64,000 nucleotides of DNA. Source: Ensifer adhaerens (GTDB lineage: Bacteria > Pseudomonadota > Alphaproteobacteria > Rhizobiales > Rhizobiaceae). The notes under the pieces are model-generated. The model was not told the origin of the DNA. It ran no database searches and saw only the letters and a list, made by a program, of their open reading frames with translations. Positions 1 through 64,000 of this stretch are shown one piece after another (the stretch's first letter is position 1; every line of letters begins with the position of its first letter). The stretch lies in contig NZ_CP118610.1 in the NCBI RefSeq assembly GCF_028993555.1, positions 2,604,001 through 2,668,000 on the forward strand. The letters run 5' to 3'. The translations under genes were made by a program, and so were the position numbers.

Positions 1-504
1 CTGAAGGCGCTGAAGGACGGCGGCATTGCCGATCGCGACCTGCAGACGAGCGGCTTCATGCTGAACCCGCAGTACAACTACCCGACCAATACCGATGGCG
101 GCAACCGCGCGCCGGAACTGATCGGCTACCAGGTGACGAACGGCGTCAGCGTGCGCGTGCGTGACCTCGCCAAGCTCGGTGAAGTCATCGACAAGTCGGT
201 CACTCTCGGCGTCAACCAGGGCGGCGGCGTACAGTTCACCAACGACAAGCCGGAAGCCGTCATCACCGAAGCGCGCAAGGCTGCCGTTGCCGACGCTGTG
301 GAAAAGGCCAAGGTGCTTGCCGAAGCTGCCGGTGTCTCGATCGGCAAGATCCTCAACATCTCGGAACAGGGCTTCCGCCCCGAACCGGTCCCGATGATGC
401 GCGCCGGCATGGCCAAGGAATATGCTGCCGACGCCGTTCCTGTCGCAACCGGCGAGAACAGCTACAACGTCACTGTCAACGTGACCTTCGAAATCAAGCA
501 GTAA
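1..504 (+). CDS. SIMPL (DUF541) domain protein, 5' end cut off by the window
   Basis: The frame is open from base 1 and closes with TAA at 504, so the N-terminus, including any signal peptide, is missing. The remaining 167 residues contain the SIMPL hallmark stretch 'LQTSGF.LNPQY' at the start, then 'VSVRVRDL.KLGEVID' and a C-terminal 'VTVNVTFEI' strand. Members of this family are periplasmic or outer-membrane proteins of poorly defined function, sometimes linked to oxidative stress. An internal ATG at 58 is not the true start because the conserved domain extends upstream of it. A GC-rich hairpin follows the stop. Confidence 0.85.
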   Translation: MKALKDGGIADRDLQTSGFMLNPQYNYPTNTDGGNRAPELIGYQVTNGVSVRVRDLAKLGEVIDKSVTLGVNQGGGVQFTNDKPEAVITEARKAAVADAVEKAKVLAEAAGVSIGKILNISEQGFRPEPVPMMRAGMAKEYAADAVPVATGENSYNVTVNVTFEIKQ

Positions 505-548
505 GTTTGGCAAACCCGCCGCAACCACGCGCGGGCTTCGCTCATTCC

Positions 549-591
549 TCGCCCCCGGCGCCGGAGATCGGCACCGGGGGCGACGTGTTTT
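549..591 (+). terminator. Hairpin after the SIMPL gene, probable terminator
   Basis: Ten-base arms TCGCCCCCGG (549-558) and CCGGGGGCGA (574-583) pair perfectly and are followed by a short T run (588-591). It lies 45 bases past the stop. The T tract is weak, so termination may be only partial. Confidence 0.55.
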
Positions 592-914
592 ACGCGACAC
601 GTCGTGCGTGCGCCTGCGGATGATGACGGAGGGTACGAAGCAGGCGGCCGCTGTGGCGGCGGCTGGCCAACACACAGTGCGGCAACGGAAGCCTCCGGTT
701 CGGCCTGAGTTCCGTCGTCTTCGCGCCCAAGACGAGCAGCCAGATATTGGCGCCAGAAGTGTGAGGCCCCGGGTCAGGTGTTCAGTCCGGGGAGATGATT
801 GACGCACCATAGGCCGGATTTGGCCTTGAGGAGCGACTTCCCCCAAAACTGGCGGCATCCTGGGCGAGACGTCTCGCAGCTCGCAGCGCCGGGAGCGCCG
901 CTCGTACCCCACAA
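592..914. other. Intergenic stretch with no supported gene
   Basis: Only short frames without credible start signals or recognisable protein content are present on either strand. I see no convincing repeat or RNA gene. Confidence 0.5.
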
Positions 915-950
915 AACAAAAAAGCCCCCCATGCCGAAGCATGAGGGGCC
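915..950 (-). terminator. Intrinsic terminator of the downstream small secreted protein gene
   Basis: Read on the minus strand, a GC-rich stem capped by a TTCG tetraloop (GCATG around TTCG) is followed by six T residues. It sits 51 bases beyond the stop of the gene at 1002-1388. This is a textbook Rho-independent terminator. Confidence 0.85.
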
Positions 951-1001
951 ATTCTTCCGCCGGCCGGGGGAGACAAGGCGGGAAGATTTCAGGATCGACG
1001 C

Positions 1002-1388
1002 TTACCAGCGACCGATCGTCGGGCAGCCGCGGGCATTGGCGAAAACGATCGTTTGGCGGTAGCCGTGGCGGCGGCCTTCGACGACGACGCGGCGCGGCGT
1101 CACGTCGGCGACATAGGCGCGGCGCAGGCCGCGGTCGCGGGCCTTGTCGACGGCCATCCACGGGGCGCAGCCGCCGCGGCGATCACGATCCCAGTGGCGG
1201 TCACGGCCACGACCCCAGTCGCGTTCGTCACCGTAGCCGCCGTTGTAGTCGCGGTACTGCACATCGATACCGTCACCCGGGCCGAAACCAAATTCGATCG
1301 ATTCGGCCGAAGCGGCGGAAGCTGCACCCAGCAGGCCAGTCAATCCAATGACGGCGGCGGCAGCGGCGTTAAAAAAGCGGTTCTTCAT
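1002..1388 (-). CDS. Small secreted Arg/Asp/Gly-rich protein, unknown function
   Basis: The 128-residue product starts with a clear Sec signal peptide: KNR, a hydrophobic core rich in Ala/Leu/Gly, and a likely cleavage after 'ASAES' near residue 28. The mature part has a very charged, Gly/Asp/Arg-rich middle (residues 40-75) and a conserved-looking tail 'VTPRRVVVEGRRHGY...VFANARGCPTIG'. The tail matches the C-terminus of the neighbouring gene at 1754-2143, so the two are paralogues. Two cysteines in the mature part could form a disulfide. I do not recognise a named family. It has its own terminator downstream. Confidence 0.75.
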   Translation of the reverse strand: MKNRFFNAAAAAVIGLTGLLGAASAASAESIEFGFGPGDGIDVQYRDYNGGYGDERDWGRGRDRHWDRDRRGGCAPWMAVDKARDRGLRRAYVADVTPRRVVVEGRRHGYRQTIVFANARGCPTIGRW

Positions 1389-1753
1389 GGCATCTCTCCA
1401 AGCTTGAAGGGTTCAATGGGGCAATCACCGTCCCAAGCGATTGAGCAAAGAATAGGTTCCTGAAGCTGAACGACAGCGAAACCCGGCGTTCATGGGAGGT
1501 TCAGATTGCCGGAGCGTTATCCCGCCCCGCTTTGGCGCAGGATTCGCCCTGCACGGAAGGCGGACCGACGGAACGCTCATGATGATAAGGTACTGATAAG
1601 AATGGTTTATTGAGATCAACCCGCGCAACGACGCGGCTTGGAACGCAAGGAGCAAATCGGCCGCACGATCATGGCGTCAAAGGCAAATCAGGCTCCGCCA
1701 GGTCGGCCGCGCCCAATGAACGCGGAGGTATTTTCTGGTGTCGAGGGTGGTGG
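1389..1753. other. Intergenic region upstream of the 128-residue protein gene
   Basis: This 365-base stretch should hold the promoter of the minus-strand gene at 1002-1388. A 76-codon minus-strand frame overlaps it but has no signal peptide, domain or ribosome site, and I treat it as chance. No repeat or RNA structure was recognised. Confidence 0.45.
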
Positions 1754-2143
1754 TCAGCCGATTCGCGGGCGGCAATAGGCATTGGCGAAGACGACTCGGC
1801 TGAAGTATCCGCGGCGCCAACCGACCACGACGACACGGGAATGGGTGACCCGCTCCACCCGGGCGCGATGGAAGCCCAGGCGCCAGGCCCTGCGTAGCGC
1901 TTCGCGCGACGAGCAGTAGCCGCGATGGCGAGCGAGATCGACGTCGCGACGCTCCATCGTCAGCGGCGCCATCGGCGCCGCAGCCTCCGCCGGCAGGCTC
2001 GCGAAGCTCGTCACGGCGAGCGCAATAGCCAGGATCTTCTCCTGGTCAACGCCAAACAACAATCCGGTGGGCAACCGGTGCCATGCCATAGGCAGCCGCG
2101 CACCTGCCACCATGAATTTCCGCCATTGCGCAATTCCTGCCAT
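1754..2143 (-). CDS. Small exported protein, paralogue of the 128-residue gene next door
   Basis: The C-terminal half shares the pattern 'A.V..VT..RVVV.G.R.GY...VFANA....IG' with the gene at 1002-1388. A hydrophobic stretch 'ILAIALAVTSFASLPAEAAA' looks like a signal peptide core, but it begins about 37 residues into the longest frame and no good start codon with a ribosome site lies just before it. The annotated start at 2143 is therefore doubtful and the real protein is probably shorter. The tail keeps two Cys residues. Function is unknown; tandem duplication is inferred from the shared tail. Confidence 0.6.
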   Translation of the reverse strand: MAGIAQWRKFMVAGARLPMAWHRLPTGLLFGVDQEKILAIALAVTSFASLPAEAAAPMAPLTMERRDVDLARHRGYCSSREALRRAWRLGFHRARVERVTHSRVVVVGWRRGYFSRVVFANAYCRPRIG

Positions 2144-2155
2144 CCCGGGCCCTTG

Positions 2156-2560
2156 TCAACCAGCGAGCGCCCGTTCGAAAACGCGAATGTTGCGATAGTG
2201 GCTGAGGCGGGTAATGGCGCCGTCTTCGATCTCGAAGATCAGCACGCTTGGAATGGAATAGCTCTGGCCGGAGGCCGCGGGGAAGCCCTCCATGGTTTCG
2301 CGATAGGTGCCCCGCGCAGTCAGGTCCGCCGCCACCCGCTGGCCGAAGGCATCGCGCATCAACACCACATCGCCGAACTGTTCGTCGAAACGGCGCAGAT
2401 AGTTCATCAGCCAGGCGCGCAAGGGATCAGCGCCGACGGTGCGCTGGCCGGTCATCGAATCGAGTTCGACATCCTCGTGGACGAGCCGCGCCAGCGCCTC
2501 GAAATCACGCTGGTTCAGCGCTTCGATGAAGCGATTGGCAATGGTCTGTGCATCCGTCAT
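2156..2560 (-). CDS. SnoaL-like / NTF2-fold protein
   Basis: The 134-residue product has the size and layout of a single NTF2-like (SnoaL, ketosteroid-isomerase-like) domain: an N-terminal helix pair 'ANRFIEALNQRDFEALARLVHEDVEL', a central 'LRAWLMNYLRRFDEQF', and C-terminal strands ending 'ITRLSHYRNI'. Such proteins bind or isomerise small hydrophobic ligands. The substrate cannot be told from sequence. It is preceded by 'GGGACAGCA' before the ATG, a plausible ribosome site, and stands alone on the minus strand. Confidence 0.8.
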   Translation of the reverse strand: MTDAQTIANRFIEALNQRDFEALARLVHEDVELDSMTGQRTVGADPLRAWLMNYLRRFDEQFGDVVLMRDAFGQRVAADLTARGTYRETMEGFPAASGQSYSIPSVLIFEIEDGAITRLSHYRNIRVFERALAG

Positions 2561-2657
2561 TGCTGTCCCTTTCAGGCACCGAGCGCCATCTCATGCTCTA
2601 ACTAGAACGGATCCGGTTCCGGTCAATTGCGCCCTGTCACATCGATCGATGCGGCGG

Positions 2658-3080
2658 TCAGGCGCCAAGATGCAACACGATCTCGCGTCGGTGCGGCCGG
2701 TCGCGATGTTCGAAGAGGTAGATTCCCTGCCAGGTGCCGAGCGCCATGCGGCCACGGGCAACGGGAATGCCGAGCGAAACGGGCGTAAGCGCCGCCTTGA
2801 TATGCGCGGGCATATCATCCGGCCCCTCCTGCGTGTGCACGACCCAGGTCATCGACGGATCGGAGGACGGCGGCACGAGGCGGCGAAAAAAGGCGTCGAG
2901 GTCGCGTCTCACATCCGGGTCGGCATTTTCCTGGATGAGAAGCGAGCAGGACGTGTGCCGGACGAAGACGGTCAAAAGCCCCTCTCCGTCCGTATTGGCC
3001 CGCACGAAGGCAGCCGCCTCGTCGGTGAACTCGTAAAGCCCCTGGCCGCGGGTGGAAATGGTGATGCTCGTCTGTGGCAT
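2658..3080 (-). CDS. YjbQ-family protein (UPF0047, secondary thiamine-phosphate synthase type)
   Basis: A single-domain 140-residue protein with the family signature 'FVRHTSCSLLIQENADPDVRRD' (split here by family alignment at about residues 42-63) and a C-terminal 'LGTWQGIYLFEHRD'. The family has been linked to weak thiamine-phosphate synthase activity in E. coli, but its physiological role is unsettled. I chose the ATG at 3080 ('MPQTSITIST') because homologues begin here; the frame stays open to 3173 but the extra 31 residues are Cys/Gly-rich and unlike the family. Confidence 0.88.
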   Translation of the reverse strand: MPQTSITISTRGQGLYEFTDEAAAFVRANTDGEGLLTVFVRHTSCSLLIQENADPDVRRDLDAFFRRLVPPSSDPSMTWVVHTQEGPDDMPAHIKAALTPVSLGIPVARGRMALGTWQGIYLFEHRDRPHRREIVLHLGA

Positions 3081-3205
3081 GTCGATCTCCAGCGGGCAAC
3101 TGCACCCGCCGCAAGGCGAGTGCAGCGCGTTGATTTGCCCAACGCTTCTACCGCCGGACCGTTCCCGGACCAAGGCAGGCCACCACAGGAAAAGGCACCG
3201 CGCGC

Positions 3206-3559
3206 CTACATTTCCAGGAAGGTCTGGAAGCCGCCATAAATCATGCGCTTGCCGTCGAAGACTTCCTTCCAGGCATCGCCCTGCAGCCGCGGATCGGCCA
3301 TCACCCTGGCGACGATCGTGTCACGGTCGGCGCGGGACTTGTAGGCGATCCATGAGAAGACCACGGTCTCGTCGTCCTTGGCCTGCACGGAGCGGGGGAA
3401 GGACGTGACCTCGCCATAGGGCACGTCGTCCGCCAGGCATTCGTTGTAGGAGAGCGCGCCATATTCCATCCAGACATCGCCCGCCGCCTTGGCCATCGCC
3501 TTGTACGCCTCGATATTCGCCTTCGGCACGGCGACGACAAACCCGTCCACATAGGTCAT
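3206..3559 (-). CDS. DUF1428 family protein
   Basis: The 117-residue product begins 'MTYVDGFVVAVPKANIEAY' and contains 'DDETVVFSWI.YKSRADRD' and 'PFDGKRM.YGGF'-type ending (here 'VFDGKRMIYGGFQTFLEM'), which identify the DUF1428 (YbaA-like) dimeric alpha/beta-barrel family. Function is unknown; the fold resembles ligand-binding ABM and EthD proteins. The frame runs far upstream to 4456, but that extension overlaps the VOC gene on the other strand. The ATG at 3559 is preceded by 'AAGGAGGATT', an excellent ribosome site. It is divergent from the VOC gene. Confidence 0.9.
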   Translation of the reverse strand: MTYVDGFVVAVPKANIEAYKAMAKAAGDVWMEYGALSYNECLADDVPYGEVTSFPRSVQAKDDETVVFSWIAYKSRADRDTIVARVMADPRLQGDAWKEVFDGKRMIYGGFQTFLEM

Positions 3560-3679
3560 TGAGAAATCCTCCTTAGTGCTTTCGACCACCATAGGACGCG
3601 TGGGGCGCAAAGGTTCCGACATGTCCGCCGATTTTTTTTCGAGCAGTACCTGTCGGAGCGGGCTCCACCCGTTCGTCCT

Positions 3680-3695
3680 TGATTGGTACCAATCA
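3680..3695. promoter_or_regulatory. 16-bp perfect palindrome, candidate operator
   Basis: TGATTGGTACCAATCA reads identically on both strands and lies 17 bases before the VOC start and 120 bases before the divergent DUF1428 start. A dimeric repressor or activator site shared by the two genes is a reasonable inference. I cannot name the regulator. Confidence 0.5.
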
Positions 3696-3712
3696 CCACG
3701 GGAGACATATCC

Positions 3713-4165
3713 ATGCAGAAGATCACGCCTTTCCTCTGGTTCGACGATCAACTGGAGGAAGCCATCGGCTTCTACACCTCCATCTTCCGCAACGCCCGCG
3801 TCAGCGACATCCAGAAGGGGCCTGATGGCAAAGCCTTCACCGCGAGCTTCGAACTCGACGGCCAGCACTTCATGGGGCTGAACGGCGGCCCGCATTTCAG
3901 GTTCAGCGAGGCGGTATCGTTCTTCGTGCGCTGCGCCGACCAGACGGAGGTCGACTATTATTGGAACCGGCTGCTTGAAGGAGGCACGCCGCAGCATTGC
4001 GGCTGGCTCAAGGACAAGTTCGGCCTTGCCTGGCAGATCATTCCCGACGCGTTGATGCGGCACCTCAGCGATCCCGACCCGGCACGCGCCGCCCGCGCCC
4101 AGCAGGCGATGATGGGCATGATCAAGATCGAGGTTGCCGAACTCGATCGGGCGGCAGCTGGCTAG
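3713..4165 (+). CDS. VOC-superfamily protein, PhnB/3-demethylubiquinone methyltransferase-like
   Basis: The 150-residue protein opens 'MQKITPFLWFDDQLEEAIGFYTSIF' and contains 'FELDGQHFMGLNGGP' and 'WLKDKFGLAWQIIP', the typical PF06983 (PhnB-like) layout of paired beta-alpha-beta units. Members are vicinal-oxygen-chelate fold proteins of mostly unknown substrate and are not true methyltransferases. The ATG at 3713 follows 'GGGAGA' with 9 bases between and matches where homologues begin; the frame is open from 3683. A perfect 16-bp palindrome lies directly upstream. Confidence 0.88.
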   Translation: MQKITPFLWFDDQLEEAIGFYTSIFRNARVSDIQKGPDGKAFTASFELDGQHFMGLNGGPHFRFSEAVSFFVRCADQTEVDYYWNRLLEGGTPQHCGWLKDKFGLAWQIIPDALMRHLSDPDPARAARAQQAMMGMIKIEVAELDRAAAG

Positions 4166-4259
4166 ACCAACTCCAGCGAACGCGTGAAACGGTTTGCGTC
4201 TGGAATTGCGTAAAAAACAGCTGGAGCGTTTCCACGCGCCCGTTTTGACCCGAAACGCT
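4166..4259. repeat. Dispersed rhizobial intergenic repeat, copy 1
   Basis: The segment with TGAAACGGTTTGCGTC (4185-4200) and TGGAATTGCGTAAAA (4201-4215) matches the copy at 47413-47470, which has TGAAACGGTTTCCGTC and CGGAATTGCGT. Both sit between genes. Such short mosaic elements around GGAATTGCG are familiar from Rhizobiaceae genomes. This copy ends at the stop codon of the convergent SLT gene. Confidence 0.65.
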
Positions 4260-4829
4260 CTAGCTGCCGCAGCCGCGCAGTTGTCGGTTATAGAGCGAAG
4301 CCATGCCGGCCGCCCGCTTGGCGCCGGTCTTGGCCGTATCGCTCCAGTTGCCCCGCGTATAGCCGGCATGGCCGTGGTAGTAGGCAATGTAGAGCCGGTA
4401 GGCGTCGTTGAGCTGAATGCCGTTCTGCTGCGCGCTCTCGCGGTGATACCAGGCAATGAAGCGGATTGCGTCGCCGAAATCCGAGCGTCGTGCCGCCCAA
4501 CGGCCGGTCTCGCTCTGGTAGCGCGCCCAGGTGCCGTCGAGCGCCTGGGAATAGCCGTAGGCGGTGGAGACGCGCGTCCAGGGGATGAATCCGAAGAGCT
4601 TGGTACGCGGTGGCCGCGCGTTATGGCGGAAGCCGGACTCGGTGTAGATCGTCGCCATCAGGATCGGCACGGGCACGCCGTATTCGCGCTCGGCGCTATA
4701 GGCGGCACGACGCCAATTGTTGAAAAGGCCATCTCGCTGCTCGAAAACCGCACAGGCATTCCGGGTGTCTCTCGGCACCGTTCCGCAGCCGGCCAGCAAC
4801 AGGAGGACGACGACAAATACGCAACGCAT
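4260..4829 (-). CDS. Lipoprotein with SLT (lytic transglycosylase-like) domain
   Basis: The 189-residue product starts with a short signal sequence and a lipobox 'LLAGC' (Cys at about residue 15), so it should be lipid-anchored. Residues 40-150 resemble an SLT domain: 'PILMATIYTESGF' carries the expected catalytic Glu, followed by 'YGYSQALDGTWARYQ' and 'FIAWYH'. The family cleaves peptidoglycan glycan strands. It is smaller than Slt70 and closer to small transglycosylases or Gram-negative lytic factors. It is divergent from the DUF2066 gene. Confidence 0.85.
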   Translation of the reverse strand: MRCVFVVVLLLLAGCGTVPRDTRNACAVFEQRDGLFNNWRRAAYSAEREYGVPVPILMATIYTESGFRHNARPPRTKLFGFIPWTRVSTAYGYSQALDGTWARYQSETGRWAARRSDFGDAIRFIAWYHRESAQQNGIQLNDAYRLYIAYYHGHAGYTRGNWSDTAKTGAKRAAGMASLYNRQLRGCGS

Positions 4830-4922
4830 CGCAGAACCTCGGGTTTCCGAGAGATTGATAAAGTGTAAACGTTAAGGATCCCTTTTGATTCAAAGGCAAA
4901 CGATCGGGAGAACGGCATAGCG

Positions 4923-5732
4923 ATGTCACGAATGCTGCTGCCACTCCTGTTCGCCGCGAGCCTTGGCGGTGCGGCAAACGCCGGCGACATCGACCGGCTT
5001 TATCAGAGCGATGCGATCGTAACCGGCACCGGCGAGGTCAACCGGCAGACCGGCTTTCGCGAATGCCTTGCCGAAGTCTTGGTCAAACTGTCCGGTGATC
5101 CGACGATCAAGGACGCGCCCGGCTTCGCAGCACTCGAGGCTGAGGCCGGCAGCTTCGTCTCGTCCTTTTCCTACCGCGACCGGCTCGAAGGTATCCCGAT
5201 CCACGACGAACAGGGCACCCATGACCGGCCGCATGATCTCACCTGCCGCTATGCCCCGGCGACGCTCGATCCGCTTCTCGCAAAGCTTGGGCGAAAGCCG
5301 TGGCTTGCGCCTCGCCCCGTGATCGCCGTGTTGCTGGCGGTCGAGGATCAGAGGCGCCGTTTCGTGCTGGCGCGCGACGGCGATGAAAGCCCCTATATGG
5401 CGGATTCGCTGCAGGCGGCTGCGACGCCGCTCGCGCTTTCCGTCGTCCTGCCGGACAGGGCGATCGTCGCCGGCGAGCAACTGGACTTTGCCACGATGGC
5501 ACAAGCAAGCCCGGAGCGGCTCGCCGAACTCGCGTTGCTCAGCAAGGGAAACGCCACGCTTGCCGGCACACTGGTCTGGTCCGATCAAGCGCGCGGCTGG
5601 ATCGCAAATTGGCGGATGGTCTTCACCGGCAAAAGCTATGCGTGGCAGGTCAGCGGGGTCAGCTTCGACGACGCTTTCCGCAATGCGCTACGCGGAGCGG
5701 CACGCATCCTCTCGGGAAACGGGTCGCCCTGA
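4923..5732 (+). CDS. DUF2066 family periplasmic protein
   Basis: The 269-residue product has a signal peptide (cleavage near 'ANAGDI', residue 21) and then 'LYQSDAIVTGTGEVNRQTGF..CLAEVLVKLSGDP', the signature start of DUF2066. The C-terminal half carries 'GNATLAGTLVWSDQARGWIANWRM' and 'VSFDDAFRNALRGAARIL'. Function is unknown; related proteins in other proteobacteria lie near cell-envelope and DNA-metabolism genes. A weak 'GGGAGAA' lies before the ATG. It is transcribed away from the SLT lipoprotein. Confidence 0.85.
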   Translation: MSRMLLPLLFAASLGGAANAGDIDRLYQSDAIVTGTGEVNRQTGFRECLAEVLVKLSGDPTIKDAPGFAALEAEAGSFVSSFSYRDRLEGIPIHDEQGTHDRPHDLTCRYAPATLDPLLAKLGRKPWLAPRPVIAVLLAVEDQRRRFVLARDGDESPYMADSLQAAATPLALSVVLPDRAIVAGEQLDFATMAQASPERLAELALLSKGNATLAGTLVWSDQARGWIANWRMVFTGKSYAWQVSGVSFDDAFRNALRGAARILSGNGSP

Positions 5733-5760
5733 GCAGCTTCAGCATTGCTGCCCGTTCAGC

Positions 5761-6054
5761 CTATCCGAGCGAGGCAATCAGTTCGCGATAGGCGGCCTCG
5801 GGAAATGCCTTGAGCGTGGTCGAGCGCACATTGCCGGCCATGCCGAGGTTCAGCGCGAAGCGTGCGGCGACGGCATCATCAGGCGCTTCGACGACGGCCA
5901 CCATGTCATAAGTACCCATGGTCAAGAAGAAATGTTTGAAGGAGCCGCCCATGTCGGCGAGCATCTTCTTGGCCGCGTCGAGGCGCTTCGGCGACTCGCG
6001 CACATTCTTCACGCCCTGCTCGGTCCAGTTGAGGAGCACGACATAAGTGGTCAT
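5761..6054 (-). CDS. GYD domain protein
   Basis: The 97-residue protein starts 'MTTYVVLLNWTEQGVKNVRESP' and contains 'FFLTMGTYDMVAVVEAPDD', the hallmark of the small GYD family (the GYD triad reads GTYD here). Members are dimeric ferredoxin-like folds of unknown role. The ATG at 6054 has a strong GGAGGTGTGAA ribosome site directly upstream, which favours it over the in-frame start at 6075. Confidence 0.88.
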   Translation of the reverse strand: MTTYVVLLNWTEQGVKNVRESPKRLDAAKKMLADMGGSFKHFFLTMGTYDMVAVVEAPDDAVAARFALNLGMAGNVRSTTLKAFPEAAYRELIASLG

Positions 6055-6196
6055 TTCACACCTCCACGGGGGCACGCTTCACGCCCGCGGTGCGATTGCT
6101 CCCGCGTCTCAGACGGGGTGCCCCAATTGCTCCGAAAGCGCGAATATACTCCTGGGCGCAGGGCCTCACAATAAATCGCTTGGGTGAGGCAGAAAC

Positions 6197-6226
6197 GAAA
6201 AAGCCGGGCGATCTGCCCGGCTTTCC
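6197..6226 (-). terminator. Intrinsic terminator of rpoD
   Basis: Arms AAAGCCGGGC (6200-6209) and GCCCGGCTTT (6214-6223) pair around a GATC loop. On the minus strand the hairpin runs into a T-rich tail. It lies just past the rpoD stop at 6247. Confidence 0.85.
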
Positions 6227-6246
6227 TGTTTCTCCGATGTCCCGAC

Positions 6247-8304
6247 TTAGCTGTCGAGGAAGCTTCTGAGCTTCCTGGAGCGGCTCGGATGCTTGAGCTT
6301 GCGCAGCGCCTTCGCTTCGATCTGGCGGATACGTTCGCGGGTAACCGAGAACTGCTGACCGACTTCTTCGAGCGTGTGGTCGGTGTTCATGCCGATTCCG
6401 AAGCGCATGCGCAGCACGCGCTCTTCGCGCGGCGTCAACGAGGCGAGAACGCGGGTGGTCGTCTCGCGCAGGTTCGCCTGGATGGCGGCGTCGATCGGCA
6501 GCAGCGCGTTCTTGTCCTCGATGAAATCGCCGAGGTGCGAGTCTTCTTCGTCACCGACGGGCGTTTCGAGCGAGATCGGCTCCTTGGCGATCTTCAGGAC
6601 CTTGCGGACCTTTTCGAGCGGCATGGCGAGCTTTTCGGCCAGCTCTTCCGGCGTCGGCTCGCGGCCGATTTCGTGCAGCATCTGGCGCGAGGTGCGGACG
6701 ATCTTGTTGATCGTCTCGATCATATGCACCGGAATACGGATCGTACGGGCCTGGTCGGCGATCGACCGGGTGATCGCCTGACGGATCCACCAGGTGGCGT
6801 AGGTCGAGAACTTGTAGCCGCGGCGGTATTCGAACTTGTCGACCGCCTTCATCAGGCCGATGTTGCCTTCCTGAATGAGGTCGAGGAACTGCAGGCCGCG
6901 GTTGGTGTACTTCTTGGCGATGGAGATGACGAGGCGCAGGTTGGCTTCGACCATTTCCTTCTTGGCGATGCGCGCTTCGCGCTCACCCTTCTGCACCATG
7001 GAGACGATACGGCGGAATTCGGCGATCGAGATGCCGGTTTCGGTCGCGAGATTCTGGATCTCCTGGCGGATGTCGCGGATCGTCTGGTTTTCGCTCTTGG
7101 CGAATTCCTTCCAGCCCTTGCCGGCGAGATTGCTGATCGACTTCATCCAGTTCGGGTCGAGTTCGGCACCCGAATACTGCTCCAGGAACGAGTCACGCTT
7201 GACGCCGTAGCTTTCGGCAAGGCGCAGCAGGCGGCCTTCGTTCTGCATCAGGCGCTTGGAGATGTCGTAGAGCTGCTCGACGAGGCTGTCGACGCGGTTC
7301 TGGTTGAGCGACAGCGACTTGACCGCCTTGATCAGCTCGTCCTTGAGCTCCTTGTAGCGGCGCTCCTGGGCGGGCGACAGCGTGCCGGTGGCAGCAAGGC
7401 GGGCTTCCACCTGCTGGTCCTGCAGCTTGCGCAGCTTCTTGTAGGTCTCGGCGATGATGTCGAGGGTTTCCATGACCTGCGGGCGCAGTTCCGCTTCCAT
7501 GGCGGCGAGCGAGAGGTTCGACTCGTCGTCGTCTTCCTCTTCTTCCTCGGCCGGCATGACATCGCCGCCGACATTGGTGATGTCGTCGTCGTTGGCGGCC
7601 GTGCGCACCTTGCGGGTCTTTTCCTTTTCCTCGGCAGCCTTCCGGTCGGCCTCGATCTTTTCGGGGCTCTGGAACTGCGGGGCAGCCTTGGCCTCTGGCC
7701 CGGAATAGGTGGTTTCGAGATCGATGATCTCGCGCAGCAGCGTCTGGCCCTCGTTCAGTTCGTCGCGCCAGATGATCAGCGCCTGGAAGGTCAACGGGCT
7801 CTCACAGAGACCGGCGATCATCGTCTCGCGGCCAGCCTCGATGCGCTTGGCAATCGCGATTTCGCCTTCGCGCGACAGGAGCTCGACCGAGCCCATTTCG
7901 CGCAGGTACATGCGGACCGGATCGTCAGTACGATCGGTCGGTTCCTTCTTCTTGCTGGTCGCAAGCGCCGTGCCGCCGGAAGGCGCGAGTTCGCCGCCTT
8001 CGCTCTCGCTGTCGTCGTCGCTGGCCTCGTCGTCACCGCCGCCGGCAGCCTCTTCGGCTTCCTCGTCCTCGATCACGTTGATGCCCATGTCGGACAGCAT
8101 CGCCATCGTGTCTTCGATCTGTTCGGAGGTGACTTCCTCGGACGGAAGGACGGAATTGAGCTCGTCCATCGTCACGTAGCCGCGCTTCTTGGCGGCCTTG
8201 ATCATCTTCTTGACAGCGTCGTCGGAAAGATCGAGAAGCGGACCGTCCGGAGCACCTTCGCGTTCTACGTCAGCTTCTTCGTTTTCTTTGACTTTGGTTG
8301 CCAT
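6247..8304 (-). CDS. rpoD: RNA polymerase primary sigma factor (sigma-70/RpoD)
   Basis: The 685-residue product is full length for an alphaproteobacterial housekeeping sigma factor. Region 1.1 is at the N-terminus, a long acidic spacer (runs of Glu/Asp near residues 70-110 and 240-265) precedes the non-essential region, and region 2 '[21 protein letters not shown]' is near residues 485-510. Region 3 follows, and region 4 with helix-turn-helix '[16 protein letters not shown]' is near 645-665. It directs core RNA polymerase to housekeeping promoters. A ribosome-like 'GGAAAG' precedes the ATG. The gene is monocistronic between a terminator and a 718-base upstream gap. Confidence 0.98.
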
Positions 8305-9022
8305 TTAGTTCGTCGCTTTCCTTGTCGCAACCGGCGTGAGCCCGGTGCAAATGCCGCTCGAAGGTTCGGGCGCGCCGCGCACCCGCCACCGAATCATTTC
8401 CCCTGACGTAACGGGATGATGTTTAATTCCTGTTTAACCACGAGTACGATCGTGGCAAAGCGGGCAAGCTTCGACAGTCCTGCCACTGAAACGCCTCTGG
8501 CATGATTCCCTAACCGCCGTGTCATTTCGCCATTTCTTATTCGGAAATGGTGATTCCCAGAATTTTCGATCCCGTCAAGCATTTCCGCTGAAAAACCGGC
8601 TGATTCGGCAAAAATCACCGTTCCTATCGCTTTTTGGGGTTTATCAGCTTCCGCTGAAGATGTAGGCGCTGCCCGCCAAAAGACAAGGGTGCCCCCGATT
8701 TAATCGGCAAGGTCCCGTTGTGCCATATCCGCACCGCAACCAGAACTTCATCTTTCCCCTGCTCCTAAACCGAACGGCCGTCATATTTGACGATCCCGAC
8801 CGCCTCCGGATCGCCCCCCGGCAGGCGACCACCCTCGTGATCTCCGGCCAAGATAGAGCGGCGATGCGTTCAGGCAAGCAAGGCGACACCACGGTGACGG
8901 GCACGCAAAACAATTCTCCGAACGGCCCATTTCCACCGAATGTTTGCAAGTTTATTCCGGTCTTTCGCTTGCGTCCGACCCGATCGCGGACGACCTTCGC
9001 CGCCAATCTCATGGAGGCTCGA
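8305..9022. other. Long intergenic region between rpoD and the GyrI-like gene
   Basis: About 700 bases without a convincing gene. It must contain the rpoD promoter(s) and the promoter of the plus-strand gene at 9023. The part around 8400-8640 is visibly richer in A+T than its surroundings. A 74-codon minus-strand frame here has no recognisable content. No repeat or RNA gene recognised. Confidence 0.45.
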
Positions 9023-9481
9023 ATGCTCATCAAGGAAACCGACGCCATGCGCGTGCTAGCGATCGCACGGCGCCTCACCATTCCCGACATCAAAAGAGAA
9101 AGCGCCGCACTGGCGCCTGTCATCGAGGCGGAAATGGAACGCTCTGGCCTCGCACCCGCCGGCCCGTGGATCTTCATCGCGCAGAACCTGCCGAAAAACG
9201 CCAAGACCCTGTTCGACTGGCGCATCTGCCGCCCGGTCACAGGCGAAAACGCCTATCGCGGTGACCTTGAGCTGATCGATCTGGAGCCGATCATGGTCGC
9301 CTCCACGCTGCATCAGGGGCCGATGCGCAGCCTTTTCACCCAGGGCTACGCGCCGCTCGTCGAGGAAATCGAGATGAGCAGACACAACTTCTCCGGCGAG
9401 AGCCGCGAGATCTATCATCGCTGGGCGGGCCAAGGCGCCCGCTACCACGAGATTGAGATCCAGTTCGGCCTCGCCAACTGA
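9023..9481 (+). CDS. GyrI-like / AraC-effector-type small-molecule-binding domain protein
   Basis: The 152-residue protein opens 'MLIKETDAMRVLAIARRLTIPDI' and continues with 'GPWIFIAQNLP' and 'LIDLEPIMVASTLHQGPMRSLFTQGYAPLVEEIE', an arrangement like the GyrI-like ligand-binding fold, with the characteristic 'H.G....L...Y..L' helix. No DNA-binding domain is attached. Such stand-alone domains can bind drugs or other small molecules. The ATG at 9023 follows GGAGG by four bases; the frame continues upstream to 8720, but that part has no similarity pattern. Family assignment is by pattern only. Confidence 0.65.
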   Translation: MLIKETDAMRVLAIARRLTIPDIKRESAALAPVIEAEMERSGLAPAGPWIFIAQNLPKNAKTLFDWRICRPVTGENAYRGDLELIDLEPIMVASTLHQGPMRSLFTQGYAPLVEEIEMSRHNFSGESREIYHRWAGQGARYHEIEIQFGLAN

Positions 9482-9518
9482 GCCCGCCACGCATCACGCG
9501 TGCGGGCTCCCCTTTGGC

Positions 9519-10553
9519 CTACCAGTCCATCACCACCTTGCCGGAGTTGCCGGAGCGCATCGCCTCGAAGCCGTCACGGAACTCGTCGATGGTGATGCGG
9601 TGGGTGATGACCGGGGCAAGGTCGAGGCCGCCTTGCACGAAGGCGATCATCTTGTACCAGGTCTCGAACATCTCGCGGCCGTAGATGCCCTTGAGGTTGA
9701 GCATCTTGAAGATCACCTTGTTCCAGTCGATCTCGAAGCCGGCCGGCGCAATCCCGAGGATGGCGATCTTGCCGCCATTGTTCATCTTGTCGATCATGTC
9801 GCGGAAGGCCGGTGCGGCACCGGACATTTCCAGCCCGACGTCGAAGCCCTCGGTCATGCCGATCGCCTTCATCACGTCGGCCAGGTTTTCCTTCGAGGCG
9901 TCGACCACATGGTCGATGCCGACGCTCTTGGCGAGTGCCAGCCGCGTCGGGTTGATGTCGGTGATCACCACCTTGCGCGCGCCGGAACGCTTGGCGACCA
10001 GTGCCCCCATTATGCCGATCGGGCCGGCGCCGGTGACAAGCACGTCCTCGCCGACGAGATCGAAGGAAAGGGCGGTGTGCACGGCATTGCCGAACGGATC
10101 GAAGATCGCCGCGACCTCATCCGGAACGTCCTCCGGGATCGGCACGACGTTGTACTCCGGCAGGCAGACGAACTCGCCAAACGAGCCCGGGCGGTTGACG
10201 CCGACGCCGAGCGTGTTGCGACACAGATGCCCGCGGCCGGCACGGCAGTTGCGGCACTTGCCGCAGACGATATGGCCCTCGCCCGAGACCCGCTCGCCGA
10301 CATGGTACTTGGTGACGGCCGAGCCGACCTCGGCGATCTCGCCCATGAACTCGTGGCCGACGACCATCGGCACCGGAATGGTCTTCTGCGCCCACTGGTC
10401 CCAGTTCCAGATGTGCACGTCGGTGCCGCAGATCGCCGATTTCTTCACCTTGATCAGCACGTCGTTCGGGCCGATCTCCGGCACCGGCACCCGCTCCATC
10501 CACAAGCCCACTTCGGCCTTCGACTTGACCAGCGCCTTCATCATGTTCGTCAT
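9519..10553 (-). CDS. tdh: L-threonine 3-dehydrogenase
   Basis: The 344-residue zinc-dependent medium-chain dehydrogenase converts L-threonine to 2-amino-3-ketobutyrate with NAD+. Visible hallmarks are the catalytic zinc ligands in 'ICGTDVHIW' and 'VGHEFMGEI', the structural zinc cluster '[15 protein letters not shown]' (about residues 99-113), and the Rossmann turn 'GAGPIG'. The ATG at 10553 follows GAGGGAGGGACTG, a strong ribosome site. It lies 11 bases after kbl, so the two form an operon for threonine breakdown to glycine. Confidence 0.97.
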
Positions 10554-10564
10554 CAGTCCCTCCC

Positions 10565-11752
10565 TCAGATCACGCCGAGGTCGCGACCGACCTCTTCGAA
10601 GGCGGCGATCGCCCGGCGCACGTCGTTTTCGCTGTGGGCCGCCGACATCTGCGTGCGGATGCGCGCCTGACCCTTCGGCACCACCGGGAACGAGAAGCCG
10701 ATGACATAGACGCCCTTCTTCAGCATGCGCGCCGCCATCTCCTGCGCGAGTGCGGCATCGCCGAGCATGACCGGAATGATCGGATGGCCTTCGCCGGCAA
10801 GCGTGAAGCCGAGCTTCGACATCTCGCTGCGGAACAGGCTCGCATTGGCATAGAGCCGCTGCCGCAGCGCGTCGCCATTGTCGATCAGGTCGAAGACTTT
10901 CAGCGAGGCGGCGGCAATGACCGGCGCCAGCGTGTTGGAGAACAGATACGGACGCGAGCGTTGGCGCAGCCACTCGACCACCTCGGCCTTGGCCGAGGTG
11001 TAGCCGCCCGAGGCGCCGCCGAGCGCCTTGCCGAGCGTGCCGGTGATGATGTCGATCCGGCCCTCGACGCCGCAATGTTCGGCCGAGCCGCGGCCATGTC
11101 TGCCGACGAAGCCGACCGCGTGGCTGTCGTCGACCATGACCATGGCGCCATACTTGTCGGCGAGATCGCAGACACCACCGAGATTGGCGATGATGCCGTC
11201 CATCGAGAACACGCCGTCGGTGGCGATCAGCTTGAAGCGGCTGCCTTCGGCCTTCTTCAGCTCCTCCTCCAGCGCCGCCATGTCGTTGTTGGCGTAGCGG
11301 AAGCGCTTGGCCTTGGAGAGCCGCACGCCGTCGATGATCGAGGCGTGGTTGAGCGCGTCGGAGATGATCGCATCCTCTTCGCCAAGCAGCGTCTCGAACA
11401 GGCCGCCATTGGCGTCGAAACAGGAGGAATAGAGGATGGTGTCTTCCAGACCGAGGAACGACGAGATGCGCGCCTCGAGTTGCTTGTGCTCCTCCTGCGT
11501 GCCGCAGATGAACCGCACCGAGGCCATGCCGTAGCCATAACGGTCGAGCGCCTGCTTGCCGGCCTCGGCCAGTTCCGCGTTGTCGGCAAGGCCGAGATAG
11601 TTGTTGGCGCAGAAGTTGAGCACGCGCTCGCCCGAGGCGACCGCGATCTCACCCGCCTGTTTCGAGGTGATCACACGCTCCGACTTGTACAAACCGGCCG
11701 TCTTCAGGCCTTCGAGTTCGGAACGAAGATGGGACAGAAAGGCTGAAGTCAT
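10565..11752 (-). CDS. kbl: Glycine C-acetyltransferase (2-amino-3-ketobutyrate CoA ligase)
   Basis: The 395-residue PLP enzyme cleaves 2-amino-3-ketobutyrate with CoA to glycine and acetyl-CoA, the step after Tdh. It carries the alpha-oxoamine synthase signatures '[12 protein letters not shown]', '[15 protein letters not shown]' and the PLP lysine motif '[13 protein letters not shown]'. The ATG at 11752 gives '[13 protein letters not shown]', matching the family start; the longer frame to 11797 adds nothing conserved. It is the first gene of the kbl-tdh operon. Confidence 0.97.
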
Positions 11753-11955
11753 GGCACTCTCGCTCAAAGATAACATCGCGTGCCTGACGAGTATCATGAC
11801 GGCTTTTGACTTGCAGCAAAATCCAGCGCGCCGGGGAGGCTGGCGCGAAAACGACAGGGCATTTCACGGCGCGATGGCAGCCGGTCATATTGTGTCGCCC
11901 AGGACGGCCGCTCAGAAAGATTCAATCGCCACCTCGATGCCCGTCCTGTCCGCCC

Positions 11956-13833
<1,878 letters not shown>

Positions 13834-13979
13834 CACGTCTCCTTCACGGGAATCACTGCTTGCAATCATCGCAAGATGCGGCCGCAATGCCATAGGCGTC
13901 AGGGCAAATGAAGAGAAAGTCGCAATTATCCCGCGCCATCAGCAGGCTTTTCAAGGTCGGGGATTGAGCCTTTTGCCAG

Positions 13980-14008
13980 CTTGACCTTGACAACGCACCA
14001 GTACTTTA
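13980..14008 (+). promoter_or_regulatory. Candidate sigma-70 promoter for the putative glycosyltransferase
   Basis: CTTGAC (13980-13985) is followed after 16 bases by TACTTT (14002-14007), close to the rhizobial CTTGAC-N17-CTATAT pattern. It lies about 28 bases before the ATG at 14036, so the leader would be short. Prediction by eye only. Confidence 0.35.
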
Positions 14009-14035
14009 GTGGCTCGCAAAAATCGGGAAGTCATT

Positions 14036-14875
14036 ATGGCGAACATTCTAGCGGCGAGCGGCGGCGTCAAGCAGATCATCTGCATCAACTGGGGTACGAA
14101 GTACGGCGCTCCGTTCATCAACCGGCTTTATGCCATGGTCGCGCGCAATATCACCCCACCCTTCACCTTCACCTGTTTTACCGACAGTTTCGAAGGGCTG
14201 CGTCCGGAAATTCTCTGCGAGGACCTGCCGCCGCTCAACCTCGACGAGATGCCGACGAACACACCCGGCATCTGGCAGAAGTCGCGACTTTGGGGGCCGA
14301 AGCTTGGCAATCTCAAGGGGCCGGTTCTGTTTCTCGATCTCGACCTCGTCATCGTCGGATCGCTCGATTCCTTCTTCGAGGTTGGCGAGCCAGACGACGT
14401 GATCCTTGCCAAGAACCAGACGACGCCATTCGAGCGGCTGGGGCAAACGTCGCTGTTTCGTTTCCAGGTGGGCAAGCTCGTGCCGCTGCAGCAGAAGTTT
14501 ACCGCCAACCCGCAAGGCATTGCAGACGAGTACCGATTCGAGCAACGCTTCGTCACGCGCAATGCGCCGGGCGGGGTGAAGCTGTTTCCGCGCCGATGGG
14601 TCCTGCACTTCCGGCAGGATTGCCACTGGACCTTCCCGCTGAACTACTTCTTCGCGCCGCGCCTGCCGGCCAATGCGCGTGTCGTGCTCTTCCCCCGCAG
14701 CCTGCTGCCACAGCACGCGATCGACGGGCAATACGGCTATCGCGGCCGCGTCGACACGCCGCTTGGGCATATTCGCCGTCTGTTCAACGGCGACCGCCGT
14801 GAGAAGAATCCGCTCCGCTACCTGCGCCACTATATCCGCCCTGCTCCGTGGGTGGCCGACCATTGGCGCGAATAG
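14036..14875 (+). CDS. Putative glycosyltransferase-like protein
   Basis: The 279-residue product has 'CINWGTKYGAPFINRLYAMV' near the N-terminus, 'FTCFTDSFEGL', and 'GPVLFLDLDLVIVGSLDSFF' (about residues 95-115), where DLDLV is like the DxD metal/nucleotide-sugar motif of GT-A enzymes in the GT8/GT32 range. The C-terminus is Arg-rich. No signal peptide or membrane segment, so it is probably cytoplasmic. Donor and acceptor are unknown. The ATG at 14036 follows GGGAAG; the frame opens at 14009. It is a single gene between recQ (divergent) and dnaG (convergent). Confidence 0.65.
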   Translation: MANILAASGGVKQIICINWGTKYGAPFINRLYAMVARNITPPFTFTCFTDSFEGLRPEILCEDLPPLNLDEMPTNTPGIWQKSRLWGPKLGNLKGPVLFLDLDLVIVGSLDSFFEVGEPDDVILAKNQTTPFERLGQTSLFRFQVGKLVPLQQKFTANPQGIADEYRFEQRFVTRNAPGGVKLFPRRWVLHFRQDCHWTFPLNYFFAPRLPANARVVLFPRSLLPQHAIDGQYGYRGRVDTPLGHIRRLFNGDRREKNPLRYLRHYIRPAPWVADHWRE

Positions 14876-14930
14876 TCGGCGTCCTGTTAAGACCGGGCAG
14901 GACTTCAGCGTGGCAGCGTAAGTTTTCAGG

Positions 14931-16943
14931 CTAACGCGCTGCCGGCCCCTTCACGCGACCGGACAACACCCCGAAACCCTCGATGATCGCTTCCTGGTTC
15001 TCAAGCCGCGTGACTTCGAGCTGCACTTCCTGAAGCGTGCGCAGCAATTGCGGCACCACCTCGAGATCGCCCTCCTCCGTCGCATGCGCAAGCTCACGCT
15101 CGAGTTCGCGCCTCTGCCAGTGCAGTGCCTTGGACCGCTGGTGCAAGGCCAGCGCCTGCAGATAGCCTTCGCGGGCATCCTCGGGGGCTGCGGCCGTCGT
15201 CGCGGTCCAGAGCCGCGCATAGCGGATCTGCTGGTCGATCGCGCCGATGAGCGCGCCGAAGCCTTCCCCGCCCAGTTGTTCGACCAGCCCTTCACGCGTC
15301 AGGCGCGGCCCATGCGCGGCAGCAGCATTCAGCACCGCCGCCCAGCAGCGCTGCAGGTCACGGTGATCGAACTCGATCGTCGAGATCTCGTCGTACTCGT
15401 CGAACAGCAACTGCGGATGATTGACGATGGTGAGCGCCAGCACGCTTTCGCGCAGGAGCGGCGCGATCTGCTGCCCGCTGACAAGCGAGGATCGCGCCAG
15501 CCGATCGGAGATCGCCGTCGGTCCAGCTGCATTCGGCCCTTTTGGCCCGCCGGCACCGCGCGGCCCATTGCCTGGCCGGCCGCCACGCTCGAACGGGCGC
15601 CGCTCTCCCCGCCCCGCCCCTGACGATTGCAAGAACGCGTTCAGTCGGTCGCGCATGTCCTGGCCGTAGTGGCGGCGCACGCTTTCGTCGGCGATGACGG
15701 CGGTGACCTGCTTCAACCGCGCTTCGAGCTCGGCACGTTTTTCCGGTGTGTCGAACGATCCACCCTGTATCTCGCGCTGCCAGACCATGTCAGCAAGGGA
15801 CCGCGCATTGGCGAGCACCTTGTCGAAGGGCGCGCGGCCCTCGTGGCGCACCAGATCGTCCGGGTCCTTGCCGTCGGGCAGCATGGCGAAGCGCACCGAG
15901 CGGCCAGGCTTCAGATGCGGCAGCGCGAGATCGACGCCGCGGTTGGCGGCACGAATTCCGGCACCATCGCCGTCAAAGCAGAGCACCGGCTGCGACGTCA
16001 TCTTCCAGAGCAGGTCGAGCTGGTTTTCGGTGAGCGCCGTGCCGAGCGGCGCAACTGCGTTTTCGACGCCCGCCTGGTGCAGCGCGATCACGTCCATGTA
16101 GCCTTCGACGGCAATGATCGTTCCGGCGGCATCGTCCGGCCCGGCATCACCCAGACGGGCTGCCCCTTGCGAAGCCCGGCGCGCGCGGGCGAAATTGTAG
16201 AGCACGTTGCCCTTGTGGAAGAGCTCGGTCTCGTTGGAGTTCAGATACTTCGCCGGCGCATCCGGCGACATGGCCCGACCGCCGAAGGCAATGACCTTCT
16301 CGCGTGACGACAGGATCGGGAACATGATGCGGTCGCGGAAACGGTCGTAGGAAACCGGCACATCGGGCCCATGCACGACGAGGCCGCAGGCTTCGATCTG
16401 CTCCTTGCCGATGCCCTTGCCGGCTAGAAATTCCTTGAGCGCATTGCGGCTGTCCGGCGCAAAGCCCAAGCGGAAGGTCTCGATCGTGCGACCCGTCAGG
16501 CCGCGCTCGCGCAGATAGGCGCGCGCCTTGGCGCCGCCCGCGGTCTGGAGCTGATCCTCAAAAAAAGCCGTCGCCAGTTCCATGACGTCGAGAAGGCTGG
16601 TGCGTTCCTTTTCCCGTCGTTCGGCCTGCGGGTCGGGCTGCGGCATCGCAACACCCGCCATGTCGGCGATCTGCTGCACTGCTTCCGGGAAGCTCAGGCC
16701 TTCGAGATCGGTCAGGAAGCGAAAATGGTCACCGGAAACGCCACAGCCGAAACAATGATAGCGACCCTTGCGGTCCTCGCAGTGGAAGCTCGGCGACTTC
16801 TCCCCATGGAAGGGGCAGCAGGCCCAATAGTCACCGCGCGAGACATTGGTCTTGCGCCGATCCCAGGTGACGCGCTTGGCGATCACGTCCGAAATCGGCA
16901 CGCGATCGCGTATCTCGTCAAGAAAGGATGGTGAAAAGCGCAT
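14931..16943 (-). CDS. dnaG: DNA primase
   Basis: The 670-residue protein starts 'MRFSPSFLDEIRDRVPISDVI'. The N-terminal CHC2 zinc-binding domain is visible as 'CCPFHGEKSPSF' followed by 'YHCFGCG' (about residues 39-63). The Toprim core contains 'VEGYMDVIALHQAG' and 'CFDGDGAG', and a C-terminal DnaB-interaction region follows. A Gly/Pro/Arg-rich linker ('RGERRPFERGGRPG') separates the core from the C-terminal domain. It makes RNA primers at the replication fork. The frame stays open to 17018, but family start and ribosome site (AGAGG) support 16943. Confidence 0.97.
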   Translation of the reverse strand: MRFSPSFLDEIRDRVPISDVIAKRVTWDRRKTNVSRGDYWACCPFHGEKSPSFHCEDRKGRYHCFGCGVSGDHFRFLTDLEGLSFPEAVQQIADMAGVAMPQPDPQAERREKERTSLLDVMELATAFFEDQLQTAGGAKARAYLRERGLTGRTIETFRLGFAPDSRNALKEFLAGKGIGKEQIEACGLVVHGPDVPVSYDRFRDRIMFPILSSREKVIAFGGRAMSPDAPAKYLNSNETELFHKGNVLYNFARARRASQGAARLGDAGPDDAAGTIIAVEGYMDVIALHQAGVENAVAPLGTALTENQLDLLWKMTSQPVLCFDGDGAGIRAANRGVDLALPHLKPGRSVRFAMLPDGKDPDDLVRHEGRAPFDKVLANARSLADMVWQREIQGGSFDTPEKRAELEARLKQVTAVIADESVRRHYGQDMRDRLNAFLQSSGAGRGERRPFERGGRPGNGPRGAGGPKGPNAAGPTAISDRLARSSLVSGQQIAPLLRESVLALTIVNHPQLLFDEYDEISTIEFDHRDLQRCWAAVLNAAAAHGPRLTREGLVEQLGGEGFGALIGAIDQQIRYARLWTATTAAAPEDAREGYLQALALHQRSKALHWQRRELERELAHATEEGDLEVVPQLLRTLQEVQLEVTRLENQEAIIEGFGVLSGRVKGPAAR

Positions 16944-17051
16944 GAAAACCTCTGGTCGATCCTCCATATAGGCGGCAAGGCCGCTGGACGCCACAACAGT
17001 GATCCGGCTTACCCGCAATTCACAGGACGGAAACGGGAATCACACCCATCA

Positions 17052-18062
17052 ATGCAACCAAAAGACGTGGCCATAGCCTTCCAGAGACCAAAAGTAGCGC
17101 TTGACTCGCCGATGGCGAACAGCGTCAATTCGGTGTGCCGAATTGGAACACCCATCATGGCCATCGCCGCCAAAGCGCTCGCGTCCAGTCCCGTCTTCTT
17201 CAGCGCCGTGCTGGATTACGCCCGCGGCATGGTCTCCATGTATGGGGACAACCCGCGCCTCGCTTCGATCTTTGCCTCGCAGCAACGCTGGCTGATGGCC
17301 CAATCAGGCCTTGCCCTCCATCACGACCGCGATCCTGAAGATCTGTCGAGCGGCCTCTATAGCGGTCGTTTCATCAACTATGTCGTCGCCAACGATATCG
17401 CTAGCCGCAACACCGCGGCCTCCTTCGTGCAGGAGATGATCGCCTATCGCTTCGCGCAGTATACGCCGTCACCACCCACCAAGCGCAATCGGCCGATCGA
17501 GCCGACGGAAGCCGCGCTCGACTATGTCTCGAAATGGATGCTGGCGCACCTTGCCATTCTCGACGTGCTTGATGGACAGTCGCGCGTGGCAACGCTGACG
17601 GAGGACGCAACTCAGTTTGGCCGACTGCAGGCGGCGGTCGCCCACGCTCTCGTTGGAAACGACAAGGTCCGCCGTCCGGGTCCGACCTTTAATCTTTTCA
17701 CCTGGGTTAATTCCGGCGGCGTGGTCATGGACGATCTGTTCTCGCGGATCAGAAGCTTCAACCCTGACGCCGACCGGCTGGCGATCGGTTCGGTTTCGCC
17801 CGGCGACCTCAGCGAGCGCTTCATGATCTCGAAGACGCACCTCAAGCGGATCTTCGACAAGGCGGCCCTGCTCGGCAGCATGGGTTGGGAGCGAACGCCC
17901 GGGCGCGGCAGCGTCTGGCTGTCCAAGGCCTTCATCCGGGAGTATTGGGATTATCAGGCGGAGAAGTTCGCGCTGATTGATCGCGCGTTCGAAAACGAAA
18001 TCCTTGCGAACGCCGAGGGAGCGCCGCCCGTTACCTATGGACGGGCGTGCGCAGCTACTTGA
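17052..18062 (+). CDS. Conserved-looking protein with C-terminal winged-helix-like segment, unknown function
   Basis: The longest frame gives 336 residues. I do not recognise a named family. Residues 250-310 ('GDLSERFMISKTHLKRIFDKAALLGSMGWE...GSVWLSKAFIREYWDY') have the helix-turn-helix-wing pattern seen in MarR-like regulators. The N-terminal two thirds are alpha-helical with no membrane segment. Possible starts are ATGs at 17052, 17112 and 17157, none with a clear ribosome site. The last ('MAIAAKALASSPVFFSAVLDY') begins where an ordered helix starts and may be the true one. It is divergent from dnaG and convergent with the yqeY-like gene. Confidence 0.75.
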   Translation: MQPKDVAIAFQRPKVALDSPMANSVNSVCRIGTPIMAIAAKALASSPVFFSAVLDYARGMVSMYGDNPRLASIFASQQRWLMAQSGLALHHDRDPEDLSSGLYSGRFINYVVANDIASRNTAASFVQEMIAYRFAQYTPSPPTKRNRPIEPTEAALDYVSKWMLAHLAILDVLDGQSRVATLTEDATQFGRLQAAVAHALVGNDKVRRPGPTFNLFTWVNSGGVVMDDLFSRIRSFNPDADRLAIGSVSPGDLSERFMISKTHLKRIFDKAALLGSMGWERTPGRGSVWLSKAFIREYWDYQAEKFALIDRAFENEILANAEGAPPVTYGRACAAT

Positions 18063-18069
18063 ACGAACT

Positions 18070-18519
18070 CTACTTGAGCAGTTCCTTCACGAGACCGGAC
18101 GCCTTGGCGAAGTCCATCTGGCCCGGATAACGCTCCTTGAGCACGTTCATGCACTTGCCCATGTCACGCAGGCCGTGGGCACCGGTTTCCTGGATCACCG
18201 AGGCGCAGAGTTCGCGCACCTTCGCTTCCGGAAGCTGCGCCGGAAGGAACTGGTTGATGATCACGATTTCCTGGCGCTCCTGCTCGGCAAGCTCCGGCCG
18301 GCCGCCTTCGTCGTAGATGCGGGCCGACTCCTCGCGCTGCTTGATCATCTTGGCGAGGATCTGCAGGATATCGTCGTCGCTGACCGGGTCCTTGCCCAGG
18401 CCGCGATTGGCGATGTCCCGGTCCTTGATCGCCGCCTGGATCAGCCGCACGGTCGAGGTACGCCGTGTGTCCTTGGCTTTCAGGGCTTCCTTGAGGGCGT
18501 CTGCGAACTGGTCGCGCAT
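18070..18519 (-). CDS. GatB/YqeY domain protein
   Basis: The 149-residue product matches the stand-alone GatB/YqeY family: 'RDQFADALKEALKAKDTRRTSTVRLIQAAIKDRDI', 'MIKQREESARIYDEGGRPELAEQE..EI..I..FLP' and the C-terminal 'MGKCMNVLKERYPGQMDFAKASGLVKELL'. The tail resembles the tRNA-binding domain of GatB; the cellular role is not established. Two ATGs lie close together (18525 and 18519); GGAG stands two bases from the first and eight from the second, so I favour 18519. It is divergent from carA. Confidence 0.92.
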   Translation of the reverse strand: MRDQFADALKEALKAKDTRRTSTVRLIQAAIKDRDIANRGLGKDPVSDDDILQILAKMIKQREESARIYDEGGRPELAEQERQEIVIINQFLPAQLPEAKVRELCASVIQETGAHGLRDMGKCMNVLKERYPGQMDFAKASGLVKELLK

Positions 18520-18684
18520 GTCCATACTCCATGTCGAAACCGGCCCGCGGTGCTCCGCCCGGAACCGGTTCGAAATCATCATTGTTGTCGTCGTCTTAAA
18601 CCAGTGTGACAGGCGCAATCAAACGGAATACGCAACCGCTTGAATTAAAAGGAATTTTATTTCCAGACAATTCACAGCGGCCGG

Positions 18685-18713
18685 TTGACCCGGAAGAGCG
18701 CTTTGGCTATTTT
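18685..18713 (+). promoter_or_regulatory. Candidate sigma-70 promoter of carA
   Basis: TTGACC (18685-18690), 17 bases, TATTTT (18708-18713). It would give a leader of about 125 bases before the carA ATG, containing a small GGGCTT/AAGCCC hairpin at 18803-18816. Prediction by eye. Confidence 0.5.
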
Positions 18714-18844
18714 CCCGCACCTGCACGACATCGGCATGAGAGCACTTTCCGCGGGGATTCCGCGCGTCCATGCCTGAGCACATGAAATGGCGATCGACGG
18801 CCGGGCTTTCAAGCCCCGCTTCACGCCGCAACGGGATAGGAACG

Positions 18845-20050
18845 ATGACCGCGACACCCGCATGGACCACTGAAAAACCAACCGCACTGCTCGTTCTGGC
18901 CGACGGCACCGTGATCGAAGGCAAGGGCATCGGCGCGACCGGCAAGGTGCAGGCGGAAGTCTGCTTCAACACGGCGCTGACGGGCTACCAGGAAATCCTC
19001 ACGGACCCCTCCTATCTCGGGCAGATCGTCACCTTCACCTTCCCGCACATCGGCAACATCGGCGCCAATGACGAAGACATCGAAGACCTGACGCCGGCAG
19101 CACGCCACGGCGCGGTCGGCGTCATCTTCAAGGCCGACATCACCGAGCCGTCGAACTACCGCGCTGCCAAGCACCTCGACGCCTGGCTGAAGGCACGCGG
19201 CATCATCGGCCTCTGCGGCATCGACACCCGCGCGCTCACCGCCTGGATCCGCGAAAACGGCATGCCGAACGCCGTCATCGCCCATGACCCCCAGGGCGTC
19301 TTCGACATCGACACGCTGAAGGCCGAAGCCAAGGCGTGGAGCGGACTTGAAGGCCTTGACCTCGCCAAGGTCGCAACCTCGGGCCAATCCTCGCGCTGGG
19401 GCGAGCAGCCCTGGGTCTGGAACGAAGGTTACTCGACGCTCGGCGAAACGGACGCCGCCTACCACGTCGTCGCGCTCGACTATGGCGTCAAGCGCAACAT
19501 CCTGCGTCTCTTTGCCGGCCTCAATGCCCGCGTCACCGTGATGCCGGCAACGACGAGTGCCGAAGAGGTACTCGCCCAGAAGCCGGACGGCATCTTCCTC
19601 TCCAACGGCCCAGGCGACCCGGCGGCAACCGGTAAATATGCCGTGCCGGTCATCCAGGACCTCCTGAAGAGCGATATCCCGGTGTTCGGCATCTGCCTCG
19701 GCCACCAGATGCTGGCGCTGGCGCTCGGCGGCAAGACCGAGAAGATGCACCAGGGCCACCACGGCGCCAACCATCCGGTGAAGGACCACACGACGGGCAA
19801 GGTCGAGATCGTCTCGATGAACCACGGCTTCGCGGTCGATTCGAAGTCGCTGCCGGAAGGCGTTGAAGAGACTCACATTTCGCTCTTCGACGGCACCAAT
19901 TGCGGCCTGCGGGTTGCCGGCAAGCCGGTCTTCTCCGTCCAGCACCACCCGGAAGCCTCGCCCGGCCCGCAGGACAGCCACTACCTCTTCCGCCGCTTCA
20001 TGAACCTCGTGCGCGAGAAGAAGGGCGAACCGGCATTGGCCGAGCGCTGA
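18845..20050 (+). CDS. carA: Carbamoyl-phosphate synthase small subunit
   Basis: The 401-residue protein is the glutaminase subunit that supplies ammonia for carbamoyl phosphate, used for arginine and pyrimidine synthesis. The N-terminal CPSase domain has 'CFNTALTGYQEILTDPSYLGQIVTFT'. The class I amidotransferase domain has 'LSNGPGDPAAT', the nucleophile in 'GICLGHQMLALALGG', and the His-Glu pair in 'QHHPEASPGP'. The ATG at 18845 after GGGATAGG is preferred to the in-frame start at 18770. The large subunit gene carB is not in this window. Confidence 0.97.
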   Translation: MTATPAWTTEKPTALLVLADGTVIEGKGIGATGKVQAEVCFNTALTGYQEILTDPSYLGQIVTFTFPHIGNIGANDEDIEDLTPAARHGAVGVIFKADITEPSNYRAAKHLDAWLKARGIIGLCGIDTRALTAWIRENGMPNAVIAHDPQGVFDIDTLKAEAKAWSGLEGLDLAKVATSGQSSRWGEQPWVWNEGYSTLGETDAAYHVVALDYGVKRNILRLFAGLNARVTVMPATTSAEEVLAQKPDGIFLSNGPGDPAATGKYAVPVIQDLLKSDIPVFGICLGHQMLALALGGKTEKMHQGHHGANHPVKDHTTGKVEIVSMNHGFAVDSKSLPEGVEETHISLFDGTNCGLRVAGKPVFSVQHHPEASPGPQDSHYLFRRFMNLVREKKGEPALAER

Positions 20051-20070
20051 GCGCAATAATCATTCAGACA

Positions 20071-20100
20071 AAAGGCCCGCCTCGCGCGGGCCTTTTTGTT
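20071..20100 (+). terminator. Intrinsic terminator of carA
   Basis: GGCCCGC (20074-20080) pairs with GCGGGCC (20086-20092) and is followed by TTTTTGTTT. It lies 20 bases after the carA stop. Confidence 0.9.
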
Positions 20101-20160
20101 TGGCTGCACGGCGTCGGTCGATATCGCCAAGGCGGGGATGCTGCCCCTCGCCTTTGCGTG

Positions 20161-21051
20161 TCAACAGTCCGCGAGACGGTCGGCAATGAAGTCGACGACC
20201 GCCCGGACCGACGGCAGTTGCCCGCGCCGGTGCGGCATCAATAGCGTTGTCGTGACCAACCCCGCCAGCCAGTCGGGCAGCACCCGAACGAGGCTGCCAT
20301 TTTCGATTTCGGCGCAGCAGAGCTTACGCGGCAGGGCGGTGACACCAAGCCCGGAAAGCGCCGCCTCGAGAAGGACACGCGATTCATCTGCGACGAAGCG
20401 TTGCTGCGGCTTCACCGCGACGGTGGCGTCGTCCGGATTGCGCAGCGTCCAGCCATCGCTCGCGAGCGAGGTGAGCAGGCCATCGTGGTCCTTGAGGTCG
20501 TCCGGCAGCGATGGCGCACCACGTCGGGCAAGATAGCCGGGCGCGGCAACCAGCCAGATGACCTCGGAGGCGACACGCCGCTGGACGAGACCTGAATCGG
20601 GCAAGGGTGCGAAATGATCGCGCACGGCAATATCGAAGCCTTCCTGCACAAGATCGACGAAGCGGTCGGTCGCATGCAGCGCTACCCGCATCTTCGGATA
20701 GGCGAGCGCCAGTTGCGGCAGCAGTCCCGAAAGCGTCATCTGCGCCGTCGGCACCGAAGCGGTGATGCGCACGGTTCCGCTCGGCTCTGCGAGCCTGCCC
20801 TTCACCACGGCTTCGGCTGCTTCCGCCTCGATCAGCATCGCGGCCGCGTGGCGATAAAAGTCCTCGCCGATCTCGGTTACCGTAAAGCGCCGGGACGTGC
20901 GGTTGATCAGTCGGACGCCAAGCTTTTTCTCCAGTTCCGCCACCCGCTTGCTGAGCGTCGATTTTGGCACGTTGAGCGCGCGCGCCGCCGGCGCGAAGCC
21001 CCTGTGGTCGACCACATGGGCGAAGACGATGAAGTCATTGAGATTGCGCAT
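20161..21051 (-). CDS. LysR-family transcriptional regulator
   Basis: The 296-residue protein has an N-terminal winged HTH ('FAPAARALNVPKSTLSKRVAELEKKLGVRLINRTSRR', residues 19-55) and a C-terminal periplasmic-binding-like effector domain. It belongs to the subgroup whose first residues read 'MRNLNDFIVFAHVVDHRGF'. It is divergent from the SDR gene at 21165, so it most likely controls that gene from the 113-base shared intergenic region. The effector is unknown. Confidence 0.93.
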   Translation of the reverse strand: MRNLNDFIVFAHVVDHRGFAPAARALNVPKSTLSKRVAELEKKLGVRLINRTSRRFTVTEIGEDFYRHAAAMLIEAEAAEAVVKGRLAEPSGTVRITASVPTAQMTLSGLLPQLALAYPKMRVALHATDRFVDLVQEGFDIAVRDHFAPLPDSGLVQRRVASEVIWLVAAPGYLARRGAPSLPDDLKDHDGLLTSLASDGWTLRNPDDATVAVKPQQRFVADESRVLLEAALSGLGVTALPRKLCCAEIENGSLVRVLPDWLAGLVTTTLLMPHRRGQLPSVRAVVDFIADRLADC

Positions 21052-21164
21052 CGTGACTACTGTCTACAAACATGAACGATAGATCCATGAATGGCAATCT
21101 TTTGCCTCGTCGTCCACGGATTTATCTTTTCTCCATCAGAGTTCAAAACCAAAAGGACATCACG

Positions 21165-21926
21165 ATGGGTATCTATCAAGGCAAGAAGGCAGTGGTTATC
21201 GGCGGCACGCATGGCATGGGGCTGGCAACTGTCGAACGCCTTGTCGAAGGCGGCGCAGAGGTGCTGCTCACCGGCAACAACGAAGCGAACCTTGCCAGGA
21301 TCCAGGAGCGGTTTGGCGCACGCGTCCACGCGGTGAAGTCCGACATCACCGACATGAACGAGATTGCTGTCCTCGGCGCGACGGTCGGGCAGCGGCTCGG
21401 CGAGATCGACCTCTTGCACGTCAATGCAGGCACGTCGATCCTCGAACCCTTCGACCAGGTGAGCGAGGCCAGCTACGATCGCCAGTTCGCGATCAACACC
21501 AAGGGCGCCTTCTTCACCGTTCAGCGCTTGGCACCGCTGATCCGCGCGGGCGGCTCGATCGTTTTCACTTCATCGGTCGCCGACGACGGCGGTTATGCGG
21601 GGATGAGCGTCTATAGCGGCAGCAAGGCGGCGCTGGTCTCCTTCGCCTCGGTCTTTGCCGCAGAGCTGCTACCGCGCGGCATTCGCTTCAATTCGGTCAG
21701 CCCGGGTTTCATCGACACGCCAACCAAGGGTGTGGCCGGCATCACCGACGCCGAGCGCGCCGAGTTCAAGGCGCTTGGAAACAGTCTTACGCCGATGGGG
21801 CGAAACGGCACCGCCGACGAGGTGGCGCGCGCCGTGCTGTTCCTCGCCTTCGACGCCACGTTCACCACCGGTGCGCGACTGACGGTCGACGGTGGCCTCG
21901 GGCAGCAACTGACGCTTGCTGCCTGA
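21165..21926 (+). CDS. Short-chain dehydrogenase/reductase (SDR)
   Basis: The 253-residue classical SDR shows the cofactor motif 'GGTHGMGLA' (residues 12-20), 'LLHVNAGTS' in place of NNAG, catalytic Ser in 'FTSSVADDG', and the active-site 'YSGSKAA' with Tyr and Lys. It ends with '[16 protein letters not shown]'. Substrate cannot be inferred. The ATG at 21165 follows AAAAGGA; the frame is open from 21072. It is divergent from, and probably regulated by, the LysR gene. Confidence 0.93.
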
Positions 21927-22019
21927 GACTGCCGCCGGAGAGAGGGAGCGGCATCCGCCCCCCTCATCGGTTGACCCTTGGCCGGGCTTCGCGCATCCTC
22001 ACTGCAACTGGAGGTGACG

Positions 22020-22325
22020 ATGATTACAGGTCCACAGTGCCGCGCCGCCCGGGCGCTGATCGAAATCTCGCGAGAGATGCTGGCAAGCTTTTCCGGTGTC
22101 GATGAAGACACGATCCTCAGGTTCGAGCGCAAGTTGGAGACGCCCGCCGACGCGGTGATCCTGTCGCTGAAGCACGCGCTCGAAAATGCCGGTGCGGTGT
22201 TTCTGCCGGAGGGCGAACGCGGCATCGGCGTGCGGCTAAAGTTCACGCGCTCCGAGGCTCGCCGCCTCTCCATTCTGGAAAGCGAAGGTGGCGTCGTCGG
22301 CGACGACGAGGTTCCGGGCGCCTGA
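22020..22325 (+). CDS. Small XRE-like helix-turn-helix protein
   Basis: The 101-residue product starts 'MITGPQCRAARALIEISREMLASFSGVDEDTILRFER', typical of a small Cro/CI-type HTH protein common in rhizobia, in which the HTH occupies residues 5-60. The C-terminus is acidic and has no effector domain. GGAGGTGACG precedes the ATG, a very strong ribosome site. It has no partner toxin gene nearby, so a toxin-antitoxin role is not supported. Confidence 0.82.
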   Translation: MITGPQCRAARALIEISREMLASFSGVDEDTILRFERKLETPADAVILSLKHALENAGAVFLPEGERGIGVRLKFTRSEARRLSILESEGGVVGDDEVPGA

Positions 22326-22400
22326 GGTTCCGTCCTGATTTCAACGCCTTGGTCGGCGCGCTTGAATCAGAATGGCCGCCCCTTGAATCACCTTGCGAAC

Positions 22401-22431
22401 AAAAAAACCCGCCGTTGCCGGCGGGCTTTTT
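22401..22431. terminator. Bidirectional intrinsic terminator
   Basis: CCCGCCG (22408-22414) and CGGCGGG (22419-22425) form a 7-bp stem with a TTGC loop. There is an A run before and a T run after, so it can serve both the HTH gene (plus) and the aspartate aminotransferase gene (minus). Confidence 0.88.
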
Positions 22432-22453
22432 CATTGAATGTAATGCCTGAAGC

Positions 22454-23818
<1,365 letters not shown>

Positions 23819-23875
23819 TCATGAGTACGATCAGCGTTGTCGATGACTTCGACGGCGCACCTCCAACCGCACACC

Positions 23876-24127
23876 CTATTCGTAGATCGCCGCTGAATGG
23901 AACATTCGAGCGATGTCTCGCCAGGTCAAGGATACCGCTTCCTGTTTTCCTTGGCTCCGCTCGTGATCCCCCATATCGCTGACCCACGCCTCCAGCGCTT
24001 TGAGAAAATCGTCCAGGTTGACGTTCTCCCAGTTCTCCGAGTCGTCACGCAGGCTTAGCCGCAACGCGCTAGCAAAGTCGCAGAACTCCTGACGGGTCTT
24101 AATCTTGCTGTAGTCGACGTCACTCAT
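23876..24127 (-). CDS. Small acidic protein, DUF7660-like
   Basis: The 83-residue product reads 'MSDVDYSKIKTRQEFCDFASALRLSLRDDSENWENVNLDDFLKALEAW.SDM', a pattern I associate with the DUF7660 group of small acidic proteins, some found among immunity-type genes. The assignment is from memory and unverified. Base composition is clearly lower in G+C than in neighbouring genes, which hints at acquisition by transfer. The ATG is preceded by GAGGTGAAAG. A strong inverted repeat lies just upstream at 24145-24175. Confidence 0.65.
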   Translation of the reverse strand: MSDVDYSKIKTRQEFCDFASALRLSLRDDSENWENVNLDDFLKALEAWVSDMGDHERSQGKQEAVSLTWRDIARMFHSAAIYE

Positions 24128-24144
24128 CTTTCACCTCACACTGA

Positions 24145-24175
24145 AGACGCTCTTCGGCAACGACCGAAGGCGTCT
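24145..24175. promoter_or_regulatory. Inverted repeat upstream of the small acidic protein gene
   Basis: AGACGC-T-CTTCGG and CCGAAG-GCGTCT are complementary over 12 base pairs with one bulged T, separated by CAACGA. It begins 18 bases upstream of the gene's ATG on the minus strand. No T tract follows on either strand. It could be an operator or an RNA leader hairpin. Confidence 0.45.
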
Positions 24176-24437
24176 GGCAATGCCCATACTCGGTCGTCAT
24201 TCGAGCGTTGCCAAAATGGAATTATGGCGGCCACTTGATCGACCACGAAACGTATCAGCCAGAAACGGTTCTTGATTGAGATTTATTCAAAAAAATCAGC
24301 GACGTTCGGCATTTTTCGAAATGCCATAATTTAGCCATCACAACTGTCGCGGACCGCCGCAATTCCGTCCTGCAACAGCCGGTTTCCGGGCCTTTTCTTC
24401 GATGATCCGAACACATTCGCATTACGGGGGTTATGCA
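24176..24437. other. AT-rich intergenic leader before the sortase-substrate gene
   Basis: This contains a small hairpin GGCATTT-TTCG-AAATGCC (24310-24327) and otherwise no gene. It probably holds the promoter of the two-gene sortase unit. Confidence 0.45.
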
Positions 24438-26792
24438 ATGTTTCTCGACGACGAAATTGCCTCTTCCAGGACAGGACGGAACGAAGCGCGCTGGGGCATG
24501 TACCTGGCGCTCGCAGCGCTTGCCGCCTGCATCCTGATGTTCATCGGCCTGATGACCCAGGCCGCCGCCGAAACGGCGGGCGCCAAGCCGCAGCAGATGG
24601 CGGGCTACGTTCGCCCCAACGACATTGGCACAGGCGCCCTGCTCTTCCCATCCAAGGAACCCGGCTATTTCGTCGAGGCGCCACGGCTTGCGACCGACGT
24701 TCAGATCGACGTCAACGGCCCGATCATGCGCACCCGCGTGACCCAGCGCTTCGAAAACCCGAGCAAGGGCTGGGTCGAAGGCACCTATGTCTTCCCCCTG
24801 CCCGAGGATTCGGCCGTCGATACGCTGAAGATGCAGATCGGCGACCGCTTCATCGAAGGCGAGATCAAGGCGCGCCAGGAAGCCAAGGAAATCTACGAGC
24901 AGGCGAAAGCCGAGGGCAAGAAGGCGGCACTGCTCGAACAGCAGCGCCCGAATATCTTCACCAACCAGGTTGCCAATATCGGCCCCGGCGAAACGGTGGT
25001 CGTGCAGATCGAGTATCAGAGCGCGGTCCGCCAATCGAACGGCCTCTACTCCCTGCGCTTCCCGATGGTGGTCGCGCCCCGCTACAATCCCGAGCCGATC
25101 GTTCAGACCGTCGATCTCGATAGCCGCACCGGCTATGCCGTCAGCGATCCAGTCCCTGATCGCGAAAAGATCGAAGCGCCGGTTCTCGACCCGAAGGCAA
25201 ATGCGAAAATCAATCCGGTCACGCTGACCGTCAACCTCAAGGCCGGCTTCCCGCTCGGCGAGGTCAGGTCCGCCTATCACGACGTCGACATCGCCAACCT
25301 CGACGATCTCAGCCGCCGCATCGCGCTGAAAGGCGAAAGCGTGCCGGCCGACCGTGACTTCGAACTCACCTGGAAGGCGATCGAGGGCAAGAGCCCCTAT
25401 GCCGGACTTTTCCGTGAGACGGTGGGGAACAAGACCTATCTGCTCTCCTTCGTCACGCCACCGGCAGCCGCAACCGATGCCGATGCCAAACCGGTCAAAC
25501 GTGAGATCGTCTTCGTCATCGACAATTCCGGTTCCATGGCCGGCCCCTCGATGGAGCAAGCCAAGGAGAGCCTGGCGCTGGCCATTTCCAGGCTGAAGCC
25601 CGAGGACCGTTTCAACGTCATCCGCTTCGACGACACCATGTCGGTGCATTTTCCAGAACTCACCGAGGCGACACCGGACAAGCGTGAAAATGCCATTGCC
25701 TATGTCCGTGGGCTCACGGCCGATGGCGGCACGGAAATGCTGCCGGCGTTGGAAGCAGCCCTGCGCACCCAGGGGCCGGTTCAGGCCGGCGCGCTTCGCC
25801 AGGTCGTCTTCCTCACCGACGGCGCGATCGGCAACGAGAGGCAGCTCTTCGACGAGATCCAGAAGAACCGCGGCGACGCCCGCGTCTTTACCGTCGGCAT
25901 CGGCTCGGCCCCGAACAGCCACTTCATGACCAAGGCCGCCGAATACGGTCGCGGTACGTTCACGCTGATCGGTTCGGAAAGCCAGGTGGCGACACGCATG
26001 GGCGAGCTTTTCACCAAGCTCGAAAGCCCCGCAATGACCGATATCTCCGCGAGCTTCGAGGCCGCGTCGGCAAGCGACATCACCCCGAACCCGATGCCCG
26101 ATCTCTATCGCGGCGAGCCTGTCGTGCTGACCGCCGAACTCGACGGCACGGCGCCTCAGGGCAAGCTGCAGATCCTCGGCAAGGCCGGCGACCAGCCCTG
26201 GCGGGTCGAGATGGACATCGCCAAGGCTTCGACCGGCCAGGGCATCGCCAAGCTCTGGGCCCGCCGCAAGATCGACGACCTCGAAGCGAGTGCGGCGACG
26301 ATCGCCGACCCCGCCACGCTCGACCAGCAGATCGAGACCGTGGCGCTTACCCATCACCTCGTCTCCCGCGTCACCAGCCTCGTCGCGGTCGACGCAACGC
26401 CGTCGCGCCCGGCCGGCGAACCACAAGCCGAAACCAGGCTGCCGCTCAACCTTCCGGCTGGCTGGGACTTCGGCAAGATCTATGGGGAACAGTCCGGCAA
26501 GGCCGTGCCCGAAAAGGTTGACGAACGTGACGCCGCGCTCGAAAGCCGAACCAAGCTGGCCATGGTGACGGCCGACCGGATGCTGGCGGCACCAACCGCG
26601 CGGGCGGCAGGCCTGATCGCAGAGGCCAACAACCAGGTCACCCTGCCGCAGACGGCGACGGAAGCGGACAAGCAGATCCTGATCGGCCTGATGCTCTTGG
26701 CCTTTGCCCTCCTCGCCGGCACGACCTTCGTCTTCTGGCGCGCGCCGATCGCCACCATCGTGCTTGCGGGAGTGCGCCGCCGTGGCCGCTGA
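24438..26792 (+). CDS. VIT and vWA domain protein, proteobacterial sortase target
   Basis: The 784-residue product has an N-terminal membrane/signal segment (about residues 22-42). A VIT domain follows at about 60-190 ('VTQRFENPSKGWVEGTYVFPLPEDSAVD', 'KARQEAKEIYEQAKAEGKKAALLEQ.RPNIFTNQVANI'). The vWA domain carries an intact MIDAS motif 'DNSGSM' (Asp362) and 'LTDGAIGNE'. The C-terminus has 'LPQTA' at 736-740, then a hydrophobic segment and a tail 'RRRGR', the layout of a sortase sorting signal. It matches the family described as marine proteobacterial sortase target proteins. The next gene is the matching sortase and overlaps it. Ligand unknown. Confidence 0.9.
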   Translation: MFLDDEIASSRTGRNEARWGMYLALAALAACILMFIGLMTQAAAETAGAKPQQMAGYVRPNDIGTGALLFPSKEPGYFVEAPRLATDVQIDVNGPIMRTRVTQRFENPSKGWVEGTYVFPLPEDSAVDTLKMQIGDRFIEGEIKARQEAKEIYEQAKAEGKKAALLEQQRPNIFTNQVANIGPGETVVVQIEYQSAVRQSNGLYSLRFPMVVAPRYNPEPIVQTVDLDSRTGYAVSDPVPDREKIEAPVLDPKANAKINPVTLTVNLKAGFPLGEVRSAYHDVDIANLDDLSRRIALKGESVPADRDFELTWKAIEGKSPYAGLFRETVGNKTYLLSFVTPPAAATDADAKPVKREIVFVIDNSGSMAGPSMEQAKESLALAISRLKPEDRFNVIRFDDTMSVHFPELTEATPDKRENAIAYVRGLTADGGTEMLPALEAALRTQGPVQAGALRQVVFLTDGAIGNERQLFDEIQKNRGDARVFTVGIGSAPNSHFMTKAAEYGRGTFTLIGSESQVATRMGELFTKLESPAMTDISASFEAASASDITPNPMPDLYRGEPVVLTAELDGTAPQGKLQILGKAGDQPWRVEMDIAKASTGQGIAKLWARRKIDDLEASAATIADPATLDQQIETVALTHHLVSRVTSLVAVDATPSRPAGEPQAETRLPLNLPAGWDFGKIYGEQSGKAVPEKVDERDAALESRTKLAMVTADRMLAAPTARAAGLIAEANNQVTLPQTATEADKQILIGLMLLAFALLAGTTFVFWRAPIATIVLAGVRRRGR

Positions 26793-27450
26793 CAACGAAA
26801 GGCCCGAGCCACGCCCGGGCTTTCTCGCCCGCCTTTCGGCGGTCGAAACGATCGTGCTTGCTGTGATCGCGCTGATTGCCCTTGCCGGTCTCATGCTGAT
26901 CGGCAAGGGCTTCTACATGAAGGCCAAGGCCGAAGTCTCGCAGGTGCTCCTGAAACGCACGTTCGAGGCACAGTTGCACGGCAACCCTGACGGTAAGCCC
27001 TGGCCCTGGGCAGACTTCCAGACCGCCGCCGAAATCACCGCGCCTCGATTGAACCGCTCGGCAATCGTGCTTGAAGGCGCGAGCGGCGAAGCGCTCGCCT
27101 TCGGTCCAGCCTGGCTGAAGACGACGCCGATGCCCGGCGATGAAGGCACCTCCGTGATCGCCGCGCACCGCGACACGCATTTCCGCTGGCTGAAGGACGT
27201 TAACCCCGGCGACCTCCTGGTGTTGACGCGCAAAGACGGCCGCCGGTTCCTGTTCCGGGCCGGCGAAAGCCGCGTCGCCCGCTGGGATGAGAGCGGCATC
27301 AACGCATCCGCCACCGGCCACCATCTTGCACTTGCCACCTGTTGGCCCTTCGATGCGATCGAACAGGGACCGATGCGCTACATCGTCAATACCGAACTCA
27401 TCGGCGAACAGCGCCCGGTGCCGCTGACGACAGGCTCGATCTCGAAATAA
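26782..27450 (+). CDS. Sortase (marine proteobacterial type), dedicated to the preceding gene
   Basis: The 222-residue protein has an N-terminal membrane anchor ('IVLAVIALIALAGLMLI', residues 18-34) and a class-C/D-like sortase fold. The catalytic triad is visible: His129 in 'AAHRDTHF', Cys187 in 'LATCWPF' and Arg199 in 'MRYIVNTE'. The enzyme should cleave LPxT-type signals and transfer the protein to an acceptor in the envelope. I chose the GTG at 26782, 11 bases inside the end of the substrate gene, after GGGAG; the longer frame from 26704 adds only out-of-family residues. Translational coupling is likely. Confidence 0.9.
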   Translation: MAADNERPEPRPGFLARLSAVETIVLAVIALIALAGLMLIGKGFYMKAKAEVSQVLLKRTFEAQLHGNPDGKPWPWADFQTAAEITAPRLNRSAIVLEGASGEALAFGPAWLKTTPMPGDEGTSVIAAHRDTHFRWLKDVNPGDLLVLTRKDGRRFLFRAGESRVARWDESGINASATGHHLALATCWPFDAIEQGPMRYIVNTELIGEQRPVPLTTGSISK

Positions 27451-27533
27451 ACCGCTTTTGATCGGATGTGACTTGAACCGCTCCTTTTCCCGCCCCAGCT
27501 TGCCTGATGAACGAATCGGCCCGGAGAAGCGCA

Positions 27534-28721
27534 ATGCGGCGAGCGGATGCAGGAACGTCGAAACAGGTAGGCACGCGGCGGCACAGCCCGGCACTCACAG
27601 CGCTTGTCGCTCTGGCCGCGATCGCCGCCCCTTCGGGCGCTCACGCCCAGGAAGCGCGTGAATTCCCGAGCCAGCACGGCACCCTGCGGGTGGAAACCGT
27701 GGCGACCGGTCTCGAACATCCCTGGTCTGTCGAGGCGCTTCTGGGCGGCGGCCTGATCGTCAGCGAGCGTCCCGGCCGACTGCGGATCTTGCGCGACGGC
27801 AAGGTGTCGAAACCGCTGAAAGGTGTGCCCAAGGTCGCCGCGCGCGGCCAGGGCGGCCTGCTCGACATCGCACTCGACCCTGGCTTCGCAGAGAACAGGA
27901 CGCTCTACCTGACAATGGCCGCCAATGGCAAAGGCGGCTACGGTACCGCCGTCGTGCGGGCGAAACTCGCCAAAGACGAGAGCGGTCTCACCGACGTCAA
28001 GGAACTCTTCCGGATGAGCAAGTTCACCGGCAAGGGGCAGCATTTCGGTTCGCGCATCGCGATCGCACCCGACGGCAGCCTGTTCTTCGGCATCGGCGAC
28101 CGGGGCGAAGGCGGTCGGGCACAGGACCCGCGTGATCATGCCGGCGCAATCCTGCATATCAATGCCGATGGCAGTGTTCCAGGTTCCAATCCCTATCGCG
28201 GCGGCACCGGGGGCCTGGCGGAGATCTGGTCGAAGGGTCACCGCAATCCGCAAGGGATTGCCTTCGACCCGAAGGACGGCACGCTTCTGACGGTCGAGCA
28301 CGGCGCCCGCGGTGGCGACGAGGTCAACAATCCGCAGGCCGGCCACAATTACGGCTGGCCGGTCATCACCTACGGCAAGGATTATTCCGGCGCCGAGATC
28401 GGCGAAGGCACCGCGAAGGACGGCCTCGATCAGCCCCTCTTCTATTGGGATCCCTCGATCGCCCCTGGGGCGCTTGCCGTCTATCGCGGCAAGATGTTTC
28501 CCGAGTGGGACGGCGATCTCCTGGTTGCCGCGCTGAAGTACCAGCTTGTCGCACGACTGGAGCGCGACGACAGCGGCGCCATCGGCTCCGAAGAGCGGCT
28601 GTTCGATGGCGAGTTCGGCCGCATCCGCGATGTCGTCGTCGCGCCCGATGGCGCGCTGCTGATGGTGACGGACGAGGAAGACGGCGCCGTTCTTCGGGTC
28701 TCCAAAGGCGCGACGCAGTAA
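27534..28721 (+). CDS. PQQ-dependent sugar (aldose) dehydrogenase, YliI/Asd type
   Basis: The 395-residue product has a signal peptide (cleavage after 'GAHAQE', near residue 40) and a six-bladed beta-propeller of the glucose/sorbosone dehydrogenase family: 'LEHPWSVEALLGGGLIVSERPGRLRI', 'GQGGLLDIALDPGFAENRTLYL', 'GDRGEGGRAQDP..H.GAILHIN', 'WSKGHRNPQGIAFDP', 'EHGARGGDEVN'. Members oxidise aldoses in the periplasm using PQQ. The ATG at 27534 follows CCCGGAGAAG, while the one at 27507 has no ribosome site. The arginines before the hydrophobic core fit the usual signal peptide. Confidence 0.9.
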   Translation: MRRADAGTSKQVGTRRHSPALTALVALAAIAAPSGAHAQEAREFPSQHGTLRVETVATGLEHPWSVEALLGGGLIVSERPGRLRILRDGKVSKPLKGVPKVAARGQGGLLDIALDPGFAENRTLYLTMAANGKGGYGTAVVRAKLAKDESGLTDVKELFRMSKFTGKGQHFGSRIAIAPDGSLFFGIGDRGEGGRAQDPRDHAGAILHINADGSVPGSNPYRGGTGGLAEIWSKGHRNPQGIAFDPKDGTLLTVEHGARGGDEVNNPQAGHNYGWPVITYGKDYSGAEIGEGTAKDGLDQPLFYWDPSIAPGALAVYRGKMFPEWDGDLLVAALKYQLVARLERDDSGAIGSEERLFDGEFGRIRDVVVAPDGALLMVTDEEDGAVLRVSKGATQ

Positions 28722-28733
28722 CAATTCAGAGCT

Positions 28734-29171
28734 TCACGACAACTGGTCACGAAACTCCCGGCGGAACATGAACTTCAGCCCGGACCAGACTGCATCGACC
28801 GCGCAGACCTTCACATCGACGAGGCCGAGCGGCAGGAAGACGTCGCGCAGCACATCCTCCGTCAGTGTCGTCGGCACTTTCGACGCCTTCTTCGGCCAGG
28901 AAATCCAGAGCATGCCGTCGGGCCTGAGCCGGGCCGCGACCTCCGGAGCGAGCCCTTCCAATACGGTCCTCTGCGTCTCGAACACATGGATATAGTCGAA
29001 GCTGCGCCCAGCAGTCGGACTGAGCACGGTTTCGCACGTCGAGAAGCCGGAAAACTGCGTGATTTCGCCGAGCCCGGGCGGCACACCGAGAAGCAGCGCG
29101 GCCTTTCCATCCTTCAAACCCAGCTTGCGGGCAAGCGGCGTGCCGGAATATCCGCTGTCATTCATCGCCAT
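28734..29171 (-). CDS. DUF3052 family protein
   Basis: The 145-residue product contains 'SGYSGTPLARKLGLKDGKAALLLGVP' and 'LRPDGMLWISWPKKASKVPTTLTEDVLRDVFLPLGLVDVKVCAVDAVWSGLKFMFRR' (family pattern over residues 85-140), characteristic of DUF3052. Its biochemical role is unknown. Two close ATGs (29171 and 29165) are possible. It overlaps nothing and is divergent from the DMT transporter gene. Confidence 0.88.
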   Translation of the reverse strand: MAMNDSGYSGTPLARKLGLKDGKAALLLGVPPGLGEITQFSGFSTCETVLSPTAGRSFDYIHVFETQRTVLEGLAPEVAARLRPDGMLWISWPKKASKVPTTLTEDVLRDVFLPLGLVDVKVCAVDAVWSGLKFMFRREFRDQLS

Positions 29172-29255
29172 CTCCGAGCGCCATGACGCCGACGATGAGC
29201 CTTGCCCGCCCAGAAGGCAACTGCTAGACGGCGCCTGTCCGAGGAGAGAACGAAC

Positions 29256-30152
29256 ATGCCCCGCATTCAGGCCAATCTGCTGCTGTTGATATCAGGCGCG
29301 ATCTGGGGCGCCGGCTTCGTTGCGCAGTCGACGGCCATGGATGCGATCAGCCCGCTGTGGTTCATCACGCTCCGTTTCGCCATCGCGACGCTGGTTGCCA
29401 TGCCCCTGGCCATCATCGAGACGAAGCGCGCGACCGAGCCGCTGCGGCTGACGACCGTGCGCAACTTCGTCTTCATCGGCCTTGCGCTTTTTGCCGGAGC
29501 GGCGACACAGCAATTCGGTCTCCTCGATACCAGCGTCACCAATTCCGGTTTCCTCACTGGTCTTTACGTCGTCTTCGTTCCGGTGCTGAGCGTCATCTTC
29601 CTGCGTCGCAAGCCGCACTGGGTCATCTGGCCGGGCGCGCTGATGGCGCTGTTCGGCATATTCCTGTTGAGCGGTGGCACCCTGTCGGCACTGACTGGCG
29701 GCGATTATCTGACGATCGTCTGTGCTCTGTTCTGGGCGGTGCAAATGCTGCTCGTTGGCCTTTTCGCGCCCAGCAGCGGCCGGCCGATGTTGCTGTCAAT
29801 GACGCAGTTTGCCGTCTGCGCGGTGCTCGGCTTGCTCTTCGCCGTGTCAACGGAGCCGCTGAGCTTTGCGGCGATCGAAGGCGCGCTCTTCGAAATCCTC
29901 TATGCCGGCATCTTCTCGAGCGGCCTCGCCTTCATTCTGCAGGTGGTGGGCCAGCGCTATACCACGGCGCCGCAGGCGGCCATCTTCCTGTCGAGCGAGG
30001 CGCTTTTTGCCGCCCTCTTCGGTGTCCTGTTGCTCGGTGAGATCATCACCCCGATCGGTTATGCCGGCTGCGCGATCATCTTCGCGGCAATGCTTGCGGT
30101 CGAAATCATTCCCGAACTGACCAAATATCGGCGCGCGGAAGCTGCGGTCTGA
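29256..30152 (+). CDS. DMT-superfamily (EamA) transporter
   Basis: The 298-residue protein has ten predicted membrane helices in two EamA repeats, beginning 'MPRIQANLLLLISGAIWGAGFVAQ' and with the second repeat around 'YLTIVCALFWAVQMLLVGLF'. Members export amino acids, nucleobases or drugs; the substrate is not visible. The ATG at 29256 follows GAGGAGAGAACG. It is a single gene, and the following 700 bases carry no confident gene. Confidence 0.92.
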   Translation: MPRIQANLLLLISGAIWGAGFVAQSTAMDAISPLWFITLRFAIATLVAMPLAIIETKRATEPLRLTTVRNFVFIGLALFAGAATQQFGLLDTSVTNSGFLTGLYVVFVPVLSVIFLRRKPHWVIWPGALMALFGIFLLSGGTLSALTGGDYLTIVCALFWAVQMLLVGLFAPSSGRPMLLSMTQFAVCAVLGLLFAVSTEPLSFAAIEGALFEILYAGIFSSGLAFILQVVGQRYTTAPQAAIFLSSEALFAALFGVLLLGEIITPIGYAGCAIIFAAMLAVEIIPELTKYRRAEAAV

Positions 30153-30855
30153 AACTGGCGCTTGCGAGCGCAACCGACAGCGCGCCATGAACTATATCAG
30201 CGACCGGTCCAAACGCCGGACTGGCGCTTTACTTGCTATTGTACCCGGCAGCCAATTCGTTGCTTCGGCACCAGGGACGCGACAGGGCGCAATCGACCGG
30301 TCCAATTCAATACCTCTAGATTTTCTGCAAGAATCCAACGTAAGAAACGAGCGACGCGAGAAGCATCAAACATATCAGAGAGTTGCGAATGCCGGGCGAT
30401 GCCGGCATTCAATGGGCCTTCTCGCGGCTGCATCGAAAAACAGCAAAAACCCACTCAAATTTGCGGCATTCATTTTCAAAAAGCTGTGATTTCAACAGCT
30501 TGCGATATATCTTGAAGGAAGGGCAACAACCGGCGAAATGACCGATTTTTGAGCAATGACAAGACGCAATACCACGCTCGAAAAGTTTTGCTTGCCAATT
30601 CAAAATAAACCCATCACTCTTACTCTGTTCGGGCAATCTGCGAACACGGGAAGATCTTGAAATAAAAGCGGGCCGGAGACGCAAAACTCCGGGCGGCCAG
30701 ACCGGGAAGACGCATGAAAATGCAACTTCTCCAATGGCTGGCTGCGGTAACAGGACCCTTTCCTCAAACGTCGAGAACTGCCTGCCAACGCCCAATCGGG
30801 CAAAACTGCAATGCTGCCCGTCCGTCAAACGGGTGGAGAGAAAAGGACCTGACGC
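30153..30855. other. AT-richer intergenic region before the cold-shock gene
   Basis: About 700 bases without a convincing gene; frames at 30187-30489 and elsewhere lack domains and good starts. It contains a 9-bp inverted repeat GAATGCCGG/CCGGCATTC (30387-30395 and 30402-30410) and a 7-bp one AAGCTGT/ACAGCTT near 30480-30499. The 3' part should be the promoter and untranslated leader of the cold-shock gene, which in this family is often long and structured. Confidence 0.45.
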
Positions 30856-31071
30856 ATGGCCGAAACTGGCACTGTAAAATTCTTCAACACCGACAAGGGC
30901 TTTGGCTTCATCAAGCCTGACAACGGTGGTGCAGATATCTTCGTACACATTTCCGCAGTACAGGCCTCCGGCCTGAACGGGCTGACGGAAAACCAGAAGG
31001 TGAGCTTCGACACCGAACCGGATCGCCGCGGCAAAGGCCCGAAGGCGGTCAACCTGCAGATCGCCGGCTAA
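30856..31071 (+). CDS. Cold-shock family protein
   Basis: The 71-residue single-domain protein has both RNA-binding motifs: RNP1-like 'KGFGFIKPD' and RNP2-like 'DIFVHISA'. It binds single-stranded RNA or DNA and can act as an RNA chaperone. 'AAAAGGACCTGACGC' precedes the ATG. An intrinsic terminator follows. Whether it is cold-induced cannot be seen here; rhizobia carry several paralogues. Confidence 0.96.
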   Translation: MAETGTVKFFNTDKGFGFIKPDNGGADIFVHISAVQASGLNGLTENQKVSFDTEPDRRGKGPKAVNLQIAG

Positions 31072-31102
31072 CGCCGACTTCTGCTGACAGATTCAAAGTT
31101 GA

Positions 31103-31130
31103 AGCCCGGCAGACTTGCCGGGTTTTTTTT
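31103..31130 (+). terminator. Intrinsic terminator of the cold-shock gene
   Basis: CCCGGC (31105-31110), loop AGACTT, GCCGGG (31117-31122), then eight T residues. Confidence 0.92.
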
Positions 31131-31217
31131 GTTCAGGCTCGGTTCACAGTGGCGGCATTAACTTCCTCTCATCATGAAATCCGGATTGATCCGGTCCATG
31201 CGATAGGATTGAAGCTC

Positions 31218-31664
31218 ATGAACAAGTTCGTCAAAGCCGCCGTTCTTTCGGTCGCCGCAGCCGCCATGGTCATCCCGACGTTCGGCGTTGCTGAAGCGGG
31301 CGGCCGTCACCACCACAACAATGACGATGCGTGGGCGGCTGGCGCAGCGGGCCTCGTCGCCGGCGCACTGATCGGCGGCGCGATCGCCTCGCAGCCCCGT
31401 TACAACAGCGGCTACGGCGAACGCGTCTACATCGATCCGGAACCGGAATACGACTATTACGAGCCGCGCCCGGTCTACCGCCCGCGCCCGGTCTACCAGG
31501 CCCGTCCGGTCGTCGTTGACAGCTACGGCGGCGGTTACCGCTCGCTCGAACCCTGGACGCCGACCTGGTACCGTTACTGCTCGCAGCGCTACCGCTCGTT
31601 CAACCCGGACAACGGCACCTTCCGCGGTTACGATGGCCGCAGCTACTTCTGCACCGCCGGCTGA
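31218..31664 (+). CDS. BA14K-family secreted protein
   Basis: The 148-residue product has a signal peptide (cleavage near 'GVAEAGG', residue 30), a His-rich patch, a glycine-rich hydrophobic stretch 'AAGAAGLVAGALIGGAIAS', Tyr/Pro/Arg-rich repeats 'RPVYRPRPVYQARPV', and the BA14K tail 'WYRYCSQRYRSFNPDNGTFRGYDGRSYFC'. The family is named for a Brucella immunoreactive protein and is envelope-associated. Function is unclear. The ATG at 31218 begins the signal peptide; AGGA lies ten bases upstream. Confidence 0.92.
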   Translation: MNKFVKAAVLSVAAAAMVIPTFGVAEAGGRHHHNNDDAWAAGAAGLVAGALIGGAIASQPRYNSGYGERVYIDPEPEYDYYEPRPVYRPRPVYQARPVVVDSYGGGYRSLEPWTPTWYRYCSQRYRSFNPDNGTFRGYDGRSYFCTAG

Positions 31665-31690
31665 TCAGCGCCGCGGCAGCACTGAACAAG

Positions 31691-31725
31691 AAAACGCATG
31701 GCTCTCACGAGCCATGCGTTTTTTG
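31691..31725 (+). terminator. Intrinsic terminator after the BA14K gene
   Basis: A perfect 14-bp stem (31691-31704 with 31709-31722) with a TCAC loop, ending in a T run. It abuts the first copy of the dispersed two-hairpin repeat. Confidence 0.92.
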
Positions 31726-31729
31726 ATTC

Positions 31730-31807
31730 TACTGCATGTGTCCTTTAATCGTCGCAGATTGAAGGACAGCAACCTTTGCGCGTCTCATAAGACGCGCGGC
31801 GCTGTAG
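31730..31807 (+). repeat. Dispersed two-hairpin repeat, copy A (internally deleted)
   Basis: It shares ACTGCATG, GATTGAAGGACA and the terminal block CCTTTGCGCGTCT-CATAA-GACGCGCGGCGCTGTAG with the copy at 34268-34373, but lacks about 30 bases of the middle, including the small ORF start. Hairpin GCGCGTCT/AGACGCGC is intact. Confidence 0.8.
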
Positions 31808-31834
31808 GCCGCTGATGCAGCTTGCTCGAGCGGA

Positions 31835-32476
31835 TCAGAGCCCGCGCAGATACGGATTGGTGCGGCGCTCCTCGCCGATCTGCCCGCCCGGGCCGTGGCC
31901 GCAGATAAAGCCGACAGTGTCACCTAGCGGCAGAATCTTGTCGCGAATCGAATCGAGCAGTTGCTGGTGATTGCCGCCCGGCAGGTCGGTGCGGCCGATC
32001 GAGCCGTGGAAGAGAACATCGCCGACATGGGCGAAGTTCTGCGCCCGGTTGAAGTAGACGACGTGGCCGGGAGCATGGCCGGGGCAATGCAGGACCTCGA
32101 AGACGTGGTCGCCGAACGAAACGGTATCGCCCTCTTCGAGCCAACGATCGGGAATGACGTTCTGGACCTTCATCGCCAGTCCAAAACGCTCGGCCTGGCT
32201 CTCGAGCCGTTCGAGCAACGGCAGGTCATCCTTGTGCGGGCCGATGATTTCGAGCCCGAGCGCATCCTTCAATTCCTTGGCGCCGCCGGCGTGGTCGATA
32301 TGGCCGTGGGTGATCCAGATTGCCTTCAGCGTGATGCCGTTCTCGCGAACCGTCTGCAGGATGAGATCGACATCGCCACCGGGATCGACGATCACGCCTT
32401 CCTTGGTCTCGCTGTCGAACAGCACCGTGCAATTCTGCTCGAAATGGGTAACCGGAATAATGCCCGCCTGTAACAT
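31835..32476 (-). CDS. Metallo-beta-lactamase-fold hydrolase (glyoxalase II-like)
   Basis: The 213-residue single-domain protein carries the dinuclear metal motif 'THGHIDHAGG' (residues 55-64), later ligands in 'CPGHAPGHVVYF' and 'VGDVLFHGSIGRTDLPGGN', and 'ICGHGPGGQIGEER'. This is the pattern of the small YcbL/GloB-like subgroup, which hydrolyses thioesters in some bacteria. It lacks the C-terminal substrate-binding domain of true GloB, so the substrate is uncertain. It is flanked by two copies of the dispersed repeat. Confidence 0.92.
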   Translation of the reverse strand: MLQAGIIPVTHFEQNCTVLFDSETKEGVIVDPGGDVDLILQTVRENGITLKAIWITHGHIDHAGGAKELKDALGLEIIGPHKDDLPLLERLESQAERFGLAMKVQNVIPDRWLEEGDTVSFGDHVFEVLHCPGHAPGHVVYFNRAQNFAHVGDVLFHGSIGRTDLPGGNHQQLLDSIRDKILPLGDTVGFICGHGPGGQIGEERRTNPYLRGL

Positions 32477-32497
32477 GTGCGCCTGCCTCTATAGGAT

Positions 32498-32607
32498 CTA
32501 CTGCTTGTTTCCCTCGATCGTGGCCGATCGAAGGATAAGACATGCAGCAGCACTTCAAAATATTGCAGCGACCTTGGCGCGCCCGTCAGGACGCGCCTCG
32601 CTGTCGT
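32498..32607 (+). repeat. Dispersed two-hairpin repeat, copy B (diverged)
   Basis: Aligns end to end with copy C: ACTGCTTGTTTCCCTCGATCG, GCCGATCGAAGGATAAGA, ATGCAGCAGCACTTCAAAATA, then GCGCGCCCGTCAGGACGCGCC. The small ORF is present (MQQHFKILQRPW...) but its stop codon is lost. Paired substitutions in the stem (TCGATCG with CGATCGA) keep the hairpin. Confidence 0.75.
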
Positions 32608-32648
32608 ATCTCTCCTATAGCGGCAATTGGCGTCGGTGACAGCGGCAA

Positions 32649-32813
32649 TCAGCGCAGAACGGCGACTTGGCCGGTGGCGGGTTGCGGCGCCGGCCATTGC
32701 ACCGTCGTCATCAGCAACGCCGAAATCGCCAGCTCCGCAGCAACCACGATCCGCACCACCGGCTTGAGGCTGCGGGCAGTGAAATTGTTCTGGTCCGGCT
32801 GAATATTCTGCAT
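32649..32813 (-). CDS. 54-residue small membrane protein
   Basis: A minus-strand frame not listed by ordinary length cut-offs encodes 'MQNIQPDQNNF TARSLKPVV' followed by a hydrophobic segment 'RIVVAAELAISALLM' and a Pro-rich tail ending 'VAVLR'. GGGAGAGGGACGACG directly precedes the ATG at 32813, a strong ribosome site. One membrane span is likely, with the N-terminus probably inside. No family is recognised. It is divergent from the SH3-domain protein gene. Confidence 0.6.
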   Translation of the reverse strand: MQNIQPDQNNFTARSLKPVVRIVVAAELAISALLMTTVQWPAPQPATGQVAVLR

Positions 32814-32958
32814 CGTCGTCCCTCTCCCGCCGCCTGTTCTCCTGGCTCATGGGCCTTGGCAGCGGGGGAAGAATGTCACGGCGTCACATTTCGTGACGTT
32901 CCCGGGGGAACATCCGCGCGCGCGGAGACGTTTCGCCCTCGTCAATAAGAGGAGAAAG

Positions 32959-33585
32959 ATGATGGTGAAGCTTACCCGCCCCCTGTTGCGAGCCGCTGCG
33001 GCCGCGGGTTTGGTGTTGACGGTCGGCATGCCGGCCGCCTTTGCAGCCATGACCGCAACCACAGTCACGGACCTCAACATCCGCACGGGTCCGGGCCCCC
33101 AATATCCGACGGTGGGTCTTGCGACCCGCGGGAGCACCGCAGTCATCGACGGCTGCATCGAAGGCAGCAAATGGTGCCGCATCGATATCGATGGCGTGCG
33201 CGGCTGGGTCTATGCGCAGTATCTGACGACCGACTTCGACGGTTCGGCCGTCGTGGTTCAAGAACGTCGCGCCGACCTCGCCATTCCGGCAGTCACCTAC
33301 GAGGCGCAACCCAATGATCCGGTGATCGTCAGGAGCGGCGATGAGTTGATCGGCCCGGTCGAAGAGATCGATCCGATCGTTCCGCCGGATACCGTGCGCA
33401 CCTACGTTACGTCGAACCCCGGCGAGACGGTTTATCTCGACGGCGAGGTCGTGGTCGGCGCGGAGCTGCCGCAGACCGTCGCGGTCCAGCGCGTGCCCGA
33501 CTATGACTACGACTATGTCAGCATCAACGGCCAGCCCGTGCTGGTCGAGCCGGCGACGCGACGCATCGTCTACGTCTATCGGTAA
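32959..33585 (+). CDS. SH3-domain / DUF1236 secreted protein
   Basis: The 208-residue protein has a signal peptide (cleavage near 'AFAAMT', residue 31), a bacterial SH3 domain at about 34-92 ('TDLNIRTGPGPQYPTVGLATRGS.AVIDGC...WC.ID.DGVRGWVYAQYL'), and a C-terminal DUF1236-like part ('VRTYVTSNPGETVYLDGEVVVGAELPQ'). Such proteins bind cell-wall or envelope components. The ATG at 32959 follows AAGAGGAGAA. A strong hairpin lies after the stop. Confidence 0.9.
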   Translation: MMVKLTRPLLRAAAAAGLVLTVGMPAAFAAMTATTVTDLNIRTGPGPQYPTVGLATRGSTAVIDGCIEGSKWCRIDIDGVRGWVYAQYLTTDFDGSAVVVQERRADLAIPAVTYEAQPNDPVIVRSGDELIGPVEEIDPIVPPDTVRTYVTSNPGETVYLDGEVVVGAELPQTVAVQRVPDYDYDYVSINGQPVLVEPATRRIVYVYR

Positions 33586-33593
33586 GCATTGAT

Positions 33594-33621
33594 ACTCCGG
33601 CGACCGGGCGGTCGCCGGAGT
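33594..33621 (+). terminator. 12-bp hairpin downstream of the SH3/DUF1236 gene
   Basis: ACTCCGGCGACC (33594-33605) and GGTCGCCGGAGT (33610-33621) pair perfectly around GGGC. No T run follows, so it may protect the mRNA 3' end or work with Rho rather than act as a simple terminator. Confidence 0.55.
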
Positions 33622-33799
33622 CCGAGGGCCTTCGGCAGACGCCTCTCCCACGGCATTGCCGCATGCACGAATCATTCGCTTCACGACGCGAAGACTGAAA
33701 CCGATCCTTCTTAACGCCGGCGCACCCTTCTCCCTTTGGCGCCACGAAACGCCGATTTCAGCTGAAATCAAACCATTTCAATAGGCTAGGGTACGGTTG

Positions 33800-33843
33800 C
33801 CTGGGCGGTCATTTCATTCAACCTGGGCGGTCATTTCATTCAA
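33800..33843. repeat. Perfect 22-bp tandem repeat (two units)
   Basis: CCTGGGCGGTCATTTCATTCAA occurs at 33800-33821 and again at 33822-33843 without a mismatch. A TTGACA hexamer starts two bases later (33845). Position suggests a regulator-binding array or a replication slippage product upstream of the glycine-rich membrane protein gene. Confidence 0.85.
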
Positions 33844-33937
33844 ATTGACAACAATCCAGATTCGGCTTCAACCTATCGGTGCCGGATCATCGGCTTTTAG
33901 TGGCCCGTCCACGACGAGCCACGACACGGAGGGATCA

Positions 33938-34204
33938 ATGGAAGCATTAATGCCTATCATTACCCAATTGATCGCGGGGGCGGCCGGCGGCAACGCGGCC
34001 AGCGCAGTGTTGAAGCAGCAGGCATTCGGTGTCGTCGCACGGACCATCGTCGGCGCGATCGGCGGCCTGGGCGGAGGTTTCCTCATTCAGATGCTCGGCG
34101 GCGAAGCAGCCGCGACAGGCCTTGCCGTGCAGGCCATCGGCAGTCTCGTCGGCGGTGGCGTGCTGAGCGGTATTGTCGGGCAATTCCTCGGCAAGACGGC
34201 CTGA
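33938..34204 (+). CDS. Small glycine-rich membrane protein
   Basis: The 88-residue product is nearly all Gly/Ala and hydrophobic residues, with two likely membrane helices ('GGLGGGFLIQMLGG' and 'AIGSLVGGGVLSGIVGQFLG'). No catalytic motif. It resembles small 'glycine zipper'-type proteins found in rhizobia, but function is unknown. GGAGGGATCA precedes the ATG at 33938; the frame opens at 33797, inside the tandem repeat area, and that extension looks non-coding. Confidence 0.75.
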   Translation: MEALMPIITQLIAGAAGGNAASAVLKQQAFGVVARTIVGAIGGLGGGFLIQMLGGEAAATGLAVQAIGSLVGGGVLSGIVGQFLGKTA

Positions 34205-34231
34205 AACCGGCGATCATCTCCGTAGTAAGAC

Positions 34232-34258
34232 AAAAGGCGGCCAATGGCCGCCTTTTCT
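34232..34258 (+). terminator. Intrinsic terminator after the glycine-rich protein gene
   Basis: AAAAGGCGGCC and GGCCGCCTTTT pair around AAT. It abuts copy C of the dispersed repeat. Confidence 0.88.
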
Positions 34259-34267
34259 GCATTCGAA

Positions 34268-34373
34268 CCACTGCATGTTTCCCTCAATCGTAGCCGATTG
34301 AAGGACAAAACATGCAGCAATTCAAAGTGCTACAACGACCTTTGCGCGTCTCATAAGACGCGCGGCGCTGTAG
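34268..34373 (+). repeat. Dispersed two-hairpin repeat, copy C (complete)
   Basis: First hairpin: TGCATGTTT pairs with AAACATGCA, with an inner TCAATCG/CGATTGA stem. Second: CTACAACG with CGCTGTAG (one mismatch or wobble), inner GCGCGTCT/AGACGCGC with CATA loop. Between them an ATG at 34312 opens a 14-codon frame M-Q-Q-F-K-V-L-Q-R-P-L-R-V-S ending TAA at 34356, inside the loop of the second hairpin. It resembles the short palindromic repeat families known in Sinorhizobium genomes. Confidence 0.85.
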
Positions 34374-34384
34374 GTGCGGAGCCG

Positions 34385-35275
34385 TTACTCGGCGGCCGCA
34401 GCAACCGGATAGACTTCCTTCATGTAGTCGTTCATCAGCGTTTCCGAAATCGTCGCCGGTGTGAAGCGATGGGGACCGATCTCGGAAACCGGCGTCACTT
34501 CGGCAGCGGACCCCGTGAGGAAGCACTCGCTGAAGCTCGGCAGTTCGTCCGGCATGATCGCCCGCTCGACAACCTCATAGCCGCGGCGCTTGGCAAGCTC
34601 GATGACCGTGCGGCGAGTGATGCCGTCGAGGAAGCAGTCCGGCACCGGTGTGTGGATGACGCCGTCCTTGACGAAGAAGATGTTGGCGCCGGTCGCTTCG
34701 GCTACCCGGCCGCGATAGTCCAGCATCATCGCATCCGCATAGCCCTTGGCTTCCGCCGCATGCTTGGAGATGGTGCAGATCATGTAGAGGCCGGCCGCCT
34801 TGGACTTCGAAGGTGCCGTCTGCGGATCTGGGCGACGGTACTCGGCGATGTCGAGGCGAATGCCCTTCAGCTTCTCGGCCGGGTTGAAGTAGCTGCCCCA
34901 TTGCCAGATGGCGATGGCCACGTTGATGCGGTTGTTCTGGGCCGAAACGCCCATGCTTTCGCTGCCGCGCCAGGCGATCGGCCGCACATAGGCCTCGGAG
35001 AAGCCCTGGCGCTTCAGAAGCTCGACGCTCGCGGTATCCAGTTCTTCCACCGAATAGGGAATCTTGAAGCCGAGGATACCGGCCGACTGATGAAGGCGCT
35101 GGTTGTGCTCGTTCAGCTTGAAGATGCGTCCGCCATAGGCGCGCTCGCCCTCGAAGACCGCGCTCGCATAATGCAGGCCGTGGGTCAGCACGTGAATCTT
35201 GGCGTCCTTCCATGCGACGAACTCGCCGTTGAACCAGATTTCTCCGTCCAACTGATCAAAAGGAACCGCTGCCAT
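34385..35275 (-). CDS. ilvE: Branched-chain amino acid aminotransferase
   Basis: The 296-residue fold-type IV PLP enzyme catalyses the last step of Leu, Ile and Val synthesis. Family features: 'IWFNGEFVAWKDAKIHVLTHGLHYASAVFEGERAY', the PLP-lysine region 'SKAAGLYMICTISKHAAEAKGYADAMMLD', and 'GITRRTVIELAKRRGYEV'. Length fits IlvE. It is divergent from the MarR gene across a 270-base region with inverted repeats. Confidence 0.95.
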   Translation of the reverse strand: MAAVPFDQLDGEIWFNGEFVAWKDAKIHVLTHGLHYASAVFEGERAYGGRIFKLNEHNQRLHQSAGILGFKIPYSVEELDTASVELLKRQGFSEAYVRPIAWRGSESMGVSAQNNRINVAIAIWQWGSYFNPAEKLKGIRLDIAEYRRPDPQTAPSKSKAAGLYMICTISKHAAEAKGYADAMMLDYRGRVAEATGANIFFVKDGVIHTPVPDCFLDGITRRTVIELAKRRGYEVVERAIMPDELPSFSECFLTGSAAEVTPVSEIGPHRFTPATISETLMNDYMKEVYPVAAAAE

Positions 35276-35329
35276 GGTGTCATCCTCCGGCGCATATACG
35301 CCATTCTTAGTTGATTATCGTCCTGCTTT

Positions 35330-35347
35330 CAGTTTATCGGCAAACTG
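35330..35347. promoter_or_regulatory. Small inverted repeat in the ilvE promoter region
   Basis: CAGTTT-ATCGGC-AAACTG, 55 bases upstream of the ilvE start. Could be an operator; no regulator is evident. Confidence 0.3.
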
Positions 35348-35469
35348 ATTGAGGGAAAATTCAATTTCGTGATTTTGGATTTGCGATCGGAACGGCGCGG
35401 CATATCCTTTTGAAGGTGTTGCCAACGCCAAATGTCTCGCTTACCGAGCAAGGACGCTAATGGTGCGGT

Positions 35470-35500
35470 AAAAATATGTCAATAAAGCTGACGTATTTTT
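35470..35500. promoter_or_regulatory. Imperfect 12-bp inverted repeat, candidate MarR operator
   Basis: AAAAATATGTCA (35470-35481) and TGACGTATTTTT (35489-35500) are complementary at 11 of 12 positions, spaced by ATAAAGC. It lies 45 bases before the GTG start of the MarR gene, the usual place for autoregulation. It might also form an RNA hairpin through a G-U pair. Confidence 0.5.
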
Positions 35501-35545
35501 CCGAATGTTTCGCAAGTTGCAATCTGGCTGAAAGGAAATGACCGC

Positions 35546-36022
35546 GTGGCCGGCCAATCCAAAGAGAACACCCGGTATCTCACCGATGCCGCCGCCGATG
35601 ATGACACGATCGATTTCGAAATCATCGAGCTGCTCTTCTTTGCCTATCGCGACTTCACCTCCGATCCCGACGCGATCCTTGAAAAGAGCGGCTTCGGACG
35701 GGCACACCACCGGGTCGTCCACTTCGTCGACCGCGAGCCCGGCATGACGGTCGCCGACCTCCTGGAGACGCTGAAGATCACCAAGCAGAGCCTGGCGCGC
35801 GTGCTCAAGCAATTGATCGATTCGGGCTATATCCGCCAGGAGACCGGCCCTGAAGACCGGCGCCAGCGCATGCTCTATACGACAGAGGAAGGCCAGGCGC
35901 TGGCGCGGGCGCTGGCCGAGCCACAGTCCCGCCGCATAGCCGATGCATTGGCAAGAACGGGTCCGGGCGCGCGGGAAACGGTCAAGCGCTTTCTCGCCGG
36001 AATGAAGAACGCCGAAGACTGA
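35546..36022 (+). CDS. MarR-family transcriptional regulator
   Basis: The 158-residue protein starts at GTG after AAAGGAAATGACC. It contains the MarR winged helix: 'MTVADLLETLKITKQSLARVLKQLIDSGYIRQETGPEDRRQRMLYTTEEG' (around residues 70-120, with recognition helix and wing). Position between ilvE and an OmpR-type two-component pair resembles the MarR/response-regulator arrangement known as petP-petR in Rhodobacter and the cenR locus of other alphaproteobacteria. It may be co-transcribed with the regulator 55 bases downstream. Ligand unknown. Confidence 0.92.
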   Translation: MAGQSKENTRYLTDAAADDDTIDFEIIELLFFAYRDFTSDPDAILEKSGFGRAHHRVVHFVDREPGMTVADLLETLKITKQSLARVLKQLIDSGYIRQETGPEDRRQRMLYTTEEGQALARALAEPQSRRIADALARTGPGARETVKRFLAGMKNAED

Positions 36023-36077
36023 CACGAGGCCCACCGCCGGCAGGCGGCTCGGAAGCCTGGAACCAGGGAAGCGTGGA

Positions 36078-36779
36078 ATGACGACAAAAGCGACTGTCTC
36101 GGACGATGCGGCTCACCTTCTGGTCGTTGACGACGACCGGCGCATCCGCGACCTGCTCAACCGCTATCTGGTCGAACAGGGATTTCGCGTGACGACCGCG
36201 TCCGATGCGGACGAGGCGCGGCGCAAGCTCGTCGGCCTCGACTTCGATCTCCTGATCGTCGACGTGATGATGCCGGGCGAAAGCGGCATCTCGCTGACCC
36301 ATAGCCTCCGGCAGATCAAGACCGTGCCGATCCTGATGCTGACGGCGCTGGCGGAATCGAATTCCCGCATCGAAGGCCTCGAGGCCGGCGCCGACGACTA
36401 TCTGTCGAAGCCCTTCGATCCGCGCGAACTGGTCTTGCGCATCAACAATATCCTGCGCCGCAACCAGCCGGCCCAGGCGCCCAAGGTCGATCAGGTGATC
36501 TTCGGCCCCTACACCTTCTCGGTGGTGCGCAAGGAGCTTCGGCGCGGCGCCGATCACATCCGCCTCACCGACCGCGAGCAGGAGATCATGACGCTCTTTT
36601 CGCAGCGCGCCGGCGAAACCATCCCGCGCCACGAGCTGATCGGCGACGACGCCGAGGTCGGCGAGCGCACGATCGACGTGCAGATCAATCGCCTCCGGCG
36701 CAAGATCGAGGACGATCCATCCAATCCCGTCTGGCTGCAGACGGTGCGCGGCATCGGCTACCGGCTGAGCGTGGACTGA
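36078..36779 (+). CDS. OmpR/PhoB-type response regulator, CenR/PetR-like
   Basis: The 233-residue protein has a receiver domain with acidic pocket 'VVDDD', phospho-acceptor Asp62 in 'LIVDVMMPGESG', Thr in 'MLTAL' and Lys in 'LSKPFDP'. A C-terminal winged-helix DNA-binding domain ends in 'GERTIDVQINRLRRKIEDDPSNPVWLQTVRGIGYRL'. Context (MarR before, histidine kinase after) resembles the essential envelope regulator CenR of alphaproteobacteria; this identity is inferred, not proven. The kinase gene begins about 30 bases downstream, so they should be co-expressed. Confidence 0.93.
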   Translation: MTTKATVSDDAAHLLVVDDDRRIRDLLNRYLVEQGFRVTTASDADEARRKLVGLDFDLLIVDVMMPGESGISLTHSLRQIKTVPILMLTALAESNSRIEGLEAGADDYLSKPFDPRELVLRINNILRRNQPAQAPKVDQVIFGPYTFSVVRKELRRGADHIRLTDREQEIMTLFSQRAGETIPRHELIGDDAEVGERTIDVQINRLRRKIEDDPSNPVWLQTVRGIGYRLSVD

Positions 36780-36811
36780 GATGGCAGTCCTTCCGATGAG
36801 TGCGGCGTCCC

Positions 36812-38194
36812 ATGGCAAGCTTTGACGGCATAGAGCGCGGAGCGGCAGGCTCCAGCGACAACGCCTGGAGGCGCTTCACGCGCTGGCTGCGCCGCCGCCT
36901 GCCGATGGGTCTTTATGCCCGTTCGCTGCTTATCGTCATCATCCCGATGGTGCTCTTGCAGTCCGTCGTCGCCTTCATCTTCATGGAGCGCCACTGGCAA
37001 CTGGTCACACAACGCCTGTCGGCCGCCGTGACCGGCGACATCGCCGCGATCGTCGACCTCATCGATACCTTCCCGGACGACCGCAACATTGCCGAAATCA
37101 TCCGCATCGCCCGCGAGCAGCTCGACCTCAGCATTTCCGTCGAGCCGCCCGGCGAACTGCCGCCGCCTCGGCCGAGCCCGTTCTTCGAAATCCTCGACCA
37201 GATCCTCGGCGAAGAGATCTCCAACCAGGTCCGCCGCCCCTTCTGGATCGATACGGTCGGCAACTCCAAGCTCGTCGAGATTCGCATCAAGCTCGACGAC
37301 GGCCGCATCCTGCGTGTCTATGCCCGGCGCAACCAGGCCTATGCCTCCAACACCCACATCTTCCTCGTCTGGATGGTGGCCGCATCGCTGGTGCTGCTGG
37401 CGATCGCGATCCTGTTCCTGCGTGGCCAGATCCGGCCCATCCTGGCGCTGACCAAGGCAGCTGAAAGCTTCGGCAAGGGCCAGAAGATCGACGACTTCGC
37501 GCCGCGTGGGGCCGACGAGATCCGCCGCGCCGGCCTTGCCTTCATCCAGATGCGCGAGCGCATCGAACGCCAGATCGAACAGCGGACCGCGATGCTGACC
37601 GGCGTCAGCCATGATCTCCGAACCATCCTTACCCGTTTCAAGCTGCAGCTGGCGCTCGCCGGTAACAACCCGGATCTCGACGGCCTGAACCAGGATGTCG
37701 AGGACATGCAGAACATGCTGGAGGGCTATCTCGCCTTCGCCCGCAGCGAGGCGGAGGAAGATGTCGGCCAGCTGAAGCTCAGCGACCTGATGACCCGGTT
37801 TGCGGCGGAAGCCGAACTGCTCGGCAAGACCCTGACCACATCCATCGAGGGCGAAGACGAGGTTCGTGTCCGGCCGAACGCCTTTACCCGCCTGGTCGCC
37901 AATCTTGCCTCGAACGCCTATCGCTACGCCAACACCGTCAACATCGACGCCCGCCACAGTGCCAAGTGGCTCACCATCACCGTTGACGACGATGGCCCAG
38001 GCATTCCCGAGCGCTCGCGCGAGGATGTGTTCAAGCCGTTCTTCCGTCTCGATGAAGCCCGCAATCTCGACAGTTCCGGCACCGGCCTTGGCCTCGCCAT
38101 CGCCCGCGACATCGCCCGCAGCCACGGCGGCAACGTCACTCTTGGAGACAGCCCGCTCGGCGGCCTCAGGGCAACGGTGCGCGTGCCGGCTTGA
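36812..38194 (+). CDS. Membrane sensor histidine kinase, CenK/EnvZ-like
   Basis: The 460-residue kinase has TM1 ('SLLIVIIPMVLLQSVVAFIF', about 36-55), a periplasmic loop of about 130 residues, TM2 ('FLVWMVAASLVLLAIAILFL', near 185-205), a HAMP linker, and a dimerisation helix with His267 in 'VSHDLRTILTRFKL'. The ATPase domain has N box 'NLASNAYRYA', 'DDDGPGIP' and 'GTGLGLAIA'. The usual Pro after HDLRT is Ile here. ATG at 36812 is used; GTG at 36800 is also possible. It is the likely partner of the upstream regulator. Confidence 0.92.
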   Translation: MASFDGIERGAAGSSDNAWRRFTRWLRRRLPMGLYARSLLIVIIPMVLLQSVVAFIFMERHWQLVTQRLSAAVTGDIAAIVDLIDTFPDDRNIAEIIRIAREQLDLSISVEPPGELPPPRPSPFFEILDQILGEEISNQVRRPFWIDTVGNSKLVEIRIKLDDGRILRVYARRNQAYASNTHIFLVWMVAASLVLLAIAILFLRGQIRPILALTKAAESFGKGQKIDDFAPRGADEIRRAGLAFIQMRERIERQIEQRTAMLTGVSHDLRTILTRFKLQLALAGNNPDLDGLNQDVEDMQNMLEGYLAFARSEAEEDVGQLKLSDLMTRFAAEAELLGKTLTTSIEGEDEVRVRPNAFTRLVANLASNAYRYANTVNIDARHSAKWLTITVDDDGPGIPERSREDVFKPFFRLDEARNLDSSGTGLGLAIARDIARSHGGNVTLGDSPLGGLRATVRVPA

Positions 38195-38250
38195 CGTCGC
38201 TGCGCTGACGGGCCACTGACTCGCCCGGGGAATGGACGAGGGAGCGCGCC

Positions 38251-38754
38251 GTGTCGAACGGTATCGACTGGGACGACTGGGAACGACGGCTGGCCGAGCT
38301 GTGGGCTGCCTTCGACACCGTCGACGCCATAACCTTCATCGCTCGCGTCGAGGCGCTTGCAGCCGAACTGCCGGCGGGGCACGCCATAGGCCTGTTCGAA
38401 CGAGCCTCAGCGCAGGATTCGACCGGCCATGAGACGGAAGCCGAACCTCTCTATCGGCAGGCGCTGGAAAACGGCCTCAAAGGAATTCGCCGGCGGCGCG
38501 CAACCATCCAGCTTGCCAGCACGCTGCGCAATCTCGGGCGGGCCGGCGAAGGCGTCGCCTTGCTCACCGCCGAACGGAGCAAGCCGTCGGATGAACTCGA
38601 CGATGCGGTTGCCGCGTTCCTGGCGCTTTGCCTGGTCGACGCCGGTCGCACGAAAGAAGCGGCCGCGCTTGCGCTCGGCAGCCTGTCGCGCCACCTCCCC
38701 CGCTATAATCGTTCGCTCAAGCGCTACGCCGAGACGCTTCTGGCTGACCAGTAA
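38251..38754 (+). CDS. Tetratricopeptide-repeat-like protein
   Basis: The 167-residue product starts at GTG and contains helical repeats of TPR character: 'GLFERASAQDSTGHETEAEPLYRQALENGL', 'ATIQLASTLRNLGRAGEGVALL' and 'FLALCLVDAGRTKEAAALAL'. No signal peptide. It is an adaptor-like protein of unknown partner, of a type common in proteobacteria (TPR_5-like). It ends three bases before the convergent phosphatase-like gene. Confidence 0.82.
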   Translation: MSNGIDWDDWERRLAELWAAFDTVDAITFIARVEALAAELPAGHAIGLFERASAQDSTGHETEAEPLYRQALENGLKGIRRRRATIQLASTLRNLGRAGEGVALLTAERSKPSDELDDAVAAFLALCLVDAGRTKEAAALALGSLSRHLPRYNRSLKRYAETLLADQ

Positions 38755-38757
38755 ACG

Positions 38758-39330
38758 CTAACGCTTATAGATCGACGTCAGGCCACGCCGTTCGTTGAAG
38801 CGGTGCCAGGCGTCGATGCGGCGCGGATGGCGCGCGCGCATGGCATCAAGCGGCGCGAGCAGCTGCCCGTCGCGGCCAAGCGCCGCGTCGAGGATCTCGA
38901 TGATCCGCCGGTTTGGCCAGGGCTTGCGGGTGATCGACAGCAGCGCCTGGAAGGCTTCATCCTCGCGGCCGGCGCCAAGCTGATGGGCGATCAGCCCATA
39001 GGCAAAAGCGGTGGATCGGCTGACGCCGGCGTGGCAATGCACGAGAATGCGGCTTGAAGCATCCTCGGCTGCGGGGCGCATCGTCTCGAACACTTCCAGG
39101 ACCAGATCCGGAAAGTGCTGGGTGGCGGTCGGGTTTTCCTGATCGCGCATGCGCACGACCCGGTGGCTCGCCTCAGTGATGACGGGCACGTTGGCATCCG
39201 GCAATTCCGGATCGAGCAGAGACAGCACGTGGCTCGCGCGCCAGTCGCGCGCGGCATCGGCAGCGCGCCAGAGGCACGACACCTTGACGCGCTCGGGGAT
39301 CAGTTCGAATGCAATGGTCATGGGGATCAC
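38758..39330 (-). CDS. Tyrosine-phosphatase-like (dual-specificity fold) protein
   Basis: The 190-residue product contains the HCx5R signature as '[10 protein letters not shown]' (Cys nucleophile and Arg present), preceded by '[20 protein letters not shown]' and '[20 protein letters not shown]', where the Asp may act as general acid. The GTG at 39330 overlaps the csaA stop as GTGA, suggesting coupled translation; an ATG at 39321 is the alternative start (187 residues). Substrate unknown. Confidence 0.85.
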
Positions 39331-39668
39331 ATCAATTTTTTGCCGTTGGGGACCGGCCGTTCGGTGGCAGCCAGCACGATCGCGCCGGCCTCGTCTTCAA
39401 AGCCCAGCGTCAGCACTTCAGAGCGGACAGGCCCGATCTGACGCGGCGGAAAATTGACCACACCCAGCACCTGCCGCCCCACGAGATCTTCCGGACGATA
39501 GTGCACCGTGATTTGTGCCGATGACTTTTTTATGCCGATCTCAGGGCCGAAATCGATTTTCAGCTTGAAGGCAGGCTTGCGCGCTTCCGGAAAGGGTTCT
39601 GCCTCGACGATCGTGCCCACGCGAATGTCGACACGCTCGAAATCAGCAAATTCAATAGTTTCGGCCAT
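39327..39668 (-). CDS. csaA: CsaA-type tRNA-binding-domain protein
   Basis: The 113-residue protein is a stand-alone OB-fold tRNA-binding domain: '[32 protein letters not shown]', '[38 protein letters not shown]' and '[10 protein letters not shown]'. CsaA acts as a small chaperone-like protein and also binds tRNA. The frame and length match the family. Its stop overlaps the next gene's GTG by four bases, so the two are an operon. Confidence 0.92.
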
Positions 39669-39705
39669 GGCAATTCCCTTTGTGAAAAGTCCTCAGCCGC
39701 CGGGC

Positions 39706-40665
39706 TTAAAGCATCGGGGGAGATTCCGGAAGCGCACCGGCATCGGCAGGCTCCCCGTGAAATCTTGCCTCTTCCCAGGGGAGACGCGCGAACTGCTCGG
39801 CAAGGAAATCGACGAAGACGCGCACACGTGGCGACAGGAAACGCCGGTGCGGGTAGACCACGGTGATCGGCTCCGCCTCGGCGTAATTGCAACCGGTCAG
39901 AAGCGGCACCAGCAAGCCCGCCCTGATATCTCCGCCGACAAGGATTTCGGAGAGCCGCACGATCCCGATGCCCGCAAGCGCGAGCCGCCTCAGCGCCTCC
40001 GTGCTGTTGGCCTCGACGGAGCCACGAACGCGGATCGCATGCCGGCCGGTGCCATCCTGGAACTCCCAGACGTTGAGGCGGCCGTGGGCGGTAATGGCAA
40101 GGCAGACGTGCCGCTGCAGGTCGTCGGGTGTTCCGGGAACGCCGTGCCTTTCGAGATATCCCGGCGCCGCACAGATGACGCGGCGGTTTGATGCCAGGCG
40201 TCGCGTCACCAAGGTACTGTCGTTTTGCGCGGCAACCCGTATGGCGACATCCGCATCACCGTTCATGAGATCGACGATCGCGTCGCTGAAGTCGAGTTCC
40301 AGATCGATCGCGGGGAACCGCGCGATGAAATCAGGCAGCATGGGGACGATCAGGCGATGGCCGAAGGCGCTCGGCAGGCTGACCCGCAGACGACCGCGCG
40401 GCTCGGCGCCCGGCTGGATCGCGAACTCCGCATCCTCGATGTCGCCGAGGATGCGACGGGCCGATTCTGCATAGGCACTGCCTTCGCTGGTAAGGCTGAT
40501 GCTGCGCGTCGATCGCTGCAGCAGACGCACGCCGAGGCGCGCCTCCAGTCGGCCGATGATCTTGCTGACCGCCGACGGCGTCATGCGCAGCCGCCGCGCG
40601 GCCGCCGAGAAATCCCCCTCCTCGACGACGGCGAGAAACACCGCCATGGCTTCCTGCCGGTCCAT
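39706..40665 (-). CDS. LysR-family transcriptional regulator
   Basis: The 319-residue protein has the N-terminal HTH ('DFSAAARRLRMTPSAVSKIIGRLEARLGVRLLQRSTR', residues 18-54) and an effector domain of about 200 residues. It resembles the subgroup with start 'MDRQEAMAVFLAVVEEGDF', which often controls oxidoreductase or efflux genes. No obvious target is divergently adjacent except the small ORF at 40782, so its target may be elsewhere. Confidence 0.93.
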   Translation of the reverse strand: MDRQEAMAVFLAVVEEGDFSAAARRLRMTPSAVSKIIGRLEARLGVRLLQRSTRSISLTSEGSAYAESARRILGDIEDAEFAIQPGAEPRGRLRVSLPSAFGHRLIVPMLPDFIARFPAIDLELDFSDAIVDLMNGDADVAIRVAAQNDSTLVTRRLASNRRVICAAPGYLERHGVPGTPDDLQRHVCLAITAHGRLNVWEFQDGTGRHAIRVRGSVEANSTEALRRLALAGIGIVRLSEILVGGDIRAGLLVPLLTGCNYAEAEPITVVYPHRRFLSPRVRVFVDFLAEQFARLPWEEARFHGEPADAGALPESPPML

Positions 40666-41016
40666 TCGATCTATTCCATATCGTCACAGATGAACGGAAT
40701 TTAACATGGATTATCGCGGCAGACGATAGGCGGTAGCCTGGACCACAAATTCAGGCAGCCGAGCTTGAGGGGGTGCGCGAGATGGAAGAACAGCGGAATG
40801 ACGTACCGGTGAGCTACCAGCTCCATTCTTTGGCGCGACGCCAGCGCAGCACCGCGATCGGCAACATGTGTCACCGGTCAGTCCGCGCGATCTGGAGGCT
40901 GCTGTTCAGCCGGCAATCGCGGCATGAACGTGATACATGCGCAGGCGCCTTCTCCACGCGCACGCCATAGGGCACTCCCCTTATCGGGGGCTTGCGGCGG
41001 CTGACACCTTGTGCGC
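40666..41016. other. Intergenic region between LysR and proC
   Basis: About 350 bases. The only candidate gene is the short plus-strand frame at 40782-40970, listed separately. Otherwise nothing recognised. Confidence 0.4.
40782..40970 (+). CDS. Possible small Arg-rich protein
   Basis: A 62-residue frame (start ATG 40782, or 40773) reads 'MEEQRNDVPVSYQLHSLARRQRS...RSVRAIWRLLFSRQ', basic and helical, reminiscent of but not clearly matching DUF1127-type small proteins. GAGGGGGTGCGCG lies upstream. Divergent from the LysR gene. Could be spurious. Confidence 0.35.
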   Translation: MEEQRNDVPVSYQLHSLARRQRSTAIGNMCHRSVRAIWRLLFSRQSRHERDTCAGAFSTRTP

Positions 41017-41835
41017 TCAGCCAGCCAGTTCTTCCGCCCGCTTGCGCGCGGCTGCGATCGCCTTGTCGAACAGCGGCTGCATGCCGTCGTCAGCCATGAG
41101 AACGGAGAGCGCCGCAGCGGTCGTACCACCGGGCGAGGTCACGTTCTGGCGCAGCCGCGCCGCTTCGTCCGGGGACTGGTGCAACAATTCGCCAGCCCCC
41201 GCGACGGTTTCCCGCGCAAGCCGCATGGCGAGGTCCGCCTCGAGGCCAGCCTTGCGGCCCGCCTCCGCCATGCACTCGACGAGGTAGAAGACATAGGCCG
41301 GACCACTGCCGGAGACGGCGGTCACGGCGTCGATCTCCGCTTCTGTCCTGACCCATTCGACCGGACCGCTGACCTTGAGCAGATCGTGAACCTGGGCGCG
41401 CTGGGCTTCGCTGACGCGTGCATTGGCAAAGGCACCGGTAACGCCGCGGCCGATCATCGCCGGCGTGTTCGGCATGGCGCGAACCGTGGCAGCAGCTCCG
41501 AGATGCGTCTCGATGAAAGCGAGCGTCTTGCCGGCAGCGACCGAGACGATGACGGTATCCGGACCAACGAGCGACTTCAACGGCGGCAAGACGACGTCCA
41601 TCACTTGCGGCTTGACCGCAAGGAAGATCACGCCAGCCTGAACGCCTGACGGCGCCGAGGTCGCATGTGTCACGCCATTGTCGGCAATGAGCTTGGCCAT
41701 GGCCGGCGGCGGACCGGGGTCGACGACGAGCACGTCGGCACCCTTGACGCCGCTCTTCAGCCAGCCGGAAAGCATGGCGCCGCCCATGTTGCCGGCGCCG
41801 ACGAGTACGATGGGACCGGAAGCGGCGTTCGCCAT
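41017..41835 (-). CDS. proC: Pyrroline-5-carboxylate reductase
   Basis: The 272-residue enzyme reduces pyrroline-5-carboxylate to proline with NAD(P)H. The Rossmann motif 'LVGAGNMGGAMLSGWL', 'FLAVKPQVM', 'RAMPNTPAMIGRGVT', and the substrate-binding signature 'AVSGSGPAYVFYLVECMAEAG' plus 'VTSPGGTTAAAL' are all present. The start at 41835 lies two bases after the YbjN stop, so the two form an operon. Confidence 0.96.
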   Translation of the reverse strand: MANAASGPIVLVGAGNMGGAMLSGWLKSGVKGADVLVVDPGPPPAMAKLIADNGVTHATSAPSGVQAGVIFLAVKPQVMDVVLPPLKSLVGPDTVIVSVAAGKTLAFIETHLGAAATVRAMPNTPAMIGRGVTGAFANARVSEAQRAQVHDLLKVSGPVEWVRTEAEIDAVTAVSGSGPAYVFYLVECMAEAGRKAGLEADLAMRLARETVAGAGELLHQSPDEAARLRQNVTSPGGTTAAALSVLMADDGMQPLFDKAIAAARKRAEELAG

Positions 41836-41837
41836 GA

Positions 41838-42338
41838 TCAAGCCTCTCCAACCGTTTCGAACAGGACCGCATCGACCGCGCGCTGCGCGTCCATGCCGGA
41901 CCAGACGACGAATTGAAACGCCTGATAATAGGATTCGCAAGCGTCGAGTGCGCTCGAAAGCAGGACTTCGACCTGCTGGTTGGTGGGCTCTGCCCCGCCG
42001 GCAAGCAGCAGCGACTGGCGGAAGATCACCACTTCCTCCTGGCGCCACAGGTCGAAGTGGCCCATCAGCACCTGCCCGTTGATATGGGAAAGCAGACGGA
42101 TGACTTCGTTGACCCGGCTTTCGGGAACCTTGATGTCGAAGGCGCAGGCAAGGTGCAGAGCTTCGAACTCCTCCATCCAGGAGAAGGAAACGTGGTAGTC
42201 TGCCCACTTGCCTTCGACCGTCATGGCGATTTCGTCTTCGCCGGATCGTTCGAACGACCAGTCGTTATTGGCAGCCACGAACTCGATCATATCGACCGGG
42301 TTGGATTGGCGCTCGACTTCCATTTCCAAAAGGCTCAT
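41838..42338 (-). CDS. YbjN-domain protein
   Basis: The 166-residue product has the YbjN pattern: 'ANNDWSFERSGEDEIAMTVEGKWADYHVSFSWMEEFEALHLACAFDIKVPE', 'EVIRLLSHINGQVLMGHFDLWRQEEVVIFRQSLLL' and 'ESYYQAFQFVVW'. It is a type III chaperone-like fold without enzymatic motif. It precedes proC in the same operon, an arrangement widely shared by alphaproteobacteria. Role unknown. Confidence 0.93.
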   Translation of the reverse strand: MSLLEMEVERQSNPVDMIEFVAANNDWSFERSGEDEIAMTVEGKWADYHVSFSWMEEFEALHLACAFDIKVPESRVNEVIRLLSHINGQVLMGHFDLWRQEEVVIFRQSLLLAGGAEPTNQQVEVLLSSALDACESYYQAFQFVVWSGMDAQRAVDAVLFETVGEA

Positions 42339-42520
42339 GCATCACCCTGCATAGGTGTGGAGCAGGCACGCATCATCACGCTCACAAGACGCAACGCTGC
42401 AAACCCAACACCGATTACAAACACACTATGATTGCTGAACTCACATCCATCCTGGCTGACTTACCCTGCCCGGAGCTTGCGTGGTTCGTTTCGAATCATC
42501 ATTTAAAATCAGTGTATAAT
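42339..42520. other. Intergenic region upstream of the candidate RNA
   Basis: This includes the YbjN promoter region and TATAAT at 42515-42520. No gene seen. Confidence 0.4.
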
Positions 42521-42620
42521 GGCGGAGTCAGGCTGCCAGCCCCCGGGCCGAAAAATAGCCGGGATGAATCGCGTCCACGTTGTCATTTGGATGAAGCGCT
42601 GGAGCTTAACCGACTCTGCC
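42521..42620. ncRNA. Candidate structured RNA of unknown class
   Basis: GGCGGAGTC (42521-42529) pairs with GACTCTGCC (42612-42620) over 9 bp with one G-U wobble. Inside are hairpins GGCT-GCC-AGCC (42531-42541), CCCGG(G)C with GCCGGG around CGAAAAATA, and GCG-TCCA with TGGA..GCGC. Such nested, closed folding looks like an RNA gene, but the strand is uncertain and no known class was recognised. The TATAAT just before it abuts the stem, which is too close for a transcript starting at the stem. Confidence 0.4.
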
Positions 42621-42721
42621 ATAAGGGTTTTTTGGCAGTGTCCACAGGTGGAAAACTTTTCAGGTTTTATTAACCTGCCTTAACGCCGCTTCAATCGCCC
42701 CAGGATTAACGACAGCAAAAC

Positions 42722-42784
42722 GCCCGCGAAACCAGTTCGCGGGCGAAGTAAAAACGCCGAAACACCGTTATTTCGGCGGAATCG
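42722..42784 (-). terminator. Two tandem hairpins downstream of the UbiK-like gene
   Basis: CGCCGAAA/TTTCGGCG lies immediately after the stop, and CGCCCGCGAA/TTCGCGGGCG (42721-42740s) follows, with a T-rich tail on the minus strand (CGTTTTGCTG). Confidence 0.75.
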
Positions 42785-42786
42785 CG

Positions 42787-43047
42787 TTACTTGCCGGCCT
42801 CGGCGAGGCGCGCTTCCAGAGCCTCAATGCGGGCGAGCAGCGCATCGTTTTCCTCGCGCGCCTTGATCGCCATTTCCTTGACCATCTCGAACTCCTCGCG
42901 CTTGACCACGTCGAGCGAGTTCAACGCACGTTCGGCCTGTGCGCGGAAGGCAGTCTCGACCTCGCGGCGCACACCCTGGGCGGCACCTGCGGCATCGGTC
43001 ATCATCTTGGCAAAGTCATCCAGAATGCGGTTGGCGCCTGTGCTCAT
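42787..43047 (-). CDS. UbiK-family accessory factor (BMFP domain)
   Basis: The 86-residue helical protein starts 'MSTGANRILDDFAKMMTDAAGAAQGVRREVETAFRAQAERALNSLDVV' and ends in a coiled coil 'EENDALLARIEALEARL', typical of the BMFP/UbiK family that assists ubiquinone biosynthesis complexes and can bind membranes. The ATG at 43047 has GGAGATCGCGACG upstream; longer starts at 43062 and 43095 are less likely. Confidence 0.88.
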   Translation of the reverse strand: MSTGANRILDDFAKMMTDAAGAAQGVRREVETAFRAQAERALNSLDVVKREEFEMVKEMAIKAREENDALLARIEALEARLAEAGK

Positions 43048-43261
43048 CGTCGCGATCTCCATTTCAGCCATCGCCTCGCATTGCGATGCGGTCATGAATT
43101 TCAGGTAGGATCAGCGGCGAGCGGATGCAAGGAAAATCACATGCCAGATCACGTCGCTGTGTCCGAAGCCCGCGCATCGGCGCCTTGACCCGGCGGAAAT
43201 CGCTCGCCATGTTCCGCCGAAACGATCGGCCCCTGTACGAGAATAGGCACGAGAACATATC

Positions 43262-44101
43262 TTGGAAACTCTAGCGACCCGTCTCGCCATCCTTCCCTTT
43301 CCCGAAATCGACCCCGTCATCTTCCAGATCGGGCCTCTCGCCGTCCACTGGTACGGGCTCGCCTATGTCGCGGGCATCCTCATCGGCTGGTTCTATGCAC
43401 GCCGCCTGGCGATGAACACGACACTCTGGCGCAACGAGACGCCCGCAGTCACGCTGCAGCAACTCGACGACTTCCTGCTCTGGGCCGCTGGCGGTATCGT
43501 TCTCGGCGGCCGCATCGGCTATATCCTCTTCTACGATCTCGGCTCCGTGCTCGCCAATCCGATCCGCGCCATTGAAATCTGGAACGGCGGCATGTCATTT
43601 CATGGCGGCTTCCTCGGCACGACGCTTGCGATGATCCTGTTTGCAGCCAAGAACCGGATCGCCCTCTGGAGCCTGTTCGATATCGTCGCGGCCGTCGTTC
43701 CGATCGGCCTGTTCTTCGGCCGTATTGCCAATTTCATCAATGGCGAGCTCTGGGGCCGTCTCTCCTCGATGCCCTGGGCCATCGTCTTCCCGACCGGCGG
43801 CCCCTTCGCCCGCCATCCGAGCCAGCTCTACGAAGCCGCACTCGAAGGCCTTGTGCTTCTCTGTGTGCTCGCCTGGTTCATCTACCGTCGCCAGGCGCTG
43901 AAGTCGCCGGGCCTCGTCACCGGCATCTTCGTGCTTGGCTATGCCTTGAGCCGCATTTTCGTCGAATTCTTCCGCGAACCGGACGCGCAGATCGGCTATC
44001 TTGTCGGCGGCTGGCTGACGATGGGCATGGTGCTCTCGCTGCCGATGGCGCTCGCCGGCATCTGGGCGATAACCCGGGCGCGCCGCGCGGCTGCCGCTTG
44101 A
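43262..44101 (+). CDS. lgt: Phosphatidylglycerol:prolipoprotein diacylglyceryl transferase
   Basis: The 279-residue inner-membrane enzyme adds diacylglycerol to the lipobox Cys of prolipoproteins. Seven membrane segments are suggested, with hallmarks '[11 protein letters not shown]', '[11 protein letters not shown]', '[14 protein letters not shown]' and 'RHPSQLYEA'. The reading frame opens with TTG at 43262 and no suitable ATG precedes the conserved N-terminus, so TTG is the likely start. It heads a plus-strand block with the next three genes. Confidence 0.95.
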
Positions 44102-44160
44102 GAAGCGGACGAGGCAAGGTATGTGGCTTTCCGGCCGCTTACCGCTAACTGGACGAAGGC

Positions 44161-45264
44161 ATGACGACACCACTTGCGGACAAGATCAAGGCGCTGATCA
44201 AGGCTCACGGGCCGATCAGCATCACCGATTATTTCTCGCTTTGCCTGGCAGACCCGGAGCACGGCTACTACCGGGTGCACGAGCCGTTCGGCAAGGAGGG
44301 CGACTTCACCACGGCGCCGGAGATCAGCCAGCTCTTTGGCGAGATGATCGGCGTCTTTCTCGTCCACGCATGGCAGCAGCACGGCAAGCCTGAAGATGCC
44401 GTGATCGCCGAGGTCGGCCCCGGCCGCGGCACGATGATGGCCGACATGCTGCGTGTGGTGCGCCGCCTCGCACCCGAACTCTATGCCTCCGCCGGCGTGC
44501 ACCTCGTCGAAACCAGCGAGCGCCTGCGCAAGATCCAGTCCGAAACCCTTGCCGCCCATGGCAACAAGGTCGAGTGGCACGCAAGCTTCGAGACTTTGCC
44601 CGAAGGTTTCCTGCTGCTGGCCGCCAATGAGCTGTTCGATGCCATTCCGATCCGGCAATTCGTGCGCACCGCACAAGGGTTCCGCGAACGCATGGTCGGG
44701 CTTGATGCCGATGACGAACTGACCTTTGCCGCCGGCGTCGCCGGCATCGATCCGGACCTGCTGCCAACGCCGGCGCAAGGTGTCGCAGAAGGCACGATCT
44801 TCGAGATCGCCCCCGCCCGCGATGCTGTCATGTCCGCCCTTTGCGAACGGCTGAAGATCAGCGGCGGCACCGCCGTCATCATCGACTATGGCCATCTGGC
44901 GACCGGCTATGGCGATACGCTGCAGGCGGTGCGCGACCACGAATATGATCCGCCGCTCGCAAGTCCGGGTCGCGCCGATCTCACCAGCCATGTCGATTTC
45001 GAGCAACTCGCCCGCCGTGCGAAGACCGACAACGTGCAGATCAACGGCCTCGCCCACCAAGGCGATTTTCTAGTCGGCCTCGGTCTTCTCGACCGCGCCG
45101 CGGCCCTTGGCCGCGACAAGGACGCGCTCACCCAGGAAGGCATTCGCCAGGACGTGGAAAGGCTCGCAGGTGCAGGGGTCGGAAAGATGGGGGAACTCTT
45201 CAAGGTTCTCGCCGTCAGCAGTCCGCCGGTACCCCTGTCGCCCTTCCGCAAACCGAAGTCGTGA
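44161..45264 (+). CDS. SAM-dependent methyltransferase, MidA/NDUFAF7 family
   Basis: The 367-residue protein matches COG1565: 'GPISITDYFSLCLADPEHGYY', 'EPFGKEGDFTTAPEISQLFGEMIGVF', the SAM loop 'IAEVGPGRGTMMADMLR', 'LLAANELFDAIPIRQFV' and 'ALTQEGIRQDVERLA'. The mitochondrial relative methylates an arginine of complex I; the bacterial substrate is unproven. It follows lgt by 59 bases and precedes pgeF, a common alphaproteobacterial order. Confidence 0.93.
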   Translation: MTTPLADKIKALIKAHGPISITDYFSLCLADPEHGYYRVHEPFGKEGDFTTAPEISQLFGEMIGVFLVHAWQQHGKPEDAVIAEVGPGRGTMMADMLRVVRRLAPELYASAGVHLVETSERLRKIQSETLAAHGNKVEWHASFETLPEGFLLLAANELFDAIPIRQFVRTAQGFRERMVGLDADDELTFAAGVAGIDPDLLPTPAQGVAEGTIFEIAPARDAVMSALCERLKISGGTAVIIDYGHLATGYGDTLQAVRDHEYDPPLASPGRADLTSHVDFEQLARRAKTDNVQINGLAHQGDFLVGLGLLDRAAALGRDKDALTQEGIRQDVERLAGAGVGKMGELFKVLAVSSPPVPLSPFRKPKS

Positions 45265-45414
45265 CGCCTCTCCGGACGGCACTCCACCGTTCGGGAATTG
45301 ACAGCCCAGCCGTCGCGGGTCAACATCGCGCCGGCAAATCAGCCGCCAGTCGCCGGGCCGCAGCGCGCCCCCAAACCCATTGAATTTCTTCATAAAGCAA
45401 AGGCAAATATACCG

Positions 45415-46209
45415 ATGCAGCATGACGCCGCGCTTTCTCCCGTGCAAAGCTCGCTCTTCGGCGAGAGGGCCGGGCCGGCAATCGCCCACGGCTATTTCAC
45501 CCGAAAGGGCGGCGTTTCCGAAGGGCTCTATCGCGGCCTCAATGTCGGCCTCGGTTCGAAGGACGAAAGAGCCCATGTCAACGAGAACCGCACCCGCGTC
45601 GCCGGCTGGTTTGGCGCGCCGTTGGAGCGCTTGGCGACGTTGCATCAGGTCCATTCCCCAGACGCCGTCATCGTTGACGGAACCTATGACGGCACGCGCG
45701 CCGAGGCCGACGCGCTGGTGACGGCGACACCGGGCATCGTGCTCGGCGTCCTGACCGCCGATTGCGGCCCCATTCTCTTTGCCGACGCGAAGGCCAAGGT
45801 CATCGGCGCGGCCCATGCCGGCTGGAAGGGTGCGCTCGGCGGCGTTCTTGAAAGCACGATCGACGCGATGGTCACGCTCGGCGCCCGGCGCGATCGCATC
45901 GTCGCCTGCCTCGGCCCGTCGATCAGCCGTCGCAACTACGAAGTCGGCGCCGAGTTCGTCGAGCGCTTCGTTTCGGCGAACGACAGCTACGCCTCCTATT
46001 TCAGGCCGTCCGACCGCGACGGCCACGCAATGTTCGATCTGCCGGGTCTGACGATCCGGCGGTTGACCGAAGCCGGCGTTACCGCCGAAAATCTCGATAT
46101 CTGCACCTATGCCGACGAGGAGCGCTTCTTCTCCTACCGCCGGACGACACACAGGCAGGAACCGGACTACGGCCGACAGATTTCCGCCATTTGCATACGG
46201 GGGACCTGA
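45415..46209 (+). CDS. pgeF: Peptidoglycan editing factor (YfiH/PgeF)
   Basis: The 264-residue DUF152 protein removes wrong residues from peptidoglycan precursors; older names are laccase-like. Metal/active-site motifs are present: 'TLHQVHSPDAVIVD', 'LTADCGPILFAD' (Cys) and 'HAGWKGALGG' (His). The ATG at 45415 gives 'MQHDAALSPVQSSLF', close to the family start; the frame is open from 45298. The M24 gene starts two bases after its stop. Confidence 0.92.
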   Translation: MQHDAALSPVQSSLFGERAGPAIAHGYFTRKGGVSEGLYRGLNVGLGSKDERAHVNENRTRVAGWFGAPLERLATLHQVHSPDAVIVDGTYDGTRAEADALVTATPGIVLGVLTADCGPILFADAKAKVIGAAHAGWKGALGGVLESTIDAMVTLGARRDRIVACLGPSISRRNYEVGAEFVERFVSANDSYASYFRPSDRDGHAMFDLPGLTIRRLTEAGVTAENLDICTYADEERFFSYRRTTHRQEPDYGRQISAICIRGT

Positions 46210-46210
46210 C

Positions 46211-47362
46211 ATGGCGCTTCAATTTGCCCAGGAAGAATATGCAAGCCGTCTTGAGCGGCTGACGGAGAAGATGCGCGAAGAGAAGCTCGATGCGGTGCTG
46301 CTCTTTGCCCAGGAAAGCATGTACTGGCTGACGGGCTACGATACCTTCGGCTACTGCTTCTTCCAGACGCTTGTCGTGAAGAAGGACGGCTCGATGGTCT
46401 TGCTGACGCGCTCGGCCGACCTGCGCCAGGCACGCCACACCTCCAACATCGAGCGCATCGAGATCTGGGTGGACCGGGCCAATGCCGATCCGACCCTGGA
46501 TCTCAAGAACCTGCTCAGCGAACTCGATCTGCTCGGCTGCCGCATCGGCGTCGAATACGACACCCACGGCATGACCGGCCGTGTCGCCCGCCTGCTCGAC
46601 CGCCAGCTCCAGACCTTCGGCGAGCTGATCGACGCTTCGTACCTCGTCAGCCGCCTGCGCCTCATCAAGAGCGACGCCGAGATCGCCTATGTCGAGAAGG
46701 CGGCAAGCCTTGCCGACGATGCGCTCGATGCTGCACTGCCGCTGATCCGTCCTGGCGGCAACGAAGCCGCCATCCTCGCGGCGATGCAGGGCAGGATTCT
46801 CGCCGGCGGCGGCGACTATCCGGCCAACGAATTCATCATCGGCTCCGGCGCCGACGCGCTGCTTTGCCGCTACAAGTCCGGGCGTCGCGTGCTCGACAGC
46901 CAGGACCAGCTCACACTCGAATGGGCCGGCACCAGCGCCCACTATCATGCCGCGATGATGCGCACCGTCGTCATCGGCGAGCCGACCAACCGTCACCGCG
47001 AACTCTACAGCGCCTGCCGCGAAACCATCCAGGCGATCGAGATGGTGCTCCGTCCCGGCAATACCTTCGGCACCGTGTTCGACATGCATGCCAAGATCAT
47101 GGACGAGCGCGGCCTTGCCCGTCATCGCCTCAACGCCTGCGGCTATTCGCTCGGCGCCCGCTTCTCGCCCTCCTGGATGGAGCACCAGATGTTCCACCTC
47201 GGCAACCCACAGGAGATCGAGCCGAACATGTCCTTGTTCGTGCACATGATCATCATGGATTCCGACAGCGGCACCGCCATGACCCTCGGCCAGACCTACC
47301 TCACCACATCAGACACGCCGCGTACGCTGTCGCGCTACGGCCTGGACTTCATTTCTGCTTAG
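46211..47362 (+). CDS. Creatinase/ectoine-hydrolase-like M24 protein, metal ligands not conserved
   Basis: The 383-residue product has the two-domain creatinase/aminopeptidase P layout: N-terminal domain 'YASRLERLTEKMREEKLDAVLLFAQESMYWLTGYD' and a C-terminal pita-bread domain. Motifs 'LNACGYSLGARFSPSWMEHQMFHLGNP' and 'HMIIMDSDSGTAMTLGQTYL' resemble ectoine hydrolase DoeA. The usual metal ligands (Asp, Asp, His, Glu, Glu) are replaced, for example 'LEWAGTSAHYHAAMMRT', so a metal-free hydrolase such as creatinase is more likely than a peptidase. No other ectoine genes are nearby. It is coupled to pgeF. Confidence 0.85.
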   Translation: MALQFAQEEYASRLERLTEKMREEKLDAVLLFAQESMYWLTGYDTFGYCFFQTLVVKKDGSMVLLTRSADLRQARHTSNIERIEIWVDRANADPTLDLKNLLSELDLLGCRIGVEYDTHGMTGRVARLLDRQLQTFGELIDASYLVSRLRLIKSDAEIAYVEKAASLADDALDAALPLIRPGGNEAAILAAMQGRILAGGGDYPANEFIIGSGADALLCRYKSGRRVLDSQDQLTLEWAGTSAHYHAAMMRTVVIGEPTNRHRELYSACRETIQAIEMVLRPGNTFGTVFDMHAKIMDERGLARHRLNACGYSLGARFSPSWMEHQMFHLGNPQEIEPNMSLFVHMIIMDSDSGTAMTLGQTYLTTSDTPRTLSRYGLDFISA

Positions 47363-47412
47363 GGAAATCCGCCTAGAATTGCTTTGAACTGGCAGACGAC
47401 AGGAGACGGTTC

Positions 47413-47470
47413 AGAGCAATTCCAGGTGTGAAACGGTTTCCGTCCGGAATTGCGTGGTTTCGAAACGCTC
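47413..47470. repeat. Dispersed rhizobial intergenic repeat, copy 2
   Basis: AGAGCAATTCCAG, TGAAACGGTTTCCGTC and CGGAATTGCGT match the element at 4166-4259. CAATTCC and GGAATTG are inverted with respect to each other and could form a stem. It lies between the M24 gene and the lipoprotein gene. Confidence 0.7.
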
Positions 47471-47542
47471 GATCATTCCTTGTTTCGGCGAAACAAGGAA
47501 ATGATCTGGGAAAACTGCCGCGACGAAACGGACGGTTTGAAC

Positions 47543-48361
47543 ATGCGAAAGCTCTCAACGCCCCTTCTTGGCCTTGGCCTTCTCGTTGCCCTGGCCGGCT
47601 GCAACAGCACCGACATGCTGACGCCGCAGGTCGACGTCGGCGCGGGAACCTTTCGCTCACCGCCTGTGACGCAATCCGACCTCGACTCCATGTCGGCACA
47701 GAGTGTGCCAGTACAGCGCGAACCCGTCAGCGAGACGACCGCCTACTCTCCTCAGCCGGCCCCTTTGAACACCCCGACGGCCTATGCCAGCGGGGATGCA
47801 ACCTATACCGATCCGGCCGGCACGTTCGAAGCCCAGGCAAGCCGGCTCGCCGCCGGTTCCGAGCCCGTCCAGAACACGATCCAGAACCAGCCGACCCCAG
47901 TGGAACAGACGCCAGTGCAGCAGACGGCGGCCGCTGCCGAAGAGATCCAGAACCAGCCGAGCGTCGCTTCGCTGCCGAAGGCAAGTGCCGCCGCCAGCGG
48001 CACGATCCGGTTCCTGCCGATCATCGGCGCGCCAGTCCAGGCCGTCACGCCGCTCTCCAAGCAGCTTGGCGCCGAGGCGCGCGCGCACGGCCTGACGATC
48101 AAGGGCTCTGGCGATGCCAGCAGCGAACATATCCTCAAGGGCTACTTCTCGACGCTGAAGGACGGCGACAAGACCACCGTCGTCTATGTCTGGGATGTGC
48201 TCGACGGCAGCGGCAACCGCCTTCACCGGATTCAGGGGCAGGACTCCGTTCCCGGCGGCGGCACCGACTTGTGGAGCGGCGTGCCGGCGGCAACCATGCA
48301 GGGAATCGCGACGAAAACCATCAACGCCTACCTCGAATGGCGGCAATCTCAGGCCGGTTGA
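47543..48361 (+). CDS. Lipoprotein, unknown function
   Basis: The 272-residue product has a signal peptide with lipobox 'LAGC' (Cys at about 20) and Ser after it, favouring the outer membrane. A Gln/Pro/Thr-rich linker (residues 60-145) leads to a compact C-terminal domain: 'IRFLPIIGAPVQAVTPLSKQLGAEARAHGLTIKGSGDASSEHILKGYFST..DG..TTVVYVWDVLD..GNRLHRI'. I do not recognise a named family, but this looks like a rhizobial conserved lipoprotein. The ATG at 47543 begins the signal sequence. Confidence 0.82.
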   Translation: MRKLSTPLLGLGLLVALAGCNSTDMLTPQVDVGAGTFRSPPVTQSDLDSMSAQSVPVQREPVSETTAYSPQPAPLNTPTAYASGDATYTDPAGTFEAQASRLAAGSEPVQNTIQNQPTPVEQTPVQQTAAAAEEIQNQPSVASLPKASAAASGTIRFLPIIGAPVQAVTPLSKQLGAEARAHGLTIKGSGDASSEHILKGYFSTLKDGDKTTVVYVWDVLDGSGNRLHRIQGQDSVPGGGTDLWSGVPAATMQGIATKTINAYLEWRQSQAG

Positions 48362-48568
48362 CACAAAGTTTTTAGGATATTGGCCTTCGCGGCGCAGCAT
48401 TCCCCTTGCATTCAAGTTCAGTCTCGCTAAAAAGCGGCCGATCAGCTCTGAACGGCGGCCATCCGCAAAGAATGTCCGCGATTGGAATGGCTCTCGGAAT
48501 CTGCGCGGAACACACCGCTCCCGGAAAAGTACCGGACGGTGACCGCGCCAGCTCAAGGCGGTCCGTCA

Positions 48569-49501
48569 ATGAAGGTTTTCGCAGGCAATTCGAACCGGCT
48601 GCTGGCCGAAGCGATCTGCAACTATCTCAACCTGCCTCTCGGCAAAGCAGCGGTGCGCCGCTTCGCCGATCAGGAGATCTTCGTCGAGATCGGCGAAAAC
48701 GTGCGCGGCGAGGATGTGTTCATCATCCAGTCGACTTCTTTCCCCACCAACGATCACCTGATGGAACTGCTCATCATGATCGACGCGGTCCGCCGGTCCT
48801 CCGCTCGCCGCATCACCGCCGTGCTTCCCTATTTCGGCTATGCCCGCCAGGATCGCAAAGCAGGTCCGCGCACGCCGATCTCCGCCAAGCTCGTCGCCAA
48901 CCTGATCACCGAAGCCGGCGCCGACCGCGTGCTGACGCTTGATCTTCACGCCGGCCAGATCCAGGGCTTCTTCGATATCCCGACCGATAACCTCTATGCG
49001 ATCCCGATCCTGGCGCGCGACGTCAAGGAAAACTACGATCTCAAGAACGTCATGGTCGTTTCGCCCGACGTCGGCGGCGTGGTGCGCGCCCGTGCGCTGG
49101 CCAAGCGCCTCGACTGTCTGCTGGCAATCGTCGACAAGCGCCGCGACCGTCCGGGTGAATCGGAAGTCATGAACGTCATCGGCGACGTGAAGGGCAAGGA
49201 CTGCCTGCTGATCGACGACATCGTCGATTCCGGCGGCACGCTCTGCAACGCGGCCGAAGCGCTCCTGAAGAACGGCGCGACCAGCGTCACCGCCTACATC
49301 ACCCACGGCGTCCTCTCCGGCGGCGCGGTTGCCCGCGTCACCTCGTCGATGCTGAAGGAACTGGTCATCACCGACTCGATCCAGCCGACCACGGCCGTCC
49401 AGTCCGCCCACAACATCCGGGTGATCACGACGGCGGGCCTGCTCGGCGAAGCCATCAGCCGCACCAGCCAGGAAGAGTCAGTCTCGAGCCTCTTCGACTG
49501 A
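48569..49501 (+). CDS. prs: Ribose-phosphate pyrophosphokinase
   Basis: The 310-residue enzyme makes PRPP from ribose 5-phosphate and ATP for nucleotide, His and Trp synthesis. Family motifs: '[20 protein letters not shown]', '[27 protein letters not shown]', '[23 protein letters not shown]', '[15 protein letters not shown]' and the PRPP loop '[12 protein letters not shown]'. The ATG at 48569 gives the standard start. A terminator follows. Confidence 0.97.
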
Positions 49502-49528
49502 GATCACCGCAACACGCGAGTTCATGAA

Positions 49529-49559
49529 ACGCCGGCGCCATGCGCCGGCGTTTTTCGTT
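49529..49559 (+). terminator. Intrinsic terminator of prs
   Basis: CGCCGGCGC (49530-49538) and GCGCCGGCG (49542-49550) followed by TTTTTCGTT. The same hairpin and tail recur at 50055-50086 after the next gene. Confidence 0.9.
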
Positions 49560-49592
49560 AAGCGACCAGTAGCGCAATCGAGGCGAGTCTGA

Positions 49593-50024
49593 ATGAGAGC
49601 TGCAACAATCTATGAGCACGCGGGCATGCTCTACGTTCACAGTTCATCAAAGACGACTGTAGGGCTTTGGATTCTCAATGCTCCAGTTTTGAGTATGGAC
49701 AAGACTGATGTCGGAGAAGTGGGTCGCGCGATTAGGGAGTGCCTGGCAGCATCTTGCGAGAATGTCCCGCACCCGAGGTTGTTCACAAACCTATTCGATC
49801 CGGTGCTCGCCCTAGCGGGGGTGAAATCGGCCGGCGGGTTCTTGAAAACAGCGAAATGCGTAGAGGTCGAAACGAGCGGTGAGGCAACGGTAAGCCTGAT
49901 CCCGACACGAAATGAGGGCATCAAGAGCGGGCTCGTTCCGCTACCGGGCAAGACGGTAAGCGTCATTGGTTCAGATGACGAGCTAGGTTCTGCAGCGATT
50001 GAGGCACTCGCAACATCGGAATGA
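49593..50024 (+). CDS. Low-GC hypothetical protein between twin terminators
   Basis: The 143-residue product begins 'MRAATIYEHAGMLYVHSSSKTTVGLWIL' and ends 'PLPGKTVSVIGSDDELGSAAIEALATSE'. No named family is recognised; the compact mixed alpha/beta layout and the isolation are reminiscent of orphan immunity-type proteins, but this is a guess. Base composition is visibly poorer in G+C than prs and the reductase gene on either side. It is flanked by near-identical terminator repeats, suggesting insertion at the prs terminator. Confidence 0.65.
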   Translation: MRAATIYEHAGMLYVHSSSKTTVGLWILNAPVLSMDKTDVGEVGRAIRECLAASCENVPHPRLFTNLFDPVLALAGVKSAGGFLKTAKCVEVETSGEATVSLIPTRNEGIKSGLVPLPGKTVSVIGSDDELGSAAIEALATSE

Positions 50025-50054
50025 CGAGACAAGCTCGCGAATTCCCCCAAATTT

Positions 50055-50086
50055 ACGCCGGCGCCAAAGCGCCGGCGTTTTTCGTT
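50055..50086 (+). terminator. Second copy of the prs-type terminator
   Basis: CGCCGGCGC (50056-50064) and GCGCCGGCG (50069-50077), then TTTTTCGTT, nearly identical in sequence to 49529-49559. It ends 13 bases before the stop of the convergent reductase gene. Confidence 0.88.
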
Positions 50087-50098
50087 GCGGAGACGCTG

Positions 50099-51127
50099 CT
50101 ACTTTCCGAGAGCCTGCACCAATGGCTGGTCGACAAGATTATCGATGAACCAGTTGGGATAAACCGGCATCGGCACGGTCTCGGCGTCGAGCGTCGCGAT
50201 TTCCGCCTGCGTCAGGACGAGTTCGGCTGCACCGAGATTGTCCATGAGCTGATGCGGCTTGGAGGCCCCGAGCAACACGCTCGTCACGGTTTTCTTCGAA
50301 AGCAGCCACGCGATCGCCACCTGCGCCACGCTTGCCTCGTGATGATCGGCGATCCCGCGCATGCGTTCCACCAGCTTGAATCCCTGCTCCTTGTCGAAGG
50401 GCAGGATGTCGAAGCCGGAATAGCGGTTGTCCGGATCGCCGAGATTGTCGCGGGTGTACTTGCCCGAAAGGAAGCCCGATGCCAGCGGGCTCCAAACCGT
50501 GAGCCCCAGCCCGTAGCGCTGCATCATCGGGATGACATCGCGCTCCACGTCGCGGCCGAGCAGCGAGTAATGCATCTGGCCGTGGGTGAAGGGCGCCAGC
50601 CCTTTGGCCTTCTGGATCTCGGCTGCTGCCGCCACCTTCCAGGCCGACCAGTTGGAAAAGCCGATGTAACGCACCTTGCCGGCGCGCACGACCGCGTCGA
50701 GTGCCTCAAGCGTTTCCTCAAGCGGCGTGTGCGGATCCTCCTTGTGGACGATGTAGGCATCGATCCAGTCGGTCCCGAGACGCTTGAGGCTCTGATCGAC
50801 CGACCAGAGGATATGGCGGCGCGAAAGACCGGCCTGGCCGAGCGGCGCGCCGGTGCGGAAGCCGACCTTGGTGGCGATCACCACTTCGTCGCGACGGGAC
50901 TTTAGCGCCGCGCCGAGGATGCGTTCCGATTGCCCGGACGCATAGGCGTCGGCCGTATCGAAGAAATTGATGCCGGCATCCAGCGCCTGCCCGACGAGGG
51001 CATCGGCCGCTTCCGCATCGGTCTTGTAGACGGCGCCGATGCTACGGTCGCCGGCGGTGAAGGTCATCGCCCCGAAGGCAAGCCGCGAGACCACCAGACC
51101 GGTATTTCCAAGCGTCGTGTATTGCAT
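50099..51127 (-). CDS. Aldo/keto reductase
   Basis: The 342-residue enzyme shows the AKR signature 'FFDTADAYASGQSE' with Asp and Tyr, Lys in 'IATKVGF', His in 'AYIVHKEDP' and the cofactor-binding 'LLGASKPHQLMDNLGA'. It reduces carbonyl compounds with NADPH; the substrate is not clear. The ATG at 51127 follows GGAGATCGGC. It is divergent from the LysR gene at 51244, which likely regulates it. Confidence 0.93.
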   Translation of the reverse strand: MQYTTLGNTGLVVSRLAFGAMTFTAGDRSIGAVYKTDAEAADALVGQALDAGINFFDTADAYASGQSERILGAALKSRRDEVVIATKVGFRTGAPLGQAGLSRRHILWSVDQSLKRLGTDWIDAYIVHKEDPHTPLEETLEALDAVVRAGKVRYIGFSNWSAWKVAAAAEIQKAKGLAPFTHGQMHYSLLGRDVERDVIPMMQRYGLGLTVWSPLASGFLSGKYTRDNLGDPDNRYSGFDILPFDKEQGFKLVERMRGIADHHEASVAQVAIAWLLSKKTVTSVLLGASKPHQLMDNLGAAELVLTQAEIATLDAETVPMPVYPNWFIDNLVDQPLVQALGK

Positions 51128-51243
51128 GCCGATCTCCATTTGCAGCGAGACAGAATTGTCTTGCGGAGACCATGCCAAAATTGATTATTTCGAAAAACTG
51201 CCGCTATCTTTAAAGCTTCGGAAGAAAAACTTCACAATAGTCG

Positions 51244-52149
51244 ATGCCAAACGCTTCATTCAACGGACTGACGGAATTTCTGGCGGTGGCGGAGCACAAC
51301 AGCTTCACGGCGGCAGCAGCGACGCTTGGCGTCACGCCCAATGCCGTCAGTCAGACGATCCGGGCGCTCGAAGCCCGTGTCGGCCTCCAGCTCTTCGTCC
51401 GCACCACGCGGCGCGTCGCTCTCACTGAAGCCGGTAGCGCCTTCCTGAAACGCGTCCGCCCTGCGGCATCAGAGATTGCCGATGCTTACGAGCTGCTCGG
51501 AGACTTTCGCGACCGGCCGATGGGCAATCTGCGGCTGACGATACCGCGCTTGGCCATCCCGCTCGTGTTGACCCCGCTTTTGCCGCGATTCCGGCAGGCT
51601 TATCCCGATGTCTCCGTCGAAATCGCAATTGACGATGCAGCCGTCGACATCACCGAACAGGGTTTCGATGCCGGCATCCGCATCGGCGAAGCGGTCGAGA
51701 AGGACATGATCGCCGTCCGGCTGACGCCCGACATCACCTGGGCAGTGGTCGGATCTCCCGCCTATTTCACCAAGCATGGCCGACCAGGAACGCCCGAGGA
51801 CCTCACCCACCACGAGGCGATCCGCTATCGCTACCCGGCATCAGGCACGATCTATCGCTGGGAGTTCGAGCGGGAGGGACGCGACTTCTCGGTCGACGTA
51901 CCCGGCGGGCTGACGGTCAATGATTTCCAGATGCTCATGGAGATGGCCGAAGCCGGCGCAGGGCTCGCCTATCTCCCTGACCTTTCGGTGCGCGCTACCG
52001 TCGCAACCGGGCGCCTTGAGCGGGTACTTGAAGCCTACCTGCCGACCTCGCAGGGCCTCTTCATCTATTTCCCCGCCAAGGCCCAGACCCAACCGAAGTT
52101 GCGGGCGCTTCTCGATCTGGCGGCAAAGATCGTTCGGGAGCGAACGTAG
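51244..52149 (+). CDS. LysR-family transcriptional regulator
   Basis: The 301-residue regulator has the HTH 'SFTAAAATLGVTPNAVSQTIRALEARVGLQLFVRTTRR' (residues 20-57) and an effector domain. It belongs to the group paired with aldo/keto reductases in proteobacteria. The 116-base region shared with the reductase gene should hold the operator, with LysR T-N11-A sites expected. Confidence 0.93.
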   Translation: MPNASFNGLTEFLAVAEHNSFTAAAATLGVTPNAVSQTIRALEARVGLQLFVRTTRRVALTEAGSAFLKRVRPAASEIADAYELLGDFRDRPMGNLRLTIPRLAIPLVLTPLLPRFRQAYPDVSVEIAIDDAAVDITEQGFDAGIRIGEAVEKDMIAVRLTPDITWAVVGSPAYFTKHGRPGTPEDLTHHEAIRYRYPASGTIYRWEFEREGRDFSVDVPGGLTVNDFQMLMEMAEAGAGLAYLPDLSVRATVATGRLERVLEAYLPTSQGLFIYFPAKAQTQPKLRALLDLAAKIVRERT

Positions 52150-52263
52150 GATCTCCTCTGGCAGCCTCCGCAACCACGCCTGAAACACAGGTACATTGAC
52201 AATCCTAAAGTGCAGGCCGCATAAATTATCTAATTTAGATAAAAGACACATTCAGGTGTGAAC

Positions 52264-52965
52264 ATGGAACCTAGCTCTCCGGGGCAACGCAAGCGGCTGG
52301 CGATACTGATAGATGCCGACAACATTCGTTCCAAATTTTTGCCGCTTATCATTCGCGAAGCATCGGTCTTCGGCAACGTTTCCATCAAGCGTGTTTACGG
52401 AGATTTTGGCAGCGATGCGATGGGCGCCTGGCAACCGCTGCTCCATGAATTTGCACTCTTGCCGGTTCACGTCGCACCAGTCGCAAAGAGCAAAAATGCA
52501 ACCGATATGAAGCTGGCGATCGACGCGATGGATATCCTGCATCGTGGGCAAGTCGACGGCTTCTGCATTGCGTCCAGCGACAGCGATTTCACCTCTCTCG
52601 CAAGCCGAATCCGCGAGGGCGGCTTGTCCGTCTACGGCTTTGGGGAAAAGAAGGCGACCAATCCCTATGTGAAATCTTGCGATCGCTTCTTTTACTGCGA
52701 CCTTCTTCTTGAGGAAGGTGCAGAGGGCGAGTCAGGTAAGGCAACGAGGCTGCCTTTAAAAGAGATCCTGGCCGCAGTTGACGACACGTCGGGCGACGAC
52801 GGATGGGCCCATCTCGGCGCAGTCGGCAGCGTGGTCAACAAACGCATGCCGGATTTCGATCATCGAATTTACGGCTTCAACAAACTCAGCACGCTGATCA
52901 AAAGTATTGCGTCGCTGGAGTACAAATCGAACGGCCGCACCTCGATCTACGTGAAGCGCAAATAG
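52264..52965 (+). CDS. NYN-domain (PIN-like) protein with OST-HTH/LOTUS domain
   Basis: The 233-residue protein has an N-terminal NYN/LabA-like nuclease-type domain with the acidic set 'AILIDADNI', 'KNATDMKLAIDAMDIL' and 'FCIASSDSDFTSLASRIREGG' (residues 10-150). A C-terminal LOTUS/OST-HTH RNA-binding domain follows (residues 165-233, 'GWAHLGAVGSVVNKRMPDFDHRIYGFNKLSTLI'). It is probably an RNA nuclease or RNA-binding regulator. G+C content is lower than that of its neighbours. The ATG at 52264 is preferred to GTG at 52258. Confidence 0.88.
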   Translation: MEPSSPGQRKRLAILIDADNIRSKFLPLIIREASVFGNVSIKRVYGDFGSDAMGAWQPLLHEFALLPVHVAPVAKSKNATDMKLAIDAMDILHRGQVDGFCIASSDSDFTSLASRIREGGLSVYGFGEKKATNPYVKSCDRFFYCDLLLEEGAEGESGKATRLPLKEILAAVDDTSGDDGWAHLGAVGSVVNKRMPDFDHRIYGFNKLSTLIKSIASLEYKSNGRTSIYVKRK

Positions 52966-52974
52966 GCCGATCCC

Positions 52975-53373
52975 TCAGCGCCCACGAAAGACAACGGCGC
53001 AAGCCTCGCCGCCACCAAACAGGCGCGAGCGTGTGAGAAACCGTCTCTCCCGCCCATTGTCGAGCGAGAACATGCCGCCCCTGCCCGGCACCACATCGAT
53101 GATCAGTTGCGTGTGCTTCCACACTTCGAACTGGCTGGCACTGATATAGACGGGTACGCCGCCGATTTCGCCGAGCTTCACGTCATTGTCTCCGACGATG
53201 TAATCATTGGCCGGGTAGCACATGGGCGACGAGCCGTCGCAGCAGCCGCCGGATTGGTGAAACAGGATATCGGGATGATCGCGCCGGATTTCTGCAATGA
53301 AATCGAGCGCCGCATCCGTCGCAAGTACGCGCGGCTCATTGAGCCCGATCGTTCCTGTGGCCTCGGCCGACAT
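52975..53373 (-). CDS. DUF779 family protein
   Basis: The 132-residue protein contains 'HPDILFHQSGGCCDGSSPMCYP', 'GEIGGVPVYISASQFEVWKHTQLIIDVVPGRGGMFSLD' and 'ERRFLTRSRLF', the DUF779 signature. This gene is often found next to NAD-dependent aldehyde dehydrogenase genes, as here. A cysteine-rich centre may bind metal or take part in redox. The ATG at 53373 follows GGGAGGCTTGCA. It is 159 bases downstream of the dehydrogenase, separated by a hairpin. Confidence 0.92.
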   Translation of the reverse strand: MSAEATGTIGLNEPRVLATDAALDFIAEIRRDHPDILFHQSGGCCDGSSPMCYPANDYIVGDNDVKLGEIGGVPVYISASQFEVWKHTQLIIDVVPGRGGMFSLDNGRERRFLTRSRLFGGGEACAVVFRGR

Positions 53374-53497
53374 TGCAAGCCTCCCTGCTCCAACGCAGAT
53401 TGTCTGGCATTGGCCGGCTGAGGCGCGGGTGGAGAGCACGCCTCAGCCGCCGGTCGAGCCAGGGAAAAGGTGGAGATTACCTTTCCTCCCGCTCGTG

Positions 53498-53525
53498 TTG
53501 CCTTCCCCGGCGGCGGGGAAGGCAA
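53498..53525 (-). terminator. Hairpin between the aldehyde dehydrogenase and DUF779 genes
   Basis: TTGCCTTCCCC (53498-53508) and GGGGAAGGCAA (53515-53525) pair over 11 bp around GGCGGC. It may let only part of the transcript continue into the DUF779 gene or protect the dehydrogenase mRNA. Confidence 0.6.
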
Positions 53526-53532
53526 ATCCCGA

Positions 53533-55041
53533 TCAGAAGAAGCCGAGCGCCTTCGGGCTGTAGCTCACCAGCATGTTCTTGGTCTGCTGGTAGTGATCGA
53601 GCATCATCTTGTGGGTCTCGCGGCCGATGCCGGACTGCTTGTAGCCACCGAAGGCCGCGTGCGCCGGATAGGCGTGATAGCAATTGGTCCAGACGCGGCC
53701 GGCCTGGATTTCGCGGCCGAAGCGGTAGCAACGGTTGGCATCGCGGCTCCAGACGCCGGCACCGAGGCCATAGAGGGTGTCGTTGGCGATCTCCAGCGCC
53801 TCAGCTTCCGTCTTGAAGGTGGTGACCGAAACCACCGGACCGAAGATCTCCTCCTGGAACACCCGCATCTTGTTGTGTCCGCGGAAGACCGTCGGCTTGA
53901 CGTAGAAGCCTTCGGCAAGCTCCCCTTCAAGCACGTTGCGACCGCCGCCGGTCAGCACCTCGGCGCCTTCCTGGCGGCCGATGTCGATATAGGAAAGGAT
54001 CTTTTCGAGCTGCTCGCCCGACGCCTGCGCGCCGATCATCGTGGCGCTGTCGAGCGGATTGCCCTGGCGGATCGCCTCGACGCGCTTTATCGCCCGCTCC
54101 ATGAAGCGGTCATAGATGCTTTCCTGGACGAGTGCGCGGCTCGGGCAGGTGCAGACCTCGCCCTGGTTCAGCGCGAACATGGCAAAGCCCTCGAGCGCCT
54201 TGTCGAAGTAGTCGTCATCCTCCGAAAGCACGTCGGCAAAGAAGATGTTCGGCGACTTGCCGCCGAGTTCCAGCGTCACGGGGATGAGGTTCTGGCTGGC
54301 ATATTGCATGATCAGCCGGCCGGTCGTCGTCTCGCCGGTAAAGGCGATCTTGGCGATGCGCGGGCTGGTGGCAAGCGGCTTGCCGGCTTCAAGACCAAAG
54401 CCGTTGACGATGTTGAGCACGCCAGCCGGCAGGAGGTCGCCGACGAGATCGGCCCAGACGAGGATCGAGGCCGGCGTCTGCTCGGCCGGTTTCAGCACGA
54501 CGCAGTTGCCGGCGGCGAGCGCCGGTGCCAGTTTCCACGCGGCCATCAGGATCGGGAAGTTCCACGGAATGATCTGGCCGACGACGCCGAGCGGCTCGTG
54601 GAAGTGATAGGCGACCGTGTCATGGTCGATCTCGCCGATCGAGCCTTCCTGAGCGCGGATGCAGGCGGCAAAGTAGCGGAAATGATCGATCGCAAGCGGA
54701 ATGTCGGCCGCCATGGTCTCGCGGATCGGCTTGCCATTGTCGAAGGTTTCGGCCCGCGCCAGGAGTTCAAGATTGTCCTCCATGCGGCCTGCGATCTTCA
54801 TCAGGATGTTGGAGCGTTCGGCAGCCGAGGTTCGGCCCCATTTCTCGCGGACGGCGTGGGCAGCGTCGAGCGCCAGCTCGATATCGGCAGCATCCGAGCG
54901 CGCCACCTGGCAGAGTACCCCGCCGGTCACCGGTGTCGTATTGTCGAAGTAGCGGCCGGCAACCGGCTCACGCCATTCGCCACCGATGAAGTTGCCGTAC
55001 TTCTGCTTGAACGGGCTTTCGACGATCTTCTGATGCAGCAT
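53533..55041 (-). CDS. NAD-dependent aldehyde dehydrogenase, ExaC/AldA type
   Basis: The 502-residue enzyme oxidises aldehydes such as acetaldehyde. The active-site Glu ('[15 protein letters not shown]') and Cys ('[17 protein letters not shown]') are present. The frame starts at two close ATGs (55047 and 55041); GGGAGGA abuts the first, so the second has better spacing. Upstream is an inverted repeat likely bound by the regulator of the next gene. Close relatives work in ethanol or glycerol-derived aldehyde oxidation; the substrate here is inferred. Confidence 0.94.
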
Positions 55042-55139
55042 GGTCATTCCTCCCTGAAACCAGCAACTAGAGCTGTGAGAGGAAGGTGCGACTGAACGTT
55101 CGTCTTCGATAGTGAGGCGCGACCAGCAGCGACGCGATC
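55042..55139. promoter_or_regulatory. Promoter and leader region of the aldehyde dehydrogenase gene
   Basis: The GGGAGGA ribosome site lies at the 3' end on the minus strand. No convincing -24/-12 sigma-54 motif was seen. Because the neighbouring regulator lacks an AAA+ domain, a sigma-70-type promoter is expected. Confidence 0.35.
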
Positions 55140-55157
55140 TGTTTCAGAATTGAGACA
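55140..55157. promoter_or_regulatory. Operator-like inverted repeat for the aldehyde dehydrogenase
   Basis: TGTTTCA (55140-55146), GAAT, TGAGACA (55151-55157): arms complementary at 6 of 7 positions, centred about 107 bases before the dehydrogenase start. It resembles the TGTxxCA-N4-TGxxACA type of site bound by Fis-like HTH domains of AcoR relatives. Confidence 0.5.
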
Positions 55158-55228
55158 GGGAAGCGGAGGCTGCTGTGCTGCGGCGCAGCAATTGGAATTC
55201 AGTGTCCTCCCCTGATCCCCTGCCGGAA

Positions 55229-55256
55229 CCTTCTCCCCGCCACAACGGGGAGAAGG
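55229..55256. repeat. Rhizobial GC-rich palindromic repeat
   Basis: CCTTCTCCCCG-CCACAA-CGGGGAGAAGG, 11-bp perfect arms. Typical of the short G+C-rich palindromic repeats spread through Rhizobiales genomes. Confidence 0.6.
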
Positions 55257-55350
55257 CACAAGCCGCATGCTCCCCGTTCCCAAAGCGACGCGCTCGCCAA
55301 TCACCAAGGATCAGGGCCGATGCAATCGTGACGGTCGCTATAGGACACGT

Positions 55351-55390
55351 CCCCTCTCCCCACCTGCGCGGATAGGGTTAGGGTGAGGGG
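55351..55390. repeat. Rhizobial CCCCTCTCCCC...GGTGAGGGG repeat
   Basis: CCCCTCTCCCCACCTGCGCG is followed by GATAGGGTTAGGGTGAGGGG, a short dispersed element often seen between Rhizobiales genes. It lies 25 bases from the stop of the regulator gene. Confidence 0.55.
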
Positions 55391-55414
55391 CAGCCTCCAG
55401 ATAAGGTAGGCGTA

Positions 55415-56371
55415 TCAGTTGACCTGGAGCCGCTTCATCTTGCGGTAAAGCGTGGCGCGGCTGATGCCGAGCAGTTCGGCGGCCATGGAGACATTGCCGT
55501 TGGCGCGCGAAAGCACCCGGCGAAGGGCGGCGCGCTCCGCATCGGGAAGTTCGGCAGCATCGCCTGACGTGTCTTCCCGAAGAAGGTCGGAGGCCGGGAC
55601 CCCGGCGGCGATGCGCCGGTCGTCGAGATCCAGCCATTGCCGTGCGGCACGCGTAGCACCAAGCACGAGGTCGTCGCGGTCGACGGCAAGCAGCGCCGGC
55701 CCGGCACGGTCCACCGGTACCAGCACGATGCGCGCACCGGCGAAGGCACGCCGGAAAAGGCCAGCCTCGATGCGCGCGGCCGCATCACGAACCGCCTGCG
55801 ACAGGATCGACATGGTGATCTCGGAGGCGTCGTCGCGGCAGGTGGAGATGTCGATGGCCGCCGCCAGTCGGCCGCGATGATCGCGGATCGGTGCGGTGGC
55901 GCAGCTCAAGCCGATGTTGCGACTGAGGAAATGCTGGTCGCGCTGGATGACGACAGCGCGCTCATCGGCGATCGCCGTGCCGATACCGTTGGTGCCCACA
56001 CTCGCCTCGCTCCAGACCGTTCCCGACCAGAGCCCGACGCCGCGGAATTCGGCGTCGTCGCCGACCGCGCCACGCCTTTCCAGCGCAACGCCGTCATTGT
56101 CGGTGAGGAGCAGGCAGCAGCCCGCCTTGCCGACCGTGGCGAACAATCGGTCAAGTTCGATGCCAGCCTCCGCCAGAAGCTCACCCGAACGCTCGCGGAC
56201 GGAGCGGAACTCGCCGTCCGGCAGCCGAAGCGGCGTACGCGCCTCCTCCGGCGCGAGCTTGTGCAGGGTCATGCAACGACGCCAGGAGGCGGCAACCGGC
56301 GAGCTCGCGGCAGCCGACGATTGATGCGCGACCCTGTAGACGTAATCCGAATGGTCTCTGACAGCAGGCAT
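55415..56371 (-). CDS. GAF-domain Fis-type regulator (AcoR-like, without AAA+ domain)
   Basis: The 318-residue protein has a GAF-like domain at about residues 65-190 ('LFATVGKAGCCLLLTDNDGVALERRG', 'EASVGTNGIGTAIADERAVVIQRDQHFLSRN', 'APIRDHRGRLAAAIDIS') and a C-terminal Fis HTH ('AALRRVLSRANGNVSMAAELLGISRATLYRKMKRL', residues 283-317). The central AAA+ domain of AcoR, which works with sigma-54, is absent. It probably senses an aldehyde or alcohol signal and controls the neighbouring dehydrogenase. The ATG at 56371 follows GGAAGCCG. Confidence 0.9.
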   Translation of the reverse strand: MPAVRDHSDYVYRVAHQSSAAASSPVAASWRRCMTLHKLAPEEARTPLRLPDGEFRSVRERSGELLAEAGIELDRLFATVGKAGCCLLLTDNDGVALERRGAVGDDAEFRGVGLWSGTVWSEASVGTNGIGTAIADERAVVIQRDQHFLSRNIGLSCATAPIRDHRGRLAAAIDISTCRDDASEITMSILSQAVRDAAARIEAGLFRRAFAGARIVLVPVDRAGPALLAVDRDDLVLGATRAARQWLDLDDRRIAAGVPASDLLREDTSGDAAELPDAERAALRRVLSRANGNVSMAAELLGISRATLYRKMKRLQVN

Positions 56372-56619
56372 CGGCTTCCTCCCTGAAGCGTCGTCCGGCG
56401 AAGGCGAAAACGGCCGATCTCCCAAGCAGCCGTTCCGCAAGATGGCGCCACTATAGCCATCGATGTCGGCGAAGGTCCAGCCAGACGAAGGTTCGAAGGC
56501 GCGCACCCGTCAGTGAACTTGATCGGTGGATCACGCTGCCGATATCGACAGTTTGGCCGAATGTGCTACGCGGAAGGACACCATTGCCGCGACTCACCCA
56601 CAATAGCCGGTTGCCCGCC

Positions 56620-57801
56620 ATGCTTCGTGACTTTTCGCTTCAGAGCCTGTTCATGGGCCTCTTGATCGCCTTCGTCGGCTTCGCCAGTTCCTTCGCCGTC
56701 GTGCTGCACGGCCTGACCGGCGTCGGCGCCAGCGAAGCGCAGGCCGCCTCCGGGCTGATGGCGCTGTCGGTCTCCATGGGCCTCTGTGCGATCGTGATCA
56801 GCGCCGTCACGCGTCTGCCGGTCAGCATCGCCTGGTCGACACCAGGTGCTGCCCTCCTTGCCAGCGCCGGCGTCGTCGAAGGCGGCTTCAATGCCGCGGT
56901 CGGCGCGTTTCTCGTCTGCGGCCTGCTGGTGGTCATCGCCGGCCTCTGGAAGCCGCTCGGTCGTCTGGTTTCAGCCATTCCAGCGCCGCTTGCCAATGCG
57001 ATGCTCGCCGGCGTGCTGCTCAGCCTCTGCTTTGCCCCGGTCAAGGCGATTGCCTTCAATCCCCTCCTCGGCCTGCCGATCCTCATCGTCTGGGCGATGG
57101 TGGGCAGCGTCAACAAGCTCTATGCCGTACCTGCAGCACTTCTTGCCTTCGTGCTCGTCATCGCCTTCGGCGTCGAAATTCCGGCAGGCTCCTTCTCCGC
57201 TCTATCCTCGGCGCTGGTGCCGACGGTCGAGTTCGTGACCCCACAGTTCAATGTCGCAGCCATGGTCAGCATTGCACTGCCGCTCTTCATCGTCACCATG
57301 GCCTCGCAGAATATCCCCGGCATCGCGGTGCTTAAGGTCAACGACTATCACCCCGCTCCCGGGCCGCTGTTTGCGACCACCGGCCTCTTTTCCATGCTGA
57401 GCGCGCCCTTCGGCGGCCACGCGGTCAATCTGGCCGCGATCACCGCCGCCATGTGCGCCGGCAGCGATTCCCACCCCGATCGCAACCGACGCTACTGGTC
57501 GGCGATCAATGCCGGCGCCTTCTACATTCTCTTCGGCCTGCTTGCCGGCGCCGTCACCACCTTCGTCAGCCTCGCCCCGTCCGTCCTGATCGAGGCCGTG
57601 GCCGGCCTCGCGCTCGTCGGGGCCTTTGCCAGTTCGGCCATGGCCGCCTTCACCGAGGCGAAGACCCGCGAAGCGGCCGCCATCACCTTCCTGGTGACGG
57701 CATCGGGCGTCAGTTTCGGCGGTGTTTCCGGAGCCTTCTGGGGTCTGATTGCCGGCGGGCTGATGCTGGCGCTCGCGCGCCTGACCGCGAAAAAGGCCTG
57801 A
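56620..57801 (+). CDS. BenE-family benzoate/H+ symporter-like transporter
   Basis: The 393-residue protein has about 12 membrane helices and the BenE pattern 'GLTGVGASEAQAASGLMALSVSMG', 'IAWSTPGAALLAS', 'MASQNIPGIAVLKVNDY.P.PGPLF..TGL.S...APFGGHAVNLAAITAAM' and 'TEAKTREAAAITFLVTASG'. Related proteins import benzoate, but no benzoate pathway genes are visible, so the substrate is uncertain. It starts at ATG 56620; the frame opens at 56563. Confidence 0.9.
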   Translation: MLRDFSLQSLFMGLLIAFVGFASSFAVVLHGLTGVGASEAQAASGLMALSVSMGLCAIVISAVTRLPVSIAWSTPGAALLASAGVVEGGFNAAVGAFLVCGLLVVIAGLWKPLGRLVSAIPAPLANAMLAGVLLSLCFAPVKAIAFNPLLGLPILIVWAMVGSVNKLYAVPAALLAFVLVIAFGVEIPAGSFSALSSALVPTVEFVTPQFNVAAMVSIALPLFIVTMASQNIPGIAVLKVNDYHPAPGPLFATTGLFSMLSAPFGGHAVNLAAITAAMCAGSDSHPDRNRRYWSAINAGAFYILFGLLAGAVTTFVSLAPSVLIEAVAGLALVGAFASSAMAAFTEAKTREAAAITFLVTASGVSFGGVSGAFWGLIAGGLMLALARLTAKKA

Positions 57802-57956
57802 ACCCGCGGCAAAGCTTGCATTTCAAGCCGATCTCGTCTATGCACCGCCCCGTCCGCGTAGACACCCTTGGAGGCAACGCGGATGAAGCCCTTGCGGCTT
57901 CGGTTCCTCCGCATGGCGGTTGAACTCTCCAGCATTAGACATAGAAAGGTCTATCC

Positions 57957-58565
57957 ATGAGCCACGCATCCTACGAGCTCAAGGCCGAGACGCGCGAACG
58001 GGTTGGTAAGGGGTCCTCCCGTGAACTTCGTCGCAACGGTCTTATCCCGGCTGTCATCTACGGTGACAAGCAGGCCCCCCTTTCCATCGCACTCTCCACC
58101 AAGGAAGTGACGATGAAGATCCACGCCGGCGGTTTCATGACCACCGTCGCAACCATCGACGTCAACGGCGAAAAGATCCGCGTCCTGCCGAAGGACTACC
58201 AGCTGGATCCGGTCCGCGACTTCACCATGCACGTCGACTTCCTGCGCGTCTCCAAGGACAGCCAGGTTACCGTTGAAGTTCCGGTTCACTTCGAGAACGA
58301 AGAAAAGTCCCCGGGCCTGAAGGCTGGCGGCGTTCTGAACATCGTTCGTCACGAAGTCGAACTCAACGTTTCGGCCAACGACATTCCGGAATTCCTGAGC
58401 GTCGATCTCTCCGGCCTCAAGGTCGGCGACGCCGTTCACATCTCCAACATCAAGCTGCCGAAGGGCGCGACCCCGGTTATCACCGACCGCGACTTCACCG
58501 TTGCAACGATCGTTGCTCCGGCCGGTGGCGTGAAGGAAGAAGCCGAAGGCGAAGCAGAAGCCTGA
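57957..58565 (+). CDS. rplY: 50S ribosomal protein L25 (CTC family)
   Basis: The 202-residue long form binds 5S rRNA and has an N-terminal L25 domain ('[37 protein letters not shown]') and a C-terminal TL5-like domain. An acidic tail 'EEAEGEAEA' ends the protein. A terminator follows. In many alphaproteobacteria it is next to pth; here two other genes lie between them. Confidence 0.97.
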
Positions 58566-58617
58566 TTGGCTTTTGGGTGACTGGCGAAAAGCCGGTCCCA
58601 CCGCACTTCATCGAGAG

Positions 58618-58647
58618 CCCGTCCCATTCGTTTGGGGCGGGTTTTTT
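58618..58647 (+). terminator. Intrinsic terminator of rplY
   Basis: CCCGTCCCA and TGGGGCGGG pair (one G-U) around TTCGTT and run into TTTTTT. Confidence 0.88.
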
Positions 58648-58817
58648 GTATTGTCCACAGGCCTGTCGCCACACAGCCCCCGGCGCTGCATCTCATTATT
58701 TGTCACGAAGCGATTTCAGCAACATTTAAGGTTTTGATGATGTTCTGCTGGCGGGGAAACTGAGGTTCTGACTGAAGAGAATCCGAATATGAGATGCGTG
58801 GCAGCACCTTCTAAGGC

Positions 58818-61211
58818 GTGCATCCGATGATGCATTCCGTGGAGAACCGATTTATTGCAATTGTCTGTGGCGCAATGCTCGTATTCATTGCCCCGCTGCT
58901 CGTTCTCTTCCTGAGCATTTCCAGCGATCGCATCGCGCGCGAGCGTATTCACAACATCGAGCTGCTGATGGCGGCAAGCGCCGAAGCGCTGGGCAAGCCG
59001 ATCTGGGACTTCGACAGCGACGGCATCAAGCACATCGCCCGTTCTCTGATAAATGGCACCGATATCCTCTCCGTCACTGTGCGCGACCAGACCGGCTCGA
59101 TCCTCGCCCAGATGCCGTTGGGCGGCGCAATAACGAGCGCCAAGGACCGGATCCTCAGCCTGCCCATTTCCTATCAATCCGTAGACGGATTGAAGGAGGT
59201 CGGTCGCGTCGAGGTGAGAGTGCCGACGCCGGGCCTTCTGTCGCAATTCAGCAAGGACGAATTGGCGATCCTCGCCATCCTGCTCTTTGCCGTCGCGATC
59301 GTCTTTGCCGCCGCACTCGTCGGCAATCGCTTCACGGTGATGCGCCCGTTGATGCGCCTCACGGCTGCGATCGAGGCGACCCGCCGGCTCGGCTCGCGCC
59401 ACCGGGTCGACTGGACCTCCGACGACGAAATGGGCGCGCTCGCCGCCAACTTCAACGAAATGCAGGACCGGCTCGAGCGCGAAGAGACGGAACTGAAAAA
59501 CGCACACGAACGCGTCACCGATATCTACAACCTGACGCCGGCGATGCTGTTTTCGCTCGACATCGACGGACGCCTGCTCGCCGTCAGCGACTATTGGCTG
59601 CTGGCGACCGGTTACGATCGCGATGAGGTCATCGGTCGCGACTTCGTCGACTTCATCGATCTGCACTGGCACGAGACCTATCGCAGCCATGCCAAGACAA
59701 TCGCAGTCGGCGACCATGAGATCCGGGAGGTCACCGTTCCTTTCCGCAAGGCGGATAGTGAACTGATGACGGTGCTGATCCAGGAGACGAAGGCGACCGG
59801 CGAAAGCAGCCTGTCGCTCTCCGTCATGACCGATGTCACGGCACTGAAGCAGGCGGAAAGCCGCAACCACACCCAGGCGATCACCGACCACCTGACCGGC
59901 CTGCTCAACCGCCAGGGGTTCGAAGCGGCACTCGACGACGCGATCCGGCGGGCCGACGAATGCGGCATGCAGCTTGGCTGCCTGTTCATCGATCTCGACC
60001 GCTTCAAGTGGATCAACGACAACTTCGGGCACGCGGCCGGCGACGAAGTGCTGCGCCACACGGTAGAGCTCATCCATGACGCGCTTCGCCCCGGCGACAC
60101 CATGGCCCGCCTCGGTGGTGACGAATTCGCCATCCTGATCTCCGACCGGGACGCCTCGGCGCTCGCAAGCGAGATCGGCGAACGCATCGTCTCGGCCCTG
60201 CGCGAGCCCATGCAGATTGCCGGCAACGAACTCCTCGTCAGCGCCAGCGTCGGCATCTCGGTCTATCCGGCCCATGCGGAAAACGCCTCCGACCTCCTGC
60301 TCAAGGCGGATATGGCCATGTACGCGCGCAAACACGATGGCAAGAACGGCCTGCAGCTGTTCGACGCCAGCATGCTCGACGCGTCCCGCGAGCGCCATGA
60401 GATTGAACAGTGCATCGAAGCCGGGCTGAAGGACGACCACTTCGAGGCCTGGCTGCAGCCAATCGTCAGTCTTGCTGACGGGCAGATCGCCGGCTTCGAG
60501 GCGCTGATGCGCCTCAACCACCCGGAAAAAGGCCTGATGCCACCCGGCAAGATCATCGGCATTGCCGAGGAAACCGGCACGATCGCCCGCATCGGCGACC
60601 GCATCCTTGAAAAGGCGATCCGCCACCTGGCTGCAATCTCCGAGCTGGACGGCACGCAGAACACCTACCTCGCCGTCAATTTCTCGCCGCTGCAGTTCGA
60701 GCTAACGCTGCCGCACAAGCTCGCCGCCCTGCTCCTGAAGCATCACATTTCGCCAAGCCGGGTCGTCGTCGAGATCACAGAGGCCGTCCTCATGCTCGAC
60801 AATCCGGAAGTGCACGCGGTGCTGAAGCAGCTCAACGAATTCGGTTGCCGGATCGCGCTCGACGATTTCGGCACCGGTTATTCGTCATTGAGCTACCTCA
60901 ACCGTTTCCCGGTCGATATCGTCAAGGTCGACCAGTCCTTCACCCGTTCACTGAGCTCCGGCACCGCCGACATCCGGCGCAAGAGCCGCATGCTGATCAA
61001 GGGCATCCGCACCATCTCGCACCAGATGGGCTGCACCGTCGTCGCCGAAGGCATCGAGACGAAGGAGCAATGGCAACTGTTGCGCAAGCTGGGTGTCGAT
61101 TGCGGCCAGGGCTATCTTTTCAGCCGACCGATGCAGATCGACAGCATGCTGAAGATGCTGGAAAGCGACTCGGAGGCAAAGACGGCGACGGCAGCAGACA
61201 GGCGGGCATGA
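58818..61211 (+). CDS. Membrane GGDEF-EAL protein with HAMP and PAS-like region
   Basis: The 797-residue product has TM1 (residues 12-33), a short periplasmic region, TM2 (about 152-174), a HAMP linker, a PAS-like segment ('MLFSLDIDGRLLAVSDYWLLATGYDRDEVIGRDFVDFI'), a GGDEF domain with intact 'RLGGDEF' and an upstream RxxD inhibitory site ('RPGD'), and an EAL domain with 'GFEALMR', 'VNFSP', 'EITE', 'DDFGTGYSS' and 'EGIET'. Both catalytic sites look intact, so it could make or break c-di-GMP depending on signal. The EAL segment begins near residue 540. Confidence 0.93.
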   Translation: MHPMMHSVENRFIAIVCGAMLVFIAPLLVLFLSISSDRIARERIHNIELLMAASAEALGKPIWDFDSDGIKHIARSLINGTDILSVTVRDQTGSILAQMPLGGAITSAKDRILSLPISYQSVDGLKEVGRVEVRVPTPGLLSQFSKDELAILAILLFAVAIVFAAALVGNRFTVMRPLMRLTAAIEATRRLGSRHRVDWTSDDEMGALAANFNEMQDRLEREETELKNAHERVTDIYNLTPAMLFSLDIDGRLLAVSDYWLLATGYDRDEVIGRDFVDFIDLHWHETYRSHAKTIAVGDHEIREVTVPFRKADSELMTVLIQETKATGESSLSLSVMTDVTALKQAESRNHTQAITDHLTGLLNRQGFEAALDDAIRRADECGMQLGCLFIDLDRFKWINDNFGHAAGDEVLRHTVELIHDALRPGDTMARLGGDEFAILISDRDASALASEIGERIVSALREPMQIAGNELLVSASVGISVYPAHAENASDLLLKADMAMYARKHDGKNGLQLFDASMLDASRERHEIEQCIEAGLKDDHFEAWLQPIVSLADGQIAGFEALMRLNHPEKGLMPPGKIIGIAEETGTIARIGDRILEKAIRHLAAISELDGTQNTYLAVNFSPLQFELTLPHKLAALLLKHHISPSRVVVEITEAVLMLDNPEVHAVLKQLNEFGCRIALDDFGTGYSSLSYLNRFPVDIVKVDQSFTRSLSSGTADIRRKSRMLIKGIRTISHQMGCTVVAEGIETKEQWQLLRKLGVDCGQGYLFSRPMQIDSMLKMLESDSEAKTATAADRRA

Positions 61212-61305
61212 TGTTCGCCGCCAGCGGTCGCGATCCCGATGGAGGTTCGGGACGCGAAAGCACCGCGCGGACACCGCAAGGCAGACAGCAAAAAGAGGAA
61301 GGCAC

Positions 61306-62040
61306 GTGAAGGCGCTGATCCCATTATTTTTCCTCGGTCTCTTCACGACCGCTGAGGCGCAGACGATCAAGTTCGTCACCGAGGAGTATCCGCCCTACAA
61401 TTTTTCGACCGAAAACGGTCCGAGCGGCGCTGCGGTAGACCAGGTCAAGCTGATCATGGAGCGACTGAAACAACCGTATTCGATCGAGGTTCTGCCTTGG
61501 GCGCGGGCGTTCATGCTGGCCGAGACCGATCCTGCCTATTGCGTCTTCACCACCGGCCACGACGCCGAGCGCGACAAGAAATTCCAATGGGTCGAGCCTC
61601 TGCTGGTCGATCACATGGTCATGGTTCGCCACGCCGGCTCCAACATAGCGCCGGCTTCGTTGGAAGCGGCGCGCCAGTACACCGTGGGCACGCAGCGCGA
61701 AGACTTTTCCGCAACCTATCTCAGGGACCACGGCTTTCCGAAGATCGACTATGCCGCCAACCTCGATTCCAGCCTGAAGAAGCTGATCGCTGGACGTGTC
61801 GACCTGCTGATGACGTCCGAGAAGACCTTCCAGAGCATGCGCAGCGAAGGCAAGCCGGTCGAAGCGGCACTCGTGCTTGAAGGCAAGCTCTATGGCATTG
61901 CATGTCACCGTGACGTATCGCGCGCAGCCATCGCCGCAATGCAGCGCGAGCTTGACCGGTTGATCGGCAACGGCACCCAGGACGAGATCTTCAAGCACTA
62001 CGGCCTCACACCGAATGCCAGCCTGCGCGCCGAGAAATAA
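61306..62040 (+). CDS. Periplasmic solute-binding protein (family 3-like)
   Basis: The 244-residue protein begins with a GTG start and a short signal peptide ('ALIPLFFLGLFTTAEAQ'). It shows the transporter substrate-binding pattern 'TIKFVTEEYPPYNF..ENG..GAAVDQVKLIMERL', 'PWARAFMLAETDPAYCVFT' and 'GTQREDF'. Only one gene is present, with no permease or ATPase nearby, so it may instead act as a sensor partner for the GGDEF-EAL protein directly upstream. That link is inferred from position. Confidence 0.82.
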   Translation: MKALIPLFFLGLFTTAEAQTIKFVTEEYPPYNFSTENGPSGAAVDQVKLIMERLKQPYSIEVLPWARAFMLAETDPAYCVFTTGHDAERDKKFQWVEPLLVDHMVMVRHAGSNIAPASLEAARQYTVGTQREDFSATYLRDHGFPKIDYAANLDSSLKKLIAGRVDLLMTSEKTFQSMRSEGKPVEAALVLEGKLYGIACHRDVSRAAIAAMQRELDRLIGNGTQDEIFKHYGLTPNASLRAEK

Positions 62041-62107
62041 GCGTTGACTTCCCTCGGGCACGATGATTTTGGATGGCCCCACCCCGAAATCATCGACGCG
62101 TGACGAC

Positions 62108-62827
62108 ATGCTGATCATCGTAGGGCTTGGCAATCCAGGTTCGAAATACGCCGCCAACCGGCACAACATCGGCTTCATGGCGGTCGACGTCATTCATCGC
62201 CGGCACGGCTTTTCCTCCTGGTCGAAAAAGTTCAAGGCCGAGATCGCCGAGGGCGACATCGCCGGCGAACGCGTCCTGCTGATGAAGCCGCAAACCTTCA
62301 TGAACCTCTCCGGCGAGTCCGTCGGCGAGGCCATGCGCTTCTACAAGCTGCAGCCGAAGGATATCACCGTCATCTATGACGAACTCGACTTGCCGGCCGC
62401 CAAGGCGCGCATCAAGGTCGGCGGCGGCCATGGCGGCCACAACGGCATCAAGTCGATCGACGCCCATTGTGGCAAGGAATACCGCCGCCTGCGCCTCGGC
62501 ATCGGCCATCCCGGCGTCAAGGATCTGGTGCACGCTCACGTGCTCGGCGACTTCGCCAAGGCCGACCAGACCTGGCTGGTGCCGCTGCTCGACGCCATCG
62601 CCGACAATGCCGATATGCTGGTTCGGGGCGAGGACTCTCAGCTTCTGAACAAGGTCGCGCTCGCGACCGGCGGCAAGCCGGAAGTGGAGAAGGCCGAGGC
62701 TCCGAAAAAGCAGGGCGCGCAATCGCACATCCATCAGGCGCGCAACTCGGCTCAGCCGAAGAAACTGCCGGCCACCGGCCCCATGGCTGACATGCTGAAG
62801 AAGATGTTCGGCTCGAAGGGCGACTAG
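62108..62827 (+). CDS. pth: Peptidyl-tRNA hydrolase
   Basis: The 239-residue enzyme frees tRNA from abortive peptidyl-tRNAs. Motifs '[24 protein letters not shown]' (catalytic His), '[17 protein letters not shown]' and '[18 protein letters not shown]' are present. It is longer than E. coli Pth by a basic, Gln/Ala-rich C-terminal tail of about 45 residues, as in other rhizobia. The ATG at 62108 is used although the frame opens at 62063. Confidence 0.97.
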
Positions 62828-62897
62828 CTTCCCGTTTGGGGAGCGAGCACTAGTTTTCGCTCAGGTCGGCTTTGAAGACCGGCCTGGAGCACGCCCT

Positions 62898-63935
62898 ATG
62901 AGCCACCCGGTGATTGACTGGCTTCTCGCTTCGGATCCTTCGATCCGTTGGCAAGTGATGCGCGACCTGCTGGATGCCCCGGAACCCGTGTGGAGGGCCG
63001 AGCGCGCCAAGGTGGAGACCGAAGGCTGGGGTGCCAGACTGCTTTCGTATCAGGACGACGACGGCCAATGGGCGGGCGGCGCATTCATCCCGGCGGGATT
63101 TGACGCGAACGAATGGTCAGAGCGCGGCCAGCCCTGGACCGCCACCTGCTTTTCGCTGTCGCAGCTCAGGGAATTCGGCATCGACCCGTCGTCGGATCGG
63201 GCGAGAAGGACCGTCGAACTGATCGGTGCCAACTCTCGTTGGGACGAAGGCGGTCAGCCCTATTGGAAGGGCGAAGTCGAGGAATGCATCAACGGCCGAA
63301 CCGTCGCTGACGGCGCCTATTTCGGTGTCGACATCTCACCCATCGTCGAAAGGCTCGTCACTGAACGCCAGGCCGATGGCGGTTGGAACTGCGAACGGGC
63401 GAACGGCTCGACCTGCTCCTCCTTCGCCAGCACCATCAACGTGCTCGAAGGATTGCTGGAGTTCGAAACGGCAACCGGCGGCACACCGCAGTCCAAGGCG
63501 GCACGCCGGACCGGCGAGGAGTATCTCCTCACGCGTCACCTCTTTCGCCGCCTGAGTACGGGGGAGCCCGCGAACAAGCGCTTCCTTTGCCTCTGCCATC
63601 CAAGCCGCTGGCACTACGACATCCTGCGCGCACTCGACTATTTCCGCGCGTCGCCCCTTCGGGCCGGAGCCCCGCCCGATCCGCGCCTCGGCGAGGCCAT
63701 CGACCATCTTTGCTTTCGACGCGATGAGAACGGCACCTGGCCGCTCGACTGGAGCCCGCCCGGGCGCGTGTGGTTCGATATCGATGACGCGGCCGGCGCG
63801 CCCTCGCGGTGGGTGACGCTCAAGGCGATGCGCGTGCTCAAATGGTGGAATACGTCCGCACCGGTGAGCAAGGCACCTTGGCTCCCTCCGCATCAAACGG
63901 ATTGCTGCGAACCCGAAAGAGACCTGAACGCCTAG
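62898..63935 (+). CDS. Terpene-cyclase-fold-like (squalene-cyclase-like) protein
   Basis: The 345-residue product has alpha/alpha-toroid character with repeated Gln-Trp-like elements ('SYQDDDGQWAGG', 'TERQADGGWNC', 'RRDENGTWPLDW') and conserved Trp and Arg residues. It lacks the DxDD catalytic motif expected in true squalene-hopene cyclases, so it is probably not a cyclase. It ends with a stop overlapping, on the other strand, the stop of the probable TetR gene. Function unknown. Confidence 0.75.
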   Translation: MSHPVIDWLLASDPSIRWQVMRDLLDAPEPVWRAERAKVETEGWGARLLSYQDDDGQWAGGAFIPAGFDANEWSERGQPWTATCFSLSQLREFGIDPSSDRARRTVELIGANSRWDEGGQPYWKGEVEECINGRTVADGAYFGVDISPIVERLVTERQADGGWNCERANGSTCSSFASTINVLEGLLEFETATGGTPQSKAARRTGEEYLLTRHLFRRLSTGEPANKRFLCLCHPSRWHYDILRALDYFRASPLRAGAPPDPRLGEAIDHLCFRRDENGTWPLDWSPPGRVWFDIDDAAGAPSRWVTLKAMRVLKWWNTSAPVSKAPWLPPHQTDCCEPERDLNA

Positions 63936-64000
63936 GCGGCCCTATGCGCTGCCAGAAAGATGCGCACCGCTTCCGCGGCATGGGCCTGCAGGACCGCCGG
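63932..64000 (-). CDS. C-terminal end of a probable TetR-family regulator, cut off by the window
   Basis: On the minus strand the 22 residues before a TAG stop read 'PAVLQAHAAEAVRIFLAAHR AA', similar to the final helix of TetR/AcrR proteins. The stop CTA overlaps the end of the squalene-cyclase-like gene by four bases. Too short to be certain. Confidence 0.45.
   Translation of the reverse strand, partial: PAVLQAHAAEAVRIFLAAHRAA

Follow-up and report, generated by a model that had tools for sequence, protein, structure and literature searches.

Within the 64,000-nt window of Ensifer adhaerens DNA, the whole stretch analysed here, two overlapping plus-strand genes form an intact, ordinary member of an already named cassette family in which one sortase is paired with one VIT-vWA substrate; in rhizobia, this pair is apparently activated by the ExoS/ChvI control of acid response and host invasion, to judge for this strain from a predicted box upstream and from published work on a counterpart gene. 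The pair is real. The first gene (24438..26792, ATG at 24438, with an alternative longer reading from an ATG at 24402) encodes a 784-aa VIT-vWA sortase target of family TIGR03788, and the second (26782..27450, GTG start) a 222-aa class GN sortase of family TIGR03784; both were delimited by ORF and profile searches, and the two frames overlap by 11 nt. The initial annotation, made from the letters alone, had proposed a self-contained sortase with an LPQTA-anchored VIT-vWA substrate and had named TIGR03784, TIGR03788 and the Pfam VIT, VWA and sortase models as the check. Both ORFs, the motif and the families are present, and the two NCBIfam models as well as Pfam VIT, VWA_3 and Sortase all scored above their cut-offs. 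Its description of a known but scarcely characterized proteobacterial family likewise agrees with PMC3237569 and PMC10581121, and the families are named. The pair lies in a genome of 7.77 Mb in four contigs, flanked by genes for an aminotransferase, a DUF7660 protein and a GSDH-type protein (NCBIfam/Pfam). A consensus promoter scan of the locus returned a single promoter-like match, on the opposite strand, and a consensus terminator scan returned matches at chance level only. The closest relatives of both proteins belong to Ensifer and Sinorhizobium, many already filed under these family names; the name 'class GN sortase' is also present in several plasmid records.

The target scored 864.3 bits against TIGR03788 ('marine proteobacterial sortase target protein', cut-off 551.65). 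Along the plus strand, it comprises an N-terminal hydrophobic export signal predicted by hydropathy (about residues 19–44; 24492..24569), a VIT domain (residues 86–193; 24693..25016; PF08487, E 7.8e-37), a vWA domain (residues 356–508; 25503..25961; PF13768, VWA_3, E 2.3e-22), the sorting motif LPQTA (residues 736–740; 26643..26657), read from the sequence and recovered by a sorting-signal HMM, and a C-terminal membrane helix predicted by hydropathy (about residues 747–768; 26676..26741) with a basic tail after it. The predicted structure places a helix at residues 741–781, so that the tail architecture first proposed is borne out by sequence, hydropathy and structure model alike. The claim of an intact MIDAS also stands, with DNSGS at residues 362–366, T432 and D461 all in place. 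The ectodomain model matches the fold of inter-alpha-inhibitor heavy chain 1 over residues 79–659, and the VIT part has a sequence match to PARP4 as well. The VIT-vWA fold is thus common to the target and the inter-alpha-trypsin inhibitor heavy chains (6fpy, 9c4f), whereas identity is only 17% and the target carries a bacterial sorting tail instead.

The sortase scored 195.7 bits against TIGR03784 ('class GN sortase', cut-off 158.25) and exceeded the cut-off of the Pfam Sortase model. It has one predicted N-terminal membrane helix (about residues 20–42, hydropathy, within 26782..27450) and, by alignment, the catalytic residues His129 (27166–27168), Cys187 (27340–27342) and Arg199 (27376–27378), which the initial annotation had placed correctly in this numbering; together with R130 they are invariant in a 25-row sortase alignment. 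In the structure model (pLDDT 85.8), the His-Cys-Arg set sits on a sortase barrel, and the top Foldseek hit is 2ln7, the class D sortase of Bacillus anthracis, and sequence comparison picks the same protein as the closest relative of solved structure (E 4.3e-10). Class D sortases are described in PMC4498605. The B. anthracis enzyme SrtC cleaves the T–A bond of LPNTA, with m-Dpm serving as the acceptor (PMC3297441). The SrtC/SrtD enzymes with their substrates BasI/BasH resemble the present pair in the LPxTA motif and in that the enzyme shares its operon with a substrate; they differ in their Gram-positive sporulation setting and in having the regulators SctRS inside the operon, unlike the rhizobial cassette (PMC3297441). 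The rhizobial sortase also falls below the cut-offs of the class D models (NF033746, 76.2 against 165 bits; NF058671, 78.6 against 140 bits).

Co-occurrence of enzyme and substrate was surveyed in an order-level sample of 297 genomes by TIGR03784 and TIGR03788 profile searches at curated cut-offs. The sortase was found in 57 genomes and the target in 59, with the target present in all 57 sortase genomes. In the 56 genomes that carry both on one contig, the genes were close and on the same strand without exception (56/56): the distance between the two HMM matches was 57–285 nt in 55 of them and 660 nt in G288, where 557 nt separate the reading frames. Only G251 and G268 have a target above cut-off without a sortase. 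These counts leave out sub-cut-off sortase matches in four genomes (G031, G079, G140 and G233), among which the sortase-like match of G079 reached 82.5 bits with no target above cut-off in that genome, and sub-cut-off target matches, mostly vWA-only (at E 0.001 the target model matches in 184 of the 297 genomes, against 59 above cut-off). At family level, both models exceeded their cut-offs in the identical 18 of 151 genomes, and among 64 named loci with a target the sortase was adjacent in 62, the remaining two being cyanobacterial. A 40-position HMM of the sorting signal, aligned from 22 of 28 tail pieces plus the tail of the target itself, gave one strong match in the E. adhaerens genome (E 5.5e-15) and no further substrate better than E 0.67. 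Because this genome holds one strong sorting signal and all 57 sortase genomes hold a target, the pairing is not a product of chance. It agrees with the dedicated Gram-negative cassette defined by TIGR03784 and TIGR03788 in its adjacent genes, single sorting signal, VIT-vWA body and LPxTG-like tail, and differs in that the rhizobial motif is mostly LPxTA, not LPxTG.

Across the order, the sorting motif follows the sorting enzyme. Among the 56 order-level targets paired with a sortase, the E. adhaerens protein excluded, 45 carry LPxTA, ten a close variant and one (L037) an irregular sequence; the pattern LP-x-[TGS]-[AGS] is present in 55 of the 56, starting 32–51 residues from the C-terminus. 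Targets without a sortase were found on 18 stretches, 17 of which could be classed (L111, which ends at a contig edge, was left out), with G251 contributing two, L095 and L104. Eight of the 17 have PEP-CTERM-like tails, and an exosortase-like gene adjoins seven of these; exosortase T (XrtT) exceeded its cut-off at all three PEP-type loci tested (L096, L098 and L102). Six more, from six genomes and including L104, have GlyGly-CTERM tails, and among 26 genomes tested a rhombosortase above cut-off adjoining the target occurred only in these six, with weaker rhomboid matches in all 26. Both arrangements resemble the present one in placing a related VIT-vWA target beside its own sorting enzyme. They differ in the enzyme and the motif, which in the exosortase T cassette are unrelated to sortase and LPxTA, and in the rhombosortase cassette an intramembrane rhomboid protease replaces the sortase. 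At the three PEP-type loci tested for this (L096, L098 and L100), the target is followed by genes for a response regulator (best model CreB or PhoB) and a histidine kinase (best model CreC). One sortase genome (G228) is a counter-case in that it also has an exosortase above cut-off, on a different contig.

The remaining three sortase-less relatives (L094, L095 and L107) lack any motif and keep the helix and basic tail; the MIDAS pieces are kept in L094 and partly or wholly lost in L095 and L107. In a quick tree of target bodies without their tails (74 rows), a single branch separated the PEP rows from all others, and likewise the GlyGly rows; the three rows that lack a motif fell within the sortase group. 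L094 and L095 grouped with L039 (support 90) and L037 (96); the L107 branch is very long and its placement unsure. At L039 the order is target, sortase gene, sulfotransferase gene, and at L095 the target stops at 6615 and the sulfotransferase gene ends at 6650 on the opposite strand, leaving no space for a sortase. Sortase and motif have vanished together in one lineage. The L094 contig ends 218 nt past the target, and the sortase is absent there by whole-genome search. A tblastn search for sortase remnants in L094, L095, L107 and L102 returned nothing credible, and a 193-aa ORF beside the L107 target, considered as a relic sortase, had no significant match and no Pfam family. The exchange of LPXTG, GlyGly-CTERM and PEP-CTERM among vault-type homologues was already described by Haft and colleagues, who also named the strictly Gram-negative sortase (PMC3237569); the present analysis contributes the survey within the order and the case in which motif and sortase were lost together.

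A box upstream is a trait of the ExoS/ChvI regulon, and a ChvI-type box, GCC-N8-GCC (GCCATAATTTAGCC; 24323..24336, plus strand), is predicted 115 nt before the target start by match to the consensus quoted as N-GCC-N8-GCC in PMC9731502. Across 58 rhizobial upstream regions, this one and many from close relatives included, 31 carry the exact box at -119..-108, 24 have it with one mismatch and three lack it; on the plus strand within -200, all other 12-nt bins together hold it once. The same set has scattered matches further upstream than -200 as well as on the minus strand, and in shuffles of the E. adhaerens upstream region GCC-N8-GCC arose within 310 nt in 14%. At order level, some GCC-N8-GCC lies within 300 nt on either strand at 31 of 56 loci, three of them from Rhizobiaceae (L041, L043 and L045). 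Since the other matches are scattered in position, a conserved box beyond the Rhizobiaceae is not claimed.

Published work on Sinorhizobium meliloti bears on the same control. SMc01580 is tabled as the 80% identical counterpart of an E. adhaerens OV14 protein that carries the target name (PMC6637203), and ChvI binds the region upstream of SMc01580 (PMC3687685). An SMc01580 reporter was raised at pH 6 and less so in the absence of jspA or lppA (PMC10659215); the gene is one of those listed as rapidly induced by acid and encoding a signal peptide (PMC2651895), is raised in a phosphatidylcholine-lacking strain (PMC8343143) and appears among the induced genes of a Clr transcriptome (PMC5498481), and the adjacently numbered SMc01581 is given as a known direct ChvI target in a preprint (PMC12486126). 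In these studies, SMc01580 serves as a reporter gene (PMC10659215) and is 'hypothetical' in the three transcriptome papers (PMC2651895, PMC5498481, PMC8343143). The word 'sortase' has no occurrence in PMC10659215, PMC3687685 or PMC8343143; the table of PMC6637203 does use the name. A link between the sortase cassette and the ExoS/ChvI switch was not drawn in the parts of this literature available to us; the initial annotation was likewise silent on it and on exchangeable sorting signals.

The marine dedicated sortase system has its own two-component pair, kinase TIGR03785 and response regulator TIGR03787, as well as an OmpA-family partner, PdsO. Neither signalling protein scored above cut-off for the rhizobial cassette: the kinase did so in 0 of 58 genomes and the regulator in 0 of nine. 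The best E. adhaerens match to TIGR03787 (225.4 bits, cut-off 335.7) is the presumed ChvI, whose own best NCBIfam model is TIGR03787, against 206.1 bits for CreB. Its gene lies between a pckA gene and one for a ChvG-like kinase that stays below the cut-off of its model (493 against 740 bits), and an HPr kinase-like gene lies further on, an arrangement we take to be that of chvI; the identification is presumed because of this neighbourhood. The likeness between ChvI and TIGR03787 hints at a possible shared ancestry of control.

In the mechanism that we infer for this strain, covering cleavage, acceptor, periplasmic location, ligand binding and regulation, the N-terminal signal would take the target across the inner membrane, where the C-terminal helix and basic tail would keep it anchored and leave the VIT-vWA body on the periplasmic side. 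By membrane topology, the periplasm is also the side on which the sortase domain and the cleavage site are expected. The sortase, anchored by its single helix, would attack the Thr739–Ala740 bond of LPQT|A through Cys187, assisted by His129 and Arg199, and the threonyl group would then be handed to an amine, most likely that of the meso-diaminopimelate side chain in lipid II or in the stem peptides of peptidoglycan. Peptidoglycan is the first guess for the acceptor because the LPxTA motif is shared with B. anthracis SrtC and m-Dpm is widely used in Gram-negative walls. The outcome would be an inter-alpha-inhibitor-like binding module fixed covalently to the periplasmic cell wall, from an operon that ExoS/ChvI would activate upon acid or envelope stress. 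We hold this explanation as a whole, a one-enzyme, one-substrate cassette linking its target to m-Dpm under ExoS/ChvI control, with moderate confidence.

Other acceptors and destinations have to be weighed against it. The sortase might instead use an amine of the membrane, for instance phosphatidylethanolamine, and so replace the helix of the protein by a lipid-like anchor; lipid-like processing of this kind has been proposed for the products of rhombosortase. The exchange of signals and enzymes around VIT-vWA bodies, with GlyGly-CTERM and rhombosortase in six genomes and PEP-CTERM-like tails in eight, seven of them with an exosortase-like neighbour, suggests a common end product. However, the three enzyme groups occupy separate parts of the target tree, so that their end products need not be equal, the sequence shows no sign of a lipid substrate, and to our knowledge sortases whose acceptor is established use protein or peptidoglycan amines; we regard a membrane amine as rather unlikely. 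An envelope polysaccharide amine would echo the inter-alpha-inhibitor heavy chains of animals, which are joined to glycosaminoglycan by an ester bond at the C-terminus, but a common fold is no sign of common chemistry, and the DPHF motif of the heavy-chain ester site is absent from the 784-aa target, which makes this reading very improbable. Even less credible is a pilus-type reaction in which the target is polymerized on a lysine of another subunit: the class C sortase model does match the enzyme, but weakly at 20.2 bits and far below its cut-off of 160, the genome holds a single sorting signal, and the neighbouring genes encode the aminotransferase, DUF7660 and GSDH-type proteins.

The initial annotation had suggested that the target may bind a ligand at the surface, and a surface adhesin would require that the protein cross the outer membrane after sorting, its MIDAS then binding a plant or matrix ligand. 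The intact MIDAS, the commonness of vWA adhesins in general and the place of SMc01580 in the symbiosis-linked ChvI regulon (PMC10659215, PMC3687685) speak for it. The export survey covered one route, the type II secretin GspD at its family cut-off in the 297 genomes, where a divergent secretin could score below. GspD exceeded the cut-off in 41 genomes and was missing at that threshold from 44 of the 57 sortase genomes, E. adhaerens included, and from all 14 PEP- or GlyGly-type genomes. No outer-membrane export route is evident, because GspD falls short both here and in most sortase genomes; type II export of an adhesin is unsupported by this survey, with the caveat that genomes with the sortase have GspD more often (13/57) than those without it (28/240; Fisher p 0.03, not corrected for kinship). 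The surface location thus finds no support, topology pointing to the periplasm, and we consider an adhesin improbable. Deletion of a putative sortase gene, srtA, in Shewanella left current density unaffected (PMC8176591).

The role of Gram-negative sortases was described as unknown, and their spread as limited to halotolerant proteobacteria, in a 2023 paper (PMC10581121); soil rhizobia carry such sortases too. Our literature search, in which most subscription papers lay outside the scope, returned no experimental study of this sortase/target pair. More tentatively, the cassette may be a wall-anchoring arm of the ExoR-ExoS-ChvI switch that continues an old partnership between sortases and ChvI-type regulators, with sortase, exosortase T and rhombosortase exchanged around one module and delivering it to the same destination without type II secretion. 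The partnership idea draws on the ChvI-like regulator of the marine cassettes themselves and on TIGR03787 being the best model for the presumed ChvI. Through the connection to SMc01580, the question of the acceptor can be taken up in a laboratory organism that is tractable and in which the inducing conditions are known, and the answer would also show whether three unrelated sorting enzymes bring one module to one place.

Upstream of the VIT-vWA target gene, the window carries a DUF7660 gene (PF24693, 83 aa; 23876-24127, reverse strand) that points away from the target, and no homologue of it was detected in the 64 named loci by BLASTP at 1e-6 against reading frames of at least 60 aa. Among 57 order-level loci from 56 genomes, counted with the genome under study left out, 20 carry a divergently transcribed protein belonging to a single cluster directly before the target. 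The example at L071:3272-4255, the sole one of the 20 to be scanned, combines a helix-turn-helix with a long C-terminal part. The divergent protein is possibly a local regulator.

In three loci encoding VIT-vWA relatives with a PEP-CTERM-like tail (L096, L098 and L100), genes for a response regulator and a histidine kinase come after the target; the regulator most resembles CreB or PhoB models and the kinase CreC. The window itself encodes, at 36078-38194 on the forward strand, a response regulator paired with a histidine kinase, 8.6 kb downstream of the sortase pair. Regulators weakly matching TIGR03787, the response regulator model of marine dedicated sortase cassettes, are likewise located 7-9 kb from the sortase pair in G365, G023, G187 and G281, not always on its strand.

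Within the family sample, one genome holds a second copy of the sortase-target pair, truncated by a contig edge (G347:C24:5-1410). Separately, the profile search of the order genome sample returned a sub-threshold sortase-like match of 82.5 bits in G079 (C33:86638-87081) and no target above the cut-off in that genome.

Downstream, a GSDH-type gene (PF07995; 27507-28721, forward strand) starts 56 nt past the sortase end. Of the 57 named rhizobial loci, 53 have a homologue close to the pair, against just 6 of 57 order-level loci; the GSDH-type gene may therefore belong to the operon in rhizobia alone.
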